Assembly: GCA_014695325.1 (NCBI GenBank)
Contig: JACJNZ010000039.1
Coordinates: 372,001-436,000 of the forward strand
Source: Cyanobacteria bacterium FACHB-502
GTDB lineage: Bacteria > Cyanobacteriota > Cyanobacteriia > Elainellales > Elainellaceae
Direction: 5' to 3'
DNA length: 64,000 nucleotides
In this document: positions 1 through 64,000 of the stretch, piece after piece
Layout of the letters: each line of letters begins with the position of its first letter
Position numbering within the stretch: the first letter of the stretch is position 1
Notes under the pieces: model-generated
Told to the model about the DNA's origin: nothing
The model's input: the letters and a program-made list of their open reading frames with translations, nothing else
Databases searched by the model: none
Position numbers and translations under genes: made by a program

Positions 1-1194
1 TGCCATCCGCTCGCCAGCGAGGGCTTCGCGCAAAGTACCTTGCAGCTTTTCCAGGTGGCGGGCTTCGATCTGAGCACGAGTGGGGATCGTACCTATTTCT
101 AAGCGTTGGCGAATGTGATGCTCGATGTCCCGCAGCTTGCGCTTGTCAAGCGAGTGAATCAGCGAAATTGCTGTCCCTTCTTTGCCTGCGCGTCCGGTAC
201 GTCCGATTCGGTGAACATAGCTTTCGACACTGTCAGGTAGGTCGTAGTTAATGACATGAGTAAGATCTTCAACGTGCAGACCTCGTGCCGCAATGTCAGT
301 GGCTACAACCCAGCGTACCTGACGCTGACGGAACCGCAGCAAAAGCCGCTCCCGCTGAGACTGGCTCAAATCGCCGTGATATTCATCAACGCTGTGACCT
401 GCTGCTTGGAGTTGGCGTGTCAGCTCCGCCGCAGCCTTCCGGGTACGGACAAAGATGAGTGCCGATTCCGGGTCTTCCATTTCCAGGATAGGCTGCAAGG
501 CACGCGCCTTGGTCCAGCCTCGCGGAACGATGTAGGCAATCTGATTAATCCGGGTGGGAGCCGCTTTAGGCTGCTCAACCGTGACGGTGACGGGCGATCG
601 CAAAAACTTCGTTGCCAGTTCCCGAATCGAGGGTTCCATCGTGGCGGAAAAGAAAGCGGTCTGCCGCTCCGCCGGAGCCTGGCTGAGAATTCTTTCAACG
701 TCCTGGATAAAGCCCATGTTCAGCATTTCGTCGGCTTCATCCAGCACCAGGAAGCTAAGCTGCCGCAGGTTCAGGTCGCCTCGCTTCAGCAAATCCAGCA
801 CGCGACCGGGCGTACCCACCACAATCTGACAACCGCGCTGAAGCCGACGAATTTGCAGATCGATCGCCTGTCCGCCATAAATAGGCAGAACGTGCAGACG
901 GCGATCGTGGTTCAATGACCGAATTGACTGGTAAACCTGAAGTGCCAGTTCACGGGTCGGGGTAAGGATGAGAGCTTGCACTGCTCCGTTATTTAAATCA
1001 ATGCGCTCTAGCAGAGGCAGCGAGAAAGCAGCGGTTTTACCTGTTCCCGTTTGCGCCTGACCGACCACATCTCGCCCGGAGAGCAGATGGGGAATTGCCT
1101 GCGCCTGAATCGTAGTGGGAACGGTGAATCCTGCCTTTTCGAGATGGCGAACTCCTGCCTCTGATAGACCTAAGCCGTTGAAAGAAAGCGTCAT
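1..1194 (-). CDS. DEAD-box ATP-dependent RNA helicase (3' end beyond window)
   Basis: This is a cytoplasmic ATP-dependent RNA helicase that remodels RNA or RNP structures. I read it on the reverse strand from ATG at 1194; the frame stays open to base 1, giving 398 residues without a stop. Visible motifs are a Q-motif region (about residues 22-33), Walker A AQTGTGKT (47-54), PTRELA (79-84), the DEAD box (152-155), SAT (183-185) and HRIGRTGRAG near residue 330, so both RecA-like lobes are present. The missing part is a C-terminal tail, which in the DeaD/CsdA-like families carries the RNA-binding domain and would decide the subfamily. In cyanobacteria such helicases (CrhR, CrhC) are cold- or redox-responsive; that is family knowledge, not seen here. 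rimO lies 45 bp upstream on the same strand, so the two may be cotranscribed. Confidence 0.93.
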   Translation of the reverse strand, partial: MTLSFNGLGLSEAGVRHLEKAGFTVPTTIQAQAIPHLLSGRDVVGQAQTGTGKTAAFSLPLLERIDLNNGAVQALILTPTRELALQVYQSIRSLNHDRRLHVLPIYGGQAIDLQIRRLQRGCQIVVGTPGRVLDLLKRGDLNLRQLSFLVLDEADEMLNMGFIQDVERILSQAPAERQTAFFSATMEPSIRELATKFLRSPVTVTVEQPKAAPTRINQIAYIVPRGWTKARALQPILEMEDPESALIFVRTRKAAAELTRQLQAAGHSVDEYHGDLSQSQRERLLLRFRQRQVRWVVATDIAARGLHVEDLTHVINYDLPDSVESYVHRIGRTGRAGKEGTAISLIHSLDKRKLRDIEHHIRQRLEIGTIPTRAQIEARHLEKLQGTLREALAGERMA

Positions 1195-1239
1195 TAAGAC
1201 TCCTTAAGACTTTAGAAGTTTGAAATTTGAAATAGGAAA

Positions 1240-2604
1240 TTAACGATGAACAGAGACACGATCGAACGCGCCTCGGAGTTGGGTTGTCGGATCTGCGACA
1301 CGACCGTAAAGGTCATACACATCAGCATCTGCAATCACAACGGGAACGATCGTCCCCAGCCGCGCTTCACCCTGGACATAAACCAACCCATCAACCTCGG
1401 GGGCAAAACGAGCCGATCGCCCGACGAGTTCCCCAGTGTCAGGGTTTTCCTGTTCGATTAAAACATCAACAACCTTGCCGATTTCAGCTCGATTCTTCCG
1501 GAGAGAAATCGGTTGCTGAAGGGTCATGATGGCATCTCGGCGATCGTCCATCACCTCTTGGGGAAGCTGGTTTGACAGAGTGTAAGCCGGGGTTCCTTCT
1601 TCAGGGGAGAAAGTGAACACGCCAACGTGATCGAACTCATGCCGCTGCACAAACTGCCGCAGATGCTCAAAATGCTCGTCCGTTTCGCCAGGAAAGCCGA
1701 CAATAAAGGTCGTGCGAAGGACTGCGTCGGGCAAAGCAGTTTTAATGCGATCGATAATGCCGTCATTCACCTGACCCTGCCAGGGACGATTCATTGTCCG
1801 CAGCACTTCCGGGTGGGAATGCTGAAGCGGCAAGTCAAGGTAGGGCAACACGTTTGGCGTTTCCTGAATCGCCTGAATGACCTTGGGAGTTAGTCCAGTC
1901 GGATAGGCATAGTGCATCCGAATCCAGGGAATTTCGACCTTACCCAGTGCCCGCAGTAGTTCCGCAAGTTTGGGCTCGCCATAGAGATCCAGTCCGTAGT
2001 TCGTGGTGATTTGAGAAATCAGGATGATTTCCTGGACACCTTCTGAGGCAAGTTGCTGAGCCTCTGCCACGATCGACTCGATCGAACGCGATCGCTGATT
2101 ACCACGGAGATGGGGAATAATACAAAATGCACAGCGATAGTCACAGCCTTCGGCAACCCGAAGATAGGCAACGCCTTCTGTCGTGGTGCGATAGCGGGGC
2201 ATCGTTTCGTCAGCGATAAAGGTCGGCTCCTGCGAGATTTCCTTCACCCGTTCACCGGATGCCGTACGCTCGATCACATTCACTATCTTGTGATAGTCAC
2301 CTGTTCCCACGATCGCCACCGCTTCGGGGAGAGCATCGAGCAATTCCTGCTGAAAATGCTGCGCCATGCAGCCTGTGATTACAACTTTTTTATTTGCTTC
2401 TGCCAGTTCAACCAGTGTACGGACAGACTCCTCCCTGGCGGCCTGAATAAAGCTACAGGTGTTAACAATGACGTAATCGGCAAGCTCCTCGTTGGAATCT
2501 ACCTGATAGCCTGCCTGAACCAGCAGACCGAGCATGTGCTCTGAGTCAATTCGATTTTTCTCGCAACCCAAATGAGTGATTGCAATGGTTGGCTTTTCGC
2601 CCAT
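1240..2604 (-). CDS. rimO: Ribosomal protein S12 methylthiotransferase RimO
   Basis: Radical-SAM enzyme that adds a methylthio group to the conserved aspartate of ribosomal protein S12. The 454-residue length is normal. The N-terminal UPF0004 domain has its three cluster cysteines in HLGCEKN (Cys14), VNTCSF and TGCMAQ. The radical SAM CxxxCxxC motif is CDYRCAFC, followed by the family hallmark IPHLRG. A TRAM domain forms the C-terminus ([19 protein letters not shown] and onward). The [12 protein letters not shown] signature separates RimO from the tRNA enzyme MiaB. The ATG at 2604 begins directly before the conserved N-terminus. The helicase gene follows 45 bp downstream on the same strand. 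Confidence 0.96.
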
Positions 2605-3051
2605 GCAGTTATCCGTATAGGTGAGACAGGTGGTAAGTTAAGACAAACAGAACAGTCTTAGCAGCGAGTGTGGCGATCGCGTCATCAACGGACTGGACGT
2701 TTGCCTCCCTGTACACTTGATCTAGAAGCAACTAAATCGCCTTCACTATCCTAGCGCGTCCTCTGCACAAATGAGTTGAATCGCAGAGAAAAGAACGGAT
2801 GAGTAAAGCTGAACCTGCAACTAGAGCAATGCGCGTACGCCGTGAATTGCAATCGCGTAGCGAATCTGTATCTGATAATAATCTTAACATAGATAGATTT
2901 CAATTTGTTAACGCGAATCTCAAACTTTGCTCGTTCTGAGGAGAGTTCCCGTTTGAGGCTCAATTGGCTGTTAAAGTAAGTCTATGGGGCGCAGTAACTC
3001 GCGCCATTTCTATGCCTTCTATTCCGCCGAGTCCGGATTTAGCAAAGACCT
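2605..3051. other. Intergenic region between divergent rimO and btpA
   Basis: A 447 bp gap that must hold the promoters of the divergent rimO and btpA genes. Short frames here have no recognisable protein features. A GGCGC/GCGCC inverted repeat with an 8-base loop lies near 2988-3005, about 45 bp before the btpA start. I could not pick convincing -35/-10 pairs. Confidence 0.4.
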
Positions 3052-3900
3052 GTGGACTTATTACAGACTTTTAAGACAGCCAATCCCATCATCGGTGTGG
3101 TTCACTTACTGCCGCTGCCCACTTCTGCCCGATGGGGAGGCAGCCTCAAAGCCGTTATCGATCGTGCAGAACAGGAAGCGACTGCTCTGGCATCGGGCGG
3201 GGTTGATGGCATTATCGTTGAAAACTTTTTTGATGCGCCCTTTCCTAAAGATACGGTTAATCCGGCGACAGTGAGCGCGATGAGTCTGGTCGTGCAGCGA
3301 CTCATGAATCTGGTGACGCTGCCGATCGGCATCAACGTTCTGAGAAACGACGCTCTAAGCGCAATGGCGATCGCAACCTGCGTTCAGGCACACTTTATTC
3401 GCGTCAATGTGCTGACTGGGGTGATGGCAACGGATCAGGGCTTGATTGAAGGACAGGCACACCAGCTTTTGCGCTATCGGCGGGAATTGGGCAGCGATGT
3501 CAAGATTCTAGCGGATGTGCTGGTGAAACACGCTCGTCCCCTGGGTTCTCCAAATTTGACCACTGCGGTGCAGGAGACAATCGATCGCGGCTTAGCCGAC
3601 GGCGTGATTCTATCTGGATGGGCAACGGGAAGCCCCCCTAGTCTGGAAGATCTGGAGCTAGCAAGTGCAGCAGCAAACGGTACGCCTGTGTTTATTGGCA
3701 GCGGCGCGAATTGGGAAAATATTCCTCGCCTGATTCAGGCAGCTGATGGCGTCATCGTCTCCAGTTCGCTCAAGCGGCGGGGACAAATTGATCAGCCGAT
3801 TGACCCAATCCGCGTCAGTCAGTTTGTCGAGGCAATGCAGCGCAGCCTGACAGCGAAGGGGTCGGCTCAAACCGTTTCCTCAATGCCTGTACGTTCTTAG
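3052..3900 (+). CDS. btpA: BtpA family protein, photosystem I biogenesis
   Basis: BtpA is a peripheral thylakoid-membrane protein needed in Synechocystis for accumulation of the photosystem I reaction centre proteins; its biochemical activity is uncertain. The 282-residue product has the family opening (IGVVHLLPLPTSARWGG), the segment GGVDGIIVENFFDAPF and a TIM-barrel-like C-terminal half ending in a phosphate-binding-type motif (VFIGSGAN). Translation starts at GTG 3052; the conserved domain begins within the first 15 residues, so little room exists for another start. It is followed after 105 bp by the VKOR-like gene on the same strand, but an apparent promoter and inverted repeat lie between them, so cotranscription is not required. 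Confidence 0.93.
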   Translation: MDLLQTFKTANPIIGVVHLLPLPTSARWGGSLKAVIDRAEQEATALASGGVDGIIVENFFDAPFPKDTVNPATVSAMSLVVQRLMNLVTLPIGINVLRNDALSAMAIATCVQAHFIRVNVLTGVMATDQGLIEGQAHQLLRYRRELGSDVKILADVLVKHARPLGSPNLTTAVQETIDRGLADGVILSGWATGSPPSLEDLELASAAANGTPVFIGSGANWENIPRLIQAADGVIVSSSLKRRGQIDQPIDPIRVSQFVEAMQRSLTAKGSAQTVSSMPVRS

Positions 3901-3909
3901 AGAAAATCC

Positions 3910-3959
3910 TTGACAAATTCAGACTCATCCTTAACAGATTGAGCCAAAATGGATGAGTC
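3910..3959 (+). promoter_or_regulatory. Candidate promoter overlapped by a 9-bp inverted repeat
   Basis: A perfect TTGACA (3910-3915) is followed after 16 bases by a weak -10-like TAACAG (3932-3937). A perfect 9-bp inverted repeat (GACTCATCC at 3922-3930, GGATGAGTC at 3951-3959, 20-base loop) overlaps the spacer and the expected transcription start. This is the arrangement expected of a repressor operator, but no T-run follows, so it is not an intrinsic terminator. It lies between btpA and the VKOR gene. Confidence 0.35.
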
Positions 3960-4005
3960 AAGTTGAGTAGGTTTGGTGCAAGTGACACGATCGAGAAGGG
4001 GTTCT

Positions 4006-4944
4006 ATGAGTAGTCGTCGCCGTCAAGCTCCCTGGATTCACCGCAATTCGCGTCTATTAATTGCCGCTGTTGCGATCCTGGGTGCACTCAACACGGGATA
4101 CATTACTGCAACGAAACTGTTTGGCGGAGAAGCTGCCTGTCCGACGAGTGGCTGTGAGCAGGTTTTATCCAGCCCCTATGCCTATGTGTTTGGTGTACCG
4201 CTTTCGCTATTTGGGCTGCTGGCATACATCGGAATTGCAGGGTTTGCTCTAGCTCCGCTAACTGTGAATCCTGATCAGAATAAGCCGCTTCGAGCAACAC
4301 TTGAGAACTGGACCTGGCTGCTGTTGTTCATCGGCTCAACTGCGATGCTGGTGTTTAGCGGCTATCTGATGTACATCATGGCGAGCCAGTTTGTTGCTGT
4401 TTATGGAGCAGGGGGGATTTGCTACTACTGCATTGCCTCGGCACTGTTCGCGCTGACACTATTTGTGCTGACGCTACTGGGTCGCGCCTGGGATGATGTC
4501 GGGCAGCTATTGTTTACGGGAATTATTGTGGCAATGGTAACGATTGTGGGGACGCTGGGCGTGTATGCCAACGTAGGCGGTTCTGCGACGGCTGACGCAT
4601 CCAGTCAATCGGGTCCGGCAATTACTTCCACATCTGGTCAGGCAGAAATTGCGCTGGCAAGGCATTTGAAGAGCATCAACGCGAAGATGTACGGCGCATA
4701 CTGGTGTCCGCACTGCCACGACCAAAAACAGCTTTTTGGTCAGCAGGCATGGCGAGAAGTGACCTATGTGGAGTGCGCTCCTGACGGGCAAAATGCTCAG
4801 CCTGATCTTTGCACAGCCCAGCAGATTGAGGGCTATCCGACCTGGGAAGTTAACGGTAAAAAGCTTTCTGGAACCCAAACCCTCCAGCAGCTTGCTGAGG
4901 CGTCGGGCTATCAAGGACCTACCAACTTCCAGATCGGTGGCTAA
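4006..4944 (+). CDS. Vitamin K epoxide reductase (VKOR) - thioredoxin fusion, disulfide bond formation
   Basis: Membrane enzyme that makes disulfides in the periplasm or lumen, passing electrons from a thioredoxin-like domain to quinone; the plant homologue is LTO1. From ATG 4006 it is 312 residues. The VKOR part has about five membrane segments (residues 14-195), the loop cysteine pair CPTSGC (45-50) and the quinone-side CYYC (139-142). The C-terminal soluble domain has the redox motif WCPHC (Cys234, Cys237) and further cysteines in ECAPDG and DLC. An upstream in-frame GTG at 3973 would add 11 residues, but AAGGGG lies just before the ATG at 4006, which I prefer. A strong terminator follows, so the gene is probably monocistronic. 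Confidence 0.94.
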   Translation: MSSRRRQAPWIHRNSRLLIAAVAILGALNTGYITATKLFGGEAACPTSGCEQVLSSPYAYVFGVPLSLFGLLAYIGIAGFALAPLTVNPDQNKPLRATLENWTWLLLFIGSTAMLVFSGYLMYIMASQFVAVYGAGGICYYCIASALFALTLFVLTLLGRAWDDVGQLLFTGIIVAMVTIVGTLGVYANVGGSATADASSQSGPAITSTSGQAEIALARHLKSINAKMYGAYWCPHCHDQKQLFGQQAWREVTYVECAPDGQNAQPDLCTAQQIEGYPTWEVNGKKLSGTQTLQQLAEASGYQGPTNFQIGG

Positions 4945-4977
4945 AAATACGATACAAACTCAATTCGAGTCAAATTT

Positions 4978-5002
4978 AAGGGGGCTGAGTGCCCCTTTTT
5001 TA
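4978..5002 (+). terminator. Intrinsic terminator of the VKOR gene
   Basis: GGGGC, a five-base loop, GCCCC and then six T residues, 34 bp after the stop codon. Two A-T pairs and a wobble pair can extend the stem. Confidence 0.85.
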
Positions 5003-5125
5003 ATGCCGATCGTCTCTTATTTCTTGCATTCTTTCTTGTTTCGGCATTGGTGAATGGAAATAGGATTTAAGGTAGCCTGCAAAGGTAATTCGCAAATTGC
5101 CCTACACCCTGCAAACTTTCGCCCG

Positions 5126-7396
5126 CTAACGCTTCGTTTGACTTAGGGGCTGAGTTGGAGCGTTGGCATCATGAATGATCGAGTAGGAAGCATCTGCAAT
5201 CTGGTTTCTGGCAGTCCGATAAGCAATCGTCCCAATTCCGGCTACTACAAAGGCGAGCGTGGGTGCAACACCAGGAATCCACAGGTAGTAAATAAACGCA
5301 ACACTGCTGGCTCCAGCGATCGTGCCCAAACCAATCAGGATACCTGCCCCTAGTTTAAGCGGATGGCGTACTGTCCAGAGCAAGACACTGCCGATCGCTG
5401 CCCAGCCTCCAATCCAAAGAATTTCGCCCCAATCGGGTAGCGTGCGAAATAGCGAAACCTCATCCAGCACACTGCTCAAAATTTGGCTAACAATTTGAGC
5501 ATGAACCGTTACGCCTGCCATTTGATGCTCGGTTGCTGTCCCGGCGCTGAAAGGCGTATAAAACAAATCTTTGCCGCTAGGAGCCGTTGTGCCAATCAGG
5601 ATAATTTTGTCCTTAACCAGGGTTGGGTCAAGCCTGCCTTCAAGTACATCGGTAAAGGAAACAGTTTGCGTCGGACGTTGAGGCGATCGATAGTTCAGCA
5701 ACATCTGATAGCCTTCAGCCACTTCATTGCTCTGATAGCCGCCAAAACTGTGCTCAAGTGGAACAAAATCAGTTTTGCCAATTTGCATTACTGCGGCATC
5801 AGGCGGGAAATTAGGGCTAGCTTGCGGCTGGATGCTTTGAGCAGCCAAATACTTCAGCGCGACCTGCAGGGCGAACGAGGGGTAGGTTCCCTGCGGCACT
5901 GAGCCAAACAAAAGGCTGCGACGCACCACATTATCTGGATCGATCAGCAGATCGTTAAACCCAACCTGCTCTGGGGGTAAACTGGGCGGCGGCGGAATTT
6001 CGATCGTGCCCCGATCGCCAAACTTCATAATTGCGATCGTTCCCGTTTGCTGAAGCTGCTGCATCAGTTCGGCATGACCAGGTTCCTGCGGCAGTTCGCG
6101 ATAGAGATCCATGCCAATCACGCGGGGATTTGCGGCGGCAATATTTTGAATGACCTGTGCCATATCACGATCCGATGGCGTAGCACGCTGAAGCTTTTGC
6201 AAATCGGCTTCTGTGATCTCAACCGTGAGCAGCCGGGGATCAGTGCCGGGATCAGGACGCAAGCGCATCAGGTGATCGTAAACCGCGAGTTCAGGGGTTT
6301 GTAGCCAGCCCAGATGCTCAGCTCCGGCAATCAGCCCCGTAACGGTGAGCGTTGTTGCCAGGAAAAGTTTCCAGCCAGAGCGCAGTCGATTGCGCCAGGT
6401 TTGCTGGGCATCGCGAGGTACATAGCGATAGTAGCCACTTGAGCCGTGCAGAGCTGTTCCACCCCTGGAATAGTCGGATAAATAAGAGTCTGCGAGCAAG
6501 GCAGAGGGCAGCATGGTCTGCTCAGACGAATCAAACTCGAAAAGCTCCTCCTTGAAAGAAGCATCTGCCATGTGCGCCAAGGCTTGCCGCAGCTCTGCAA
6601 CAGACTGATAGCGATGGCTGAAATAATAGCGCACTAAACGCGTGAGAACCGCCTTAAAACCGGGGCTGATCAGGGGCGACGACCAAACCAACTCACCGCT
6701 ATCGCTATCCATTGTCATTTGGGTGGGCTGACAGCCAGTAAGTGCCTGAATAACTGTCATGCCCAGTGCGTATAGGTCGCTGCAATAGCGCGGTTTACCT
6801 GCAAGCTGCTCGGCAGGCGTATAGCCCGGTGTACCAATGCTAACCGTGAGAGCTGATCGTTCTGGATCATTGCGGAGCTGGGACTGAATTTCCTTGACCG
6901 CGCCAAAATCAATCAGAACAAACTTGCCGTCCTCCATTCGCCGAATCAGGTTGGCAGGCTTAATATCCCGGTGAATTACGTTATGGTTGTGGACAAATTC
7001 AATCACATCCAGGATATCGTGCAAAAAGGCGATCGCTTCGGCTTCTGTCCAAGGGCGATCGAGCAGTTCTCGGCTGAGAGACTTACCCTCAATAAATTCC
7101 TGAACCAGAAAAAACTCGCCCTCTTTTTCAAAGAAATCGATAAACGTGGGAATCTGCGGATGTTCTCCCAGTCGTCTCAGAATTTCTGCTTCGTTTCTGA
7201 ACAGGCGACGAGCGGTTTCTAAAAAATGATTGTCAGTATTGCTAGGCTTAAACTGCTTGATAACGCAAAGAGTTTGATTCTGCGATGATGGATTTTCGCC
7301 CATCAGCATTTCTGCCAGGTAGGTCTGCCCGAAGCCACCCGCTTCTAAGACTGCGATAATTTTGTATCGCTCTTGTAGCAACTGCTCCAGCATCAT
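5126..7396 (-). CDS. Serine/threonine protein kinase with C-terminal CHASE2 sensor domain
   Basis: Signalling kinase of about 756 residues. The kinase domain (about residues 10-275) has a glycine-rich loop (AGGFGQTY), VIK lysine (about 47), HRDIKPAN (catalytic Asp about 144), DFG-type LIDFGAVKEI and GTPGYTPAEQ. After a linker, a membrane segment (near 345-365) leads into a CHASE2 sensory domain (about 375-630) that should lie outside the cytoplasm, and three hydrophobic segments close the protein. Family knowledge: CHASE2 is an extracytoplasmic sensor of unknown ligand. The order kinase then CHASE2 is the reverse of the usual sensor-first receptors. An upstream GTG at 7414 is in frame, but the AAGGAG directly abuts it; ATG 7396 or 7393 fits the start of the kinase fold better. 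It is divergent from aroE. Confidence 0.92.
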   Translation of the reverse strand: MMLEQLLQERYKIIAVLEAGGFGQTYLAEMLMGENPSSQNQTLCVIKQFKPSNTDNHFLETARRLFRNEAEILRRLGEHPQIPTFIDFFEKEGEFFLVQEFIEGKSLSRELLDRPWTEAEAIAFLHDILDVIEFVHNHNVIHRDIKPANLIRRMEDGKFVLIDFGAVKEIQSQLRNDPERSALTVSIGTPGYTPAEQLAGKPRYCSDLYALGMTVIQALTGCQPTQMTMDSDSGELVWSSPLISPGFKAVLTRLVRYYFSHRYQSVAELRQALAHMADASFKEELFEFDSSEQTMLPSALLADSYLSDYSRGGTALHGSSGYYRYVPRDAQQTWRNRLRSGWKLFLATTLTVTGLIAGAEHLGWLQTPELAVYDHLMRLRPDPGTDPRLLTVEITEADLQKLQRATPSDRDMAQVIQNIAAANPRVIGMDLYRELPQEPGHAELMQQLQQTGTIAIMKFGDRGTIEIPPPPSLPPEQVGFNDLLIDPDNVVRRSLLFGSVPQGTYPSFALQVALKYLAAQSIQPQASPNFPPDAAVMQIGKTDFVPLEHSFGGYQSNEVAEGYQMLLNYRSPQRPTQTVSFTDVLEGRLDPTLVKDKIILIGTTAPSGKDLFYTPFSAGTATEHQMAGVTVHAQIVSQILSSVLDEVSLFRTLPDWGEILWIGGWAAIGSVLLWTVRHPLKLGAGILIGLGTIAGASSVAFIYYLWIPGVAPTLAFVVAGIGTIAYRTARNQIADASYSIIHDANAPTQPLSQTKR

Positions 7397-7479
7397 CGAC
7401 CTAACGCCCGTCACTCCTTGATTTTGGCACAGATTTCCGATCTGCCTGTTTTGTTTCTTGCCTTCTGTATAGTTGCCGA

Positions 7480-8355
7480 ATGATTACCTCACCTAACCGT
7501 TTCATGATTACTGGTAAAACCAAACTGCTTGGTGTGATTGGACATCCAATCGAACACTCCCTCTCTCCCGTCATGCATAATGCTGCGATCGCTGCTCTGG
7601 GAGTGGATTATGTTTACCTGCCGTTTCCGATCGACCCAATCAATCTCCGGCGTGCCCTGGATGGCTTCGAGGTGATCGGGCTTCAAGGTTTTAGCGTGAC
7701 CATTCCGCATAAGCAGGCAATCATGCCGCTACTCAACGAGATATCGGAAACGGCAAAGGCGATCGGGGCTGTCAACACTGTTTGCCGCACTGCATCCGGC
7801 TGGTATGGTACAAACACCGACCTCGATGGATTCCTTGCGCCGCTCCAGTCCCAAAACTGGGCAGAAGCAACCGCCCTCATTCTAGGCAATGGCGGGGCGG
7901 CTCGTGCAGTCGTTGCGGGCTGTTATCAAATTGGCTGTCGTCAAATCCATGTCGTTGGGCGCGATCGGCAAAAGCTTAAGACTTTCTGGCAGAGCTGGCA
8001 GGATCACCCCGTCTCCGCTCATCTCTTCGTTGCCGAATGGCAGGAACTTCCCGATCGGTTATCCCAGGCAAACCTACTTGTCAATACCACGCCCATTGGT
8101 ATGGCTCCCGATGCTGACCGCTCTCCGATCGATCCCGCCCTGCTGGAAAAATTACCTGCTGGCGCAATCGCCTATGACTTGATTTACACACCCCGGCCGA
8201 CAAAATTTCTTCAACAAGCAGCGGCTCAGGGCTGTGTAGCGATCGACGGATTAGAAATGCTCGTGCAGCAGGGAGCAGTCGCCCTTCAGCTCTGGCTCAA
8301 GCAATCGGTTCCCGTAGAGGTGATGCGATCGGCTTTGCTTGACTTTTTGCGATGA
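7480..8355 (+). CDS. aroE: Shikimate dehydrogenase
   Basis: Reduces 3-dehydroshikimate to shikimate with NADPH in aromatic amino acid synthesis. The 291-residue protein has the shikimate-binding N-terminal motif GHPIEHSLSP, the catalytic Lys in SVTIPHKQA, NTDLDG, the nucleotide-binding GNGGAARAV and the C-terminal DGLEMLVQQGAVA. The ATG at 7480 adds 7 residues before a second possible ATG at 7504 (MITGKTKLLG); homologues begin near the second, so either may be used. It is divergent from the kinase gene with 83 bp between starts, too short for two long separate promoters. Confidence 0.96.
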   Translation: MITSPNRFMITGKTKLLGVIGHPIEHSLSPVMHNAAIAALGVDYVYLPFPIDPINLRRALDGFEVIGLQGFSVTIPHKQAIMPLLNEISETAKAIGAVNTVCRTASGWYGTNTDLDGFLAPLQSQNWAEATALILGNGGAARAVVAGCYQIGCRQIHVVGRDRQKLKTFWQSWQDHPVSAHLFVAEWQELPDRLSQANLLVNTTPIGMAPDADRSPIDPALLEKLPAGAIAYDLIYTPRPTKFLQQAAAQGCVAIDGLEMLVQQGAVALQLWLKQSVPVEVMRSALLDFLR

Positions 8356-8460
8356 TAGTTAAGGTTAACTGCCTGCCAGAATCTGCCCTACGACTTTTAG
8401 AAATTGGCATAAGAACCTTTCTACCGTAAACCTCGCTGCAAAGCCAAAAGGAGAATCCTG

Positions 8461-9240
8461 GTGCGATCGATCGAACTGCTTCAAAGCTACCGTCAAATGA
8501 GTCAGCAGATTTTTACGGTGGTGGATGTTGAAACCACTGGACGGTTTTCTCGCGGCGATCGCGTGACCGAAGTTTCTGTAATTCACGCGACGTTAGCAGA
8601 CGGTATTCTAGAGCAGCGAACCAGCCTGATTAATCCCCAGACTCGAATTCCCGATCGCATTGTGCGCTTCACCGGAATTACGCAGTCGATGGTGAATGCT
8701 GCCCCGGTCGCCGCGGAGGTGCTTCCCAATTTCCTCCCCCTGCTGAGCCAGGGCATTCTCACCGCTCATAATCTCAGCTTCGACTATGGGTTTCTGCGAT
8801 CGGAGTTCGATCGATTGGAAACTGTGTTTGAGAAGCCAAAAGAAGAGCAGCTTTGCACGGTGCAGCTCTCTCGCCTGATGCTGCCTGATTTGCCGTCACG
8901 TAGCTTGCCGAAACTGGTCGAACATTTTCAGTTTGACGTGGGACGATCGCACCGCGCCGAAGCGGATACACTGGCTTGTTGGCTCCTGCTGAAGCGACTC
9001 ATGCAGGAAATTTTGAACGAGTCGGACGATGTGCTGATTGCCCGATTTTACCGTCAGTGGATGCCGCTCAAATACGCTGCCGTTGTGCTCAACTGTTCCC
9101 CCACCGAAGCACAGCAACAGCTAGACCTGGCTCAAGTGAAAGCCCGCTTTGTCGGTCGCAATAAAAAAGACGGAACCTGGATGTATCGCCGGGGTGACGT
9201 GGAGCGCGTTCGAGCGGCGATGGCAGAAGTGCAGGTTTAG
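8461..9240 (+). CDS. 3'-5' exonuclease, DnaQ-like (DEDDh family)
   Basis: A cytoplasmic DNA polymerase III epsilon-like exonuclease of 259 residues. The three DEDD motifs are visible: Exo I DVETTG (about residue 21), Exo II HNLSFDYGFL with its Asp, and Exo III SHRAEADTLA with His and Asp. An 80-residue C-terminal extension follows the nuclease fold and is not recognised. The start is GTG 8461: a strong ribosome site AAAAGGAG (8446-8453) stands seven bases before it. Whether it is polymerase III proofreading subunit or a free repair exonuclease cannot be told from sequence alone; the absence of a polymerase nearby gives no help. Confidence 0.88.
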   Translation: MRSIELLQSYRQMSQQIFTVVDVETTGRFSRGDRVTEVSVIHATLADGILEQRTSLINPQTRIPDRIVRFTGITQSMVNAAPVAAEVLPNFLPLLSQGILTAHNLSFDYGFLRSEFDRLETVFEKPKEEQLCTVQLSRLMLPDLPSRSLPKLVEHFQFDVGRSHRAEADTLACWLLLKRLMQEILNESDDVLIARFYRQWMPLKYAAVVLNCSPTEAQQQLDLAQVKARFVGRNKKDGTWMYRRGDVERVRAAMAEVQV

Positions 9241-9254
9241 CGGAAAGTTGAACA

Positions 9255-9388
9255 AGGTAAAGTCCTGCATTGCCTTCTAAATCCTCTAACTTTGGGACTT
9301 TGAATCCTGAAGGAGGCTGGGTTTTTCCCAAAGGAAGCTAGAGAGTAGCTCGGAGAGACAATCCTAAAGGTTCAAACATTCTCTAAGC
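9255..9388. repeat. MITE-like interspersed repeat, copy 1
   Basis: Shares TCCTGCATTGCC, then CTAAATCC..., then TTTGGGACTTTGAA with the other copies in this window. The right end, GGTTCAAACATTCTCTAA (9369-9386), read in reverse gives an imperfect TGTTTGAA terminal motif. It lies between the exonuclease and the glycosyltransferase fusion. Boundaries are approximate. Confidence 0.55.
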
Positions 9389-9464
9389 TTTTGTTTCAGC
9401 GATCGCCCTGGCTTTCAATGAGTTCGATCGTCTAAAGTCAAAAAGTAATTCTCCGGTCAATCTC

Positions 9465-10832
9465 TTGATTTCTTCTGACCACGCGCAACGTACTGCCAAT
9501 CGCCTGCTGATCTTCACTCGTTACCCTGTTCCCGGCAAAGCGAAAACCCGCCTTATTCCCGCGCTAGGAGCCGAAGGAGCCGCCTTACTTCAGCGTCAAA
9601 TGACCGAGCATACGCTAAGGCAAGTAAAGCCGATTGCTTCGCAGTTTCCTGAAGGGGTAGTCGTTCAAACAGAAAAATGCGCGGCGGAGATTTGCTATGC
9701 GGCAAGCTCTGAAGCAGGCGAACTTCAGCAAATTAGCAGTTGGCTTGGCTCAGATTGGTTCTATTCTCCGCAGGTCGAGGGTGATTTAGGAGTGAAGCTG
9801 ATCGCAGCCTTCCAAAATGCCTTTGCCCAAGGGTGTGAGAAAGTTCTCGCGATCGGCACAGACTGCCCCGGCTTAGATGCCGATCGCCTCACAGAGGCAT
9901 ACAATCAACTCCAATCGCACGATCTCGTTTTGGGCAAAGCAACCGATGGCGGCTATTATCTGATCGGCATGAAGCGGTTAATCCCAGAATTATTTAAGGA
10001 TATTAACTGGGGTACAGCTGCAGTGCTGCGGCAAACGGTGACGATCGCCGAACACCTGAACCTGAAGATTGCCGATTTAGATGAACTGAGCGATATCGAC
10101 TACCCGGAAGATTTACCGATTTGGCATCGGGCAAAGGCAAAAACTGCGCCATTATCGGTCATTATTCCGGCAGTGAACGAAGGGCGATCGATTCAATCCG
10201 CGCTACACAATCTGCGGCAAGCTTGTGGCGAGGAAGCGATCGAAATCCTGGTGATTGACGGCAAAAGTGAAGACGATACGATCGCTCAAGTTCAAGCGTT
10301 GGAGATTCCTGTGATTTCTGCCCCCCGGAATCGCGCCATACAAATGAATCTTGGAGCACAGCTGGCAACTGGCGAGAACTTGCTGTTTCTTCATGCCGAT
10401 ACCCAACTTCCGGCTGGCTTTCCTGCTCTGGTGAGGCAAACTTTAGCTCAGCCAGAGACGATCGCCGGAGCGTTCCAACTGCAAATCAAAGGACAGGGAA
10501 CAGGACTGCGGCTGGTAGAGTGGGGCGTTAATCGGCGATCGAAGCTGCTGCAAATGCCCTATGGCGACCAGGGAATTTTTCTAAAAGCCTCAACGTTCTA
10601 CGAAATCGACGGCTTTCCCCAAATGCCCATTATGGAAGATTTTGAGTTAGTGCTGCGATTGCGTCAACAGGGCAAAATCCGCATTGCCCCTGCTTCAGTC
10701 GTGACTTCTGGGCGACGCTGGCAGAAACTGGGTGTGGCTAAAACTACCCTGATTAATCAAGCGATGATTGCCGGGTATTTTCTAGGCGTTTCGCCCGATC
10801 GACTAGCACAAGGGTATCGAAGTCAGGGCTAG
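9465..10832 (+). CDS. Fused DUF2064 (TIGR04282-type) and family 2 glycosyltransferase (TIGR04283-type)
   Basis: Two nucleotide-sugar-type transferase domains in one 455-residue protein. The N-terminal part (about 10-205) is a DUF2064/TIGR04282 domain: FTRYPVPGKAKTRL at the start, GTDCPGLD and DGGYYLIG. The C-terminal part (about 218-445) is a GT-A glycosyltransferase of TIGR04283 type: VIIPAVNEGRSI, DGKSEDDT, FLHADTQLP, GAFQLQIKG and the MEDFELVLRLR motif. In other bacteria the two families are often separate neighbours and have been named after arsenosugar synthesis; nothing arsenic-related is nearby, so the substrate is open. The TTG start at 9465 is the first in frame before the conserved motif; the ribosome site is weak. 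Confidence 0.88.
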   Translation: MISSDHAQRTANRLLIFTRYPVPGKAKTRLIPALGAEGAALLQRQMTEHTLRQVKPIASQFPEGVVVQTEKCAAEICYAASSEAGELQQISSWLGSDWFYSPQVEGDLGVKLIAAFQNAFAQGCEKVLAIGTDCPGLDADRLTEAYNQLQSHDLVLGKATDGGYYLIGMKRLIPELFKDINWGTAAVLRQTVTIAEHLNLKIADLDELSDIDYPEDLPIWHRAKAKTAPLSVIIPAVNEGRSIQSALHNLRQACGEEAIEILVIDGKSEDDTIAQVQALEIPVISAPRNRAIQMNLGAQLATGENLLFLHADTQLPAGFPALVRQTLAQPETIAGAFQLQIKGQGTGLRLVEWGVNRRSKLLQMPYGDQGIFLKASTFYEIDGFPQMPIMEDFELVLRLRQQGKIRIAPASVVTSGRRWQKLGVAKTTLINQAMIAGYFLGVSPDRLAQGYRSQG

Positions 10833-10890
10833 CTTCCCGAACCTCAAATCTATAATATTGCCTCCCCTGTCTGTCGCATCGCTCTTGCAC

Positions 10891-11023
10891 AGGATGGGTC
10901 AGCACAGCGTAACGCATCAATTCGAGGGAATTAGGCAACAGGTTAATGACGGCATAAGAAAACCTTTCCGCATCGCCTGACCCATCGCTTCCTGTTCTTA
11001 ATACGTTACGCCCAACTCATCCT
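10891..11023. repeat. Inverted-repeat element between convergent genes
   Basis: The left end AGGATGGGTCAGCACAGCG plus TAACGCATCAA is mirrored at the right end by TTAATACGTTACGCCCAACT plus CATCCT, and an internal CTGACCCATC repeats the left motif in reverse. The element is about 133 bp and unrelated to the CCCCCTAAAT family. It fills the gap between the converging glycosyltransferase fusion and aspS and could fold into a long hairpin that ends both transcripts. Confidence 0.55.
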
Positions 11024-11057
11024 ATCGTTCGATCGGCTGAAGGCTAATTCCTAATTA

Positions 11058-12845
11058 TCAGACCTTAGGCTTTACCGTTGTGGCAATATGCAGTTCCTTA
11101 AGCTGTTTGGTATCCACTTCGGAAGGCGCATTTGTGAGGAGGCATTTTGCCTGTTGCGTTTTCGGGAATGCCATCACGTCGCGGATTGACTCTTCTCCCG
11201 CAAGCAGCATTACCAGGCGATCGACTCCGTAAGCAATTCCCCCGTGAGGCGGTGTGCCGTACTCAAACGCTTCCAGCAAAAAGCCAAATTTTTCGTGCGC
11301 TTCTTCGGTCGATAAACCGATCGTCTCAAACACCTGCTGCTGCATATCGAGCTGATAAATCCGCAGACTGCCACCACCGATTTCAAACCCATTGAAGACC
11401 AGATCGTATGCCTCAGCACGAGCCGTTTTCAGATCGTGGGCATCTTCTGGAAAGGGGGCGGTGAACGGGTGATGCAGTGCCTCCAGTCGATTTTCGTCCG
11501 CGTTCCACTCAAACATCGGGAAGTGAGTGATCCAGAGCAAGTTGAGTTTAGTAGAATCCACCAGATTCAGTTCACGGGCAGTCACCTGGCGCAGGCGATC
11601 GAGTGTCTTATTCACCGTGGGCGCATCTCCGGCTCCAAACAGCAGCAGATGCCCAGGCTGTGCGCTAGTGCGCTGAAGCAACTCGGTTTTTTGATCCTCG
11701 GTGAGGTTGTCTTTAATTGCGCCGATCGTATCAATCTCGCCGCCGTCCCGCACTCGCACGTATGCCAGTCCTTTTGCGCCCATGCTGGTTGCTTCGTTGA
11801 ACAAATCACCGCCCGGCTTGATTCGCACATTTGAAAAGGCATCATTCCCGCCCGGGATGGGCAGCACTTTCACAATGCCCCCGCTTGCCACTGCACCCGA
11901 AAAGACTTTGAAGCCAGAGTCTTTCATCAGGTCAGAGACATCGACCAGTTCCAGCCCATAGCGCGTGTCAGGCTTGTCGCAGCCGTAGCGATCCATTGCC
12001 TCCTGGTAGGTTAATCGAGGAAATGGACGCGGGAGATCAATCCCTTTCACCTGCTTAAAAATTGAGCAGACCAGCTTCTCGTTCAGTTCCAGGATCTCCT
12101 CCTGGTTCATAAAGCTCATTTCCATATCGAGCTGGGTGAACTCCGGCTGACGATCTGCCCGTAAGTCCTCATCGCGAAAGCATCGCGCAATTTGATAGTA
12201 GCGATCGAGTCCCGACACCATCAAAAGCTGCTTGAACAACTGAGGCGACTGGGGGAGCGCGAAAAACTCACCCGGATTCACGCGGCTGGGGACAAGATAA
12301 TCTCTTGCACCTTCGGGGGTCGATCGCGTCAGAATCGGCGTTTCCACCTCAATAAAGCCTTCTGCGTCCTCCAGATAGCGGCGAACGGCTTTGATAATTT
12401 GATGCCGCAACTGAATATTCTGGCTCATCCGCTCCCGCCGCAAATCCAGATAGCGGTACTTCAGCCGCAGTTCCTCCCGCACCGATTCCTGCTCGGCAGT
12501 CGAAACCTGGAATGGAAGCTGCCTACGAACCGGACTCAGCAGTTCAATTTGGTCGGCATAAATCTCGATTTCGCCGGTCGGAAGGCGGGGATTTAGCGAC
12601 TCAGGCGGACGTTTGCTGATGCGTCCGGTAACTTTTACCACGTACTCGTTTCGCAGATCGTCTGCAGTTTTGTAGGATTCGGGCGTACGCTCAGGGTCGC
12701 TGACAATCTGGGCGATTCCCGTGCGATCGCGCAAATCCACAAAAATCACGCCCCCATGATCGCGGCGACGATCGACCCATCCAAATAGGGTGACTGTCTC
12801 TCCGACATTTCCGGCTCGAAGCTCTCCGCAATAATGAGTCCGCAT
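11058..12845 (-). CDS. aspS: Aspartyl-tRNA synthetase
   Basis: Class II synthetase that charges tRNA with aspartate. The 595-residue length is normal for the bacterial type. Order: OB-fold anticodon-binding domain (about 1-105, [21 protein letters not shown]), class II motif 2 ([16 protein letters not shown]), the bacterial GAD insertion (about 300-420) and motif 3 ([12 protein letters not shown]). ATG at 12845 starts the conserved MRTHYCGEL. Bacteria with this enzyme may be discriminating or non-discriminating for tRNA-Asn; that depends on GatCAB, not seen here. It follows the atp operon on the same strand, but a strong terminator separates them. Confidence 0.97.
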
Positions 12846-12942
12846 GGCTGGTCTGAAATCGCTCGGTACAAATACAATAAAACTTTTCCATTATCCTGCA
12901 TTCCGGCACTTCTGTGCGTCGGGTAACTTGGTACAGGCAAAC

Positions 12943-12965
12943 AAAAAAGGCGGGACATCCCGCCT
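12943..12965 (-). terminator. Intrinsic terminator of the atp operon
   Basis: Read on the reverse strand: GGCGGGA, two-base loop region, TCCCGCC, then six T residues. A perfect 7-bp GC-rich stem sits 48 bp after the atpG stop, and aspS starts about 100 bp further on. Confidence 0.9.
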
Positions 12966-13012
12966 CAGAGGTGACAGTATTACAAATTAGCTCAGCATCA
13001 ATCAATTGCAGC

Positions 13013-13963
13013 TTAGCCCAGCGCGTTTGCGCCGCCAACCACTTCCAGAATTTCCTGAGTAATCGCAGCCTGACGGGCTTTGTTATAGCCGATCGTCAGC
13101 GTCTTAATCAGTTCCTTCGCGTTGTCACTGGCGTTGTTCATCGCCGTCATCCGGGCAGCGAGTTCACTTGCCGCAGATTCTTGCAGGGCGCGGAGAAGCT
13201 GGTTATTTAAGTAGAGGGGTAGCAGCGCATCCAGGATTTGCACCGGGTCTTGCTCAAAGATCATGTCTCTAGGCAGTGGAGGCAGCATACTGGCTCCCAC
13301 TCTCTCCCGTTCCACTGCAAAACCACCACTGCGAGTGGTCAGGCGGAAGATTTCGTCATCCTGCGCTTCCAAGCCCTGAGGATCGAGAGGCAACAGGGTT
13401 TGAACCACCGGGCGAGAACTCACCAACGAAACAAACTTCGTGTAGATTAGCTCTACCCGATCGACGGTTTCTGAGAGAAATAGGTTCAGCAGTTCGTCAG
13501 CAATGCTAGACGCTTCAGCCGCTGTGGGAACCTGCTCCAGCCCAGTGAAGCTTGCATCAATCACTTGATCGCGACGCTGAAAGTACTGGCTTGCTTTGCG
13601 ACCAATGATTACAAAACGATAGTCCAGACCTTCCGCCTTCAGTTCTTTAGCACGGGCTTCGGCTCGGCGGATCACGTTGGCATTATAGCCACCGCACAAG
13701 CCACGATCGCCCGAAACAACCAGCAGTCCTACCGTCCTCACTTCTCGCTGACGCAGCAGGGGCAGAGTTACATCCTCAAACCGCAGACGAGTTTGCAGTC
13801 CGTAAAGTACCTGAGCCAGACGATCGGCAAAGGGACGGGTAGCAATTACCTGCTCCTGAGCGCGGCGTACTTTCGCAGCTGCCACTAGACGCATGGCTTC
13901 TGTAATCTTGCGCGTATTTTTGACCGACTGAATCCGATCGCGAATCTCTTTTAGGTTTGGCAT
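13013..13963 (-). CDS. atpG: ATP synthase subunit gamma
   Basis: Central rotor shaft of the F1 part of ATP synthase. The 316-residue protein starts [17 protein letters not shown] and ends in the typical coiled helix ([15 protein letters not shown] and onward). It is about 30 residues longer than the E. coli subunit; the extra segment around residues 195-235 ([14 protein letters not shown] and following) is the insertion of photosynthetic organisms. As in other cyanobacteria, it contains no cysteine pair, so the chloroplast thiol switch is absent. It is the last gene of the operon, 94 bp after atpA. In cyanobacterial nomenclature it is often called atpC. Confidence 0.97.
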
Positions 13964-14057
13964 CTTTCGTTCCTCAAAGAGCAGTCAGCCATCCCGACTG
14001 GACTATCAGACTGGAACAACTGACTGCAAAGTATGAATTGCCCTTTATTGGGCAGAC

Positions 14058-15587
<1,530 letters not shown>

Positions 15588-15674
15588 CTATGGTTCAACT
15601 AAGAACGGCTTTAACTAAGAACGAAAGACGCAATAACCGCCAAACCTAAACAGTTCTTGAAGGAATACGAGCGA

Positions 15675-16232
15675 TTAAGCTACGCTGCCCAGCTTCACGC
15701 CAATCCGACGCAATTGACCGCGCAGACTTGCATCCACCACTTGAGAGCCGACTTTGATAATCACGCCGCCCATCAAGTCTGGGTCGATGCGAATATCCAG
15801 CTCTACCTGCTGCGCCTGAGTCATGCCCTTCACTTTCTCGCGGATTGCTTCCTGCTGTCCTTCATTCAGTTCAACAGCAGAGGTCACTTCTGCCAGTACG
15901 GTTTGCTTCAGCTTCCGCACCAGTTCCTTAAACTGATTTAGGACTTCCGGCAGAAACACAATGCGCCCGCGATCGACTAGCAGCATCAAGAAATTGGTCA
16001 GATAAGGATGAAGCTGATCGCCTGCGATCTGGCGCAGAACTGCTTTCTTTTGATCCGCTTTGAAAAAGGGGTTAGACAGCAGCAGATTCAGATCGTCAGA
16101 CTCTTTCAGGGCGGCTAGCAGAGAATTGGCATCCTCTGAAAAGCGATCGACCAAATCCTGCGACTGTGCGATCGACATTAACGCCTGAGCATAAGGCTCT
16201 GCGATTTCTGTAGAGACTAAAGATGACCTCAT
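15675..16232 (-). CDS. atpH: ATP synthase subunit delta (OSCP)
   Basis: Peripheral-stalk subunit that joins F1 alpha to the b/b' dimer, 185 residues. It shows AEPYAQALMSIAQ near the N-terminus, LLVDRGRIVFLPEVLNQF in the middle and the signature DPDLMGGVIIKVGSQVVDASLRGQL, here cited as two pieces: DPDLMGG and VDASLRGQL. Its ATG overlaps the atpF stop codon in an ATGA arrangement (16229-16232), so translation is probably coupled. Cyanobacterial literature calls this gene atpD. Confidence 0.95.
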   Translation of the reverse strand: MRSSLVSTEIAEPYAQALMSIAQSQDLVDRFSEDANSLLAALKESDDLNLLLSNPFFKADQKKAVLRQIAGDQLHPYLTNFLMLLVDRGRIVFLPEVLNQFKELVRKLKQTVLAEVTSAVELNEGQQEAIREKVKGMTQAQQVELDIRIDPDLMGGVIIKVGSQVVDASLRGQLRRIGVKLGSVA

Positions 16233-16768
16233 GACGCGCCTCCTATCGTAGCAATACTGCGATCGATCAGGTGTTGCTGGGTTTCATCGCTCAGACCCGA
16301 TCGAAGCCGGGACTCAACCTGCTGCAACGCCAAATCTGCGATGCGCTGTCTCAGTTCAGCAATCACTCGTTCCTGCTGCGAGTTCAAGTCCTGGGCTGCG
16401 GCGGCTTTCATACGCTGAATGTCCTTCTCAGACTGCACCAGAACGGCTTCCCGCGCTGCCTTTGCCCGTTCCTCTGCCTCGGCGCGAATACGAGTGGCTT
16501 CCTGCTGTGCCTGAGCCAGCTTTTGCTGCTGTTCTGCCAGGGCTGAGGCAGCTTTCTGCTTGCGCTGCTCTGCCTCTTTGATCGAGTTTTCGATGTTGGC
16601 GCGACGCTCGGAGAGTGTCTTACCCAGGAAGCCCCGTCCAAAGTAGATGAGAACGCCGATAATAATCGCTAAGTTAATCAGGTTGGTTTCGAGAATGTCG
16701 AAGTTAATTCCAAACCCGTGCGCTTCCGCTTCAGCAGTCAGTAAAAATAAATTTCTCATGGTTATCAT
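16229..16768 (-). CDS. atpF: ATP synthase subunit b
   Basis: Peripheral-stalk subunit anchored in the membrane by one N-terminal helix (about residues 25-50, INLAIIIGVLIYFG) followed by a long polar coiled coil rich in Ala, Glu, Gln and Arg. The length of 179 residues is usual. The first codons allow a start at the ATG of 16768 or the one three codons later (MRNLF). It begins 19 bp after the b' gene and overlaps atpH by four bases. Confidence 0.95.
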   Translation of the reverse strand: MITMRNLFLLTAEAEAHGFGINFDILETNLINLAIIIGVLIYFGRGFLGKTLSERRANIENSIKEAEQRKQKAASALAEQQQKLAQAQQEATRIRAEAEERAKAAREAVLVQSEKDIQRMKAAAAQDLNSQQERVIAELRQRIADLALQQVESRLRSGLSDETQQHLIDRSIATIGGAS

Positions 16769-16787
16769 AGAGAACTACCTCGCCCCA

Positions 16788-17279
16788 TTAACCCACCGAC
16801 TGCGTACCTAACAGCTTCTCCAGAATCTGATGGCTCAGCGAATCGACCTGCTGTTCAAGTGATTGCATTGCCTCTTGCTTCTGGTGGTCTAGCTCAGCCT
16901 GTGCCTGCTCGCGCTGCGCCTGAGCTTCCTGCTGTGCTTCAGCCATTTTTTGAGCCGCAATTCGCTCAGCGTCCGCTTCTGCTTCAGCAATTACTGCCTG
17001 CGCCTGACGGCGAGTGCTTGCCAGCTCCTGCTCGTACTGTTTTGCCAAATTCTCTGCTTTTGCCAGGCGTTCACGCGCTTCCGCCTGATTGGTGCGAATA
17101 AAATTCTCTCGATCGTCTAGTGCCTTACCCAGAGGCTTGTAAAAGAGGGCATTGAGAAGCGCGACCAGGATCAAAAACTGAACTGCCATGAGTGGCAGCG
17201 TCGCGTCAATGTCAAACAGTCCTCCCTTGCCTCCTTCGGCAGCCGCTTCAGCAGCCAGCAGGATAGTCCAGTGCATCAT
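16788..17279 (-). CDS. atpF': ATP synthase subunit b' (b-prime)
   Basis: Second b-type stalk subunit, found in photosynthetic organisms where b and b' form a heterodimer. From the ATG at 17279 it has 163 residues: a short N-terminus, the conserved [20 protein letters not shown] membrane helix, [12 protein letters not shown], then a coiled coil. An in-frame TTG at 17321 would add 14 residues, and a second ATG at 17276 removes one; neither TTG extension nor its residues look conserved. The gene is also called atpG in cyanobacteria, which should not be confused with the gamma subunit here. Confidence 0.94.
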
Positions 17280-17406
17280 AGTTAAATTGCCCCGCAGTTC
17301 CCAAATGGGGTCAAACGACAAAGATTATAGAGAGGTTTAAGTCAAGGGAATCAAGGGAGACACGAAGGGGGTCGTGCCTCCGCTAGAGTAAATTGACCTA
17401 GTTGAC

Positions 17407-17736
<330 letters not shown>

Positions 17737-17829
17737 TCAGCATCGCGGATGAATTCTCAAAATGAATTCTAAAAGCGATCGCCGAAACCATTCGATAGCG
17801 GGATATGCGGTATCCCTCAACTGAGGAAT

Positions 17830-18591
17830 CTAGTGTTCCTCATGCCCTTCACCGTGATGATCCTCCATTGCCTCGCCGATATAGGAGGCTGCCAGCGTTG
17901 CGAAAATCAGTGCCTGGATTGCGCTTGTAAACAGACCCAGAGCCATGACCGGCAGCGGAATAAACAGCGGAACCAGGAGAACCAGTACCCCAACCACTAG
18001 CTCGTCTGCCAGGATGTTTCCGAACAATCGGAAGCTGAGCGAGAGAGGCCTGGTGAAATCTTCGATAATTTTGAAAGGAAGCATGAACGGAACGGGCTGG
18101 ACATAGTTACCAAAGTAGCCCAATCCCTTCTTCCGAAATCCTGCGTAGAAATACGCCAGAGACGTCAGGAGCGCCAGCGCGATCGTGGTGTTGATGTCGC
18201 TGGTTGGAGCAGTTAACTCGCCCTGAGGGATGTGAATTAGCTTCCAGGGCAGCAGTGCGCCAGACCAGTTTGAGACGAAAACAAACAGAAACAGCGTTCC
18301 AATAAACGGAACCCAGGAACGATACTCCTTTTCCCCAATCTGGGCTTTCGCCAGGTCACGAATGAACTCCAGCGCATACTCCATCAGGTTTTGAGTACCG
18401 CCTGGAACCATCTGGATATTCCGAGTTCCGAGGATGGAGGCACTCACCAGCAGGCCAATCACGAACCAGGAAACCAGGAAAACCTGACCATGCAGCTCCA
18501 GATTGCCAACGTGCCAGTAAAACTGCTTGCCAACCTCTAACTCTGCCAGGGAAAAAGAGCTTAGGGCATTCAGCGTGTATAACATTTCCAT
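17830..18591 (-). CDS. atpB: ATP synthase subunit a
   Basis: Membrane stator with the proton half-channels, 253 residues and five to six helices. The essential arginine is in [15 protein letters not shown], and the C-terminal helix ends in a histidine- and glutamate-rich tail ([10 protein letters not shown]). The ATG at 18591 may be replaced by the one two codons later (MLYTL). It lies 49 bp after atpI. Cyanobacterial papers name this gene atpI and the preceding one atp1. Confidence 0.96.
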
Positions 18592-18640
18592 GCGAAAAAT
18601 GTCCCAGTATCTTAAGGGGTGCTAGGATGTCCTGAGTCTA

Positions 18641-19081
18641 TTAAGAGTCAGGTAAGATGGTGGTTTTCAGCATGTAGAAGATCACAGCAGCCTTGTAGGT
18701 CAGGAAGCCCAGGAAGATCGGCATAATTTGCAAATCTTCCAGTCGTGAAGCAACGACAATTACTCCAACTAAGAGCGCAAGGCGTGTGCTGCCCAAACTC
18801 TGTTTTTCCCTGCCCAACTGCGCGACGTTTCTCGCCAACATTCTCAAGTAAACCACACCGACGCACGCTCCAATGAGGTAATTAAGAGCGATGTTAAGGG
18901 AATAAAAAACCCAGACAGAGCCAAAAATAATCCCTGTTAGAATCAGAGTTCCCTTCAACAAATCCTGCTGGAGCTGGTAATACTCTTGCATGGATGAATC
19001 GGGTTCCGGAGGAAGACCGCCGGAAGCTTCGGCTGCATTTTCGGGGGTTGGGGGTTGAACTGGAGATTCTGGCGAGCTCAC
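18641..19081 (-). CDS. atpI: ATP synthase assembly protein I (Atp1/AtpI)
   Basis: Small membrane protein that heads the atp operon and assists assembly of the c-ring in other bacteria. The 146-residue product has a Pro/Ser/Glu-rich N-terminus and about four hydrophobic segments (from [16 protein letters not shown] to [11 protein letters not shown]). The start is taken as GTG 19081; an internal ATG at residue 31 (MQEYYQLQQ) is a serious alternative, because the conserved part begins there. First gene of an eight-gene operon in the standard cyanobacterial order. Confidence 0.9.
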
Positions 19082-19135
19082 AAGACAAAAGAACCTGATC
19101 CAGACTGTTGGAATGGGTCAACTCGACCCTTAAAA

Positions 19136-19144
19136 ATCATATCA
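19136..19144 (-). promoter_or_regulatory. Candidate extended -10 promoter of the atp operon
   Basis: On the reverse strand TGATATGAT is an extended -10 (TGnTATnAT type), 55 bp before the atpI GTG. No good -35 stands 17 bp upstream. Support is the position at the operon head and the -10 match only. Confidence 0.3.
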
Positions 19145-19329
19145 CCGACAGGTAACAATACTTATCAGAAATTTCTTTTTGGGGATCGGTTGCTCAGTCT
19201 GGTTTGACTTCTCCCATATTAAGTCGTGCTTTTTTCAAGATCAGGGAGGAAAAGCTGGAGCCAGAGATTGGCTCGACGCCCCTATCTTCCCCTTCCTCCA
19301 GCCTTCGTATAAGCGACCTGAACTAAGTG

Positions 19330-20133
19330 CTAAACCATACTCAGCGTCATCAAATCGTCTGCCATATCAAAATTAGCTGTGACACTTTGAACATCGTCCA
19401 GGTCTTCCAGGCCATCCATAAGCCGCAGCATTTGAACAGCTTGATCTGAATCGGTGATTTCAACGCTGTTGTTAGGGAACCAGCGCAACTCGGACTGAAT
19501 GATGATGTAGCCTTTGTCTTGCAGTACTTGCGCCAGGTTTTCTACATTGGCAGGGTCGGTGAATACTTCAGCACCAGGAATATCGTTGTCTAGCTCGGTA
19601 AACTCATAGGATGTTGCCTCGCCTTCTAGAGAAGCTTCTAGCAGCTCATCTTCCTTTAGTTCATAAACTTCTTTTCTGCCTTGCAGCATGGGTGCAGGTT
19701 TTAGAGTGACGACGCCTTTTTGCTCAAACATCCAACCGACACAGCCCGTTTCTCCCAGGTTGCCGCCCCGCTTGCTAAAAGTTGCCCGTAAATCCGCTGC
19801 TGTACGGTTGCGATTATCGGTTAATGCTTCGATTAAAACTGCTACGCCGCCTGGACCGTATCCTTCATAGCGAATTGCCTCGATCGCGTCCGCATCGCCG
19901 CCGAGTTTTCCGGTTCCTTTCGCAATCGCGCGATCGATATTTTCGTTGGGAATGCCTGCGGCTTTGGCTTTATCAATCGCCGTGCGAAGCTGGAAGTTAC
20001 CGTCGGGATCACCGCCCCCAGTCCGAGCCGCAATGATAATCGCCCGCGAGATTTTGGCAAACGTTTTGCCTTTTACTGCGTCTACTCGCGCTTTCTGGCG
20101 TTTGATATTTGCCCATTTACTATGTCCAGCCAT
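19330..20133 (-). CDS. yebC: YebC/PmpR family protein (TACO1 family)
   Basis: Cytoplasmic protein of a family annotated as transcriptional regulators; recent work on members links them to relief of ribosome stalling on proline-rich stretches. It begins MAGHSKWANIKRQKARVD and contains RTGGGDPDGNFQLR, YEGYGPGGVAVLIEALTDN and the GCVGWMFEQKG segment. At 267 residues it is about 15-20 longer than usual, the extra being a C-terminal tail after DDVQSVTANFD. It lies 248 bp upstream (in transcription order) of the atp operon head but has its own start region. Confidence 0.95.
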   Translation of the reverse strand: MAGHSKWANIKRQKARVDAVKGKTFAKISRAIIIAARTGGGDPDGNFQLRTAIDKAKAAGIPNENIDRAIAKGTGKLGGDADAIEAIRYEGYGPGGVAVLIEALTDNRNRTAADLRATFSKRGGNLGETGCVGWMFEQKGVVTLKPAPMLQGRKEVYELKEDELLEASLEGEATSYEFTELDNDIPGAEVFTDPANVENLAQVLQDKGYIIIQSELRWFPNNSVEITDSDQAVQMLRLMDGLEDLDDVQSVTANFDMADDLMTLSMV

Positions 20134-20517
20134 GACTCAAAGGAAAATCTAATCATTGAAGCCAACAGAACCAGAATAAACAAATGGGGAAGCTTCCGAG
20201 AATCAAATTCTCTAGAAAGCGCTGAAATTCCTGCTGGAAGCAACTTTGAGCCAAACTATACCAGGACTCTCATTTTTCTAAGCGAATTTTCTAGTTCTAA
20301 ATATTGACCGATCCCCGCTTTTACTATCTCTCTGGTAAGAGAAAGGTCGTAGTTGAGGTTCTAGCCGAGGGTTGATTCAGATAACCTGGCTGTCTCGGTA
20401 CTGTTAGAAGGTGTAACGGCTTGCCAAACATAATCGTCATTCATTAGGACGACCAAAAGGTAAATCCTTTTCATCATTGACTAAAAACGACTAGAAATCT
20501 GAAAGAGGAGACGAATC
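20134..20517. other. Intergenic region between yebC and the WGxxGxxG protein gene
   Basis: A 384 bp spacer holding the divergent promoters. A ribosome site GAGGAG stands just before 20518. No RNA gene or conserved frame was recognised; no reliable promoter hexamers could be chosen. Confidence 0.35.
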
Positions 20518-20835
20518 ATGAAACTTTCTAAAATGATTGGTGCTAGCGCACTGGCTCTGAGCCTCAGCGTTCTGCCTGCAACGATCGCTTCTGCGACTAC
20601 GGGTACGACAGGAACGACAGGCACCACGGACACGACGACCACCACCACCGCTCCGGATACGACCAACGATACGACCCCGACTGCTGATGTTGAGTCCAAC
20701 GATGGCTTTGACTGGGGTTGGTTGGGTCTGCTGGGCCTGCTGGGTCTGGCTGGCTTGGCTGGTAAGAAGCGTGATGATCAGGCAGTTCACTACCGTGAGC
20801 CCGATGTAACCACCCGCACTGGCTACCGCGAATAA
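20518..20835 (+). CDS. Small WGxxGxxG-anchored surface protein
   Basis: A 105-residue secreted or surface-anchored protein. It has a signal peptide (residues 1-26, ending ASA), a low-complexity Thr/Gly/Asp stretch (27-55, repeated GTTGTT), then a C-terminal anchor WGWLGLLGLLGLAGLAG followed by KKR. This layout matches the cyanobacterial WGxxGxxG C-terminal sorting-type domain. The mature ectodomain is almost only the threonine-rich spacer, so there is no catalytic domain to name. AGGAG precedes the ATG, and a strong terminator follows, so it is a single-gene unit. The role is unknown. Confidence 0.85.
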   Translation: MKLSKMIGASALALSLSVLPATIASATTGTTGTTGTTDTTTTTTAPDTTNDTTPTADVESNDGFDWGWLGLLGLLGLAGLAGKKRDDQAVHYREPDVTTRTGYRE

Positions 20836-20887
20836 TTATTTCCCAGCCTGCTTTGGTTACAGAAACCATAGACGCTTCCATCCACTT

Positions 20888-20911
20888 GAAGGGGCATTAA
20901 GCCCCTTTTTT
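20888..20911 (+). terminator. Intrinsic terminator of the WGxxGxxG protein gene
   Basis: AAGGGGC, ATTAA loop, GCCCCTT then T residues, 53 bp after the stop codon. Confidence 0.88.
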
Positions 20912-21029
20912 GTGCCCTTGAATCTTATGTTTTTGAGTGTGTTTTTAAGGATGAACCGCAGCATTAACCCTTCGTGCCGCTCCCACAAAACACTGTACCG
21001 TCTAGACAGGTGATGAGAGCAGCTTGCTC

Positions 21030-22421
21030 TTAGCAAAAAGATTTAGAAGTTTGGGATTGCTCGATCGCCATGCAGCACGGCATTTCAACCCGAAACAGGG
21101 TGCCCTGACCCGATTCGCTCTCAACCGATAGGCTGCCCTGCATCAGCGTGATCAGCTGTTTAGAAATTGATAGCCCCAACCCTGTGCCCTGATAGCAACG
21201 GGACGTACTTTGATCAACCTGCCAAAATTCCTGAAAAATTTGCGCCTGGTGTTCGGGGGCAATGCCAATTCCGGTATCGCGCACACTAACTGCAATTCGT
21301 CCTTCGGGCAGTTCCAGTAGCTCGATCGTAATGCCGCCTTCGTGAGTGAATTTAATGGCATTAGAAATTAGATTAATCACTACTTGTCTCAGCCGCAGGC
21401 GATCGTTTACCACCATCACGTTTTCTGACGGCAGGATCAGGTTAAACGCCAGATTCTTTTGCGCTGCGAGAGATTGGAGTTCTGACGTCGTTGCTTGCAG
21501 CAGTTCAGTCAGGTCAAACTCTTCTAGGCAGAGCTGAAGCTGTTGTTCCTGCAGCTTAGAGAAATCGAGGATTTCTTCGACCAGCTGCAGCAGATGTCGG
21601 CTATTGCGCGTGATGCACTCGATCATCATCGTTGTTTGCGGATCGGGGGACTGGACAAATCGTTGCCGCAGCAGTTCAGAAAACCCCAAGATAGCCGTCA
21701 TCGGCGTGCGGAGCTCGTGGGAAACCGTCCGCATAAACTCGTCTTTGAGGCGATCGACTTCCCGGAGTTCCAGGTTTTGCATTTGCACTTCTTGCAGCCG
21801 TTTTTCGGACTGTTTTCGATCAGTGGCATCAATAATCAGCCAGCGAAGCGCGACCACCTGCTGACAGGAATTGCGAACGACATCAACCTGAATATCTGCA
21901 TGAAAGGAGTTTTTCTTCCAGGTCTCTAGCTCTAGCTCAAATGCCTGAGGTTGCAACAGGCTAGGGAGCTGATTCAGCAAGGTACGAAACGATCGATGCT
22001 GAAGCGACGGCACAAAAACAGTGAGCGGTTTCCCGACCAGGAAATGTTGTGGAATCTGAAGCAGCAATGCCGCAATTTGATTGGCTTCTCGCACTGTGCC
22101 GTACAGATCTGTCACCAGATAGGCAGCAGGCGTAAACTCAAAAAGAGTTTGATATCGCTGCCGTTCTGCCTGGACGACTTCCTGCGCTTGCAGCAGGAAG
22201 TCGTTTTGCTGGCGCAGCTCTTCCTGAGCCACCTGAAGTTCTTCCATTGCCGATCGCAATACTTCCAGGCATTCCAGAATTAGCGTGCGCTGCTGCAGAC
22301 TCTCGTTCTGTATTGCGTAGCTCAGCTCTTCGGTTCGCTGCTGCATGAAGTCAAGCTTCCGGTCGAATACAGATCTGTCAGCTCTATCAGCCTGTGATTC
22401 CGTCATACATTTAGCTTTCAA
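21030..22421 (-). CDS. PAS-domain sensor histidine kinase
   Basis: Two-component sensor kinase of 463 residues with no membrane segment, so probably cytoplasmic. Order: an N-terminal coiled coil (about 20-90), a PAS domain (about 90-205, FEFTPAAYLVTDLYG), HisKA with the phospho-acceptor His235 in VSHELRTPM, and an ATPase domain with N box (LISNAIKFTHEG), G1 (DTGIGI) and G2 (GTGLGLSISKQL). The start is ATG 22421 or ATG five codons later. No response regulator lies beside it, so its partner is unknown. The PAS pocket could bind a cofactor; no residue here identifies one. Confidence 0.92.
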   Translation of the reverse strand: MKAKCMTESQADRADRSVFDRKLDFMQQRTEELSYAIQNESLQQRTLILECLEVLRSAMEELQVAQEELRQQNDFLLQAQEVVQAERQRYQTLFEFTPAAYLVTDLYGTVREANQIAALLLQIPQHFLVGKPLTVFVPSLQHRSFRTLLNQLPSLLQPQAFELELETWKKNSFHADIQVDVVRNSCQQVVALRWLIIDATDRKQSEKRLQEVQMQNLELREVDRLKDEFMRTVSHELRTPMTAILGFSELLRQRFVQSPDPQTTMMIECITRNSRHLLQLVEEILDFSKLQEQQLQLCLEEFDLTELLQATTSELQSLAAQKNLAFNLILPSENVMVVNDRLRLRQVVINLISNAIKFTHEGGITIELLELPEGRIAVSVRDTGIGIAPEHQAQIFQEFWQVDQSTSRCYQGTGLGLSISKQLITLMQGSLSVESESGQGTLFRVEMPCCMAIEQSQTSKSFC

Positions 22422-23089
22422 AATCTTAATGAATTATAAAAAATGACCCTAAAGAAGGTTAAAACCAGCAGGGAGTTTCTACTCACCCTTAAACTCACTT
22501 ATCTAGGCTTGATGCAAATCTACAGAAAGGGATATTCCGCAAAAAGGCGGCAGAAACTTACCACCAAACTTTATCTCTGACCTTGTGCAACGAGTACAAA
22601 AGCAATAGTCCGGAAGCAATACAAAAGATAGTTATAAAACATCTTGTTTAAACAATGCTCAGAAAAGAACCTCCGAGCCTGGAGCAGGCAATAGAAGGGC
22701 GATCGTGTCCTTTAAGATTCTCGAAATAAATCTACGGCTAACAGCATTCTCTGTAGCCTTTTGTACAACTTTTCAGCCATTTCTAAACCTTCTCTAAAAG
22801 CTTTATTCAACGGATATTATTTTTTGTTGAATCACAATTGAGCAATCTGAATCGATCGCATCTTTACTGTTTTGACAGGGAAAAATATAGAACAACAAAT
22901 TTTTATTGCTTGAAACTATCTTGCCGAAGTTTATCCTCCTGATGAGCTGACAAAGTGCAAAAGGCTTGATCTCTATTGAGGCAGCCTGCAAAGATCCGTT
23001 GCTCACTGAGTCGCCAGCATGTTTTAGAGCTTGCTTTAGAGTTATTGTTTAGAGCGATGGGTTTTGTTGCTTAAACTTCAGTAAGGCAA
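22422..23089. other. Intergenic region, 668 bp, AT-rich
   Basis: Lies between the divergent histidine kinase and PPC-like genes. It is noticeably more AT-rich than its neighbours. The one longer frame (reverse, around 22803-23006) shows no family features. I see no tRNA, no hairpin terminator and no member of the repeat family. Confidence 0.35.
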
Positions 23090-23638
23090 ATGGTATTTTT
23101 CTCAAACAAACGGCTCTCTTTTGCTCCCCTCACGTCTGGTCACCCTGATGCGGCTTCGGCTAGAATTCCGGCGTCGAACCTAACTGCGGCTACGATCGAT
23201 CGAACTAACTTAATGGCAAGACGACAGCGCGCATCTGACCAGGGTGGAAATACCCTTGCAACTGCCACTGTGATTTCGACTCCGGGGAAAAAACGAATCG
23301 TGGACACGACGCGCCGCAACGATGTCGATTTGTTTAAGCTTGTGCTTACGACGACCAGCAATGTGCGTCTCAATCTCAGAAATCAATCGAGTGCTTCGAT
23401 GGTTGGCAGCGTTCTAGACAGCCAGGGACAAGTTCTGTCTTATCAAGGCAGCCCTCAGACCCTGACAATCGCCCCCGCTCGCCGCATTAATAGCCGCATC
23501 AATAATTTCTACAGCAATATTCAGCCCGGAACCTACTTTATTGAGGTCAGGACTCGCAGCCGGGCAGCCGCTCAGTACGAGCTAAAGCTCAATGTAATTG
23601 ATCCCGCTGCGCCTGTTGACTGCGGCTGTGGCTCCTGA
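23090..23638 (+). CDS. PPC (bacterial pre-peptidase C-terminal)-like domain protein
   Basis: A 182-residue protein made almost entirely of one beta-sandwich domain resembling the PPC family: GNTLATATVIS, then NDVDLFKLVL, LNLRNQSS, GSVLDSQGQVL and PGTYFIEVRTRS. PPC domains normally sit behind secreted peptidases; here there is no catalytic domain and no obvious signal peptide, only a Lys/Arg-containing N-terminus. The C-terminus ends in a cysteine-rich DCGCGS. Function is unknown; a calcium-bound or adhesin-like role is a guess. It converges on the GH8 gene, with a short duplicated TGTAGGGCTGATAAAT (23646-23675) between them. Confidence 0.75.
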   Translation: MVFFSNKRLSFAPLTSGHPDAASARIPASNLTAATIDRTNLMARRQRASDQGGNTLATATVISTPGKKRIVDTTRRNDVDLFKLVLTTTSNVRLNLRNQSSASMVGSVLDSQGQVLSYQGSPQTLTIAPARRINSRINNFYSNIQPGTYFIEVRTRSRAAAQYELKLNVIDPAAPVDCGCGS

Positions 23639-23685
23639 TGATTCATGTAGGGCTGATAAATGTAGGGCTGATAAATTCAGGTCGG

Positions 23686-24981
23686 CTAACGATCGTGCAG
23701 CCAGCTTGCTGCCACTTCTCGATTGGGAAATAGCCCAAACCAGGCAAGATTTTGCACATAGTAGGCAGAGTCATTGTCCCAGATGCCGTTTTGGTAAGTT
23801 GGCAGCAGCTTTTGCGATCGAATTTCATCTGCCATTGCTGGATCAATCAGCCGCATTGCTGGATAAAGCATGGCGTACTGGCTGGTTGCTTCGTACGACA
23901 CGATCGGATTGCCTGCCAGATCGATTCTTGCCGGAATTCGGCGGTTCGATTTCCACTGCTGCTGAAGCTGGCTCAAGTGCTGCCGCAGATATTCCCTGGC
24001 ACGGGGTTCCTCAAACCAGACGGCATCGAGTGCCATGCGCCACCAAACACGAAAGGCATCAAAGCTGTAGATTGATCGTAGATTAGACCCTTCCGCCACA
24101 GGTTCAAAAGCCCCAGTAGTCAGGTTTAGCACCACCCAATCGCTGGGCAGCTTTGCCGCTGAGAGGGCGGCTGAATCTTCTAAAAGCTGATAGCTGCTGT
24201 TGACCAGGCTCATCCAATCTCGCTCCGAGTCGACCTGAGCAAACATCCGAAACGCATAGGGCGCAGCATAGGACGGGTTGAGGATCACCTGATTAGGCTG
24301 GGGTTGAAAAGAGGCGATCGGTCCCGGCAGCAGATGGCGAGCTGTGCCACTACGTATCCCACCGGGCATCACAACGATCGTGGAATCGTTCCAAATGTCT
24401 TTGAGCTTGGCTTGCGCCAGTGTGAGATATTCTGGGCGGTTCCATCGACGCGCTGCCAAGATTAGAGCCGTAGCTGCATCAATATCGGCATCGCTGGCAA
24501 AATTGCCATCCAGAATGCCCCACTCGCCCTGGTCGTTTTGTCCCCATTTCCATGCCCAGAGGGAATCGCGCAGCTCGTTGCCGTCTCGTCGCTGAAGATT
24601 CTGCTCTGCCCAGCGCAGCGTTAGCGCAAACATTTCGGGATCATTGGCCAGCACCGATCGCAGCATGGCGTATGCCTGCCCTTCTGAAACGGTTCGATCG
24701 TTTGCTTCGCGATCAATCACGCGCCCATCTGCTTGAATGAATCGCTGCTTATAAGCCGTCCAGCTCTGGCGCAACAGTTCAGAAGTTGTGGGGGCAGTCC
24801 GCGATTGAACAAGTGCTGGATTTGCGGCGCTCAGTTCCAGTTCTCCCAGGGAGGCGATTACCCTTTCGGGGAACAGCGAAGCGATCGGTTGAGCATTGAC
24901 ACGCGAGTAGGCTGCGGCAACACCAATCGACGACAGGAGCGACAGCAAAGCCAGCGAAATCAGGAAGAGGAATTTCCACAT
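23686..24981 (-). CDS. Glycoside hydrolase family 8 (endoglucanase-type)
   Basis: Probable exported beta-glucan hydrolase of 431 residues. A hydrophobic signal or anchor (residues 4-24) leads the protein. GH8 features: catalytic acid Glu100 in VSEGQAYAM, the tryptophan-rich WAWKWG, and the family signature ASDADIDAATAL (about 162-173) with its Asp base region. Further aromatic motifs (VWWRMALDAVW) fit the alpha6/alpha6 barrel. In bacteria GH8 enzymes often trim cellulose made by BcsA-type synthases, but no synthase is nearby. Chitosanase or lichenase activity in this family cannot be excluded. Confidence 0.9.
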   Translation of the reverse strand: MWKFLFLISLALLSLLSSIGVAAAYSRVNAQPIASLFPERVIASLGELELSAANPALVQSRTAPTTSELLRQSWTAYKQRFIQADGRVIDREANDRTVSEGQAYAMLRSVLANDPEMFALTLRWAEQNLQRRDGNELRDSLWAWKWGQNDQGEWGILDGNFASDADIDAATALILAARRWNRPEYLTLAQAKLKDIWNDSTIVVMPGGIRSGTARHLLPGPIASFQPQPNQVILNPSYAAPYAFRMFAQVDSERDWMSLVNSSYQLLEDSAALSAAKLPSDWVVLNLTTGAFEPVAEGSNLRSIYSFDAFRVWWRMALDAVWFEEPRAREYLRQHLSQLQQQWKSNRRIPARIDLAGNPIVSYEATSQYAMLYPAMRLIDPAMADEIRSQKLLPTYQNGIWDNDSAYYVQNLAWFGLFPNREVAASWLHDR

Positions 24982-25227
24982 CGGGCAATATCTGAACGAC
25001 TGATTTGACTCTACTTCTAGAACTGACCAGATTTCTCTGATTAAGCAGGAAGAAATGAGTAAAGGTTCGGTGAAGATTCGCTACAATAAACCGTTATTTT
25101 CGGACTCCACTCTAGTCTCGATCGAGAATATTGCGGCTAGATTGATTGACGAAACAGTAAACAGGGTGTTGAGAAGGAGCTGACGTGTGAGGCTGAAGGT
25201 GTGGAGCTTAAAAGGGGGTCTGAAGCA

Positions 25228-26319
25228 ATGACGACGCGCCAAGGGACAAGGCAAATCTATTCTGTGTCTTCAGCCCAGATCGCTGCCCGTCGGCGCAAAC
25301 TGCGAAAGCAGCGACGCTGGCAGGTTATGCGGACAAGCTGGCAAGTGCTGATGGTGGGAGGTCTGACAGCTGGACTCGTTTGGGTCATCTCGCTGCCTGA
25401 CTGGATGCTCCGCAGTGCGGCTCAGGTCAAGATTGAAGGCAACCAATCGCTTGCGGCTGATACAATTCGAACCCTGCTGCCGCTTCAGTATCCGCAGTTT
25501 CTCCTGACGCTTAAGCCGCAGGCGATCGTTCACCAGCTAGAGTCTCAGGCTCCGATTGCTGAAGCGACTGTATCGCGCCGCTTGTTTCCTCCCGGCCTCA
25601 CGATCCGGATTCAAGAACGCAATCCGGTAGCGATGGTCTACGGCACTGCCACCGATTCAGCGATCAACCCAGCCGCAGGCTCAGCCACGAATGCAGTGAC
25701 CGATTCGGCTACGAATCCACTCAACTCAGAACTGAAGCCAACCGCATTTCTTGACGAGCGCGGAACGGTGATTCCCTACGAAAAATATATGGCTCTGCGC
25801 GGGTCGCGTCCTCTGCCAACCCTGAAAGTAATCGGCATTCAGCAAGATCAGCAGCGGCTCGACTGGGCATCTCTCTATCAGCAGGTGAGTCAGAGTCCGG
25901 TCAAAATCTTGGAAATCGACTGGCAAGAATCGGGTAACCTCGTCCTCCGAACGGAGATGGGAACCGTACATTTAGGGGCATACGGCGCACAGTTTGCCAA
26001 GCAGCTTCAAACGCTTGATCGGATGCGCTATCTGACTCAGAAGATTGAGGTGAGCGATATTGCTTTTATTGATCTGAGAAACCCAGATATGCCCCGAATT
26101 GAGACAACTCAAGTGGTTTCACCAATCCTCAGTGCAGCTGAAAACGTACCCGAGAACGCAGCCGAAAATGCAGAGGACGATCAATTCCAGCAAACGATCG
26201 AGCCATTGACCGAATCAATCGATGCCGTTTCAGGTGATGCAGCGTCAGGCGAAGCAATGCCATCAGAAAATCAATCAGACATCGGCACAACCGAGCCAGC
26301 GGGAGAAACAAATCTTTAG
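25228..26319 (+). CDS. ftsQ: Cell division protein FtsQ (POTRA domain)
   Basis: Bitopic divisome protein linking early and late division proteins. From ATG 25228 it has 363 residues: a basic cytoplasmic tail, one membrane helix (about 40-60, VLMVGGLTAGLVWVIS), a FtsQ-type POTRA domain (VKIEGNQSLAADTIRTLLP to LTIRIQERNPVAMVYG, cited in parts) and the beta domain with FLDERGTVIPYE. Between the two lies an unusual low-complexity insert (DSAINPAAGSATNAVTDSA and onward), and the C-terminal 70 residues are acidic. An upstream GTG at 25201 is in frame, but AGGGGG lies before the ATG. ftsZ follows 447 bp downstream, the usual cyanobacterial order. Confidence 0.93.
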   Translation: MTTRQGTRQIYSVSSAQIAARRRKLRKQRRWQVMRTSWQVLMVGGLTAGLVWVISLPDWMLRSAAQVKIEGNQSLAADTIRTLLPLQYPQFLLTLKPQAIVHQLESQAPIAEATVSRRLFPPGLTIRIQERNPVAMVYGTATDSAINPAAGSATNAVTDSATNPLNSELKPTAFLDERGTVIPYEKYMALRGSRPLPTLKVIGIQQDQQRLDWASLYQQVSQSPVKILEIDWQESGNLVLRTEMGTVHLGAYGAQFAKQLQTLDRMRYLTQKIEVSDIAFIDLRNPDMPRIETTQVVSPILSAAENVPENAAENAEDDQFQQTIEPLTESIDAVSGDAASGEAMPSENQSDIGTTEPAGETNL

Positions 26320-26766
26320 CAATGCTTTTTTAGCCGCAGCTAAAATTCACGCTTCACCAAACTGCTGAATTGACGCTTTATTAAACTGGAGAATCGAAAA
26401 TGAAAGCAACCTGTTTTGTAAGTTCAACCAGCGTTTTAAGCAGGCGAAAATACGATCGATCGAAACTGAAAGAAGACGGTTGCTGACTGAAACTATTCCA
26501 AACGAATCGAGCATCTTGGTGATTCGATTTCATAAATTAGTTTCACAAAAGTTAACTCAATGGTTCGACGCTTGCTTTCCAGGAATTCAGCGATTTCTCC
26601 TACAATTCTGCTAACAATGCAGAGCAAACCCGAATCAGGCAGCATAGACCAGGACAGTGCAGTGTAACCCCGAATTTAGATTTGGTTTTTCCTGCAACTT
26701 ACCCTATATTTATCTAGAGTCATCCTGCTTTATAAAGCCTTTGAATCCTACACTATCTAAATTCCG
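26320..26766. other. ftsQ-ftsZ intergenic region
   Basis: A 447 bp spacer, long for two division genes on the same strand, suggesting that ftsZ has its own promoters. One candidate is listed separately at 26682-26710. No coding frame or RNA was recognised. Confidence 0.4.
26682..26710 (+). promoter_or_regulatory. Candidate ftsZ promoter
   Basis: TTGGTT (26682-26687) and TATATT (26705-26710) are separated by exactly 17 bases, about 57 bp before the ftsZ ATG. The -10 matches the consensus in five of six positions, the -35 in only three. Confidence 0.4.
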
Positions 26767-28050
26767 ATGACATTTAATAGTAGATTAGAAAATACCCATA
26801 ACGACTCCCCTGATGCAAATCAGGGTAATTCCGCTTTGTCCATGAATTCAACTAACCCCTTTAGCTCAAACTCTGGGGTAAACTTGGGACAACGTGACGT
26901 CAAAGGCGCACTGGGAGAAGAAGCCAGGAGTGGAGAAATTGTGCCGAGTAGTGTAGCCAGAATTAAAGTCATTGGTGTAGGTGGTGGCGGCTGCAATGCC
27001 GTGAATCGGATGATTGCCAGCGGAGTTGCGGGCGTTGAATTTTGGACGGTGAATACCGATGCCCAGGCGTTGACTTATACGGCTTCTTCAAGCTGTCTGC
27101 AAATTGGGCAGAAGCTGACGCGAGGCTTGGGTGCAGGAGGAAATCCGGCGATCGGGCAAAAGGCAGCAGAAGAGTCTCGTGATGAGATCGCGGCTGCGCT
27201 GGAAAATGCGGATCTCGTCTTCATCACCGCAGGCATGGGTGGCGGCACGGGAACGGGAGCTGCGCCGATCGTGGCAGAGGTTGCCAAAGAAGTCGGTGCG
27301 CTGACGGTCGGAGTTGTAACCCGTCCTTTCACTTTTGAGGGCAAACGCCGCACTAATCAGGCAGACGAAGGCATTTCTGGACTGCAAACCCGCGTTGATA
27401 CGCTGATTATTATTCCGAACGACAAGCTGCTGACGGTCATCTCAGAGCAGACGCCTGTTCAGGAAGCATTCCGTGTGGCAGACGATATTCTGAGGCAAGG
27501 GGTGCAGGGTATCTCCGATATCATTACCATTCCTGGTCTGGTGAACGTGGACTTTGCCGACGTGCGGGCAGTGATGGCAGACGCAGGTTCTGCGCTGATG
27601 GGCATCGGGGTTGGTTCGGGCAAGTCCAGAGCTAGGGAAGCCGCCACCACCGCGATTTCTTCGCCACTGCTGGAATCGTCGATCGACGGAGCAAAGGGCG
27701 TAGTCTTCAATATCACAGGCGGTAGCGATCTCACCCTGCACGAAGTGAATGCGGCGGCTGAGATTATTTACGAAGCAGTAGACCCCAACGCCAATATTAT
27801 CTTTGGGGCAGTGTTAGACGATCGGCTTCAGGGCGAAGTGCGAATTACGGTGATCGCGACCGGATTTTCGACTGAACCTCAGCCCCAGCCTGCTCAAACC
27901 TCTAGAGTGTCTCCCTTAAAACGAACGCCTCCTGCCCCGCCAACGATGACCCCGCCTCCGCAGCCGCTTCCCCCGACTTCAGAGCCGCGCACCAAACCGG
28001 GACTCGATATTCCTGAATTTCTTCAGCGTCGCCGTCCACCCAAATATTAA
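26767..28050 (+). CDS. ftsZ: Cell division protein FtsZ
   Basis: Tubulin-like GTPase forming the division ring, 427 residues. The core has [13 protein letters not shown], the GTP-binding tubulin signature [18 protein letters not shown] and the T7-loop segment. A roughly 60-residue N-terminal extension precedes the core, as in other cyanobacteria, and the C-terminus holds a Pro-rich linker and a short conserved tail ([11 protein letters not shown]) that binds partner proteins. The ATG at 26767 gives the long form. The stop codon touches the start of the next gene. Confidence 0.98.
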
Positions 28051-28974
28051 ATGGCTGTCCCGACGCGTCCTTCACCCTGGACAATCGGGCTGATTTTGAC
28101 GATCGGCGTGCTGTCGGTTTCTGCGTCGGCAGTTTTCATTCGGCTAGCATTGCAGGCAGCAGGCGTGTCAGGCGTGGGGTTTAGTTTGGTGCTAGCGGCA
28201 AGTCGGTTGACGATCGCCTCTCTCATCCTGGCTCCCACCTGGAGGAACTTTGCTGGCTTCAAGCTCTCGCCGCGCAGCTATAGCTTCTCGATCGCCGCAG
28301 GTGCATTTTTAGCAATTCATTTTGCCACCTGGATCGCGTCGCTGTCCTATACTTCGATCGCAGCTTCGGCAACGCTGGTGACGACCAATCCCGTGTGGGT
28401 TGCGCTGCTGTCCTGGCTCTGGCTGGGGGAAAAGCTAAACAAGCTGACGATCAGCGGAATTGCCGTGACGCTGCTAGGGGGCGGACTGGTTGCGCTGGGC
28501 GGAAATACCGCAATGGGCGCAGGCAGCAACCCGCTCTTGGGAAATGCACTGGCATTGATTGGCTCCTGGGCGGTCAGCCTTTACTTTTTGTTGGGACGAG
28601 AAGCACAGCAGCAGGGACTCTCGATCGGCAATCATCTCGTGCTCACTTACACAACAGCGGCTCTGCTCCTATTCCCTCTGCCGTTGCTGTTAGGTACAGG
28701 CTACACCGGGTATCCGATCGCCGTGTATGGTTATATTCTGCTAATTGCTTTATTTCCGCAGCTTATTGGACACAGCAGCCTGAATTGGGCAGTGTGCTGG
28801 GTATCGCCAACATTGGTGACGCTGACCATTTTGGCAGAACCTGTAGGGTCGAGTTTGCTGGGGGCGATCGTCTTTCAGGAGAATCCAGGTTTTGGGGTGC
28901 TCCTGGGAGCGATCGTGATTCTGAGCGGAGTTGCGATTGCTGCTTGGGGGTCGCGATCGGTTCAGGACCAGTAG
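28051..28974 (+). CDS. EamA/DMT family transporter
   Basis: Inner-membrane exporter-like protein of 307 residues with about ten hydrophobic helices in two EamA repeats (about 15-145 and 165-300). Typical motifs are SYTSIAASATLVTTNPVW at the end of helix 4 and AEPVGSSLLGAIVFQENPG near the end of helix 9, quoted in part. The substrate cannot be told from sequence. Its ATG directly follows the ftsZ TAA with no gap, so the two are likely translated from one mRNA, although a shared function is not implied. Confidence 0.9.
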   Translation: MAVPTRPSPWTIGLILTIGVLSVSASAVFIRLALQAAGVSGVGFSLVLAASRLTIASLILAPTWRNFAGFKLSPRSYSFSIAAGAFLAIHFATWIASLSYTSIAASATLVTTNPVWVALLSWLWLGEKLNKLTISGIAVTLLGGGLVALGGNTAMGAGSNPLLGNALALIGSWAVSLYFLLGREAQQQGLSIGNHLVLTYTTAALLLFPLPLLLGTGYTGYPIAVYGYILLIALFPQLIGHSSLNWAVCWVSPTLVTLTILAEPVGSSLLGAIVFQENPGFGVLLGAIVILSGVAIAAWGSRSVQDQ

Positions 28975-29088
28975 GATGCTAACGGCATGGGCTTCCTGCA
29001 TGCCCAAATTAAATCAGCGGTGGGATGGGCATCTGCTTTGGGCAAGTGAGGACACCCACCCCACTAATATTCCCCATTAATATTCAAT

Positions 29089-30093
29089 TCAATCGGCGGG
29101 ATGGCGGCGTTGATGCCAGTTCCAGGCATCACGGAGAATCTGGTGAATATCAGCGTGTTGGGGATGCCAGCCAAGGATTTCTTTTGCCTTGCCGCTACTG
29201 CCGATTAGAGCGGGGGGATCGCCGGGACGACGATCGCATTCCACGACTTTGATCTCTCGTCCGGTCACTTCTCTGGCAGCGTCGATCACCTGCTTCACCG
29301 AGAAACCGCTGCCGTTACCCAGATTAAATTTCGCACTCTCCTTGCCCTGCATCAGATATTCCAACCCCAGAACGTGCGCTGATGCCAGGTCTGTGACATG
29401 GATATAGTCACGAATGCAGGTTCCGTCGGGCGTGGGGTAGTCTGTGCCAAAGACGGAAATCGAATCGCGCTTGCCCAGAGCTGTCAGCAGCACCAGGGGA
29501 ATCAGGTGAGTTTCAGGCTGGTGATCTTCACCGAGCCGTCCTTCGGGATCGGCACCTGCGGCGTTGAAATAGCGAAAACAGACCGACTTCAGCCCATAAG
29601 CCACATCAAAATCCGCCAGAATGCGCTCGACCATCAGCTTCGTTGCCCCATAGGGATTGATCGGGTTTTGAGGATGATCTTCAGGAATCGGCACCGCAGT
29701 CGGAATGCCGTAGGTGGCGCAGGTTGAGGAAAACACAAACTTTTTGATATTGGCAGCGACCATTGCTTCTAGCAGCGTCAGCGTTCCAACCACGTTGTTT
29801 TGGTAATATTTCGCTGGATCGGTCACGGACTCACCCACGTAGGCATAGGCAGCAAAGTGCATCACGGCAGCAATGTCACGGCTAGCGAAAAGCTGATCCA
29901 TCAATGCCCGATCGCTTGTATCACCCACGATGAGTTCAACTTTCAGCACGTCTTCGACCAGTTCGCGATGCCCATAGACCAGGTTGTCGAGCACGACCAC
30001 GTTATAGCCTGCCTGCTGGAGTGCTAGCACTGCATGGGAGCCAATGTAGCCTGCGCCACCCGTTACTAAGATCGTTGGTTTTGCCTCAGACAC
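29089..30093 (-). CDS. galE: UDP-glucose 4-epimerase
   Basis: Interconverts UDP-glucose and UDP-galactose using bound NAD, in the cytoplasm, for polysaccharide and lipid headgroup precursors. The 334-residue extended SDR has the Rossmann motif GGAGYIGSHA, the catalytic serine/threonine region FSSTCATYG, the YGATKLMVE Tyr-Lys pair and the GalE substrate motifs RYFNAAGADP and NLGNGSGFSV. It is divergent from the cobB gene with about 165 bp between starts. Confidence 0.95.
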   Translation of the reverse strand: MSEAKPTILVTGGAGYIGSHAVLALQQAGYNVVVLDNLVYGHRELVEDVLKVELIVGDTSDRALMDQLFASRDIAAVMHFAAYAYVGESVTDPAKYYQNNVVGTLTLLEAMVAANIKKFVFSSTCATYGIPTAVPIPEDHPQNPINPYGATKLMVERILADFDVAYGLKSVCFRYFNAAGADPEGRLGEDHQPETHLIPLVLLTALGKRDSISVFGTDYPTPDGTCIRDYIHVTDLASAHVLGLEYLMQGKESAKFNLGNGSGFSVKQVIDAAREVTGREIKVVECDRRPGDPPALIGSSGKAKEILGWHPQHADIHQILRDAWNWHQRRHPAD

Positions 30094-30257
30094 GTGCCTT
30101 CCCTCCTGATAATTGCTTACATCACCATAGCGATTTTCGTCGATCGATCGCCTCTGCCGCTTGGGGTTTGATTAATTCTTTATCGAACTCTAAAGCAAGA
30201 GCGTTTGCTTTTTGGCAAGATGAAGGCGCACCTCATCAGGACAGATTAGGAAGAAGA

Positions 30258-31712
30258 ATGGCGGTGGTGATTGCAGGCGATCGAAGTGGAGTGGGAAAAA
30301 CAACTGTCACGCTGGCGTTGCTGGCAGCACTGCGGCAGTGGGGATCAGTGCAATCTTTTAAGGTTGGACCCGACTATATCGACCCGATGTTTCACTCGTA
30401 TGTGACCGGGCGATCGTGTCGCAATCTTGATCCGGTTCTGACTTCTGAGGCGTATGTGCAGCAGTGTTTCAGCCAGCAGACGCAAACGGTAGACTATGCG
30501 CTGGTGGAAGGCGTCATGGGACTCTTTGACGGGGCAGGAGCATCCGATTGGGCAAGTACCGCACATATTGCTCGTTTGCTCGATTTGCCCATCCTGCTGG
30601 TGCTGGACTGCGGCCGCATGGCACGATCGATCGCCGCTTTAGTCCACGGATTTCGATCGTTTGATCCCACTCTGCGGTTTGCTGGGGTTGTTCTGAATCG
30701 GGTCGGCAGCGATCGACATCTGGAACTGCTGCAAGCTTCCCTGGAACCGCTGAATTTACCGATTTTGGGTGTGCTGCGTCGTCAGGCAGAAATTACGATT
30801 CCCGATCGCCATTTGGGGCTGGTTCCGACGGATGAATTGCCGCAGATGCAGGATTTGCTCGATCGGTTGGGGACTCTGGGGCGGGAGGGGTTTGATTGGG
30901 AAAAGCTGTTGCCGTTGATCGAGGCGGGAAAGGGAATAGGCCCTCAGGCGAACCGCCCCCTAAATCCCTCTATTCTGGGGGATTTTGAGATGCAGCGTGT
31001 GGAAATTCCATCGAGCGGTATTCCTTCCTTTATGGCGACTGAAGCACAAACTGATCGGTTGCGGGTTTCGCTGGGCGAGAATCGTCCTCGCATTGCAGTT
31101 GCTCGCGATCGAGCGTTTAGCTTTTACTACGCGGACAATCTGGATTTGCTCGAAACGCTGGGGGCAGAGCTAGTTGACTGGAGCCCGTTAATTGATTCTG
31201 AACTGCCCGCAGGCGTGAACGGTTTGTATTTTGGCGGAGGATTCCCGGAGGTTTTTGCGGCTGAACTTGAGGCAAATTCTCAGGCACAGGCATCGGTGCG
31301 ATCGGCAGTTTTAGCCGGAATGCCAACTTATGCAGAATGTGGGGGGCTGATGTATCTGAGCCAGGGTATTGTCGATTTTGAGGGGCAATCCTGGCAGATG
31401 GTGGGAATTTTGCCCACTATCGCCCAGATGGGCAAACGGCTGACCCTGGGCTATCGGCAGGCGATCGCCTTGCAGGACAGTCCTTTATTACCGCAACAGG
31501 CGATGGTTTGGGGACATGAGTTTCATCGATCGACTTTGACTCAGCCTCCAGTTCCACCGCTTTATCAGATCCGGGGTTATGATGCCACCAGTTCAGTTTC
31601 GACTGAAGGATGGCGGCTACATCAGGTTCATGCGTCCTATGTGCATCTGCATTGGGGTGGCGATCGCCGCATTCCATTCAATTTTTTGAGAGCTTGCGGG
31701 CAGTTTGAGTAG
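30258..31712 (+). CDS. cobB: Cobyrinate a,c-diamide synthase
   Basis: ATP-dependent amidation of the a and c side chains of cobyrinate in cobamide synthesis, using glutamine; also called CbiA. From ATG 30258 (AGGAAGAAG before it) it has 484 residues. The N-terminal ATPase domain has GDRSGVGKTTVTL and KVGPDYIDPMFH; the C-terminal class I amidotransferase-like domain has YFGGGFPE and the nucleophile Cys361 in YAECGGLMYL, and a later H in WGHEFH. The frame is open upstream to 30021, but that part overlaps galE and is not conserved. The linker between domains (about residues 231-245) is encoded by a fragment of the interspersed repeat family. Confidence 0.95.
   Translation: MAVVIAGDRSGVGKTTVTLALLAALRQWGSVQSFKVGPDYIDPMFHSYVTGRSCRNLDPVLTSEAYVQQCFSQQTQTVDYALVEGVMGLFDGAGASDWASTAHIARLLDLPILLVLDCGRMARSIAALVHGFRSFDPTLRFAGVVLNRVGSDRHLELLQASLEPLNLPILGVLRRQAEITIPDRHLGLVPTDELPQMQDLLDRLGTLGREGFDWEKLLPLIEAGKGIGPQANRPLNPSILGDFEMQRVEIPSSGIPSFMATEAQTDRLRVSLGENRPRIAVARDRAFSFYYADNLDLLETLGAELVDWSPLIDSELPAGVNGLYFGGGFPEVFAAELEANSQAQASVRSAVLAGMPTYAECGGLMYLSQGIVDFEGQSWQMVGILPTIAQMGKRLTLGYRQAIALQDSPLLPQQAMVWGHEFHRSTLTQPPVPPLYQIRGYDATSSVSTEGWRLHQVHASYVHLHWGGDRRIPFNFLRACGQFE
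30951..30990. repeat. Interspersed repeat core inside cobB, copy 2
   Basis: CGCCCCCTAAATCCC and CTGGGGGATTTTGAG match the core of the family. It lies in frame in the linker between the two domains of cobB and contains no stop. Only the core is present, not the ends. Confidence 0.55.
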
Positions 31713-31788
31713 GGCAATGGCAGCCTGTGACCTGTAGCCATGTGTCAGCCATGCGTCGTTTTCGGTTCTTTCCTCCGTTCTTTCCATC

Positions 31789-33396
31789 ATGTCCTTATCG
31801 ATCGTGCTTGCTGAAATTCAAGAAGTGAGCCTGCCGTCTCAGGGGAGCTTTGAAGAAATTGTCGTTGGTTGGATTATTCTGCTGCTGGTGGCGACGGGGG
31901 TTGCGCTGCTGTCGCGCTGGTTTCGCATTCCCTATGTGACCGGATTAGTGCTGGCAGGTTTAGTTATCGCGCCCTGGATTCCCGATCGCGTCAGTCTTGA
32001 TTCGTCGCTGATTTTGAATTTGTTTCTGCCGATCCTGCTGTTTGAGGCGGCGATCAATACCGATGTTAGTCGGCTCCGCAGCACGGTCAAGCCGATTTCG
32101 CTGTTGGCAGGTCCGGGTGTGGCAATTGCAACGGCGGTGACGGCGATCGGCATCAAATATGCCCTGAATCTGCCCTGGATTACGGCTCTGATTCTGGGCG
32201 TGATTTTGGCGATTACGGATACGGTGTCAGTGATTGCGGTGTTTAAGGAAGTTTCCGTTCCGTCGCGGCTGACGACGATCGTGGAAGGCGAAAGCTTATT
32301 TAACGACGGCGTTGCGCTGGTGCTATTTAATCTGGTCTTGCAGGCGAACCTGAACGGCTCTGTGACGATCGCCGATGGCTTTGAAGCCTTGATTGTGGTG
32401 ATTGTGGGCGGTACGTTGGTGGGGCTGGCGTTGGGCTATCTGGGGGCAGGACTGTTTGCCCGATCGGATGACAATCTCAGTAGCATTCTGCTGACTGTGG
32501 CGCTGGCATTAGGTACGTTTCAGGTAGGTCACACGTTAGGAGTGTCGGGCGTGGTGGCGGTTGTGGTGGCAGGGCTGATGGTGGGCAACGTGGGGCAGTC
32601 GCGTCAGGTGGCAGCTTCTAACCGCGTCACGCTCTATAGCTTCTGGGAATACGCCGGATTTGGCGTAAACACGTTTATCTTTTTGCTGATTGGGGTGGAG
32701 GTGAATCTGATTTCCCTCTGGCAGACGCTTCCCGCCGTGCTGCTGGCAATTTTGACGTATCAAATCGGGCGAATTCTCGCGGTTTATCCCTTGCTGACCC
32801 TGGTAGGCTGGATCGATCGCCCCATTCCCCCTCGCTGGAAGCACGTTTTATTTCTGGGCAATATCAAAGGATCGCTGTCGCTTGCGCTTGCCCTCAGCCT
32901 TCCCGAACTGCTGCCTGGCCGCAGCGATGTCATTACGATTGTCTTTGGTGCAGTTCTTCTTTCCCTTGTCGGTCAGGCCTTGAGTCTTCCCTGGTTTGTG
33001 AAACGGCTCCGGCTTTCCGCAGTCTCCCCGACTCAGCAGCACACCGAAGAACTGAGGGCGCAGCTCATTATTGCCAAAGCCGCCCAGGATGAACTCGACA
33101 GCCTGCTAAAATCCGGCGTTTTGCCCAAAGCGATTTATGAGGAAATGCGATCGAGCTATCAGGTACAAATTGTGAAAGCCGAGAGAGCGTTGCGCGATCT
33201 GTATAACCAGTGGGCGATCGACGTTGCCACCGGAAAAGGACAATCTTCACGCCTGAACGGAATTCACCGTCGCTTATTGCTGGTTGAAAAGGGCGCATTG
33301 GCGGAAGCCGTTCGTCGGGGTATTTTGACCGATGACACTGCAAAAGATCAGCTTCGCCAGATTGATGAGAAACTGCTGAAACTGGGAGAGGATTAA
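31789..33396 (+). CDS. Na+/H+ antiporter, CPA1 (NhaP) family
   Basis: Membrane antiporter of 535 residues exchanging Na+ or K+ for protons, for pH and salt homeostasis. About twelve hydrophobic helices fill residues 25-425, including the transport motif EGESLFNDGVALVLFN with its conserved Asn-Asp pair and the preceding ITDTVSVIAVFKE. The C-terminal 110 residues are a soluble, helical cytoplasmic tail (EELRAQLIIAKAAQDELD and onward). Ion preference cannot be assigned. The gene converges on livF with 34 bp between stops, where a long inverted repeat lies. Confidence 0.93.
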   Translation: MSLSIVLAEIQEVSLPSQGSFEEIVVGWIILLLVATGVALLSRWFRIPYVTGLVLAGLVIAPWIPDRVSLDSSLILNLFLPILLFEAAINTDVSRLRSTVKPISLLAGPGVAIATAVTAIGIKYALNLPWITALILGVILAITDTVSVIAVFKEVSVPSRLTTIVEGESLFNDGVALVLFNLVLQANLNGSVTIADGFEALIVVIVGGTLVGLALGYLGAGLFARSDDNLSSILLTVALALGTFQVGHTLGVSGVVAVVVAGLMVGNVGQSRQVAASNRVTLYSFWEYAGFGVNTFIFLLIGVEVNLISLWQTLPAVLLAILTYQIGRILAVYPLLTLVGWIDRPIPPRWKHVLFLGNIKGSLSLALALSLPELLPGRSDVITIVFGAVLLSLVGQALSLPWFVKRLRLSAVSPTQQHTEELRAQLIIAKAAQDELDSLLKSGVLPKAIYEEMRSSYQVQIVKAERALRDLYNQWAIDVATGKGQSSRLNGIHRRLLLVEKGALAEAVRRGILTDDTAKDQLRQIDEKLLKLGED

Positions 33397-33398
33397 TG

Positions 33399-33445
33399 GC
33401 TTGTTTGGGAAAGCACTAGAATTTTGCTCACTATCCCAAATAAGC
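33399..33445. repeat. Inverted repeat at the convergent nhaP-type/livF ends
   Basis: GCTTGTTTGGGA (33399-33410) and TCCCAAATAAGC (33434-33445) form a 12-bp stem with one G-U pair in the plus-strand transcript. The right arm is the last coding segment of livF. No T-run follows, so it may protect or end the antiporter mRNA rather than act as a classic terminator. Confidence 0.5.
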
Positions 33446-34144
33446 TTTGCGAATTCGCTCATCGCTCAATAACTTCGAGGCGTCGCTAGTCAACGTCATC
33501 TGCCCTGCTTCCAGCACATAGACCCGATCGGCGGTTTGCAGTGCCAGGTTTGCGTTTTGTTCGACCAGCAAAACCGTGACTCCAGCATCACGAAGCTGAC
33601 GAATCACCGAAAAAATTTCTCGGACGATTTGCGGCGCGAGTCCTAAGCTCGGCTCATCCAGCAGCAGCAGACGGGGACGGCTCATCAGGGCACGGGCGAT
33701 CGCTAGCATTTGCTGTTCCCCGCCGCTCAGAGTTCCGGCAAGCTGATTGCGTCGTTCGCCCAGTCGCGGAAAGGTGAGAAACTGTTTCTCGATATCCGAT
33801 TTGATGCCGAGGCGATCGTTTCGTGTGAATGCACCCAGTTCTAAATTTGTGAGTACAGTCTGTCGTGCCAGAACTCGCCGTCCTTCCGGGCTGTGGGCAA
33901 TGCCAAGCTTCACCATCTGACTGGGTGCGAGACGAGTGATCGCCTGTCCGCGATAGAAAATCTGTCCACGAACCGGATCGACCAATCGCGAGATCGCCCG
34001 CAGTGTTGTACTTTTGCCCGCTCCGTTTGCGCCGATTAGGGTGACAATTTCGCCCTCGGCAACATCCAGCGTCAGATCTTGCAATGCCTGAACTGCACCA
34101 TAGTTCACGGATAAATTTTGGATTTGCAGCAGTGATTTTGCCAT
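33431..34144 (-). CDS. livF: Branched-chain/neutral amino acid ABC transporter ATPase LivF
   Basis: Second cytoplasmic ATPase of an HAAT-type importer, 237 residues. Walker A is GANGAGKST, the signature LSGGEQQM, Walker B LLLLDEPSLGLAP. MKLIGIAHSPEGRRV-type text (here IAHSPEGRRVLARQ) marks the LivF branch. It follows livG after 51 bp and ends the operon. In cyanobacteria the equivalent proteins are NatA/NatE of the neutral amino acid system; the substrate is inferred only. Confidence 0.93.
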   Translation of the reverse strand: MAKSLLQIQNLSVNYGAVQALQDLTLDVAEGEIVTLIGANGAGKSTTLRAISRLVDPVRGQIFYRGQAITRLAPSQMVKLGIAHSPEGRRVLARQTVLTNLELGAFTRNDRLGIKSDIEKQFLTFPRLGERRNQLAGTLSGGEQQMLAIARALMSRPRLLLLDEPSLGLAPQIVREIFSVIRQLRDAGVTVLLVEQNANLALQTADRVYVLEAGQMTLTSDASKLLSDERIRKAYLG

Positions 34145-34195
34145 ATTGATTTCTGATTGCCCCGTTTTTCAATCGCCCCATCTCAACGCCAAACG

Positions 34196-34969
34196 CTATT
34201 CACCCAGATAAGCCGTGATCACTGCCGGATCATTTCGCACCGCTTCAGGGTTGCCCAAAGCAATGAGCTGTCCAAAGTCGAGCACCGCAATTCGATCGCA
34301 GAGTCCCATCACTAGGGGCACATGATGTTCGATCAGCAGCACGGTCAGATTGAATCGATCGCGAATCTCCCGAATCAGATCGCTCAGTCCACCCTTTTCG
34401 TTCGTGTTCATTCCGGCAGCAGGCTCGTCGAGCAGCAAAAGCTGAGGTTCGACGGCAAGGGCGCGGGCGAGTTCTAGTCGTCGCTGGTCGCCATACGCTA
34501 GATTTCGGGCAGTTTGCTGTGCCTTGTCTGCTAACCCCACCAACTCCAGCAGAGAAAACGCTTTGAGCTGAGTTTCCTGCTCTTCAGCGATCGCTTTAGG
34601 CATTCCGACGATCGACTGCATCAGATTCGCATTGGTATGCAGATAGCGGGCAATGGCGACGTTTTCCAGCACTGAAAGATTGCCAAATAGCCGCAAATTT
34701 TGAAACGTGCGAGCAATTCCCCGGCGGGCAATTTGGTGCGGACGCTGACGGACGATCGATCGTCCCTGATAAAAAAGCTGTCCACTCGAAGGCGGAATTA
34801 AGCCCGTGATCACGTTAAACAAAGTCGTTTTCCCGGCTCCATTCGGACCAATCAACCCAAAAATTTCGCCTTGCTGAATGCCAAACGATACATTATTCAC
34901 CGCAACTAAACCACTGAATCGTCGAGTAATCTGCTGAATTTCAAGAAGGAAAGACGTTTCGGAAACCAT
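34196..34969 (-). CDS. livG: Branched-chain/neutral amino acid ABC transporter ATPase LivG
   Basis: First ATPase of the importer, 257 residues. Walker [10 protein letters not shown], the LivG-type [11 protein letters not shown], the weakly conserved ABC signature region [10 protein letters not shown] and Walker [13 protein letters not shown]. The C-terminus AVITAYLGE is typical. It starts 309 bp after livM, an unusually long gap within an operon that holds an interspersed repeat copy. Confidence 0.94.
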
Positions 34970-35049
34970 TGTTTTAATGGGGATTGGGAGAGAGGCGATC
35001 GGGTATCTGAGTGAGGATAAAGGATTTGCGCTCGTGTCTTTTCAGTCTG

Positions 35050-35094
35050 TTTTGGAATGATTTGTCTTGGAATGATTTGTCTTGGAATAATTTA
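35050..35094. repeat. Three tandem copies of a 15-bp unit
   Basis: TTTTGGAATGATTTG, TCTTGGAATGATTTG and TCTTGGAATAATTTA follow each other without gaps in the livM-livG spacer, adjoining the repeat-family copy. Confidence 0.8.
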
Positions 35095-35097
35095 TTT

Positions 35098-35273
35098 TTG
35101 AAGGTTGTTTGAGGAGTAGTAGAAGATCTTGTATTGCCCCTCAATTCTCCAATGCTAGAGAACTTTGAAGTTCGTAAAAGGCTGAGTCCCCTTTAAAGTA
35201 GAGAGATTGTTAAATTAGAGAAATTATGGGAGCGGTTTGAGTGAGCTATCACGCTTTAAACATCTTCTTACAG
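35098..35273. repeat. MITE-like interspersed repeat, copy 3
   Basis: Left end GGTTGTTTGAGGAGTAGTAG, core TTGTATTGCCCCTCA and AGAACTTTGAAG, right end GCGGTTTGAGTGAGCTATCA plus CGCTTTAAACATCTTCT. The right end in reverse matches the left end imperfectly. It lies between livM and livG. Boundaries are approximate. Confidence 0.6.
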
Positions 35274-35278
35274 GCATT

Positions 35279-36235
35279 TCAAAATTCTGCTTTAATTGGC
35301 TTTTTTTCACGCTTAAATCTGCCACCAATTTGCTTCAACAATTCTGGCGTGATAATGCCCTGTGGATAAAAAATGCTGCTGAGAACAATGAGTAATCCAT
35401 AGAGAATCAGCCGACCATCTTGCAAAAAATCTGTTAGCCAAGCAGGTAAGCCTGCAATGCCGCCGATCGCCCTCAGCACTTCGGGTAAAGCAGTCAGCAC
35501 CATGCCGCCCACAACCGGACCCACAAAAGTTCTTGACCCGCCGCTTAATACAAACGCAAGGTAAACAATACTGGCATCAAATGTACCCTGCCTCGCATTC
35601 CAGGTATTCAAAAAATGGGCACTAACCGCTCCCACAACTCCTGCTAAAACTGCTCCCAAGGTAAAGGAAAGAACTTTATAGCGTGTCGGATTAATGCCCA
35701 CTGTGGCAGCAGCTAACTCATCTTCGCGAATTGCCCGCATGACTCGCCCAGTTTCAATTCGCTCCAGCCGATGGAGAAATACCATGCTTAGCAACAGCAA
35801 AGGTAAAGCAATCCACAAATAGCCGATTTGTGTAGAGAAAGGCTGCGGAATGCCGAAAATTCCCACTGCCCCACCCGTAATTTCTAAATTTAGCGAAAGC
35901 ACTCTTAGAATCTCGACAAATGCGATCGTTGCAATTGCCAGATAAATTCCTCTCAATCGCAGAACCGGAATACCTAAAACTACGGCAAGGATTGCTGAAA
36001 CGATCGCCGCAATTGCCATTTCAACAAACACATAAACTAGCGGAAAGGTGCTGCCAGAAAACTTAAAAACCTGAGTCGAAAGAATCGCCGCAATATAACC
36101 TCCTAACGCATAGAATCCGGGCGATGCCAGCGACAGTTGACCTGCCATAAGCGGCAAATAAACCGAAAGCCCCAGCATTGCCCCGAATAGCATGGAGACA
36201 ATTAGAAAACCGTAGGTATTGAGGAAGGAGAGCAT
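35279..36235 (-). CDS. livM: Branched-chain/neutral amino acid ABC transporter permease LivM
   Basis: Membrane permease, 318 residues with eight to ten hydrophobic helices. LivM hallmarks are the AGQLSLASPGFYALGGYIAA segment (quoted once here), RLRGIYLAIATIAFVEI and AIREDELAAATVGINP, the cytoplasmic coupling loop. It begins 35 bp after livH. Confidence 0.93.
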   Translation of the reverse strand: MLSFLNTYGFLIVSMLFGAMLGLSVYLPLMAGQLSLASPGFYALGGYIAAILSTQVFKFSGSTFPLVYVFVEMAIAAIVSAILAVVLGIPVLRLRGIYLAIATIAFVEILRVLSLNLEITGGAVGIFGIPQPFSTQIGYLWIALPLLLLSMVFLHRLERIETGRVMRAIREDELAAATVGINPTRYKVLSFTLGAVLAGVVGAVSAHFLNTWNARQGTFDASIVYLAFVLSGGSRTFVGPVVGGMVLTALPEVLRAIGGIAGLPAWLTDFLQDGRLILYGLLIVLSSIFYPQGIITPELLKQIGGRFKREKKPIKAEF

Positions 36236-36270
36236 TGAGGGGTGGAGATGAGGAGGTAAGGAGATGGGGG

Positions 36271-37242
36271 TTAGACTTTTTGGGCGAAGGTGCGTCCCAG
36301 AAGACCCTGGGGGCGAACGAGGAGGACGATAAAGAGGAGGGCGAAGGCGATCGCTTCTTTGTAGCCTGAATAGTCGGCGGGGACGAAAGCCTCTGCCAAA
36401 CCGATCACCAGCCCGCCCAAAACCGCTCCAGGAATATTACCTAATCCGCCTAGCACAATCACGCCTAAGCCTTTTAAGCCGAACGAGATGCCAAAATAGG
36501 GCCCGGCAATGCTGACGCTGGAGCCAACTAATGTGCCTGCAACGCCGCCGAGAAAGCCGCTGAGGAAAAAAGTTAGCGTGATAAATTTTTCGGTGTTAAT
36601 GCCTAAAAGACTGGCGGTTGTTGCGTCTTCTGCAACAGCTTGCAGTGCCTTACCAATGCGCGTGAAGCTAATCAGATAGGTCAGGATTGCAACCAGAACG
36701 GCAGACACGCCAAAGATCACGACTTGAACAGTTCTAATCGGCACGGGACGATCGGCTGTGCCAAAGTTCACCGAAGCAGGTAAATTGCCGTAGATATTGT
36801 CAGAAAAGGTATAAATTTCTGCGCCGACGAGATACTGAATCAAATTGACAATTACCACTGCCATACCCAGACTCGAAACCAGCGTTAATAGCGAATCTGC
36901 CTTACGCTTTCGCAGCGAACGAAAGGCAAATCGCTCAATCAAAACCGAGGCGAATCCCGCAATTAAACTGCCAAAAATCAGGGCAAGCAGGAAGGGGAAT
37001 TGAATCGGTAATGCTGCATTTGCCAATAGTCCATTAAATCCAAATTTGCCGCCCGTTAACGTGTAGGTAAAATAGGCTCCCAGCGTGAAAACGGCTCCAT
37101 GAGCAAAGTTAATAATGCCAAGAATTGAGAAGATCAGCGTGTAGCCCAGAGCAAAGATGGCATAGACGCTGCCGATCGATAATCCATTGAGAAGCTGCTG
37201 CAGAAAGACGGTGAAATCCATAGGAAGAAGAAGCGAAGTCAA
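36271..37242 (-). CDS. livH: Branched-chain/neutral amino acid ABC transporter permease LivH
   Basis: Partner permease, 323 residues with about eight to nine helices. Hallmarks are QQLLNGLSIGSVYAIFALG near the N-terminus, GIINFAHGAVFTLGAYF and the coupling loop AVAEDATTASLLGIN. Start ATG 37242 or the MDFTVF seven codons later. Its distance from the binding-protein gene (375 bp) is long and holds a repeat-family copy. Confidence 0.93.
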   Translation of the reverse strand: MTSLLLPMDFTVFLQQLLNGLSIGSVYAIFALGYTLIFSILGIINFAHGAVFTLGAYFTYTLTGGKFGFNGLLANAALPIQFPFLLALIFGSLIAGFASVLIERFAFRSLRKRKADSLLTLVSSLGMAVVIVNLIQYLVGAEIYTFSDNIYGNLPASVNFGTADRPVPIRTVQVVIFGVSAVLVAILTYLISFTRIGKALQAVAEDATTASLLGINTEKFITLTFFLSGFLGGVAGTLVGSSVSIAGPYFGISFGLKGLGVIVLGGLGNIPGAVLGGLVIGLAEAFVPADYSGYKEAIAFALLFIVLLVRPQGLLGRTFAQKV

Positions 37243-37261
37243 TCAGGGGATCGATCGGGGT

Positions 37262-37616
37262 TTTAACAAGTTGTTTCAGGAGTCTTCGAGATCCTGCATT
37301 GCCCCCCACATTCCCTAATATTGGGGAACTTTGAACTTGAGAAGGCGTATTTCCTGCCAAGTTAGAGAGTTAGCAGAGCGAATTAAAGCACAATTGCGGC
37401 TTTTCAGAGATACTTTGATGCTTTATTTGACGCTTTGGAGGCGATCGATCCAATCAAAGATAGAGAAGGTAATACTCACCTTATCAATCTTGCAAGCCTC
37501 ATCCTCAAAACCGTTTTCGACTCTGCTAAAAACAGATCCTTCTTCAGTCTCAAAATCCCTCATTAACGGGAAATTTAAGAAGCAACGCAGAACCTACGCG
37601 ACTTCTCAAATATCCT
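37262..37616. repeat. MITE-like interspersed repeat, copy 4
   Basis: Left part: AAGTTGTTTCAGGAGTC, GATCCTGCATTGCCCCC, TTGGGGAACTTTGAAC. Right end: GCGACTTCTCAAATATCC (reverse of a TTTGAGAAGTCGC terminal motif). It fills nearly all of the livK-livH spacer. The middle has no homology that I can see to other copies. Confidence 0.5.
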
Positions 37617-37617
37617 A

Positions 37618-38847
37618 CTACTTCAAGAATTCAAATCGTCCGTTATTGCCGTCCGCGTCCATCTTGATTTGTGCGACATAAAACTGGCTCTGCTGAATTT
37701 CGCCTTCAGGATCAAAGGCAATTGAACCGATCGGCGTTTCGTAGTTGCCTGCCAGAATTTCTTTGTTGAGTTCCGATCGCAGTTGCTCTAGCGATAGAGT
37801 ATTGAGCTTGGTTTTGTTATCAAGTGATTTGAGTGCTTCAACAAACACCTGAACGCCTGTAAATGCCTGGGCACTAAACTGAGGCGGCTCTTTCTGATTT
37901 TGTGATTTGTAGGCTTCGCGGAATGCTTTGTTAATCGGATTATCAAGTTCCGGGCTGTATGCTTGAGCAATCAAAATGCCGTCGCAATCTTTCTTGCAAA
38001 CCGGAAAGATGTTCGATGTATTCAAACCGTTACCACCAATAATCGAGCCCTGATAACCCAGATCGCGAAGCTGCTTCACCAAGTTGCCGCCGTCTGCTGC
38101 CAAACCAGAAATAATCACCAGTTCAGGATTGGTATTAATGGCATTTGTTGCTTGAGTTTGAAAATCGGTGTCCGTCGTCTGGAACTTTTGCACCGTGGTG
38201 AGATTCAGATTCGCTTCCTTCACAGCATTCTGAAACGTTTCGGTTTCTGATTTGCTGAAGGCATCATTTTGAGCAAACAGAACGGCAACGTTTTTGATGT
38301 TGGGATTGATCGTCAAAGCCGTCTTTAGCGCGTTTGGAGCCACAACCGCAACCGGAGCCGACACCCGCGCAATATATTCGCCGATCTGGGGAATTCCCTT
38401 TGCCGTATTCGATGGAGCCAGTACTGGAACTTTAGCGCGATCGGCAACTGGATCGGCAGCAAACGCCTGCTGGGAAAGGGTTGGTCCGACAATACCGACC
38501 ACTTTGTCTTGAGTAATCAGCGCGTTAAAAGCGTTAATCGTGCCCTGCTCATCGCCTGCGGTGTCCTGGAGTACGAGCCTGATCGGAGTTCCGTTCACGC
38601 CGCCTTGGTCATTGAAGTAGGTTTCAGCAATTTTTGCGCCAAGTACCTGTTCCTGACCTAACAGAGCAACGTTGCTGGTTTGCGCTACGGCGACCCCAAT
38701 GGGAATTGCATTCCCTGTTGCCCCAGAACCGCCCGATGAACCAGTCGAGGCTGCCTGGTCAGGCGTATTCGTTTGGGCACAGGCAACAATCAGAGAAAAC
38801 GTGAATAGAGACAGCAGTAATTTTGTAACGATTCTTCTTGAAAACAT
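37618..38847 (-). CDS. livK: Amino acid ABC transporter substrate-binding lipoprotein (LivK/NatB type)
   Basis: Periplasmic type I binding protein, 409 residues, that delivers ligand to the LivHMGF permease. It has a lipoprotein signal with the lipobox IVAC (cysteine near residue 23), then a Ser/Gly/Thr linker and a two-lobed fold starting IPIGVAVAQTSNVALLGQ and including GVVGPTLSQQAFAAD-type text (here IVGPTLSQQ). It is first in the operon. In Nostoc and Synechocystis homologous systems (Nat) carry neutral amino acids, and Urt carries urea; UrtA-specific sequence was not seen, so amino acids are favoured. Confidence 0.9.
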   Translation of the reverse strand: MFSRRIVTKLLLSLFTFSLIVACAQTNTPDQAASTGSSGGSGATGNAIPIGVAVAQTSNVALLGQEQVLGAKIAETYFNDQGGVNGTPIRLVLQDTAGDEQGTINAFNALITQDKVVGIVGPTLSQQAFAADPVADRAKVPVLAPSNTAKGIPQIGEYIARVSAPVAVVAPNALKTALTINPNIKNVAVLFAQNDAFSKSETETFQNAVKEANLNLTTVQKFQTTDTDFQTQATNAINTNPELVIISGLAADGGNLVKQLRDLGYQGSIIGGNGLNTSNIFPVCKKDCDGILIAQAYSPELDNPINKAFREAYKSQNQKEPPQFSAQAFTGVQVFVEALKSLDNKTKLNTLSLEQLRSELNKEILAGNYETPIGSIAFDPEGEIQQSQFYVAQIKMDADGNNGRFEFLK

Positions 38848-39448
38848 TTTTAGGAATCTCCAATCGAATTTTATTTATTAAGGATTTGTGCTTTGCGGTC
38901 AGTTGTTAATTAGCCGTCCTTATTTTTGAAATCAACTTTAGCCGTCGATCGCTTTTGCAACTGCAATGAGAACTCAATGTAGGGGTAGAACTCCTAATTC
39001 GGAGAACGACTTCCTAGCCCTCTCGATTCTGATATTCTCAGCAGCCTGGCGACAGCAACCTAATCGATCGCACTCATCCTGTCTCAGTAGGATTTCATCT
39101 CAAACGAATAGCCCCAACTCAATCAAATCAGCCGAGCCAATTCGATTAGGAAAAATCTTACCTAATCAAAATTGATTCAACTGAATCTAGACGATCTCTT
39201 AGTTTATACGCAGCTTTGATATGACTTGAATGATTATTACAAAGACTTAATCGGGCAGGCTTAAATTGTGAGTTTATTCACCCAGACTGTATTCGCCCAG
39301 TCTGTGATGCGATAGCAAAAGCATAAATTTCTACACTATTCAAAAATTATTTAAGAACCCTCGAAAATCACTCGATCGCCCCAGAATTCCTGCAAGCCTA
39401 AATACTGCCCTACCTAATTCCCCCTTATCTCCTTATCTCCCCATTCCC
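38848..39448. other. Intergenic region upstream of the liv operon
   Basis: A 601 bp gap that must contain the liv operon promoter. An inverted repeat GATTAGG (39144-39150) / CCTAATC (39161-39167) with a 10-base spacer lies about 300 bp upstream of livK. A pyrimidine-rich tract ends the region next to the TrkA-type gene. No gene was recognised. Confidence 0.35.
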
Positions 39449-39472
39449 TTATCTCTCCACCCCCTGCATATA
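39411..39472. repeat. Pyrimidine-rich CTTATCTCC-type tract
   Basis: CCCCCTTATCTCC followed by TTATCTCC and similar imperfect short units. It covers the 3' end of the TrkA-type gene. Similar C/T-rich tracts appear at 36240-36265 (other strand) and 43247-43330. Confidence 0.5.
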
Positions 39473-40129
39473 ATCAATCACCTGATGCAACACCCCCGGC
39501 TTCGTCACCATCAGCACCGTCGAGTCACCCTCAATTACCGTATTGCCGTTGGGAATGATCAGATCCTCATGCGGGTGTGCCTGATAGCCAATAATCAGCA
39601 GTCCTTCGGGAAATTGGGGGTCTTGCGCTAGCTCTACCAAACGATGACCGACGATCGCCGAAGTTGAGGGAATTGGCAGCTTTAAGACTTCGATCTGATC
39701 CTGCTCAAAGTGCATCATTGACTCCACCTGGGGATACTCGATCGCATTCACCATTGTGGAAACTGCCAGATCCACCGCATTGGTAATCGATGTTGCTCCG
39801 GCAATCCGATAGGGTTCGGCGAAGTCGCGATGGCGCATTCTCACCAGAATTTGCGGCACGCCGTAGTGTTTCGCCAGGGCAACCATTGCCAGATTCAGCG
39901 CATCTTCTCGTAGGACGGCAGCGAGCACATCTGCTTTGCGAATGCCTGCTTCCATCAGCAGATCAGTACTCACCGCACTCCCTTCAAATGCCATCACGCC
40001 GAGCTGCTCACGGGCATAGCGACAGGCAACCGGATCGATGTCAATCAGGGCGATCGTGTGTCCCAGATCGACCAGCCTTTGCGCCAGGTTTAGTCCCATT
40101 AGTCCGGCTCCGCCAATCAAAACGTACAT
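39449..40129 (-). CDS. TrkA-type potassium channel/transport regulatory subunit
   Basis: Cytoplasmic ring-forming regulator of a K+ transporter or channel, 226 residues. The N-terminal RCK/TrkA-N Rossmann domain starts at residue 1 with VLIGGAGLMGLNLAQRL and ends its first half with ALIDIDP, the acidic residue for NAD binding; the TrkA-C domain covers about residues 140-220. No membrane subunit is adjacent; the next gene upstream (Ca2+/H+ exchanger) is on the same strand 91 bp away, so they may share a transcript. KtrA or a relative is possible. Confidence 0.88.
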   Translation of the reverse strand: MYVLIGGAGLMGLNLAQRLVDLGHTIALIDIDPVACRYAREQLGVMAFEGSAVSTDLLMEAGIRKADVLAAVLREDALNLAMVALAKHYGVPQILVRMRHRDFAEPYRIAGATSITNAVDLAVSTMVNAIEYPQVESMMHFEQDQIEVLKLPIPSTSAIVGHRLVELAQDPQFPEGLLIIGYQAHPHEDLIIPNGNTVIEGDSTVLMVTKPGVLHQVIDYMQGVER

Positions 40130-40220
40130 TCACCCTCCGATATTCGCAAATTGAGGCAAGCGGGCATTGAACGAGATCAAGATTCAAGTAACGAGATTCA
40201 AGCAGGATTGATGAATGAAA

Positions 40221-41321
40221 TTAGTTCACCGCAGACACGATCGCCGGATGGAAATAGAACGCGGCTCCCAAAACGGTATAAGTTGCCAGCAGCAGCACGC
40301 CCTCCAGCCAGTTCGATCGCCCATCTAAGCTAATCAGGTTCGCAATAATCACGGCGATCGTCACAGCAACGACTTCAAACAAATTGAAATTCAAATCCAT
40401 TGGCTGTCCGATCGCCTGCCCAACCAGCACCAGTAGCGGCGCCACCAGCAGCGCAACCAGCAGACTTGATCCCATCGCTACCGAGACAGACAGATCCATA
40501 TTGTCTTTCATCGCCACCCGCACGGCAGTCACATATTCGGCAGCACCCCCTACCAGCGGCAGCAAAATCACGCCTGTAAAGAGCGGGGTGAGTCCCAATC
40601 CGGCTGTCGCTTCCTCAACCGCACCCACAAAGATCTCAGACTCAAAGGCAACTCCGATCGTCGCAGCCAGCAACACGCCAATCCAAAGGGTTAGATTCGG
40701 TTTCTCATGCGGTTCTCCCGATTCGCCTTCTTCCAGGTCAGCCAGTCCAACTTCATAAAGATAGCTGTGCGTCTTTAGCGAAAACAGCAGCGTCAGCGCA
40801 TAAACCGCAATCAGGACGATCGCCACCGTTGCCGAAAGCTGGCTGATCGCCTGGGGCGCAACCCCCTGCGAAGTCGAAACTACCGTTGCCGGAAGCACGA
40901 TCGCCGTTACTGCCAGCGTCATCGTTGAGCCGTTCACCCGTGCCACGATCGGCTTAAATTCCTGCTCTTTGTAGCGCAGCCCGCCCAGCAGCATCGACAA
41001 CCCCATCACCAGCAGCAAATTGCTAATAATTGTTCCGGTAATGCTGGCTTTCACGATTTCCACCAAGCCTTCCTTGAGTGCAACCAGCGCGATGATTAGC
41101 TCTGTGGCATTGCCAAATACCGCATTCAGCAAGCCCCCGATCGACGGACCCGAAACAACCGCAACTTCCTCGGTGGCAGTGCTGAGCCAGATCGCCAAAG
41201 GCACGATCGCGATTGCGGCAGTGAAAAACACGGCTAAAGCACCCCACCCTAGCCGCTCGGCAGCGATCGAAATCGGAATGAAGATAAGCAAACCGAACGA
41301 AGTCAAATTTTTAATCGACAT
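40221..41321 (-). CDS. cax: Calcium/proton exchanger (CaX family)
   Basis: Membrane antiporter of 366 residues, ten or eleven helices, exporting Ca2+ in exchange for protons. The two cation-binding alpha repeats are visible: GNATELIIALVALKEG and, in the second half, GGAAEYVTAVRVAMKD. An acidic loop (LEEGESGEPHE) separates them. The open frame extends to 41447 but MSIKNLTSFG at 41321 is the likely start; MPSSIRL at 41348 is an alternative. Confidence 0.93.
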   Translation of the reverse strand: MSIKNLTSFGLLIFIPISIAAERLGWGALAVFFTAAIAIVPLAIWLSTATEEVAVVSGPSIGGLLNAVFGNATELIIALVALKEGLVEIVKASITGTIISNLLLVMGLSMLLGGLRYKEQEFKPIVARVNGSTMTLAVTAIVLPATVVSTSQGVAPQAISQLSATVAIVLIAVYALTLLFSLKTHSYLYEVGLADLEEGESGEPHEKPNLTLWIGVLLAATIGVAFESEIFVGAVEEATAGLGLTPLFTGVILLPLVGGAAEYVTAVRVAMKDNMDLSVSVAMGSSLLVALLVAPLLVLVGQAIGQPMDLNFNLFEVVAVTIAVIIANLISLDGRSNWLEGVLLLATYTVLGAAFYFHPAIVSAVN

Positions 41322-42059
41322 AGCAGACAGACGAATAGAACTGGGCATCCTGCAATCAAGACGCTGCCCTCTAGCATGACTCAAGTTTACTTTTCGCTCA
41401 AGAATGTGAGTGGCTGCGATCGCCCTGCAGGGGAAATTGTTTTGCATTGTAATGATGCTGTTTGATCAGAGCAGCACACGAACCACCGCTCTAGGGACTG
41501 TCGCTTCGTGCTCAAAAATCGCGATAGCCCTTGATTTCCTTGCTAGAATGCCGCTTTCGGTGGATGTCATTAAGCAATCCTACTTCTTAGGCTGTAATAC
41601 AATTGCTCTATTCAGCCTGCTTCATTAGAGGATGTTTAAGAAGTATCAAAGGTGCTGCCTTTGCCCCCAACCCCCAATCTAAGGGCTTCCGATGCAGTCT
41701 TTACTTTTGTTCAAAGTTCCCTAATCCTGGGCTTCAATCCCAGGCTTTTGCCCACTGTATTCCATTCAAAGTCCATTCAAGTCTATTTAAAATCTCCCTT
41801 GATAAGGAACAGAAAGGGAAACTGTGGGGGCGGTTCGAATCACTATCTCCACTTTTCAAACCTCTTCTGAAACAGGAGTTAGCTGATTTTGAGACAGACG
41901 ACCGATTGCCCTGGGGCATAGGTTCTCATTCAGTAGTTCTCATAAAGTTTTCAGAAGTCCAACATTCATAATTTCTTCGTTACACTTATTCATAGTCTGT
42001 TAGTTCATAGTCTTGTTACCCACCCTTTTCAAGTTCTAACCGCTAATCTAATCGATCTC
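41322..42059. other. Intergenic region with a repeat-family element
   Basis: A 738 bp gap between divergent genes. About a third is the interspersed repeat at 41632-41880. Several short frames cross the region but none shows protein-like features. A GGTTCGAATC at 41832-41841 mimics a tRNA T-loop but has no matching stems. Confidence 0.4.
41632..41880. repeat. MITE-like interspersed repeat, copy 5
   Basis: Left end GGATGTTTAAGAAGTATCAA, followed by TTTGCCCCCAACCCCCAA. Right end GCGGTTCGAATCACTATCTC and TTTTCAAACCTCTTCTG. The right end aligns with the right end of copy 3 (35230-35273), and its reverse resembles the left end. This pair defines the element most clearly. Confidence 0.62.
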
Positions 42060-43142
42060 ATGGCTGAGACTCTCACTAAACTGACCTACCAAGCCTTGCA
42101 GCAAGGCAAAAGCATTTTTAGCGTCGCTCATAAAGCAATCAGCACGCAAGCGATGCACCTCTTTGCTCCCAACGCTAAACAGGAGGTCGAACCTTGGACG
42201 CCTGAGCTGTTGGCGACGGTGCAGCAGCGCATGGACAAAATTCTGGCGCAGGACTGGCAGGATGCAGAGCAGGGCATTTACCCCGAAAGCCTGCTGTTTG
42301 ATGACCCATGGGATGAGTTCGTGCTGAACTATCCCACCGTGATTCTGGACATGATTGGCATCTGGGAGCGGATCGGCGGCAAACGCTATCAAGAGTTCGA
42401 TCGCGACATTCAAAAAGACGCCTATCCCCGCTACTATCTGCAAAACTTCCATTACCAGACTGACGGCTACCTAAGTGATCATTCCGCCAACCTTTACGAT
42501 TTGCAGGTCGAGCTGCTGTTTAATGGGGCGGCGGATGCGATGCGGCGACGGGTACTGGCTCCCCTGAAGCAGGGACTCAGCGCGTTTGACGTACCACCTC
42601 ATCAGATTCGGGTGCTGGATGTTGCCTGCGGAACAGGGCGCACCCTTCGCATGATTCGCGGAATGCTGCCGGATGCGGCTCTGTTTGGCACGGATCTCTC
42701 TCCGGCTTATCTCCGCAAGGCAAATCAGTTGCTCTCTCAACGATTACCCCTTGGGGGAACCGCAAAGCAATCGGGCGAACTGCCTCAGCTAATGCAGGCA
42801 AATGCCGAAGAACTTCCCTACCAGGACAACTTCTTCCACGGTCTGACCTGCGTTTTCCTGTTCCACGAACTTCCCGCAGAGGCGCGTCAGCAGGTGATTC
42901 AGGAATGTTTCCGGGTACTGCAACCGAGCGGTACTTTGGTGGTTTGCGATTCGATTCAGATGAGCGATTCACCCGAACTGGCTCCCGCAATGCGAAACTT
43001 TCCAATCATGTTCCACGAGCCGTATTACCGCCACTATGTCACCGACGACATGACGACACGGCTGGAAAAAGCTGGGTTCATCGTTGCTGAACCGGAAGTT
43101 CACTTTATGAGCAAATATTGGGTTGCCCGCAAGCCTTCGTAG
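42060..43142 (+). CDS. Class I SAM-dependent methyltransferase
   Basis: A 360-residue cytoplasmic methyltransferase. Residues about 1-165 are an extra N-terminal region (DDPWDEFVLNYPTVILDM, DAYPRYYLQNFHYQ) found in cyanobacterial and plastid homologues. The Rossmann fold starts with motif I VLDVACGTGRTL (about 185-196), motif II FGTDLSPAYL, and post-I ANAEELPYQDNFF, then FLFHELP. The closest general family is UbiE-like. Substrate is unknown. A ferritin-like gene follows on the same strand 195 bp downstream, with a repeat copy in the gap. Confidence 0.85.
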   Translation: MAETLTKLTYQALQQGKSIFSVAHKAISTQAMHLFAPNAKQEVEPWTPELLATVQQRMDKILAQDWQDAEQGIYPESLLFDDPWDEFVLNYPTVILDMIGIWERIGGKRYQEFDRDIQKDAYPRYYLQNFHYQTDGYLSDHSANLYDLQVELLFNGAADAMRRRVLAPLKQGLSAFDVPPHQIRVLDVACGTGRTLRMIRGMLPDAALFGTDLSPAYLRKANQLLSQRLPLGGTAKQSGELPQLMQANAEELPYQDNFFHGLTCVFLFHELPAEARQQVIQECFRVLQPSGTLVVCDSIQMSDSPELAPAMRNFPIMFHEPYYRHYVTDDMTTRLEKAGFIVAEPEVHFMSKYWVARKPS

Positions 43143-43154
43143 GAAAGGGCTGAG

Positions 43155-43245
43155 AGCCTGTTTGAGAAGTCGCAAAGCTTTCGATCGCCCCCTAAATTTC
43201 CTAACGTTGGGGAGCTTGAGCCATAGACCGGGCTCGGTTCCCTAT
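43155..43245. repeat. MITE-like interspersed repeat, copy 6
   Basis: TGTTTGAGAAGTCGCAAAGC, CGCCCCCTAAATTTCC, TTGGGGAGCTTGAG and GGCTCGGTTCCC. A half-length copy with the cleanest left end of the family; it is followed by a C/T-rich tract (43247-43330) up to the next gene. Confidence 0.6.
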
Positions 43246-43337
43246 CCAAGCATCACTTCTCACCCGTCCCCACCCCTCGATTCCCTGACTCATCCCCCCA
43301 TCTGTCCATCCACCCCCTACTCCCCCACCTTAAACCG

Positions 43338-44237
43338 ATGACAGTCACGTACCCACGCAAACTCACCAGTTCCTTTGGCTCCTTCAGTGCTCGTGATGTG
43401 CTGAAAATGGTTGTTCAAGACCGGGAACTGCACCTACTCACCCTTAACCGCTACCGCTATAGCGAACAGCGAAGCTGCAAGGACTTAACTGACGTAATCG
43501 AACAGCTCAATGGCAAATGTCCTGAGCTAATCCGCGATTTGTCGCACCATATTTCAGATGAGTCTCGCCATGCCATGTGGCTAACGGATTTGCTAGTTGA
43601 TCTGGGTGCAGAAGTGAATACCCCGCCCGGTGCATCCTACATTGACGAGTTCGAGCGGTTGCTCGATCGCGAATACCTCAACGCTGAAGAAAATCTGGAT
43701 GACGGCCTTATCTCTGCACTGGCAGCGATCAATGTCACGGAAAAGCGCGGCTGCGAGTATTTCTCTGCTCATATCTATGCCCTGAAGCAAGCTCCCCAAA
43801 CCGAGGAAAACATCAAAATTCGAGAGACGATCGAGCGTATCCTGCCCGAAGAAGCGGGTCACGTTCGCTGGGGCAACCGCTGGTTGGGAAAACTGGCAGA
43901 TCAAAGTCCTGAACATCGGCAGAAGGTCGAGCAGGCAAAACGCAAATATGCGGCGATCGAGCAGGCAGCGTTTGAAGGTGGTATGGACATCACCCTTGGC
44001 GCAGAGCTACGGCGCGTTGGCAAATTGGTGGATATCGCCAATACCCTTCCACTGTGGCAGCGGGCAGGCTATTTGATGGAACGTCTGCCCCAAACCCTGC
44101 TGGCTCCCGATCTTCAGCAAACCCGACTCATGGCAGTGCAGCGAGTGATGGAGCGCGACCCCAAAGCCCTGATGGAACGATTTGTCCCAATGTTTCTCAG
44201 CAGTCTAACGCGCAACACTCAGCAGACCTCAAAGTAG
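43338..44237 (+). CDS. Ferritin-like domain protein (di-iron carboxylate type)
   Basis: A 299-residue helical protein. Metal-ligand-like motifs occur in the order DRELHLL, SDESRHAMW (ExxH type), EKRGCEYF and LPEEAGHVRW (ExxH), matching a four-helix di-iron bundle. That fits the ferritin-like superfamily, close to DUF455/MiaE-like proteins. The C-terminal 90 residues (RRVGKLVDIANTLPLW and onward) are helical and not recognised. A di-iron oxygenase or hydroxylase is the inference; substrate unknown. It follows a methyltransferase, which suggests a shared modification pathway. Confidence 0.72.
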   Translation: MTVTYPRKLTSSFGSFSARDVLKMVVQDRELHLLTLNRYRYSEQRSCKDLTDVIEQLNGKCPELIRDLSHHISDESRHAMWLTDLLVDLGAEVNTPPGASYIDEFERLLDREYLNAEENLDDGLISALAAINVTEKRGCEYFSAHIYALKQAPQTEENIKIRETIERILPEEAGHVRWGNRWLGKLADQSPEHRQKVEQAKRKYAAIEQAAFEGGMDITLGAELRRVGKLVDIANTLPLWQRAGYLMERLPQTLLAPDLQQTRLMAVQRVMERDPKALMERFVPMFLSSLTRNTQQTSK

Positions 44238-44297
44238 ATTCTGCATTAGCACATTGAATCTGGTTGGATCTGAATCGTTGGGGCGATCGTCAACAAG

Positions 44298-44448
44298 GAT
44301 GTTTGAACAGTTCAAATCATCCCCTGATCCGCCCCTACCCCCTAAATTTCTACCCCATAAATACTGAGGGAACCTGGCTCCCTTGCGATTTCAAAGTCCC
44401 CCCTCGCTCTTTTAGAGCGGCAAGTAATTAATGGGGAATTATAGGGAG
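44298..44448. repeat. MITE-like interspersed repeat, copy 7
   Basis: GGATGTTTGAACAGTTCAAA, ACCCCCTAAATTTC, then on the opposite orientation TTTCAAAGTCCCCCCTCGCT and TTTAGAGCGG up to ATAGGGAG. The segment 44389-44448 is a reverse-complement near-match of 62436-62491 in copy 9. Confidence 0.6.
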
Positions 44449-44493
44449 CCATCTAGAACCTCTCACCCGGCTCAAGCTCCCTTTAACAATGCT

Positions 44494-45297
44494 CTAATTT
44501 GCATTTGGGAAGTGGTCGATCTGGGCATAGCCGCTAAAGATCAGCGATTTGCCCTGGGTTTCGAGACGATTAATTCGTAACATTACCCCATCCAGATCAA
44601 AGCGATCGAGATCAACCATATTATTTAGCACTTGCGCGAAGGCTTCGGTCACCACTTCCGCGAGTCCGCGCGCCGAGTCGGCGATGCCCTCCGGGTTGAA
44701 TTTCGGGTTTTGAAAGGCGATTCTGCGCCGCTTTTCCACAGCAAGGGTTGCCGTAAGCTGAATTGGCACGTCACTCTGGTTAGGCAGATCGGTTTTGGCA
44801 GCAATGCTGACTTGATTATCGGGCAACAGTCTAAGCTGAATATCCCGAAAGGAAACTGGCTCTCCGCCTGAGAGACTGGTCAGCTGTTCCAGATCGACCT
44901 GATAGAGCTTCTTCTGAACCAGCTCTGCTTGAAATGCCCGATTAATACCGTCTTCATTCAAAACGACTTGAGCCACTGCCTGGGTTGGCTTCTTCAAGCG
45001 AAGCTGACCCCCTAGCACCGAGCCGAAGTCGATCGAGACTGCGTCGGTTTCAAACGACATCTCCTCAACTTCAAACTGGCGGCGAATCACCAATCCGCGA
45101 CCGCTCATCTTGAAATTATCAATGCTGCCTTGAAGCAATTTGCTAGAAGGATAGCAGCGCACTGCAACTTCGATCGACTCACACTGCGAAAAAAGGTGGC
45201 GAATCGACTGGGTTGCGGCGGCATTGAGCATCCGTTCTCCAAAATCCATACTTGAAGTCCCGGAACTGCTCTTAGGATTTGTAAAACTACCAAACAT
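44494..45297 (-). CDS. DUF2993 domain protein
   Basis: A 267-residue protein of the DUF2993 family, of which the mycobacterial LmeA is a lipid-processing member. It shows the family pattern LRLKKPTQAVAQVVLNEDGIN, cited in part, and SARGLAEVVTEAF with a C-terminal DGVMLRINRLE. No signal peptide or transmembrane segment is visible, so cytoplasmic or peripheral membrane location is likely. It stands alone between plus-strand genes. No function is assigned. Confidence 0.82.
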   Translation of the reverse strand: MFGSFTNPKSSSGTSSMDFGERMLNAAATQSIRHLFSQCESIEVAVRCYPSSKLLQGSIDNFKMSGRGLVIRRQFEVEEMSFETDAVSIDFGSVLGGQLRLKKPTQAVAQVVLNEDGINRAFQAELVQKKLYQVDLEQLTSLSGGEPVSFRDIQLRLLPDNQVSIAAKTDLPNQSDVPIQLTATLAVEKRRRIAFQNPKFNPEGIADSARGLAEVVTEAFAQVLNNMVDLDRFDLDGVMLRINRLETQGKSLIFSGYAQIDHFPNAN

Positions 45298-45652
45298 CAG
45301 GATGCACTCGTTAGAAACGCGCTTTTAAGTTCCGTCTGTCCCTCCCGTTGTAACAAAATATTACAAATGCGACAACTAAAGCAAATACCAATTCCCTGAC
45401 AGTGGATTCACAAAAACTAATCAGATTGCTCGGTCTACCCGGGTTAACCGTTGTCCTGCCTTGTTTTGGCTTCCCGTGTACCGGTTCCTCTGCTGCCAAT
45501 AACCAGTTTACAAGCTGGCTTTCTGGCGAAAAGCTGTTCAAAGCATCGCCGATCGCTCTAATCTAGAGAGGAAGTGCGACCCTAACAGAGCGTTGATTCT
45601 GCTTGGGTTGTTCCGCATCCTTGCTAATCTCTGAATTGACTGGACATTGAGC
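45298..45652. other. Intergenic region between DUF2993 and nadK genes
   Basis: 355 bp between divergent genes, so promoters for both should lie here. No hairpin, repeat copy or convincing frame was recognised. Confidence 0.3.
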
Positions 45653-46570
45653 GTGCCCAAAGCTGGCATTATTTACAACGATATCAAACCGATCGCCTGT
45701 CGCATTGCCCAGGAGTTAGCAGATAAGCTGACTGCCCTGGGATGGGAAGTTTGTCAGGCGACCGGACAAGGCGGCATCTTGGGATACTCGAAGCCCGGCC
45801 GTCCGGTTTGCCATACGCCGATCACCCAGCTTACCCCCCCTGGCTTTGATGAAGACATGGCATTTGCGATCGTCCTAGGCGGCGATGGCACGGTTCTGGC
45901 GGCATTCCGGCAGGTTGCGCCCCATGAGATTCCGCTGTTAACGGTGAATACAGGGCACATGGGCTTTCTGACCGAAACCTACGTGAACTACCTACCGCAG
46001 GCGATCGAGGCAGTCGTCGAAGGCAAGTACGAAGTCGAATCACGGGCAATGCTGACAGTGCAAGTCTGGCGCGATGGTGGACTGATGTGGGAGGCTCTTT
46101 GCCTAAATGAAATGGTGCTGCATCGGGAACCGCTCACAAGCATGTGCCATTTTGAAATCGAAATTGGGCGACATGCCCCGGTCGATATTGCGGCAGACGG
46201 CATTATTATTTCAACACCAACCGGATCAACCGCCTATTCTCTGTCGGCAGGGGGTCCGGTGATTACTCCGGGTGTGCCTGTGTTGCAGCTTGTGCCCATT
46301 TGTCCTCACTCGCTGGCATCGCGGGCACTGGTATTTGCTGATCATGAGCCAGTGGTGATTTATGCGGCAAACCGCGACCCGCTGGTCATGGTCGTGGATG
46401 GCAATGCCGGCTGTTCGGTGCTGCCCGAAGATCAGGTGCGACTGCTGCGATCGCCCTATGCGGCTCGGTTTATTCGCCTGCGACCCAATGAATTTTTCCA
46501 TGTTTTGAGAGAAAAGCTAGGATGGGGACTACCCCATGTAGCAAAGCCCACGTCAGTCGAGCTACCGTAG
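45653..46570 (+). CDS. nadK: NAD kinase
   Basis: Phosphorylates NAD to NADP in the cytoplasm. From GTG 45653 it has 305 residues ([10 protein letters not shown] at the start); an in-frame TTG two codons upstream is less likely. The kinase motifs are [12 protein letters not shown], containing the catalytic GGDG, and [20 protein letters not shown], here cited as [10 protein letters not shown]. Cyanobacteria commonly have two NAD kinases; which paralogue this is cannot be decided here. An NblR-like regulator follows after 58 bp on the same strand. Confidence 0.95.
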
Positions 46571-46628
46571 GCGAAAAGCTACCTAAAGCTATCGGCTGAG
46601 TGCTATCGAAAAAGGAGTGTGAGACCTG

Positions 46629-47324
46629 ATGAGCAGTCTGGCTCAGGAGCAAAATCCAAAGGTTCTCGTGATTGAAACCGATGAAATGCTGGCGCAGCAC
46701 GTCAGCTCTGATTTGCGCGAATCGGGATACGACCCGTCGATCGCCTACGATGCGGCAACAGGTTTGCGTCAGGCAAAGGAAATACAGCCCGCCCTGGTGG
46801 TCGTTGATCGGCTGCTGGCAGGAGATTCGGGGCTGTCATTGTGCAGTCACCTGCGGGCAACCGGGGCACGAATGCCTGTTCTGCTACTGATGGGGCGCGA
46901 CGCACTGGAGGATCGAGTTGCCTGTTTGCAGGCGGGCGCAGACGACTATTTTCTGAAGCCTTACCGCAGCGATGAATTTCTGAAACTGGTGCGGCTTTAT
47001 CTGCAGTCTGATGTGCCCAATCATGAGCAGTTGCGCTTTGCAGATCTGGTATTAGACCTGGCAACGCGGCGAGTCTTTCGCAGCAATCGGGTAATTGATC
47101 TGACCATGAAAGAATTTGAGCTGCTGAAATATCTAATGGAGCATCCCCGTGAAGTCCTGACCCGCGAACAGATTCTCGAAAACGTTTGGGGCTATGACTT
47201 CATGGGCGAGTCGAACGTGATTGAAGTGTACATTCGCTATCTGCGGCTCAAAATTGAAGACGAAGGCGAGAAGCGGCTGATTCAAACCGTACGCGGCGTG
47301 GGCTATGTGCTGCGGGAATCGTAA
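46629..47324 (+). CDS. nblR: OmpR/PhoB-family response regulator, NblR-like
   Basis: A 231-residue DNA-binding response regulator: receiver (about 10-125) and winged helix (about 135-230, MKEFELLKYLMEHP, RVGYVL-type ending VRGVGYVLRES). The receiver is degenerate. The acceptor Asp60 (VVVDRLLAG) and the Lys of YFLKPY remain, but the acidic pair reads E16-T17 and the conserved Thr is replaced (LLLMGRD). This agrees with NblR, the cyanobacterial regulator of phycobilisome breakdown under stress, which works without phosphorylation. The gene name is by resemblance and context; another OmpR-type regulator such as an RpaB relative is possible. Confidence 0.7.
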   Translation: MSSLAQEQNPKVLVIETDEMLAQHVSSDLRESGYDPSIAYDAATGLRQAKEIQPALVVVDRLLAGDSGLSLCSHLRATGARMPVLLLMGRDALEDRVACLQAGADDYFLKPYRSDEFLKLVRLYLQSDVPNHEQLRFADLVLDLATRRVFRSNRVIDLTMKEFELLKYLMEHPREVLTREQILENVWGYDFMGESNVIEVYIRYLRLKIEDEGEKRLIQTVRGVGYVLRES

Positions 47325-47406
47325 TTCCGGCTGAGGTTGTGGTAAACTCCCGGTGCGAAGCAGTTCCCCTCTGGGGGAATCGCGTTTTATCCGAGGGCAG
47401 GTTGGC

Positions 47407-48315
47407 GTGAATCGAATCTATCGGCTTCAGGCGGTGCGAAGCAGTTCCTCTTTTGGGGTAATTGTTGCGGTCGTGTTTCTCACGATTTTGCTTAGTGCAG
47501 GCATCAGTCGGGCAGAACCCGTGATCAATCGCGTGACGCAGGAAGGGGTTCTTGCGATCGGCGTACGAACCGATGCCTTTCCCTTTAGCTATTTTGACGC
47601 GCAGGGACAGCCCGCTGGATTTTCGATCGATCTGGTGGCTCGGATGAAACAGCGTTTAGAGTCCAAGCTGGGGCGATCGGTGCGGTTTCAGTTTGTCGAA
47701 GTGAGTCCTGCAAATCGCTATGACACATTGCAACAGGGCAAAATGGAGCTGCTGTGTGACTCTACCAGCTTTTCCCGCAGTCGGGCGATGAATGCTCAGT
47801 TTTCGATCGGCTATTTCCAGACTGGAACTCAATTACTGGTCAAAGAAGGGAACACGTTTGGCAATCAATTTCGGATTGGCGTTATCTCAGGCACCACAAA
47901 TGCCGACAGCGTCAAACGTCGCCTTGCCTTTGCAGAATTTGTCGATTTACCCGATCGCGCAACGGGAATGCAGGCTCTAGAGCGAAATCGGATCGATGCC
48001 CTTGCCAGCGACGGTATTTTGCTAGAGGCAATGCGGCGTACCAGCTCTGAACCCGATCGCCTCACGGTCATTCCGCGCACGCCCTACGACGAGCAAACCT
48101 ATGCGTGTCTGCTGCCGCCAGGGAACGATCGCTTTCAAGCTGCCGTCAATGCAACCCTGACTGACTTTATGCAGGGCGTCCTCGATCAAAATCCAGAAGA
48201 CCTGGCTCTGTTCGATCGCTGGTTTGGTGCAACGGGAGTTGTGCCTATCGATCGAGAACCCGTCCTCGATTTCTTTCGCCGTATCGTTGAGGCTGGAGAT
48301 AATTCAAATCTCTGA
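47407..48315 (+). CDS. Periplasmic amino-acid-type substrate-binding protein (family 3)
   Basis: An extracytoplasmic solute-binding protein of 302 residues from GTG 47407. It has a signal peptide (VIVAVVFLTILLSAGISRA, cleavage near residue 37) and a family 3 fold: GVLAIGVRTDAFPFSYFD, then GFSIDLVARM, then LQQGKMELLCDS. No permease or ATPase gene is adjacent, so it may serve a transporter elsewhere or act as a sensor. GTG 47353 is an upstream alternative; the region between contains a direct repeat (GGTGCGAAGCAGTTCC at 47352 and 47433), and GAGGGCAGG stands before 47407. Confidence 0.8.
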   Translation: MNRIYRLQAVRSSSSFGVIVAVVFLTILLSAGISRAEPVINRVTQEGVLAIGVRTDAFPFSYFDAQGQPAGFSIDLVARMKQRLESKLGRSVRFQFVEVSPANRYDTLQQGKMELLCDSTSFSRSRAMNAQFSIGYFQTGTQLLVKEGNTFGNQFRIGVISGTTNADSVKRRLAFAEFVDLPDRATGMQALERNRIDALASDGILLEAMRRTSSEPDRLTVIPRTPYDEQTYACLLPPGNDRFQAAVNATLTDFMQGVLDQNPEDLALFDRWFGATGVVPIDREPVLDFFRRIVEAGDNSNL

Positions 48316-48317
48316 GG

Positions 48318-48395
48318 CGGCTTTTAGAGAAGTGTCTAGTGAGGATTTAAGGTTCTCCATCGTCCCCTAAATTCCCTTTCCCCTGATTCCCCTGA
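48318..48395. repeat. MITE-like interspersed repeat, copy 8 (partial)
   Basis: TTTTAGAGAAGTGTCTAG, then CGTCCCCTAAATTCCC. Only the left half is clear. It fills the space before the DUF192 gene. Confidence 0.45.
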
Positions 48396-48399
48396 TCCG

Positions 48400-49005
48400 A
48401 TGATTGCCTTCATGTCCCTTCCTCTGCCGTCCCTGCTTAGCGTTAGTTTAGGTATCCTGCTGTTAGGCTGTACCCCTCCGCCCCAGTCTTCCCAGTCTTC
48501 TCCCGGTGCCGCACCTGTTACCCAAACGCCGCCTGCTGCCAGTCAGCCCGCGAATCAACCTGCTCTAAATCGACCTGCTGCCCCCCAATCTGCCACCAAC
48601 CCACCTGCAGGACAAATGCTGCCGATTACTGCTGAGGCAACGATGCGCGGACAAAAGATTCAGCTTGAGGTTGCCCGTACTATTCGCGAACAGGCAATGG
48701 GGCTGATGTATCGCCCTGCCTTACCTGACGATCGCGGAATGCTGTTTCCGTTTAATCCGCCGCGTCCGTTGCAGTTCTGGATGAAAAATACGCCGCAGCC
48801 GCTCGACATGGTGTTTATGCTGAATGGCGAAGTGAAGGCGATTGCACCGAATTCTCCACCCTGCACAACTGACCCCTGCCCGACCTACGGCACAAATGAA
48901 GCGGTGAATCAAGTCATCGAACTCCGAGCCGGACGCGCTGCGGAACTGGGGCTACAGGTGGGCGATCGGGTTGAAATCCGCTATTTTAACCAGCCGATCC
49001 AGTAA
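48400..49005 (+). CDS. DUF192 lipoprotein
   Basis: A 201-residue secreted protein of the DUF192 family, of unknown biochemical role. The lipobox is LLLGC (cysteine near residue 24). A Pro/Gln/Ala-rich linker (26-75) precedes the domain (about 80-198) with RTIREQAMGLMYRPALPDDRGML, cited here as GLMYRPALPDDRGML, then QFWMKNTPQPLDMVFM and VIELRAG. The start ATG 48400 may be replaced by ATG four codons later. It stands alone between the binding protein and the minus-strand rplY gene. Confidence 0.88.
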   Translation: MIAFMSLPLPSLLSVSLGILLLGCTPPPQSSQSSPGAAPVTQTPPAASQPANQPALNRPAAPQSATNPPAGQMLPITAEATMRGQKIQLEVARTIREQAMGLMYRPALPDDRGMLFPFNPPRPLQFWMKNTPQPLDMVFMLNGEVKAIAPNSPPCTTDPCPTYGTNEAVNQVIELRAGRAAELGLQVGDRVEIRYFNQPIQ

Positions 49006-49162
49006 TTCGATACAGTAATCCTAATTGTGAAATCAGACGATCGATCAAATCGATCAACAGGGTCGGGGGCTTTCACCGTTCCTGTATCCCGGATTGCTTA
49101 AATGCAGCCGATCCATACTGCCGGATTGCTTGACGCATCCAAGCAGCAGTCATCCAAGCAAC

Positions 49163-49188
49163 AAAAAAGCCAGGAATCAACCTGGCTC
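49163..49188 (-). terminator. Intrinsic terminator of rplY
   Basis: On the reverse strand AGCCAGG, six-base loop, CCTGGCT, then six T residues, 43 bp after the rplY stop. Confidence 0.88.
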
Positions 49189-49230
49189 AACATTATGATT
49201 TATTAATTCAATTTTCGACTGGAAAGCCGT

Positions 49231-49821
49231 TTAGCCTTCCTGATCCACTTCGTCGCTGACCTGACCACCGCGACCCAGCACCTTGACCACCACACGATCG
49301 GGATCGCCCAGCACCGTGATACTTTCGGGGAGCTGAAGCTGATTTACATGGATCGTATCCCCTGCATGCAGATCAGAAATATCCACTTCGATCGTCTCAG
49401 GGATGTCGCCCGGGGCACAGGAGATTTCCAGTCCGTTCAGCACTGTATCGAGTGCGCCGCCTTCTTGCTTCACACCAATCGCCGTTCCAACAAAGTGAAG
49501 CGGTACAGTAACTTGCAGAAACTCTTGCTGACCCACTGAGAAAAAGCTGAGATGATATAGGCTACCGCGCCAGGGGTGTGCTTGCACTTCGCGCAGGAGG
49601 GCTTTGCCGCTCCAGGGTAGGTCGGTGACGTTGAGGGTAATCAGCGTATTGTTGAGCGATGCTTTTTTGACCAGCAGTTCTGCCGCTTTCAGATCCATGA
49701 CTAGCGAGACAGATTCTGCTCCGTTGTGACCGTACAGCACTGCCGGAAGCTGTCCTTCACGGCGCATAGCGTTCGGTTTGCTCCCTTCGGGGCGCTTTTG
49801 ACATTCGATCGTAAGTTCCAT
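49231..49821 (-). CDS. rplY: 50S ribosomal protein L25 (Ctc/TL5 type)
   Basis: 5S rRNA-binding ribosomal protein, long form with a C-terminal beta domain. From ATG 49821 it is 196 residues: MELTIECQKRPEGS start, PAVLYGHNG motif, then the second domain with SCAPGDIPETIEVDIS. The frame opens upstream to 49857, but MELTIECQKR is the conserved start. It follows purA by 79 bp on the same strand, with the terminator downstream, so the pair probably forms an operon. Confidence 0.95.
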   Translation of the reverse strand: MELTIECQKRPEGSKPNAMRREGQLPAVLYGHNGAESVSLVMDLKAAELLVKKASLNNTLITLNVTDLPWSGKALLREVQAHPWRGSLYHLSFFSVGQQEFLQVTVPLHFVGTAIGVKQEGGALDTVLNGLEISCAPGDIPETIEVDISDLHAGDTIHVNQLQLPESITVLGDPDRVVVKVLGRGGQVSDEVDQEG

Positions 49822-49900
49822 AAGTAATTTCGCGATTACAAGATCAATAGTGGACAAAACTTTTTGGAAGAACTTCCTGGGAGACTTTTTCCGCAGGAAT

Positions 49901-51575
<1,675 letters not shown>

Positions 51576-52286
51576 ATGAACGACAGTAAAGCCTTGTTTG
51601 ACTACTGGTATGAGCAGGTTCGGCTGAAGAATCATGAGCTAGTTCAGGTTGCGGGACATGTTGAGACCTATAAGCTGCGCCACGAATGTACCAACTACGA
51701 TGAGCTCCGCTTGAGCCGTGAAGTTCAGCTTTTAGAGGAGCCAGAGCGCAGCAAAGTTATTGCCATCATTAAATATGAATGCACAGCTAAAGTTTTACAG
51801 TACCGGGCAGGTCGGTTGCGCGATCGCGCTAATCAGCTTTCAGAAACTTGCGGTGAGCTAGAAACCCAAAAAACGAAGCTGCTTCGCTTGATTCAGGCAT
51901 TGCAGGCAAAGCTGTTTGGCAAAGATAAAGAACTGGAGCAGTATAAAGCTCGCATTGCGATCCTGGAAGCCGAGAATGCAGCCCTTCAAGCCGATGCCGA
52001 GAATAGCCAGGCTGAAGTACAACTGCGAACAGAGCTAGAAAAGCTTCAGAAACAATACGATGCCGTTGAAAAGCGTAGGCGTGAACTTGCTCAAAACAAC
52101 AAGAGTTTAGGCGGCAGAGTTGCCCATACGCAGCGTTATAAACGACAGCGAGATGAAGCAATGATTCAGGTGAAAGAGCTACGAGCGCAGCTTCAATCGC
52201 TCACCCATGAGAATCAGCAGCTCCGTGCTGAAAACGATCGGCTCCGTCTTGCTTTGAACAGGGTGGAGAATCAGGCAGCTCTCTAG
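51576..52286 (+). CDS. Hypothetical coiled-coil protein
   Basis: A 236-residue soluble protein that I do not recognise. Residues 1-85 are mixed helical with two short conserved-looking pieces (DYWYEQVRLKNHELVQV, RLSREVQLLEEPERSK). Residues about 85-230 form a long coiled coil with heptad Leu/Ile/Ala positions (QLSETCGELETQ, AILEAENAALQADAEN, ENQQLRAENDRLRLAL). It lacks a signal peptide and membrane segments. It is the first of two adjacent coiled-coil genes, with 18 bp between them, so they are probably cotranscribed and may form a complex. Structural or scaffold function is only an inference. Confidence 0.7.
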   Translation: MNDSKALFDYWYEQVRLKNHELVQVAGHVETYKLRHECTNYDELRLSREVQLLEEPERSKVIAIIKYECTAKVLQYRAGRLRDRANQLSETCGELETQKTKLLRLIQALQAKLFGKDKELEQYKARIAILEAENAALQADAENSQAEVQLRTELEKLQKQYDAVEKRRRELAQNNKSLGGRVAHTQRYKRQRDEAMIQVKELRAQLQSLTHENQQLRAENDRLRLALNRVENQAAL

Positions 52287-52304
52287 AGCGAGGATTTTAT
52301 TGTT

Positions 52305-52700
52305 ATGAAACTTCAGGAATTAAAAGCAAAGGTCTACGAGCTAGCAGGGGTGACAACTCCTAAACCGCTCAAAGCAAAGTATGAGTCAATTAAAACGCTA
52401 GATTTGCGCCGTAAAGCCTCCTGGGAAAAAGCATTGGCAATTGTTCAGGAGCAGCAAAACAGCTTTGAGAACTGGGTAGAAAATCCGCCGGATGAATACC
52501 AAGAGCTATTTGCCCAGATTAAAACTGTCTCGGCAGACTACAGTGAAAAGCTTGAAAAAGTGAAGCAGATCGGGCAGGAAGTTGCTGTCATGGCTGACAG
52601 TCTTGAAGAACTTTCGCACGAGTACCAGGAAGAAGCCGATCGCCTCCAGCAAGAAGTGATTGCAGCCAAGCAAGCGGCGGAGCAGTCCCAGCTAAATTAG
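52305..52700 (+). CDS. Hypothetical small coiled-coil protein
   Basis: A 131-residue soluble, highly charged helical protein of unknown family. The N-terminus (MKLQELKAKVYELAGV) has a leucine-spaced helix, the middle reads KAKYESIKTLDLRRKASW, and the C-terminal half is a predicted coiled coil (VKQIGQEVAVMADSLEELS, ADRLQQEVIAAKQ). Start ATG 52305 lies 18 bp after the previous stop codon. Its partner in context is the coiled-coil protein upstream. I cannot assign a function. Confidence 0.65.
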   Translation: MKLQELKAKVYELAGVTTPKPLKAKYESIKTLDLRRKASWEKALAIVQEQQNSFENWVENPPDEYQELFAQIKTVSADYSEKLEKVKQIGQEVAVMADSLEELSHEYQEEADRLQQEVIAAKQAAEQSQLN

Positions 52701-52743
52701 CCTGAAGTCGCCGAGTAGAACGGTTGCGATCGCGCTTCAGCTC

Positions 52744-53889
52744 CTAATTCTGCACAAAATCTCCTCTGACCCAGCCTGTCGCACCCGACTCAAACTGGAC
52801 ACTGTACCAGGTGTAGCCGTCTGCTCCCTGAGTGCGATCGACAATGCGAACCGGATCGCCTGCGTAAGCCGTGGTTTGAACCGGGGCATCAATATCAGCA
52901 GAGGCTCGGACGTTGATCGATGCGTCGGGATCGCTGGCAGTTAGGGTACTGGATTGAGAATTAGGCGATTGAGAGGATTGAGCCGTTTCAGGACTGGCTT
53001 CGGAAGTTGGGCGATTTGCGCTGGGCTGGGTGGTGCTATTGGGGGCTGAGGCAATGGAGCTGGGTTGGGCAGCGCTGTCGGAAGTTGTTCCGCCGGTTGG
53101 GGAACTGTTTGAAACTAAGTCCCCACGTACCCATCCGGTCACGCCTGCTACGGTTTGTACGTTATACCAGGTGTAGCCATCACTGCCCGAACTGCTGCTT
53201 AAAATTTGAATCGATTCGCCGCTACTGCCAACTTCCTGAACCGGGGCATCGACACTGGCACTGGTGCGAATGTTGATCGGCGATCCGTCGGCCGTGTTGA
53301 GTGTGCCGCTTCCGGTTGCCTGAGTTGCAGAGCTGGGCTGGGGCGAAGGAGAGGCGGCTGGGCTGGCGGTTGGGCTGGCGGTTGGACTGGTTGAAGGGTT
53401 GATGCCGGGGGTTGGGCTTTCGGATGCCTGGGCAACTGGCTGAGCGTCTACCGTGCCGCCAACAAGCTGAGCAAACTGCTGTGCCTTTTCATAGCTCGTA
53501 AAGCTGGCAACTTGAACGGTCGGCTCGCCTGTGATCGCCTGAATCGTGCCGATCGCATCCTGACAGTATTTGGCACGAATCTCGTCTAGATTGCCGCCTT
53601 TGATCACCACGGGATACCAGGTTGAGGTCGGAGTCGTTTCCCGATCGCTGCACGATGCCTGAGGAAAGCTAAACTCAGCAGGCGAGGCACTGGCAGAAGG
53701 ACTGGCTGCGCTATCGAGGGGAACGCCAGGAGCATCGGCTCCTAGGTTGTAGCTGGGGCTGGCAACGCAAGAAGCTAACAATCCGGCGATCGTGACCGCA
53801 AAAAATCGCTTGCCAGTTTGACGGGGGGTTAACTGAGGAGCTAGCCGCGAGCAGCGAAGGCGAAACAAGTCGATCGAAGGAACAACCAT
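52744..53889 (-). CDS. SH3-domain lipoprotein with SPOR-like segment
   Basis: A 381-residue secreted protein. The lipobox is LLASC (cysteine near residue 41). After it come a SPOR-like segment (about 90-155, WYPVVIKGGNLDEIRAKYC and VQVASFTSYEKAQQFAQLV), a Ser/Pro/Thr-rich linker, and two bacterial SH3 domains (about 190-255 and 310-380), both with INIR/INVRAS and DGYTWY..VQ motifs and a GWVRGD ending. SH3 domains of this type bind cell-wall peptidoglycan or proteins. The two repeats are similar in sequence, so they look like an internal duplication. Converges with the coiled-coil pair. Confidence 0.83.
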   Translation of the reverse strand: MVVPSIDLFRLRCSRLAPQLTPRQTGKRFFAVTIAGLLASCVASPSYNLGADAPGVPLDSAASPSASASPAEFSFPQASCSDRETTPTSTWYPVVIKGGNLDEIRAKYCQDAIGTIQAITGEPTVQVASFTSYEKAQQFAQLVGGTVDAQPVAQASESPTPGINPSTSPTASPTASPAASPSPQPSSATQATGSGTLNTADGSPINIRTSASVDAPVQEVGSSGESIQILSSSSGSDGYTWYNVQTVAGVTGWVRGDLVSNSSPTGGTTSDSAAQPSSIASAPNSTTQPSANRPTSEASPETAQSSQSPNSQSSTLTASDPDASINVRASADIDAPVQTTAYAGDPVRIVDRTQGADGYTWYSVQFESGATGWVRGDFVQN

Positions 53890-54027
53890 AGAATGCCGTG
53901 ACCTGCAAAGACGAAAGCGTTAGAACTAAACCAAAGCACCAATAGATTAGCAGTCCTCTGCAAAAATGGCGCAAGTCAGAAGGGAGATCACCCGTATTAT
54001 TAAAATGAATCGGTTTATTGTAGTGCA

Positions 54028-54906
54028 ATGCAAAAGCTTTTGATCACGGGCGCGAGTGGTTTTTTGGGATGGTATCTCTGCCAAGCTGCCCAAACCGATT
54101 GGGAAGTCTACGGAACCCATCATCGGCAGGCGGTCAATTTGGCAAAAGTTCACTCGCTGCCGATCGACCTCACCGATCTGGATGCCCTGAAATCGCTGTT
54201 TGCCACCGTTCGACCGGATGCGGTAATTCATGCGGCGGCAGTGTCTCGCCCCAATGACTGTCAGGATGATCCGGTGCGATCGTACCAAACGAATGTGGTT
54301 GCTTCCTGTAATATTGCCGAGCGATGTGAAGCGGCGGGAATTCCCTGCGTGTTTACGTCTTCGGAGCTGGTGTTTGATGGGCTAAATCCGCCCTATCGAG
54401 AAGGCGATCCGGTCAGCCCAATTAATCTGTATGGCGAACAGAAAGTTGCTGCCGAATTGGGAATGCTCGATCGCTGTTCTCAAATGCTCGTTTGCCGGAT
54501 GCCGCTGATGTTTGGCAATGTGCCCCATGCTGAGAGCTTTCTCCAGCCGTTTATCCAAAGGTTGAGATCCGGTGAGCGGCTGAATGTGTTTGTGGATGAG
54601 TTTCGCACGCCTGTTAGCGGAGAAGATGCTGCAAAAGGCATTTTGCAGATCATGGACAAAGTGCGGGGCAGGGTGCATCTCGGTGGGAAAGAGCGGCTGT
54701 CACGCTACAAATTTGGGCAACACCTGGTCGCAGCCCTCGATTTACCGGAGACGATGCTGAACCCCTGTCGTCAAGCAGATGTGCCGATGTCTGCCCCTCG
54801 CGCCCCGGATGTTAGCCTCGATAGTTCATTGGCGTTTAGCCTGGGATACAATCCGACTCCTGTAAAGGAAGCATTAGCACGGCTGCTGCATCCTGCTGAA
54901 GAATAA
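54028..54906 (+). CDS. SDR family reductase, dTDP-4-dehydrorhamnose reductase-like
   Basis: A 292-residue NAD(P)-dependent extended SDR. It has the cofactor motif LITGASGFLGWYL, VIHAAAVSRPNDC, SSELVFDG and the YGEQKVAAE Tyr-Lys motif. The fold matches RfbD-type reductases and the human MAT2B regulatory subunit. No other rhamnose gene is close, so substrate is uncertain. It starts ATG 54028, divergent from the SH3 lipoprotein. Confidence 0.78.
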   Translation: MQKLLITGASGFLGWYLCQAAQTDWEVYGTHHRQAVNLAKVHSLPIDLTDLDALKSLFATVRPDAVIHAAAVSRPNDCQDDPVRSYQTNVVASCNIAERCEAAGIPCVFTSSELVFDGLNPPYREGDPVSPINLYGEQKVAAELGMLDRCSQMLVCRMPLMFGNVPHAESFLQPFIQRLRSGERLNVFVDEFRTPVSGEDAAKGILQIMDKVRGRVHLGGKERLSRYKFGQHLVAALDLPETMLNPCRQADVPMSAPRAPDVSLDSSLAFSLGYNPTPVKEALARLLHPAEE

Positions 54907-55019
54907 GGCGTTGAGCGATCGTCACTTCAGAAGCGAATCAAACAACAAATGAAACAAGGTAAACTTTTGTAAACAAATACTTCATCCTTACTCTTCATCT
55001 TTATCGCGACTGAAAGCCC

Positions 55020-55571
55020 ATGATGACTCGCCGTACCTTGCTTCAGCTTCTACAAGCCTGCTGTTTTGCCCTGCTAGTTGCCCTCAGCCCCATCGCCCCT
55101 GCCTTTGCCCTGGGCGGACCTCAGCCGTCGATCGATCAGCCTGCGCCCGACTTTACCTTGCCCACCAACAGTGGAAACGGCACAATTTCCCTCAAGGACT
55201 ATCGCGGCAAATGGGTCGTAGTCTACTTTTATCCTAAGGATTTCACCCCCGGCTGCACGCTAGAGGCACAGCGATTTCAGCGGGATCTGCCTAAGTACAA
55301 AGCGCGAAACACAGAAATTCTCGGCATTAGTGCCGATGATGTGGATTCTCACACAGAGTTTTGCGACTCTGAAGGGCTAAAGTTCCCTCTGCTTGCGGAT
55401 ACCGATGGAGCTGTGAGTAAAGCCTATGGCTCCTGGCTAAGTCCAATGTCGCTGCGTCATACTTATCTGATTGATCCAAACGGGATTTTGCGCGATCGAT
55501 TTCTGGGCGTGAGTCCCGCACTCCATAGTCAGGAAGTGCTGGCGCGACTGGGAGAGCTGCAATCTGCCTGA
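55020..55571 (+). CDS. Peroxiredoxin, BCP/PrxQ family, exported
   Basis: A thiol peroxidase of 183 residues. The signal peptide (residues 1-30, ending AFA) suggests that it acts in the periplasm or thylakoid lumen. The peroxidatic Cys79 is in TPGCTLE. The usual PrxQ resolving cysteine five residues later is Gln84 here; another cysteine, Cys115, is in EFCDSEG. It may therefore work as an atypical or one-Cys enzyme. The DUF3122 gene starts at most 56 bp later on the same strand, so an operon is likely. Confidence 0.9.
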   Translation: MMTRRTLLQLLQACCFALLVALSPIAPAFALGGPQPSIDQPAPDFTLPTNSGNGTISLKDYRGKWVVVYFYPKDFTPGCTLEAQRFQRDLPKYKARNTEILGISADDVDSHTEFCDSEGLKFPLLADTDGAVSKAYGSWLSPMSLRHTYLIDPNGILRDRFLGVSPALHSQEVLARLGELQSA

Positions 55572-55627
55572 CCAGGATGATTTTCACAATGCTCGATTAT
55601 CCCTTTGGGGAACTGCAAAATAAACGC

Positions 55628-56134
55628 ATGGCTCGTTTTCGACAAAAGCTGATGATATGGCTGAGCGTCCTGCTGCTAACAACCTGCTTTTTTGCCCAGC
55701 CGTCGCTTGCAGCCTATGATGTCATTGCGAATCATCCCGATGAGCCGTTTCGCAGCGTTTTGTTTCGCTCGAAGCAGAGTTTGCGCGATCGATCGGGCAA
55801 TTCCTGGCAGGTCGTGGTGTTTCGCTACGGCAGTCCCGAAGGATTAACCCCTGTGACACTGAGACTTGTTGGGTTTCCGGGCATTGTTACATTTCGCCAT
55901 CCTCAAGATCTAACCCTCACCAGCGAAGCCAGAAGCTGGCAGGCAGCAGAGCGACCCACCCCCCAAACTGCCGTGCCAAACGTGGGAGAGTACGACCTGA
56001 CGAAGATCGTGCAGCAGTTGCCAATTGGAGGTTCCCTCAAACTGCGGCTGCCCCTGGACGATCGTTCTGAGGTTTTACGGGTTCCAGGTTTTGTTGTGCA
56101 GGAATGGCAGCAGGTCGCTAGGGCAGAGCCTTAA
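55628..56134 (+). CDS. DUF3122 protein
   Basis: A 168-residue exported protein of a cyanobacterial family without known function. Signal peptide from MARFRQK to SLAAYDV (cleavage near residue 28). The domain shows SVLFRSKQSLRDRSGNSWQ, cited as SKQSLRDRSGNSWQ, VVVFRY and TLRLVGFPG. The frame opens at ATG 55577, but ATG 55628 precedes a basic residue run and hydrophobic stretch, so I prefer it. It follows the peroxiredoxin closely, both being exported. Confidence 0.8.
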   Translation: MARFRQKLMIWLSVLLLTTCFFAQPSLAAYDVIANHPDEPFRSVLFRSKQSLRDRSGNSWQVVVFRYGSPEGLTPVTLRLVGFPGIVTFRHPQDLTLTSEARSWQAAERPTPQTAVPNVGEYDLTKIVQQLPIGGSLKLRLPLDDRSEVLRVPGFVVQEWQQVARAEP

Positions 56135-56298
56135 ACACTCCTGATTTGAAGCTTGATTTAAGTTAGAGGAATTCTGGGTAGTATAAGTTAGGCATGGAGA
56201 TTGCTAACCCCTCCCATCACCTGCCCGGTTGCCGCACTTTCGGAGCCGTTTCTCAGAATTGTGGCTGATTTCATTATCCTCTTCGATCGCAACTTCTC

Positions 56299-56985
56299 AT
56301 GCAGACTGCTGCGTTTAGTGAACTATTTCCTCTGTTTAATGCCGCCAGTCCAGAGACGATTGAGTGGCTGATGTCCAATACGGTCGAGCATGAGTATCCG
56401 ACCGATCGTGCAGTGCTGATGGAAGATGCCTGGGGCAATGCCGTTTACTTTGTTGAATCGGGATGGGTCAAGGTGCGTCGTCACGTCGGGGGAGGGTTTG
56501 TGACGCTGGCGATCCTAGGACGCGGAGACTTCTTTGGTGAGATGGCAATTCTGGACGAGTCGCCGCGATCGACCGATGTAATTGCCCTGTCTTCGGTCAA
56601 GCTGCTCAGCATCTCAGCTCAGCGATTTATCCAGACGCTATTTCGCGACTCCCAGCTTCATCACCGAATGCTTCAGCTCATGGTACGACGGCTGCGGCAA
56701 ATGAATGTCCGCTTTCAGCTTCGGCATCAGCCCCCTGCCATCAAGCTTGTGAATACACTGGTATCACTAGGTGAGCATTACGGAACTGCCACTGAGTACG
56801 GCATCGAGGTTCTTAATATTCCCTTTAAAGATCTGGCAGATGTGAGCGACATTACGGTTGAAGAAGCTGCCAAAATCATGGAAAAGCTGCACGCTAAAGG
56901 CTGGATCAGGGTTGTGCCTTCTCGCAATGCGATGTTTCTTACGAACATGAGGCAGCTGGCTCATCTGGCAGGCAGAACTCAGTAA
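56299..56985 (+). CDS. Crp/Fnr family transcription regulator
   Basis: A 228-residue dimeric DNA-binding regulator. Residues about 15-130 form a cyclic-nucleotide-type beta barrel (GRGDFFGEMAILDESPRSTDV, quoted here as FFGEMAILDESPRST) with the Glu and Arg-Ser/Thr residues that bind the phosphate of cAMP in Crp. A helix bundle leads to the winged helix (about 165-220, FKDLADVSDITVEEAAKIM). It is not NtcA by the lack of its signature in the recognition helix. Its ligand and targets are unknown. It lies 164 bp after the DUF3122 gene. Confidence 0.88.
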   Translation: MQTAAFSELFPLFNAASPETIEWLMSNTVEHEYPTDRAVLMEDAWGNAVYFVESGWVKVRRHVGGGFVTLAILGRGDFFGEMAILDESPRSTDVIALSSVKLLSISAQRFIQTLFRDSQLHHRMLQLMVRRLRQMNVRFQLRHQPPAIKLVNTLVSLGEHYGTATEYGIEVLNIPFKDLADVSDITVEEAAKIMEKLHAKGWIRVVPSRNAMFLTNMRQLAHLAGRTQ

Positions 56986-57072
56986 GTCATACAGCAAGTC
57001 ATACAGCAGGTCAGTGGTCATCACCGCGAAGACGTACTACACTCAAACCACACCCTATCGTGAGTTCTCAAG

Positions 57073-58875
57073 ATGACCGGAGTGACTGAAACGCGCCCTG
57101 TGGCTCGATCGCGTACTCATCTGACGCTGCACTATCAGGTGGCGATGCCGCAGCCGACTAATCATCTATTTGAAGTAGCGTTACGGGTGCAGGGCTGGCA
57201 GGCGGACGTACTGGATCTGAAAATGCCCGTCTGGACTCCCGGCTCGTATCTGGTGCGCGAGTATGCCCGTCATTTGCAGGATTTTGCGGCAGAAGCTGAC
57301 CCGTCTTCGATGGCAGCAGGAAGCGATCGCCCGCTAAGCTGGCGCAAGGTGAGCAAAAATCACTGGCAAATTGATACCGCAGGCGTTTCAGAACTCACGG
57401 TGCGCTACCGCATCTTTGCCAACGAACTCACGGTTCGCACAAATCATTTAGATGCGACGCACGGCTATTTCAATGGGGCAGCCCTTTTCTTTTACGTCCC
57501 CGGCTACGAGAAGCAGCCTTTGCAGGTGACGATCGTTCCCCCTCACGCCGACTGGCAAATCGCCACCCCCCTACCACTGATGACCGGGCAGGAAAACACC
57601 TTTGAAGCGAAGGATTTTGACACGCTGGTCGATAGTCCGTTTGAGGTGGGACAGCAGGAGCGATACGAATTTGAAGTGCTGGGCAAACCGCATCACTTTG
57701 TCGTTTGGGGACAGGGCAATATTGAACCCGATCGGGTGATTGCTGACACGAAGAAAATTATTGAAACCGAAGCGAATCTATTTGGCGGTCTGCCCTACGA
57801 TCGCTATCTGTTTCTGCTGCATCTCACGTCTCAAGGCTTTGGCGGATTGGAACACAAGAATTCCTGTTCGCTGATTTATTCCCGATTCGGCTTCCGCTCA
57901 GACGATCGCTATCACCGCTTTATGCAGTTGGTGGCGCACGAGTTTTTCCACCTGTGGAACGTGAAGCGAATTCGCCCCAAAGCGTTGGAAGTGTTCGACT
58001 ACGAGCAGGAAAACTATACGCCATCGCTCTGGTTTAGCGAAGGGACGACCAGCTTTTACGATCTGGCGTTTCCGTTCCGGGCAGGTCTCTACGACGCGAA
58101 AACTTATCTGAGTGAGCTGAGCAAGGAAATTACCCGTTACCTCACCATCCCCGGACGCAATGTGCAGCCCTTGAGCGAGTCGAGCTTTGATGCCTGGATC
58201 AAGCTTTACCGCCGCGATAACAACAGCGACAACTCACAGATCTCTTATTATCTCAAGGGCGAAATGGTTTCGCTGCTGCTGGATCTGCTAATTCGCGCTA
58301 AACACCACAACCAACGATCGCTCGATGATGTAATGCGGCAACTCTGGCAGCAGTTCGGCAAGGATGAAATTGGCTTCACTCCAGAACAGCTTGAGTCTGT
58401 GATTCAGACGATTGCGGAAGAGGATTCAACCGACTTTTTCAATCGCTTCCTGCACACCGTTGAGGAACTGCCCTTTGATCAGTATCTGGAACCCTTTGGA
58501 CTGCGGCTCCAGCCCGAAGACACCAGTGGACATCCGCCGTTCCTCGGACTGACCGCCAAATCTGAACACGGGCGCGAGATGATCAAATTTGTGGAAAGCA
58601 ACTCTCCGGCGCAGCAGGCAGGCATTGACCCCGATGATGAGCTATTGGCGATCGATGGCTTACGAATTAAGGCAGATCAGTTAGGCGATCGGCTAAAGGA
58701 TTACCGAGCAGGGGACTTGATTCAGGTGACGGTGTTTCATCAGGATGAGCTGCGAACTCGTACCGTGACATTGGCGGCTCCGCGTCCGGCAAGCTATCGA
58801 CTCGTGGCAATTGATTCTCTTTCTCAGACACAAAAGAAACTGCTGCACGGTTGGTTAGGCGTTGAGACAATTTAG
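57073..58875 (+). CDS. M61 family metallopeptidase with PDZ domain
   Basis: Zinc aminopeptidase of the glycyl-aminopeptidase family, 600 residues. The N-terminal beta domain covers about 20-170, the catalytic domain has the zinc motif HEFFH (289-293, followed by LWNVKRIRP) and the third ligand Glu323 in WFSEGTTS. A PDZ domain (about 490-575, SPAQQAGIDPDDELLAIDG) is typical of the family. No signal peptide is seen, so the cytoplasm is probable. ATG 57073 lies 87 bp after the Crp-type gene. Confidence 0.92.
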   Translation: MTGVTETRPVARSRTHLTLHYQVAMPQPTNHLFEVALRVQGWQADVLDLKMPVWTPGSYLVREYARHLQDFAAEADPSSMAAGSDRPLSWRKVSKNHWQIDTAGVSELTVRYRIFANELTVRTNHLDATHGYFNGAALFFYVPGYEKQPLQVTIVPPHADWQIATPLPLMTGQENTFEAKDFDTLVDSPFEVGQQERYEFEVLGKPHHFVVWGQGNIEPDRVIADTKKIIETEANLFGGLPYDRYLFLLHLTSQGFGGLEHKNSCSLIYSRFGFRSDDRYHRFMQLVAHEFFHLWNVKRIRPKALEVFDYEQENYTPSLWFSEGTTSFYDLAFPFRAGLYDAKTYLSELSKEITRYLTIPGRNVQPLSESSFDAWIKLYRRDNNSDNSQISYYLKGEMVSLLLDLLIRAKHHNQRSLDDVMRQLWQQFGKDEIGFTPEQLESVIQTIAEEDSTDFFNRFLHTVEELPFDQYLEPFGLRLQPEDTSGHPPFLGLTAKSEHGREMIKFVESNSPAQQAGIDPDDELLAIDGLRIKADQLGDRLKDYRAGDLIQVTVFHQDELRTRTVTLAAPRPASYRLVAIDSLSQTQKKLLHGWLGVETI

Positions 58876-58994
58876 GCAGAAACTCAGGATTGCTCCGGTT
58901 CAATCCCAAGTTCTCAAAGTGGGACGGCGAAGTCATCGCATCGTTTAGCAACGCCTGTTGTGCTGAGCAGTGAAGCTGAATCCTGTCCATCCCG

Positions 58995-59050
58995 TCTTGT
59001 CTATAAAATTCTGTCTATAAAAATCTTGTCTATGAACTTGTCTATAAAAA
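58995..59050. repeat. Imperfect tandem TGTCTATAAAA units
   Basis: TCTTGTCTATAAAAT, CTGTCTATAAAAA, CTTGTCTATGAA and CTTGTCTATAAAAA follow one another; unit length is about 14 bp. Confidence 0.65.
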
Positions 59051-59075
59051 GAGCAGCCCCGAAACTCAGGACTGC
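59045..59075 (-). terminator. Possible reverse-strand terminator hairpin
   Basis: On the reverse strand GCAGTCC and GGGCTGC pair (one wobble) over a 9-base loop and are followed by TC and five T residues. No annotated reverse-strand gene lies upstream, so if real it would end an unannotated RNA or antisense transcript. Confidence 0.3.
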
Positions 59076-59376
59076 GGCTTAGGTGCATAAGGAGCGCACT
59101 TTTGATACCTTACGCGCTTTAGAGAGACGATCGCCTTCAGTTACAGTTTTTGATACGCCAAAGATTCGCCTAATTTTTTACGAGTTTGTCAAGAGGGTGT
59201 CGGGAACTTCTGCAAATTTCTCTGGTCTAAGAAGGCATGAGCTGAACAAATGGCTAATGCTTCAAAGCCCCGTGTAGAGCAGATTTATACCATCTCACAG
59301 GTAAGCTTCGATCGCATCCAGCACAGCCGTTCTGTCACAAGAATTCACGATTCGCATCCCAAAAGGACATTCAATC

Positions 59377-60624
59377 ATGTCACGCTTTCACGCATGGCAG
59401 TCGGGTACTGCCGTTTTGTCCGCTTTCGCTGTAATTGCTGGTGCTGCTGCACCAATCGTCATGCAGGCTCCGGCTCAGGCACAAGTTGCTTTTTCTGATG
59501 TTTCGTCGGATTATTGGGCACGTCCCTTTATTCGAGAACTTGCCAATCGCGGGATTTTGAGCGGTTTTCCAGACGGCACATTTCGCCCGAACGATCCGGT
59601 GACTCGCGCTCAGTTTGCGGCAATGGTGCGTCAGGCATTTCGTCGATCGCCCGTTCGGGAAGCCGCCAGCTTTATGGATGTTCCGTCAGACTACTGGGCA
59701 TCCGCAGCAATTCGAGATGCCTACACCACGGGCTTTCTTTCGGGTTATCCAGGCAATATTTTCCGTCCCGATGAGTTTATTCCCCGTGCCCAGGTTCTCG
59801 TTTCGCTGTCCAATGGCTTAGGCTACAATGCGGCGAATGCAGTCGATAACACGCTGCGAACCTACAACGATGCAGGCTCAATTCCCGACTGGGCAAAAAA
59901 CAGCATTGCGGCTGCAACTGAAAAGAAAATTGTGGTGAACTATCCCGATGTGCGCGCGCTGAATCCGAATCGATCGGCGACTCGTGCTGAAGTGGCAGCC
60001 TTTATCTATCAGGCGTTAGTCAGTTCGGGTCAGGTTTCTGCAATTCAGTCGCCCTATGTGGTGGGTCAAACGGGGACAACTACCCCGCCTGTAACGGGAG
60101 GTGTGCAAATTCCCACCGGAACCACAATTCCTGTTCGCTACAGTGAGGCAGACAAGATCTACATCTCACCTGAAGAGCCGGAACCCGTGCCTCTGACGCT
60201 CACCGTGGGCAGAGACATCGTGGCGCAAAACGGCAGAGTCTTGATTCCTGCAGGCAGTCTCGTTTCGGGTGAACTGCGAGCCGTACAGGGCGGGGCACAG
60301 TTCTTTTCCCGGGAAGTGATTTTGACGAATGGGACCCGTTTACCGATCAGTGCGTCTTCGTCGGTCGTCACCAACACCGAAACCGTCAGACGGGGTGCAA
60401 ACTTGCTGGAACTCCTGGCAGGAGCCGCCCTGGGAGCTGGAGCTGCTGCTGGAATTGCTGCTGTAACAGGAGATGAAGCAATCGCCACTGAAGAAGTGCT
60501 GGGCGGTGGAGCGGCGGGCGCATTAGCCGGACTGTTCCTGGGACGCAATCGAGTAACGCTGCTGTCGATTAGCCCGAACACCGATCTCGATCTACGGCTG
60601 ACTTCTCCGCTAGCGGTGCAATAA
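59377..60624 (+). CDS. S-layer homology (SLH) domain surface protein
   Basis: A 415-residue exported protein with a signal peptide (residues 1-36, ending AQA). Three SLH domains span about 38-205: FSDVSSDYWARPFIREL with GFPDGTFRPNDPVTRAQF, FMDVPSDYWASAAIRDA, and a third with DWAKNSIAAATEKKI. These bind cell-wall polymers. Residues about 255-330 have a PLTLTVGRDIVAQNG-type beta region, then a Gly/Ala-rich segment (about 345-390) like a glycine zipper. The long porin barrel of the usual cyanobacterial SLH porins is missing. Confidence 0.85.
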   Translation: MSRFHAWQSGTAVLSAFAVIAGAAAPIVMQAPAQAQVAFSDVSSDYWARPFIRELANRGILSGFPDGTFRPNDPVTRAQFAAMVRQAFRRSPVREAASFMDVPSDYWASAAIRDAYTTGFLSGYPGNIFRPDEFIPRAQVLVSLSNGLGYNAANAVDNTLRTYNDAGSIPDWAKNSIAAATEKKIVVNYPDVRALNPNRSATRAEVAAFIYQALVSSGQVSAIQSPYVVGQTGTTTPPVTGGVQIPTGTTIPVRYSEADKIYISPEEPEPVPLTLTVGRDIVAQNGRVLIPAGSLVSGELRAVQGGAQFFSREVILTNGTRLPISASSSVVTNTETVRRGANLLELLAGAALGAGAAAGIAAVTGDEAIATEEVLGGGAAGALAGLFLGRNRVTLLSISPNTDLDLRLTSPLAVQ

Positions 60625-60726
60625 CTCAAAACGAGGGGGTAATCGCTCATCTCCTGACAGGGAGAATGTGAAGCACTTACCCCTTCAGAAAGCTGCGAAG
60701 TGATCGCCTCTCTTTCTGTTCCACCC

Positions 60727-60763
60727 AACCTCCTGTATGAATCAATTCATGCTGGAGGTTTTA
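60727..60763 (+). terminator. Hairpin terminator after the SLH gene
   Basis: AACCTCC and GGAGGTT are the outer stem, ATGAAT and ATTCAT the inner one; four T residues follow. The T-run is short, so efficiency is uncertain. Confidence 0.55.
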
Positions 60764-60790
60764 TTGCTGAGCGTGAATTCTATATCAACG

Positions 60791-61564
60791 CTAGATAAAC
60801 AGCAGCAGTGCAGCATATCCGGTTGCCCCGAAAGCAAATGTCCAGAAACGGCTATCTCGCTCTTCGGGGAGTTCTTCTTTCAGCACGTTCAGCACGATTC
60901 CGCCTGCCAGAAAGGAAAACAGCAGCGCGATCACCGCGTGGGGAACTTCAGAATGACTGCCGATCGCCCAACCTGCAATCACGGTAGCGGCTAAAATCCA
61001 GCGTCCAATTTTGACGTAAGCCTTTTTGTGGTGCTGGTGTAAGCCGTAATCATTCACCACAAAATGAAGTGCCATTGCAAAACTAAACAGTAACAGGCTG
61101 GCATATCCAGGTTCTTCTCGATGCAGGAGCAGATAGCCAATGAGCAAGTTATACAGCCCAAACGAAACGATGTGTAGCCAAAAGACTTTTGCCTCTGTTA
61201 CATCTCCATTGCCCGCTTCTTGACTACGCTGACGCGAGATTTTTGCCACCCGTTCTAATCCATAAAACATCGCCAATCCAAGCAACGCCATTAAATAGAC
61301 ATGGTGTTCTAGAAAGGCAAGCTTTTCAGGAACGCTGTCCGGCAAAGTGGTTTGAAAGTGGCTCAAGTCCGGCAGAATGTGGACAAACACATAAGCGACC
61401 GACACCCCGCTGCCGAACGAGAGCCAACGACTTCGTGGCGTGATATCTAGAAAACGAAGCCGATAAGCAAAAATGTGAACCAGTGCCAGTCCGATCGCCA
61501 GTAGCCCAGCTAACGGAATCAGAGTTGTACTTGGAATTTCAGCGTCTAAAGCCAGAATAATCAC
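60791..61564 (-). CDS. ZIP-like integral membrane protein
   Basis: A 257-residue membrane protein with about seven to eight helices. Motifs resemble metal transporters of the ZIP family: FGSGVSVAYVFVHILPDLSH, quoted as VSVAYVFVHILPDLSH, HFVVNDYGLHQHH and FLAGGIVLNVLKEELPEE with charged residues. A metal-binding His-rich loop is short. It could instead be a related uncharacterised family; no metal-related gene is adjacent. Start ATG 61564 gives a short hydrophobic lead. It converges with the SLH gene. Confidence 0.68.
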   Translation of the reverse strand: MIILALDAEIPSTTLIPLAGLLAIGLALVHIFAYRLRFLDITPRSRWLSFGSGVSVAYVFVHILPDLSHFQTTLPDSVPEKLAFLEHHVYLMALLGLAMFYGLERVAKISRQRSQEAGNGDVTEAKVFWLHIVSFGLYNLLIGYLLLHREEPGYASLLLFSFAMALHFVVNDYGLHQHHKKAYVKIGRWILAATVIAGWAIGSHSEVPHAVIALLFSFLAGGIVLNVLKEELPEERDSRFWTFAFGATGYAALLLFI

Positions 61565-61731
61565 AGTAGAAAACTCCTGGCGTTCCTAGAGCAGCAGTTA
61601 GCGAATCTTCAGCAAAGCAATCGATGTAGCGATCGGGCTTCCTCTTAAAGGCAATTGGTTTGCAGCGTTTCTATGTCTTGTCGTCAAAGTAGTCAAAGCA
61701 GTCCAATTTTTCCTCGCTCTTGTGGGGGATC

Positions 61732-62358
61732 TCAAGCAAGTCTCACCGTTCCCTGTCGCAGGATTTTCCAGCCGATGCCTGTCCACTTGACGACGGTTGA
61801 AGGCAAGCCAGAGCCAACCATCGCATCCGGGTCTTGGGTCTGAGCAAGCTGCTGTTCGATCGCCCGAAATTGTTCCGGGAAGAAGGTGAGAACGTTGGAA
61901 AATTGAGTATTAATGTCTTCGATCGCCCTGAGCGCAGGCTCTCCCGATCGATTGACGCTAGTAGTTGCTAACGGTCCAGTTTGGCGCAGCAGATCACGGG
62001 CGACCGGGTGATCGGGTACGCGAATGCCGATTGTTGTCGGATCAGTGGGGTTCATTTGACGGGGCAGTTTTTCGCTGGCGGGGAGGACAAGGGTTAAGGC
62101 TCCGGGCAAGTATTGGGCGGCGGTTTCTTGCCAGATCGATCGCTCCTCAGGCGTACCTACGACATAATCCCACAAGTCTTCGATGTCGCTGCCCATGAGA
62201 ATCAGGGGTTTGGTTTCGCTGCGCTGTTTTGCGTCGTAGATTAACGAGGCGCGATCGGGTCTGCTTGCCAGGGCGGGAACGGTGTCCGTGGGAAAACTGA
62301 TGAGTTGAGTCCCGGAACGGGCAGCTTCGATCAAAGTATCAAAGGAGACTTGGGGCAT
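61732..62358 (-). CDS. tsaC: L-threonylcarbamoyladenylate synthase (TsaC/Sua5/YrdC family)
   Basis: Makes the threonylcarbamoyl-AMP intermediate for the t6A modification of ANN-decoding tRNAs. The 208-residue product covers the YrdC domain only: SFPTDTVPALASRPD, a KQRSETKPLILM basic strand and PTTIGIRVPDHPVARDLL, shown as TTIGIRVPDHP. The C-terminal Sua5 domain is missing, so it is TsaC-type. A possible YciO-like paralogue cannot be excluded. Start ATG 62358 fits MPQVSFDTLI. Confidence 0.88.
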   Translation of the reverse strand: MPQVSFDTLIEAARSGTQLISFPTDTVPALASRPDRASLIYDAKQRSETKPLILMGSDIEDLWDYVVGTPEERSIWQETAAQYLPGALTLVLPASEKLPRQMNPTDPTTIGIRVPDHPVARDLLRQTGPLATTSVNRSGEPALRAIEDINTQFSNVLTFFPEQFRAIEQQLAQTQDPDAMVGSGLPSTVVKWTGIGWKILRQGTVRLA

Positions 62359-62395
62359 GGAAATTGGCTGCGAGGCGATTTCAAGCAGTTGATTT

Positions 62396-62545
62396 TAAGA
62401 GGTTGTTGGAGCAGTGTGAGCAGTTCTACATCACCCCCTAAATTTCCCATTGATGACTTACCGCTCCAAAAGAGCGAGGGGGCTTTGAAAGTCAACGTGA
62501 TTAGCTCGGTTTCCCTCCAAATTGGGAGGCCGGGGGCTTTAGGGT
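62396..62545. repeat. MITE-like interspersed repeat, copy 9
   Basis: AGAGGTTGTTGGAGCAGTGT at the left, ATCACCCCCTAAATTTCCC, then GACTTACCGCTCCAAAAGAG and GGGGGCTTTGAAAG. The middle segment (62436-62491) reads as the reverse complement of part of copy 7. It fills the gap between tsaC and leuS. Confidence 0.62.
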
Positions 62546-62727
62546 CAGTATGAATGACTATTTAACTATCCTTATTATCATTATCCGTTTCGCGATCGTT
62601 TCTCACTATTGAATTTGGTGCCCCATGCCCTAGTACCCGAACTCAACCCCTTTCCAAACCCTTTTGGAAAGAACCAAATCTTATAGAATGATGAAGAGCC
62701 AAATCGATCGAGTAGGAGCATTTGCGA

Positions 62728-64000
62728 GTGGAGTCCCGTTATAACCCGGCGGAAATTGAGGAAAAATGGCAGCAAACCTGGGCAGCAGAGGGCATGGATG
62801 ACACCTCTGACGATCGCAGCAAGCCCAAATTTTACGCGCTGTCGATGTTTCCCTATCCGTCGGGCAGCCTGCACATGGGGCACGTCCGCAACTATACGAT
62901 TACCGATGTGATTGCCAGAGTGCGGCAAATGCAGGGCTATCGCGTCTTGCACCCAATGGGCTGGGATGCGTTTGGTTTGCCTGCGGAGAATGCGGCGATC
63001 GAGCGCAAAGTTCCCCCCGCCAACTGGACGTATCAAAATATTGACCAGATGCGAACAGAGCTTCAGCGATTAGGTTTGTCCTATGACTGGAAGCGGGAAG
63101 TCGCCACCTGTTCACCAGAGTATTACCGCTGGACGCAGTGGATTTTTTTGGAGTTTTTCAAGGCGGGTCTGGCGTACCAGAAGGAAGCGGCGGTGAACTG
63201 GGACCCGATCGATCAAACCGTGCTGGCAAACGAGCAGGTTGATAGCGAAGGACGTTCCTGGCGATCGGGCGCAAAAGTCGAACGCAGAATGCTGCGGCAG
63301 TGGTTTCTCAAAATTACTGACTACGCCGAGCAGTTGCTCAATGATTTGGACAAGCTCAAGGGCTGGCCCGATCGCGTCAAGCTGATGCAGGAAAATTGGA
63401 TCGGCAAATCTACTGGAGCCGAAGTCATCTTTAAAACCGAAGCGGGTGACGCGCTGACTGTGTTCACAACTCGCCCGGATACCCTCTGGGGCGCAACGTT
63501 TATGGTGCTGTCGCCGGAGCATCCGCTGGTGGAGAAGCTGGCCACGCCAGAGCAGGCAGAAATTGTCAAGGCATACCAGACCGCAGCCGCAGGCAAAAGC
63601 GAGATCGATCGCACTGCCGAAGATAAAGAAAAAACAGGCGTATGGACGGGCAGCTACGCAATCAATCCGGTCAACGACGAGCGGATTCCGATCTGGATGG
63701 CCGACTATGTGCTGATGGGCTACGGCACAGGCGCAATTATGGCAGTTCCGGCGCACGACCAGCGCGATTTTGAGTTTGCCAAGCAGTTCGATTTGTCGAT
63801 CAAAGTAGTAGTGCAATCTCCCGATCAGGAGCTTGATTCGGCAACGATGACGAAGGCATATCCCGAATCGGGCGTGATGGTGCGATCGGGTCCGTTGGAT
63901 GGCGTGACGGCGGGTAAGGCAGCAGGGCAGAGCGTTGAGCAGGCGATCGAGTGGCTGGAGGCAAACGGCAAAGGGACTCGCACAGTCAACTATCGCTTGC
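62728..64000 (+). CDS. leuS: Leucyl-tRNA synthetase (3' end beyond window)
   Basis: Class Ia synthetase charging tRNA with leucine. From GTG 62728 (AGGAG nine bases before it) to the window edge there are 424 full codons with no stop. Visible are the HIGH-type motif [19 protein letters not shown], the ATP-site context [14 protein letters not shown], and the start of the CP1 editing domain with [21 protein letters not shown], cited as TRPDTLWG. The KMSKS motif and anticodon-binding domain lie beyond the edge. It is divergent from tsaC. Confidence 0.95.

Follow-up and report, generated by a model that had tools for sequence, protein, structure and literature searches.

A rare cyanobacterial gene pair encoding two proteins with coiled-coil tails, one of which carries a head domain common to a group of J-domain proteins

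The window analyzed here is a stretch of 64,000 nucleotides from Cyanobacteria bacterium FACHB-502 (contig JACJNZ010000039.1, positions 372,001 to 436,000 of the forward strand). An earlier note, made from the letters alone, had described two adjacent genes lying 18 bp apart in this window, and both open reading frames were found intact on the + strand: P1 (51576..52286; 236 amino acids, ATG at 51576, stop codon included at 52286) and P2 (52305..52700; 131 amino acids, ATG at 52305, stop at 52700), with an 18 bp spacer between them (52287..52304, + strand). The pair is flanked by two open reading frames on the − strand, one at 49901-51244, which we take to be purA, and one at 52744-53889, which is presumably an SH3-like gene, both names having been read off the sequence. 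A scan of the locus for promoters and terminators gave results near the shuffle expectation. Across 13 pairs of close relatives, dN/dS ranged from 0.02 to 0.26 for P1 and from 0.13 to 0.62 for P2; purifying selection acts on both genes and is weaker on P2.

P1 consists of a helical head of approximately 80 residues followed by a long tail with a heptad pattern. The head (residues 1-80; 51576..51815, + strand) is conserved across 41 aligned sequences, and the two conserved-looking pieces that had been noticed in the N-terminal region are real: they correspond to the motifs R35-H-x-x-T-N-Y-D42 (51678..51701, + strand) and I64-I-K-Y-E-C-T70 (51765..51785, + strand). Within the alignment L34, R35, H36, T39, N40, Y41, K66, and T70 are invariant, and D42, I65, and Y67 are nearly so. 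The heptad periodicity of the tail (residues 81-236; 51816..52283, + strand) exceeded that of all 5000 shuffles, whereas the same test on residues 1-80 gave no signal (p = 0.66), and the alignment also reveals that the block NNxSLGG (residues 174-180) is conserved within the tail. The AlphaFold2 model of P1, built from the 41 sequences, has a mean pLDDT of 90 and predicts a single helix from residue 57 to 235.

P2 is likewise divided into a conserved head of approximately 48-49 residues (residues 1-48; 52305..52448, + strand), which the earlier note had overlooked, and a tail of approximately 70 residues (residues 62-131; 52488..52697, + strand). Heptad periodicity is significant in the tail (p = 0.005) and absent from residues 1-48 (p = 0.58). 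The protein ends in the dipeptide L-N (52692..52697, + strand), of which N131 is invariant and L130 nearly invariant in an alignment of 33 sequences, and the AlphaFold2 model built from this alignment (mean pLDDT 92) predicts helices at residues 3-14, 19-25, 37-59, and 63-130. Both models have a pTM of approximately 0.5 and therefore imply no oligomer. The description of the two proteins as mainly coiled coil thus holds for their tails but not for their heads.

In searches of Pfam and NCBIfam, neither protein reaches a curated cut-off, which agrees with the original impression that the pair matches no known family. Matches to Pfam, NCBIfam, PHROGs, and PADLOC models are weak, almost all of them lie in the coiled-coil parts, and a curated cut-off is never exceeded; the YabA initiation control protein, for example, scores 24.6 bits on the P1 tail only, below the cut-off of 30. 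No DnaJ domain was matched in P2 at E values up to 1, and the P2 sequence contains no HPD. Profile searches of the PDB returned coiled-coil or helical-bundle chains with best E values of 0.003 (P1) and 0.004 (P2), a Foldseek search of the PDB with the two models returned nothing at E up to 0.001, and the best VIA-align scores (Z 6.9 for the P1 tail and 4.9 for the P2 tail) are helix-on-helix matches that we set aside. DUF2293 (PF10056) was considered as an identity for the P1 head, and the R-H-x-x-T-N-Y-D stretch of P1 does align to the profile from about position 46. Weak matches at E up to 1 occur in 11 of the 41 P1-type proteins; the P1 head scores 12.9 bits and its best relative 17.3 against a cut-off of 25, two of the eight P1-type heads scanned have no match at all, and no protein in 146 genomes exceeds the cut-off. 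Every protein with a listed score falls below the cut-off, and DUF2293 was set aside as a name for the P1 head and retained as a lead only. Searches of an open-access literature collection found no paper naming DUF2293, none on a cyanobacterial DnaJ or J-domain protein together with HNH, and none on a GIY-YIG and coiled-coil operon in cyanobacteria. As far as these literature searches and the Pfam and NCBIfam models reach, the pair and the P2 head domain appear to be undescribed.

Two peptide patterns taken from the P1 head were run against the genomes of 84,980 species, one per species, and identified 42 loci, all but one of which are cyanobacterial by record title; the absence from other phyla holds for these two patterns. 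The hosts include Nostoc and its relatives, Nodosilinea, Phormidium, Gloeocapsopsis, Calothrix, Cyanobium/Synechococcus, one Prochlorococcus, and Pleurocapsales. The exception (L030) is a cyanobacterial-type pair on a contig of a metagenome-assembled genome labelled Planctomycetaceae, and this contig is probably misbinned. P1 is directly followed by P2 at 34 of the 42. The junction measures −14 to +45 nt in 31 of these 34 pairs, six of which overlap. The three pairs omitted from this count are L033 and L034, in both of which the P2 frame opens more than 300 nt downstream with no start codon assigned, and L049, whose P2 frame is truncated. A contig end falls inside P2 in L038. Eight loci have no P2 downstream, namely L051, whose contig ends 78 bp past P1, six Pleurocapsales loci (L054-L058 and L060), where a P2-head protein lies upstream of P1 instead, and L059, where neither P2 nor a P2-head protein was seen. 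The three-gene version of the Pleurocapsales (L055-L058 and L060) resembles the window pair in combining a P1-type head with the P2 head domain, but it differs in its reversed order (P2-head protein, P1b, P1a), in the duplication of P1, and in its head protein, which has 217 amino acids and lacks the P2 tail. In L055, a stop interrupts the frame of the first P1-type paralogue.

Distances between P1 sequences and between P2 sequences are strongly correlated (r = 0.92 over 30 pairs), and none of 2000 permutations gave a value as high. Because linked genes are expected to correlate, this value means joint inheritance and not contact. Nevertheless, the supposition that the adjacent coiled-coil genes encode partners gains support from the frequency of adjacency, the short junctions, and this correlation, and we consider a partnership of P1 and P2 probable. 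Taken by itself, the sequence would permit another reading, in which P1 and P2 are two independent housekeeping proteins that became neighbors by chance; given that the two genes stay adjacent in 34 of 42 loci despite varied surroundings and that their divergence is correlated, we disfavor this reading and regard it as very improbable.

The pair is rare. Among 40 genomes, comprising the window's own and 39 relatives, P1 or P2 turned up in just two, the window genome and G017, so that the pair is absent from 38 of the 39 relatives. In a sample of 386 genomes across the phylum, the P1-head profile matched strongly (E below 1e-20) in five genomes and the full P2 profile (E below 1e-40) also in five. 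Rows judged to be chance were dropped from the P1-head profile search (G160, G337, G393, and G042), from the first P2-profile search (G166, G393, G041, G178, G324, and G188), and from the search for P1 relatives (G328). Conservation of the pair across cyanobacteria, which the earlier note had proposed to check, was thus borne out as co-occurrence but not as wide conservation, the distribution being patchy; the pair does co-occur in relatives, and no close match to a known family emerged. The same-genus genome G001, whose PurA is 95% identical, has no P1 or P2 match, and in blastn comparisons with two G001 fragments the pair and its spacers (51282..52739) have no counterpart: nucleotide similarity to the window ends at 51281 and restarts at 52740, at two places that are approximately 840 kb apart in G001. 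The P1 of the window is 58-66% identical to the P1s of Nostoc type and of Gloeocapsopsis and 31-32% identical to that of G017, a member of the same family, and this pattern suggests either transfer or old paralogy. The genes around the pair vary between lineages. Broken remains also occur: in L047 P1 is interrupted and P2 is intact, in G336 P2 is present and P1 has no detectable head, and G062 retains a P1 fragment, with no P2 match, beside a gene that we take by eye to resemble a transposase. One tRNA each was found at L052, L024, and L044 among 21 loci scanned and none in the window, and a tRNA-anchored island was rejected. We believe that P1-P2 may represent a small accessory operon whose two genes are acquired and lost together in cyanobacteria.

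No P1 or P2 match was found in 72,556 plasmid records and no P1 match in 50,697 phage records; searches of IMG/VR with A1, the L065 open reading frame, and the P1 and P2 of L052 gave no match, and the L065 frame had no plasmid match. For the J-protein group described below, one member each was searched against the plasmids and the phages, with no match in either. A profile of this group gave 54 IMG/VR matches; none of them starts before query residue 105 and most are confined to the J domain, so they were not used.

The P2 head is not confined to P2. The first P2 profile, which contained no J-protein, weakly matched an open reading frame of 204 amino acids in G156 (E 5e-4) that ends in an HPD-containing, J-type region. 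Rows dropped from the same search as chance had similar E values (2e-4 to 6e-4), so that this match alone proves nothing, and the claim is carried by an independent comparison of P2-only rows with J-protein rows (hhalign probability 96%, E 1.6e-9). The P2-only rows also align with a protein of the Pleurocapsales (93%, E 2.7e-7). A profile of the head alone, built with one J-protein (G156) and three Pleurocapsales rows among its members, matched 40 of the 386 genomes and 28 of 143 genera at E up to 0.02, the weakest matches probably being chance; rows from G111 down (E above 0.002) were dropped, except G313:C8 (L107), which was kept. Once P2, the close relatives of P2 in G106 and G141, and the dropped rows are removed from this census, one group of proteins of approximately 200 amino acids remains at 26 loci, 25 of which encode an HPD J domain and one of which (L105) lies in the window's own genome. 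In the five head-carrying proteins scanned, Pfam identifies only DnaJ above cut-off and leaves the head unnamed. On the strength of these alignments, the P2 head is a modular cyanobacterial domain, without a Pfam model, that is common to P2 and the J-protein group. It is duplicated in the P2s of L029-L032 and L048 and in the J-protein of L102.

A second gene adjoins 23 of the 26 J-protein loci and is absent beside L082, L083, and L096. Its products are homologous open frames of approximately 330-400 amino acids in which an HNH-type set of Cys, His-His, Asn, and His residues is invariant; the name HNH-like is taken from this motif, since one partner scores below the Pfam HNH_2 cut-off and another has no HNH_2 match. 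The 26 loci of the group are L082-L107, with examples of the two-gene unit at L105:3730-5337 (contig C30 of the window's own genome) and L087:1270-2906. At L096:1-1848, a head open reading frame without a J domain lies directly 5′ of a same-strand gene, which by eye we assume to be DnaK-like. The J-protein/HNH-like system (for example L105, L087, and L102) resembles P1-P2 in being a tight two-gene unit with the P2 head, present once or, in L102, twice, but a DnaJ domain stands at the end where P2 has a coiled coil, and the partner is the HNH-like protein. A relation of the P1 head to the HNH-like partner was sought and none was detectable, and the P1 head showed none to the J-protein.

In another reading, P1 and P2 could co-assemble as an intermediate-filament-like heteropolymer or scaffold that affects the shape of the cell or trichome. 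By analogy, the precedent would be ZicK and ZacK of Anabaena, which the published account describes as two interdependent coiled-coil-rich proteins forming a heteropolymer (PMC7766704). P1 and P2 are also two coiled-coil-rich cyanobacterial proteins, with heptad-patterned tails and consistent pairing, and would be a putative heteropolymer where one is described for ZicK-ZacK (PMC7766704). According to another study, the threshold for coiled-coil-rich filament proteins is at least 80 residues of coiled coil (PMC7002697); judged by heptads and not by COILS, the P1 tail has approximately 156 residues and the P2 tail only approximately 70. The crescentin rod model (PF19220) scores 16.3 bits on P1 against a cut-off of 100 and is not listed for P2. 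The pair is, moreover, ill-suited to a general role in shape, being present in Cyanobium/Synechococcus, which are unicellular, and absent from 38 of 39 relatives, and the P2 head belongs to J-proteins as well. We therefore regard assembly into such a filament as unlikely.

The genes beside the pair suggest several other stories. A GIY-YIG-type gene lies directly 3′ of P2, after a gap of approximately 30 nt, in L052, a diverged Prochlorococcus pair; its product matches T5orf172 and MUG113 above cut-off and GIY-YIG (PF01541) just below. At L073, a pair-like locus of G141, a GIY-YIG gene above cut-off is directly 3′ of a P2-like gene, the three genes overlap one another at their start and stop codons, and the P1-like protein contains an R-H-N-V-T-N-Y-D stretch, although its P1 head match has a probability of only 30%. 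Of 98 genomes, one had no GIY-YIG match and the other 97 had one to eight each, so that two such neighbors among an estimated ten or so lineages are unlikely to arise by chance, but they were noticed post hoc. Five related Nostocales loci carry an Hsp70 gene 3′ of P2 and in the same orientation (L019, L021, L022, L028, and L047; the domain was checked on L019 and assigned to the other four by homology), and a J-TPR-WD40 gene lies directly 5′ of the P2-like gene in L017, L055, and L058. Most of the pair loci whose neighbors were read have no adjacent nuclease or chaperone gene.

One of these stories is that the pair acts as a DNA-organizing or partition-like accessory, a coiled-coil clamp with DNA-bound partners. 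In G017 (L012:15248-17298), a fused HSDR_N_2/ParA-type gene and a Rho_N gene lie 5′ of the pair on the same strand; the Rho_N protein has a sub-cut-off ParB_N match, and its gene ends approximately 80 nt before the assigned start of P1. Several picocyanobacterial P2s also carry a Lys/Ala-rich N-terminal extension, which we would call histone-like only as an impression. However, the ParA linkage appears in one lineage of those seen, and the plasmid records, as noted, contain neither gene, so that we find a partition-like role rather improbable. A defense or toxin-antitoxin-type unit, in which P1 would be active and P2 would restrain it, is about equally doubtful. Its two-gene operon and patchy presence would fit, as would the pPIWI_RE-cluster genes that adjoin the pair in the Nostocales loci L020, L025, and L026 and what is left of P1 in L016 (the domains were checked at L020:7256-12693 only, and the others assigned by homology), the AAA_21 ATPase gene that is second after P2 in L030, and the intact P2s beside an interrupted P1 in L047 and a headless one in G336. 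However, neither protein matches an enzymatic family, the PADLOC-DB 2.0 matches are weak and of coiled-coil type (models JetC, DruC, LmuB, and PbeC; best E 1e-3), the neighboring genes vary from locus to locus, and the P1 fragment of G062 shows the opposite pattern.

We tentatively favor a mixed coiled-coil adaptor or clamp linked to nuclease/chaperone circuits over a cytoskeletal filament because the P2 head is common to a J-protein with an HNH-like partner and because GIY-YIG-type genes occur beside one diverged pair and one pair-like locus. The coiled-coil tails would most probably join P1 and P2 in a mixed oligomer, and the two heads, both small and helical but different from each other, would stay free to bind further molecules. 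The P2 head, being the same domain that lies N-terminal to the J domain in the protein encoded beside the HNH-like partner, may act on the same ligand there and here, and the pair would then present this ligand, perhaps a nuclease, a nucleic acid, or an Hsp70/J client. The genes themselves, the purifying selection on them, their pairing, the common domain, and the gene order are observed, whereas complex formation and the ligand of the P2 head are inferred, and the nuclease/chaperone adaptor role is put forward at somewhat less than even confidence. Against the adaptor stand the facts that nuclease or chaperone genes are missing beside most of the pair loci read, that the GIY-YIG link comprises two loci found post hoc, one of them with the 30% head match, that the Hsp70 link comes from one related group, that P2 lacks a J domain, and that the ParA and Rho_N genes of G017 and the pPIWI_RE genes of the Nostocales suggest otherwise.

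A broader proposal, which we consider rather unlikely, is that the P2 head is an unrecognized adaptor that couples DNA nucleases both to Hsp70/DnaJ, in the J-protein/HNH-like unit, and to the P1-P2 clamp, with GIY-YIG in its most diverged versions, so that P1-P2 would be a branch of a new nuclease-licensing or genome-defense family. If this were true, a domain of approximately 49 residues would connect three otherwise separate gene sets (the J-protein, the nuclease-type genes, and the coiled-coil pair), two "hypothetical" genes would become a testable complex, and the P2 head could serve as bait for the role of the J-protein/HNH-like operon of many cyanobacteria. As a minor observation, the pair occurs twice, on different contigs, in both Microcystis elabens FACHB-917 (L039/L042) and Vulcanococcus limneticus LL (L041/L043).
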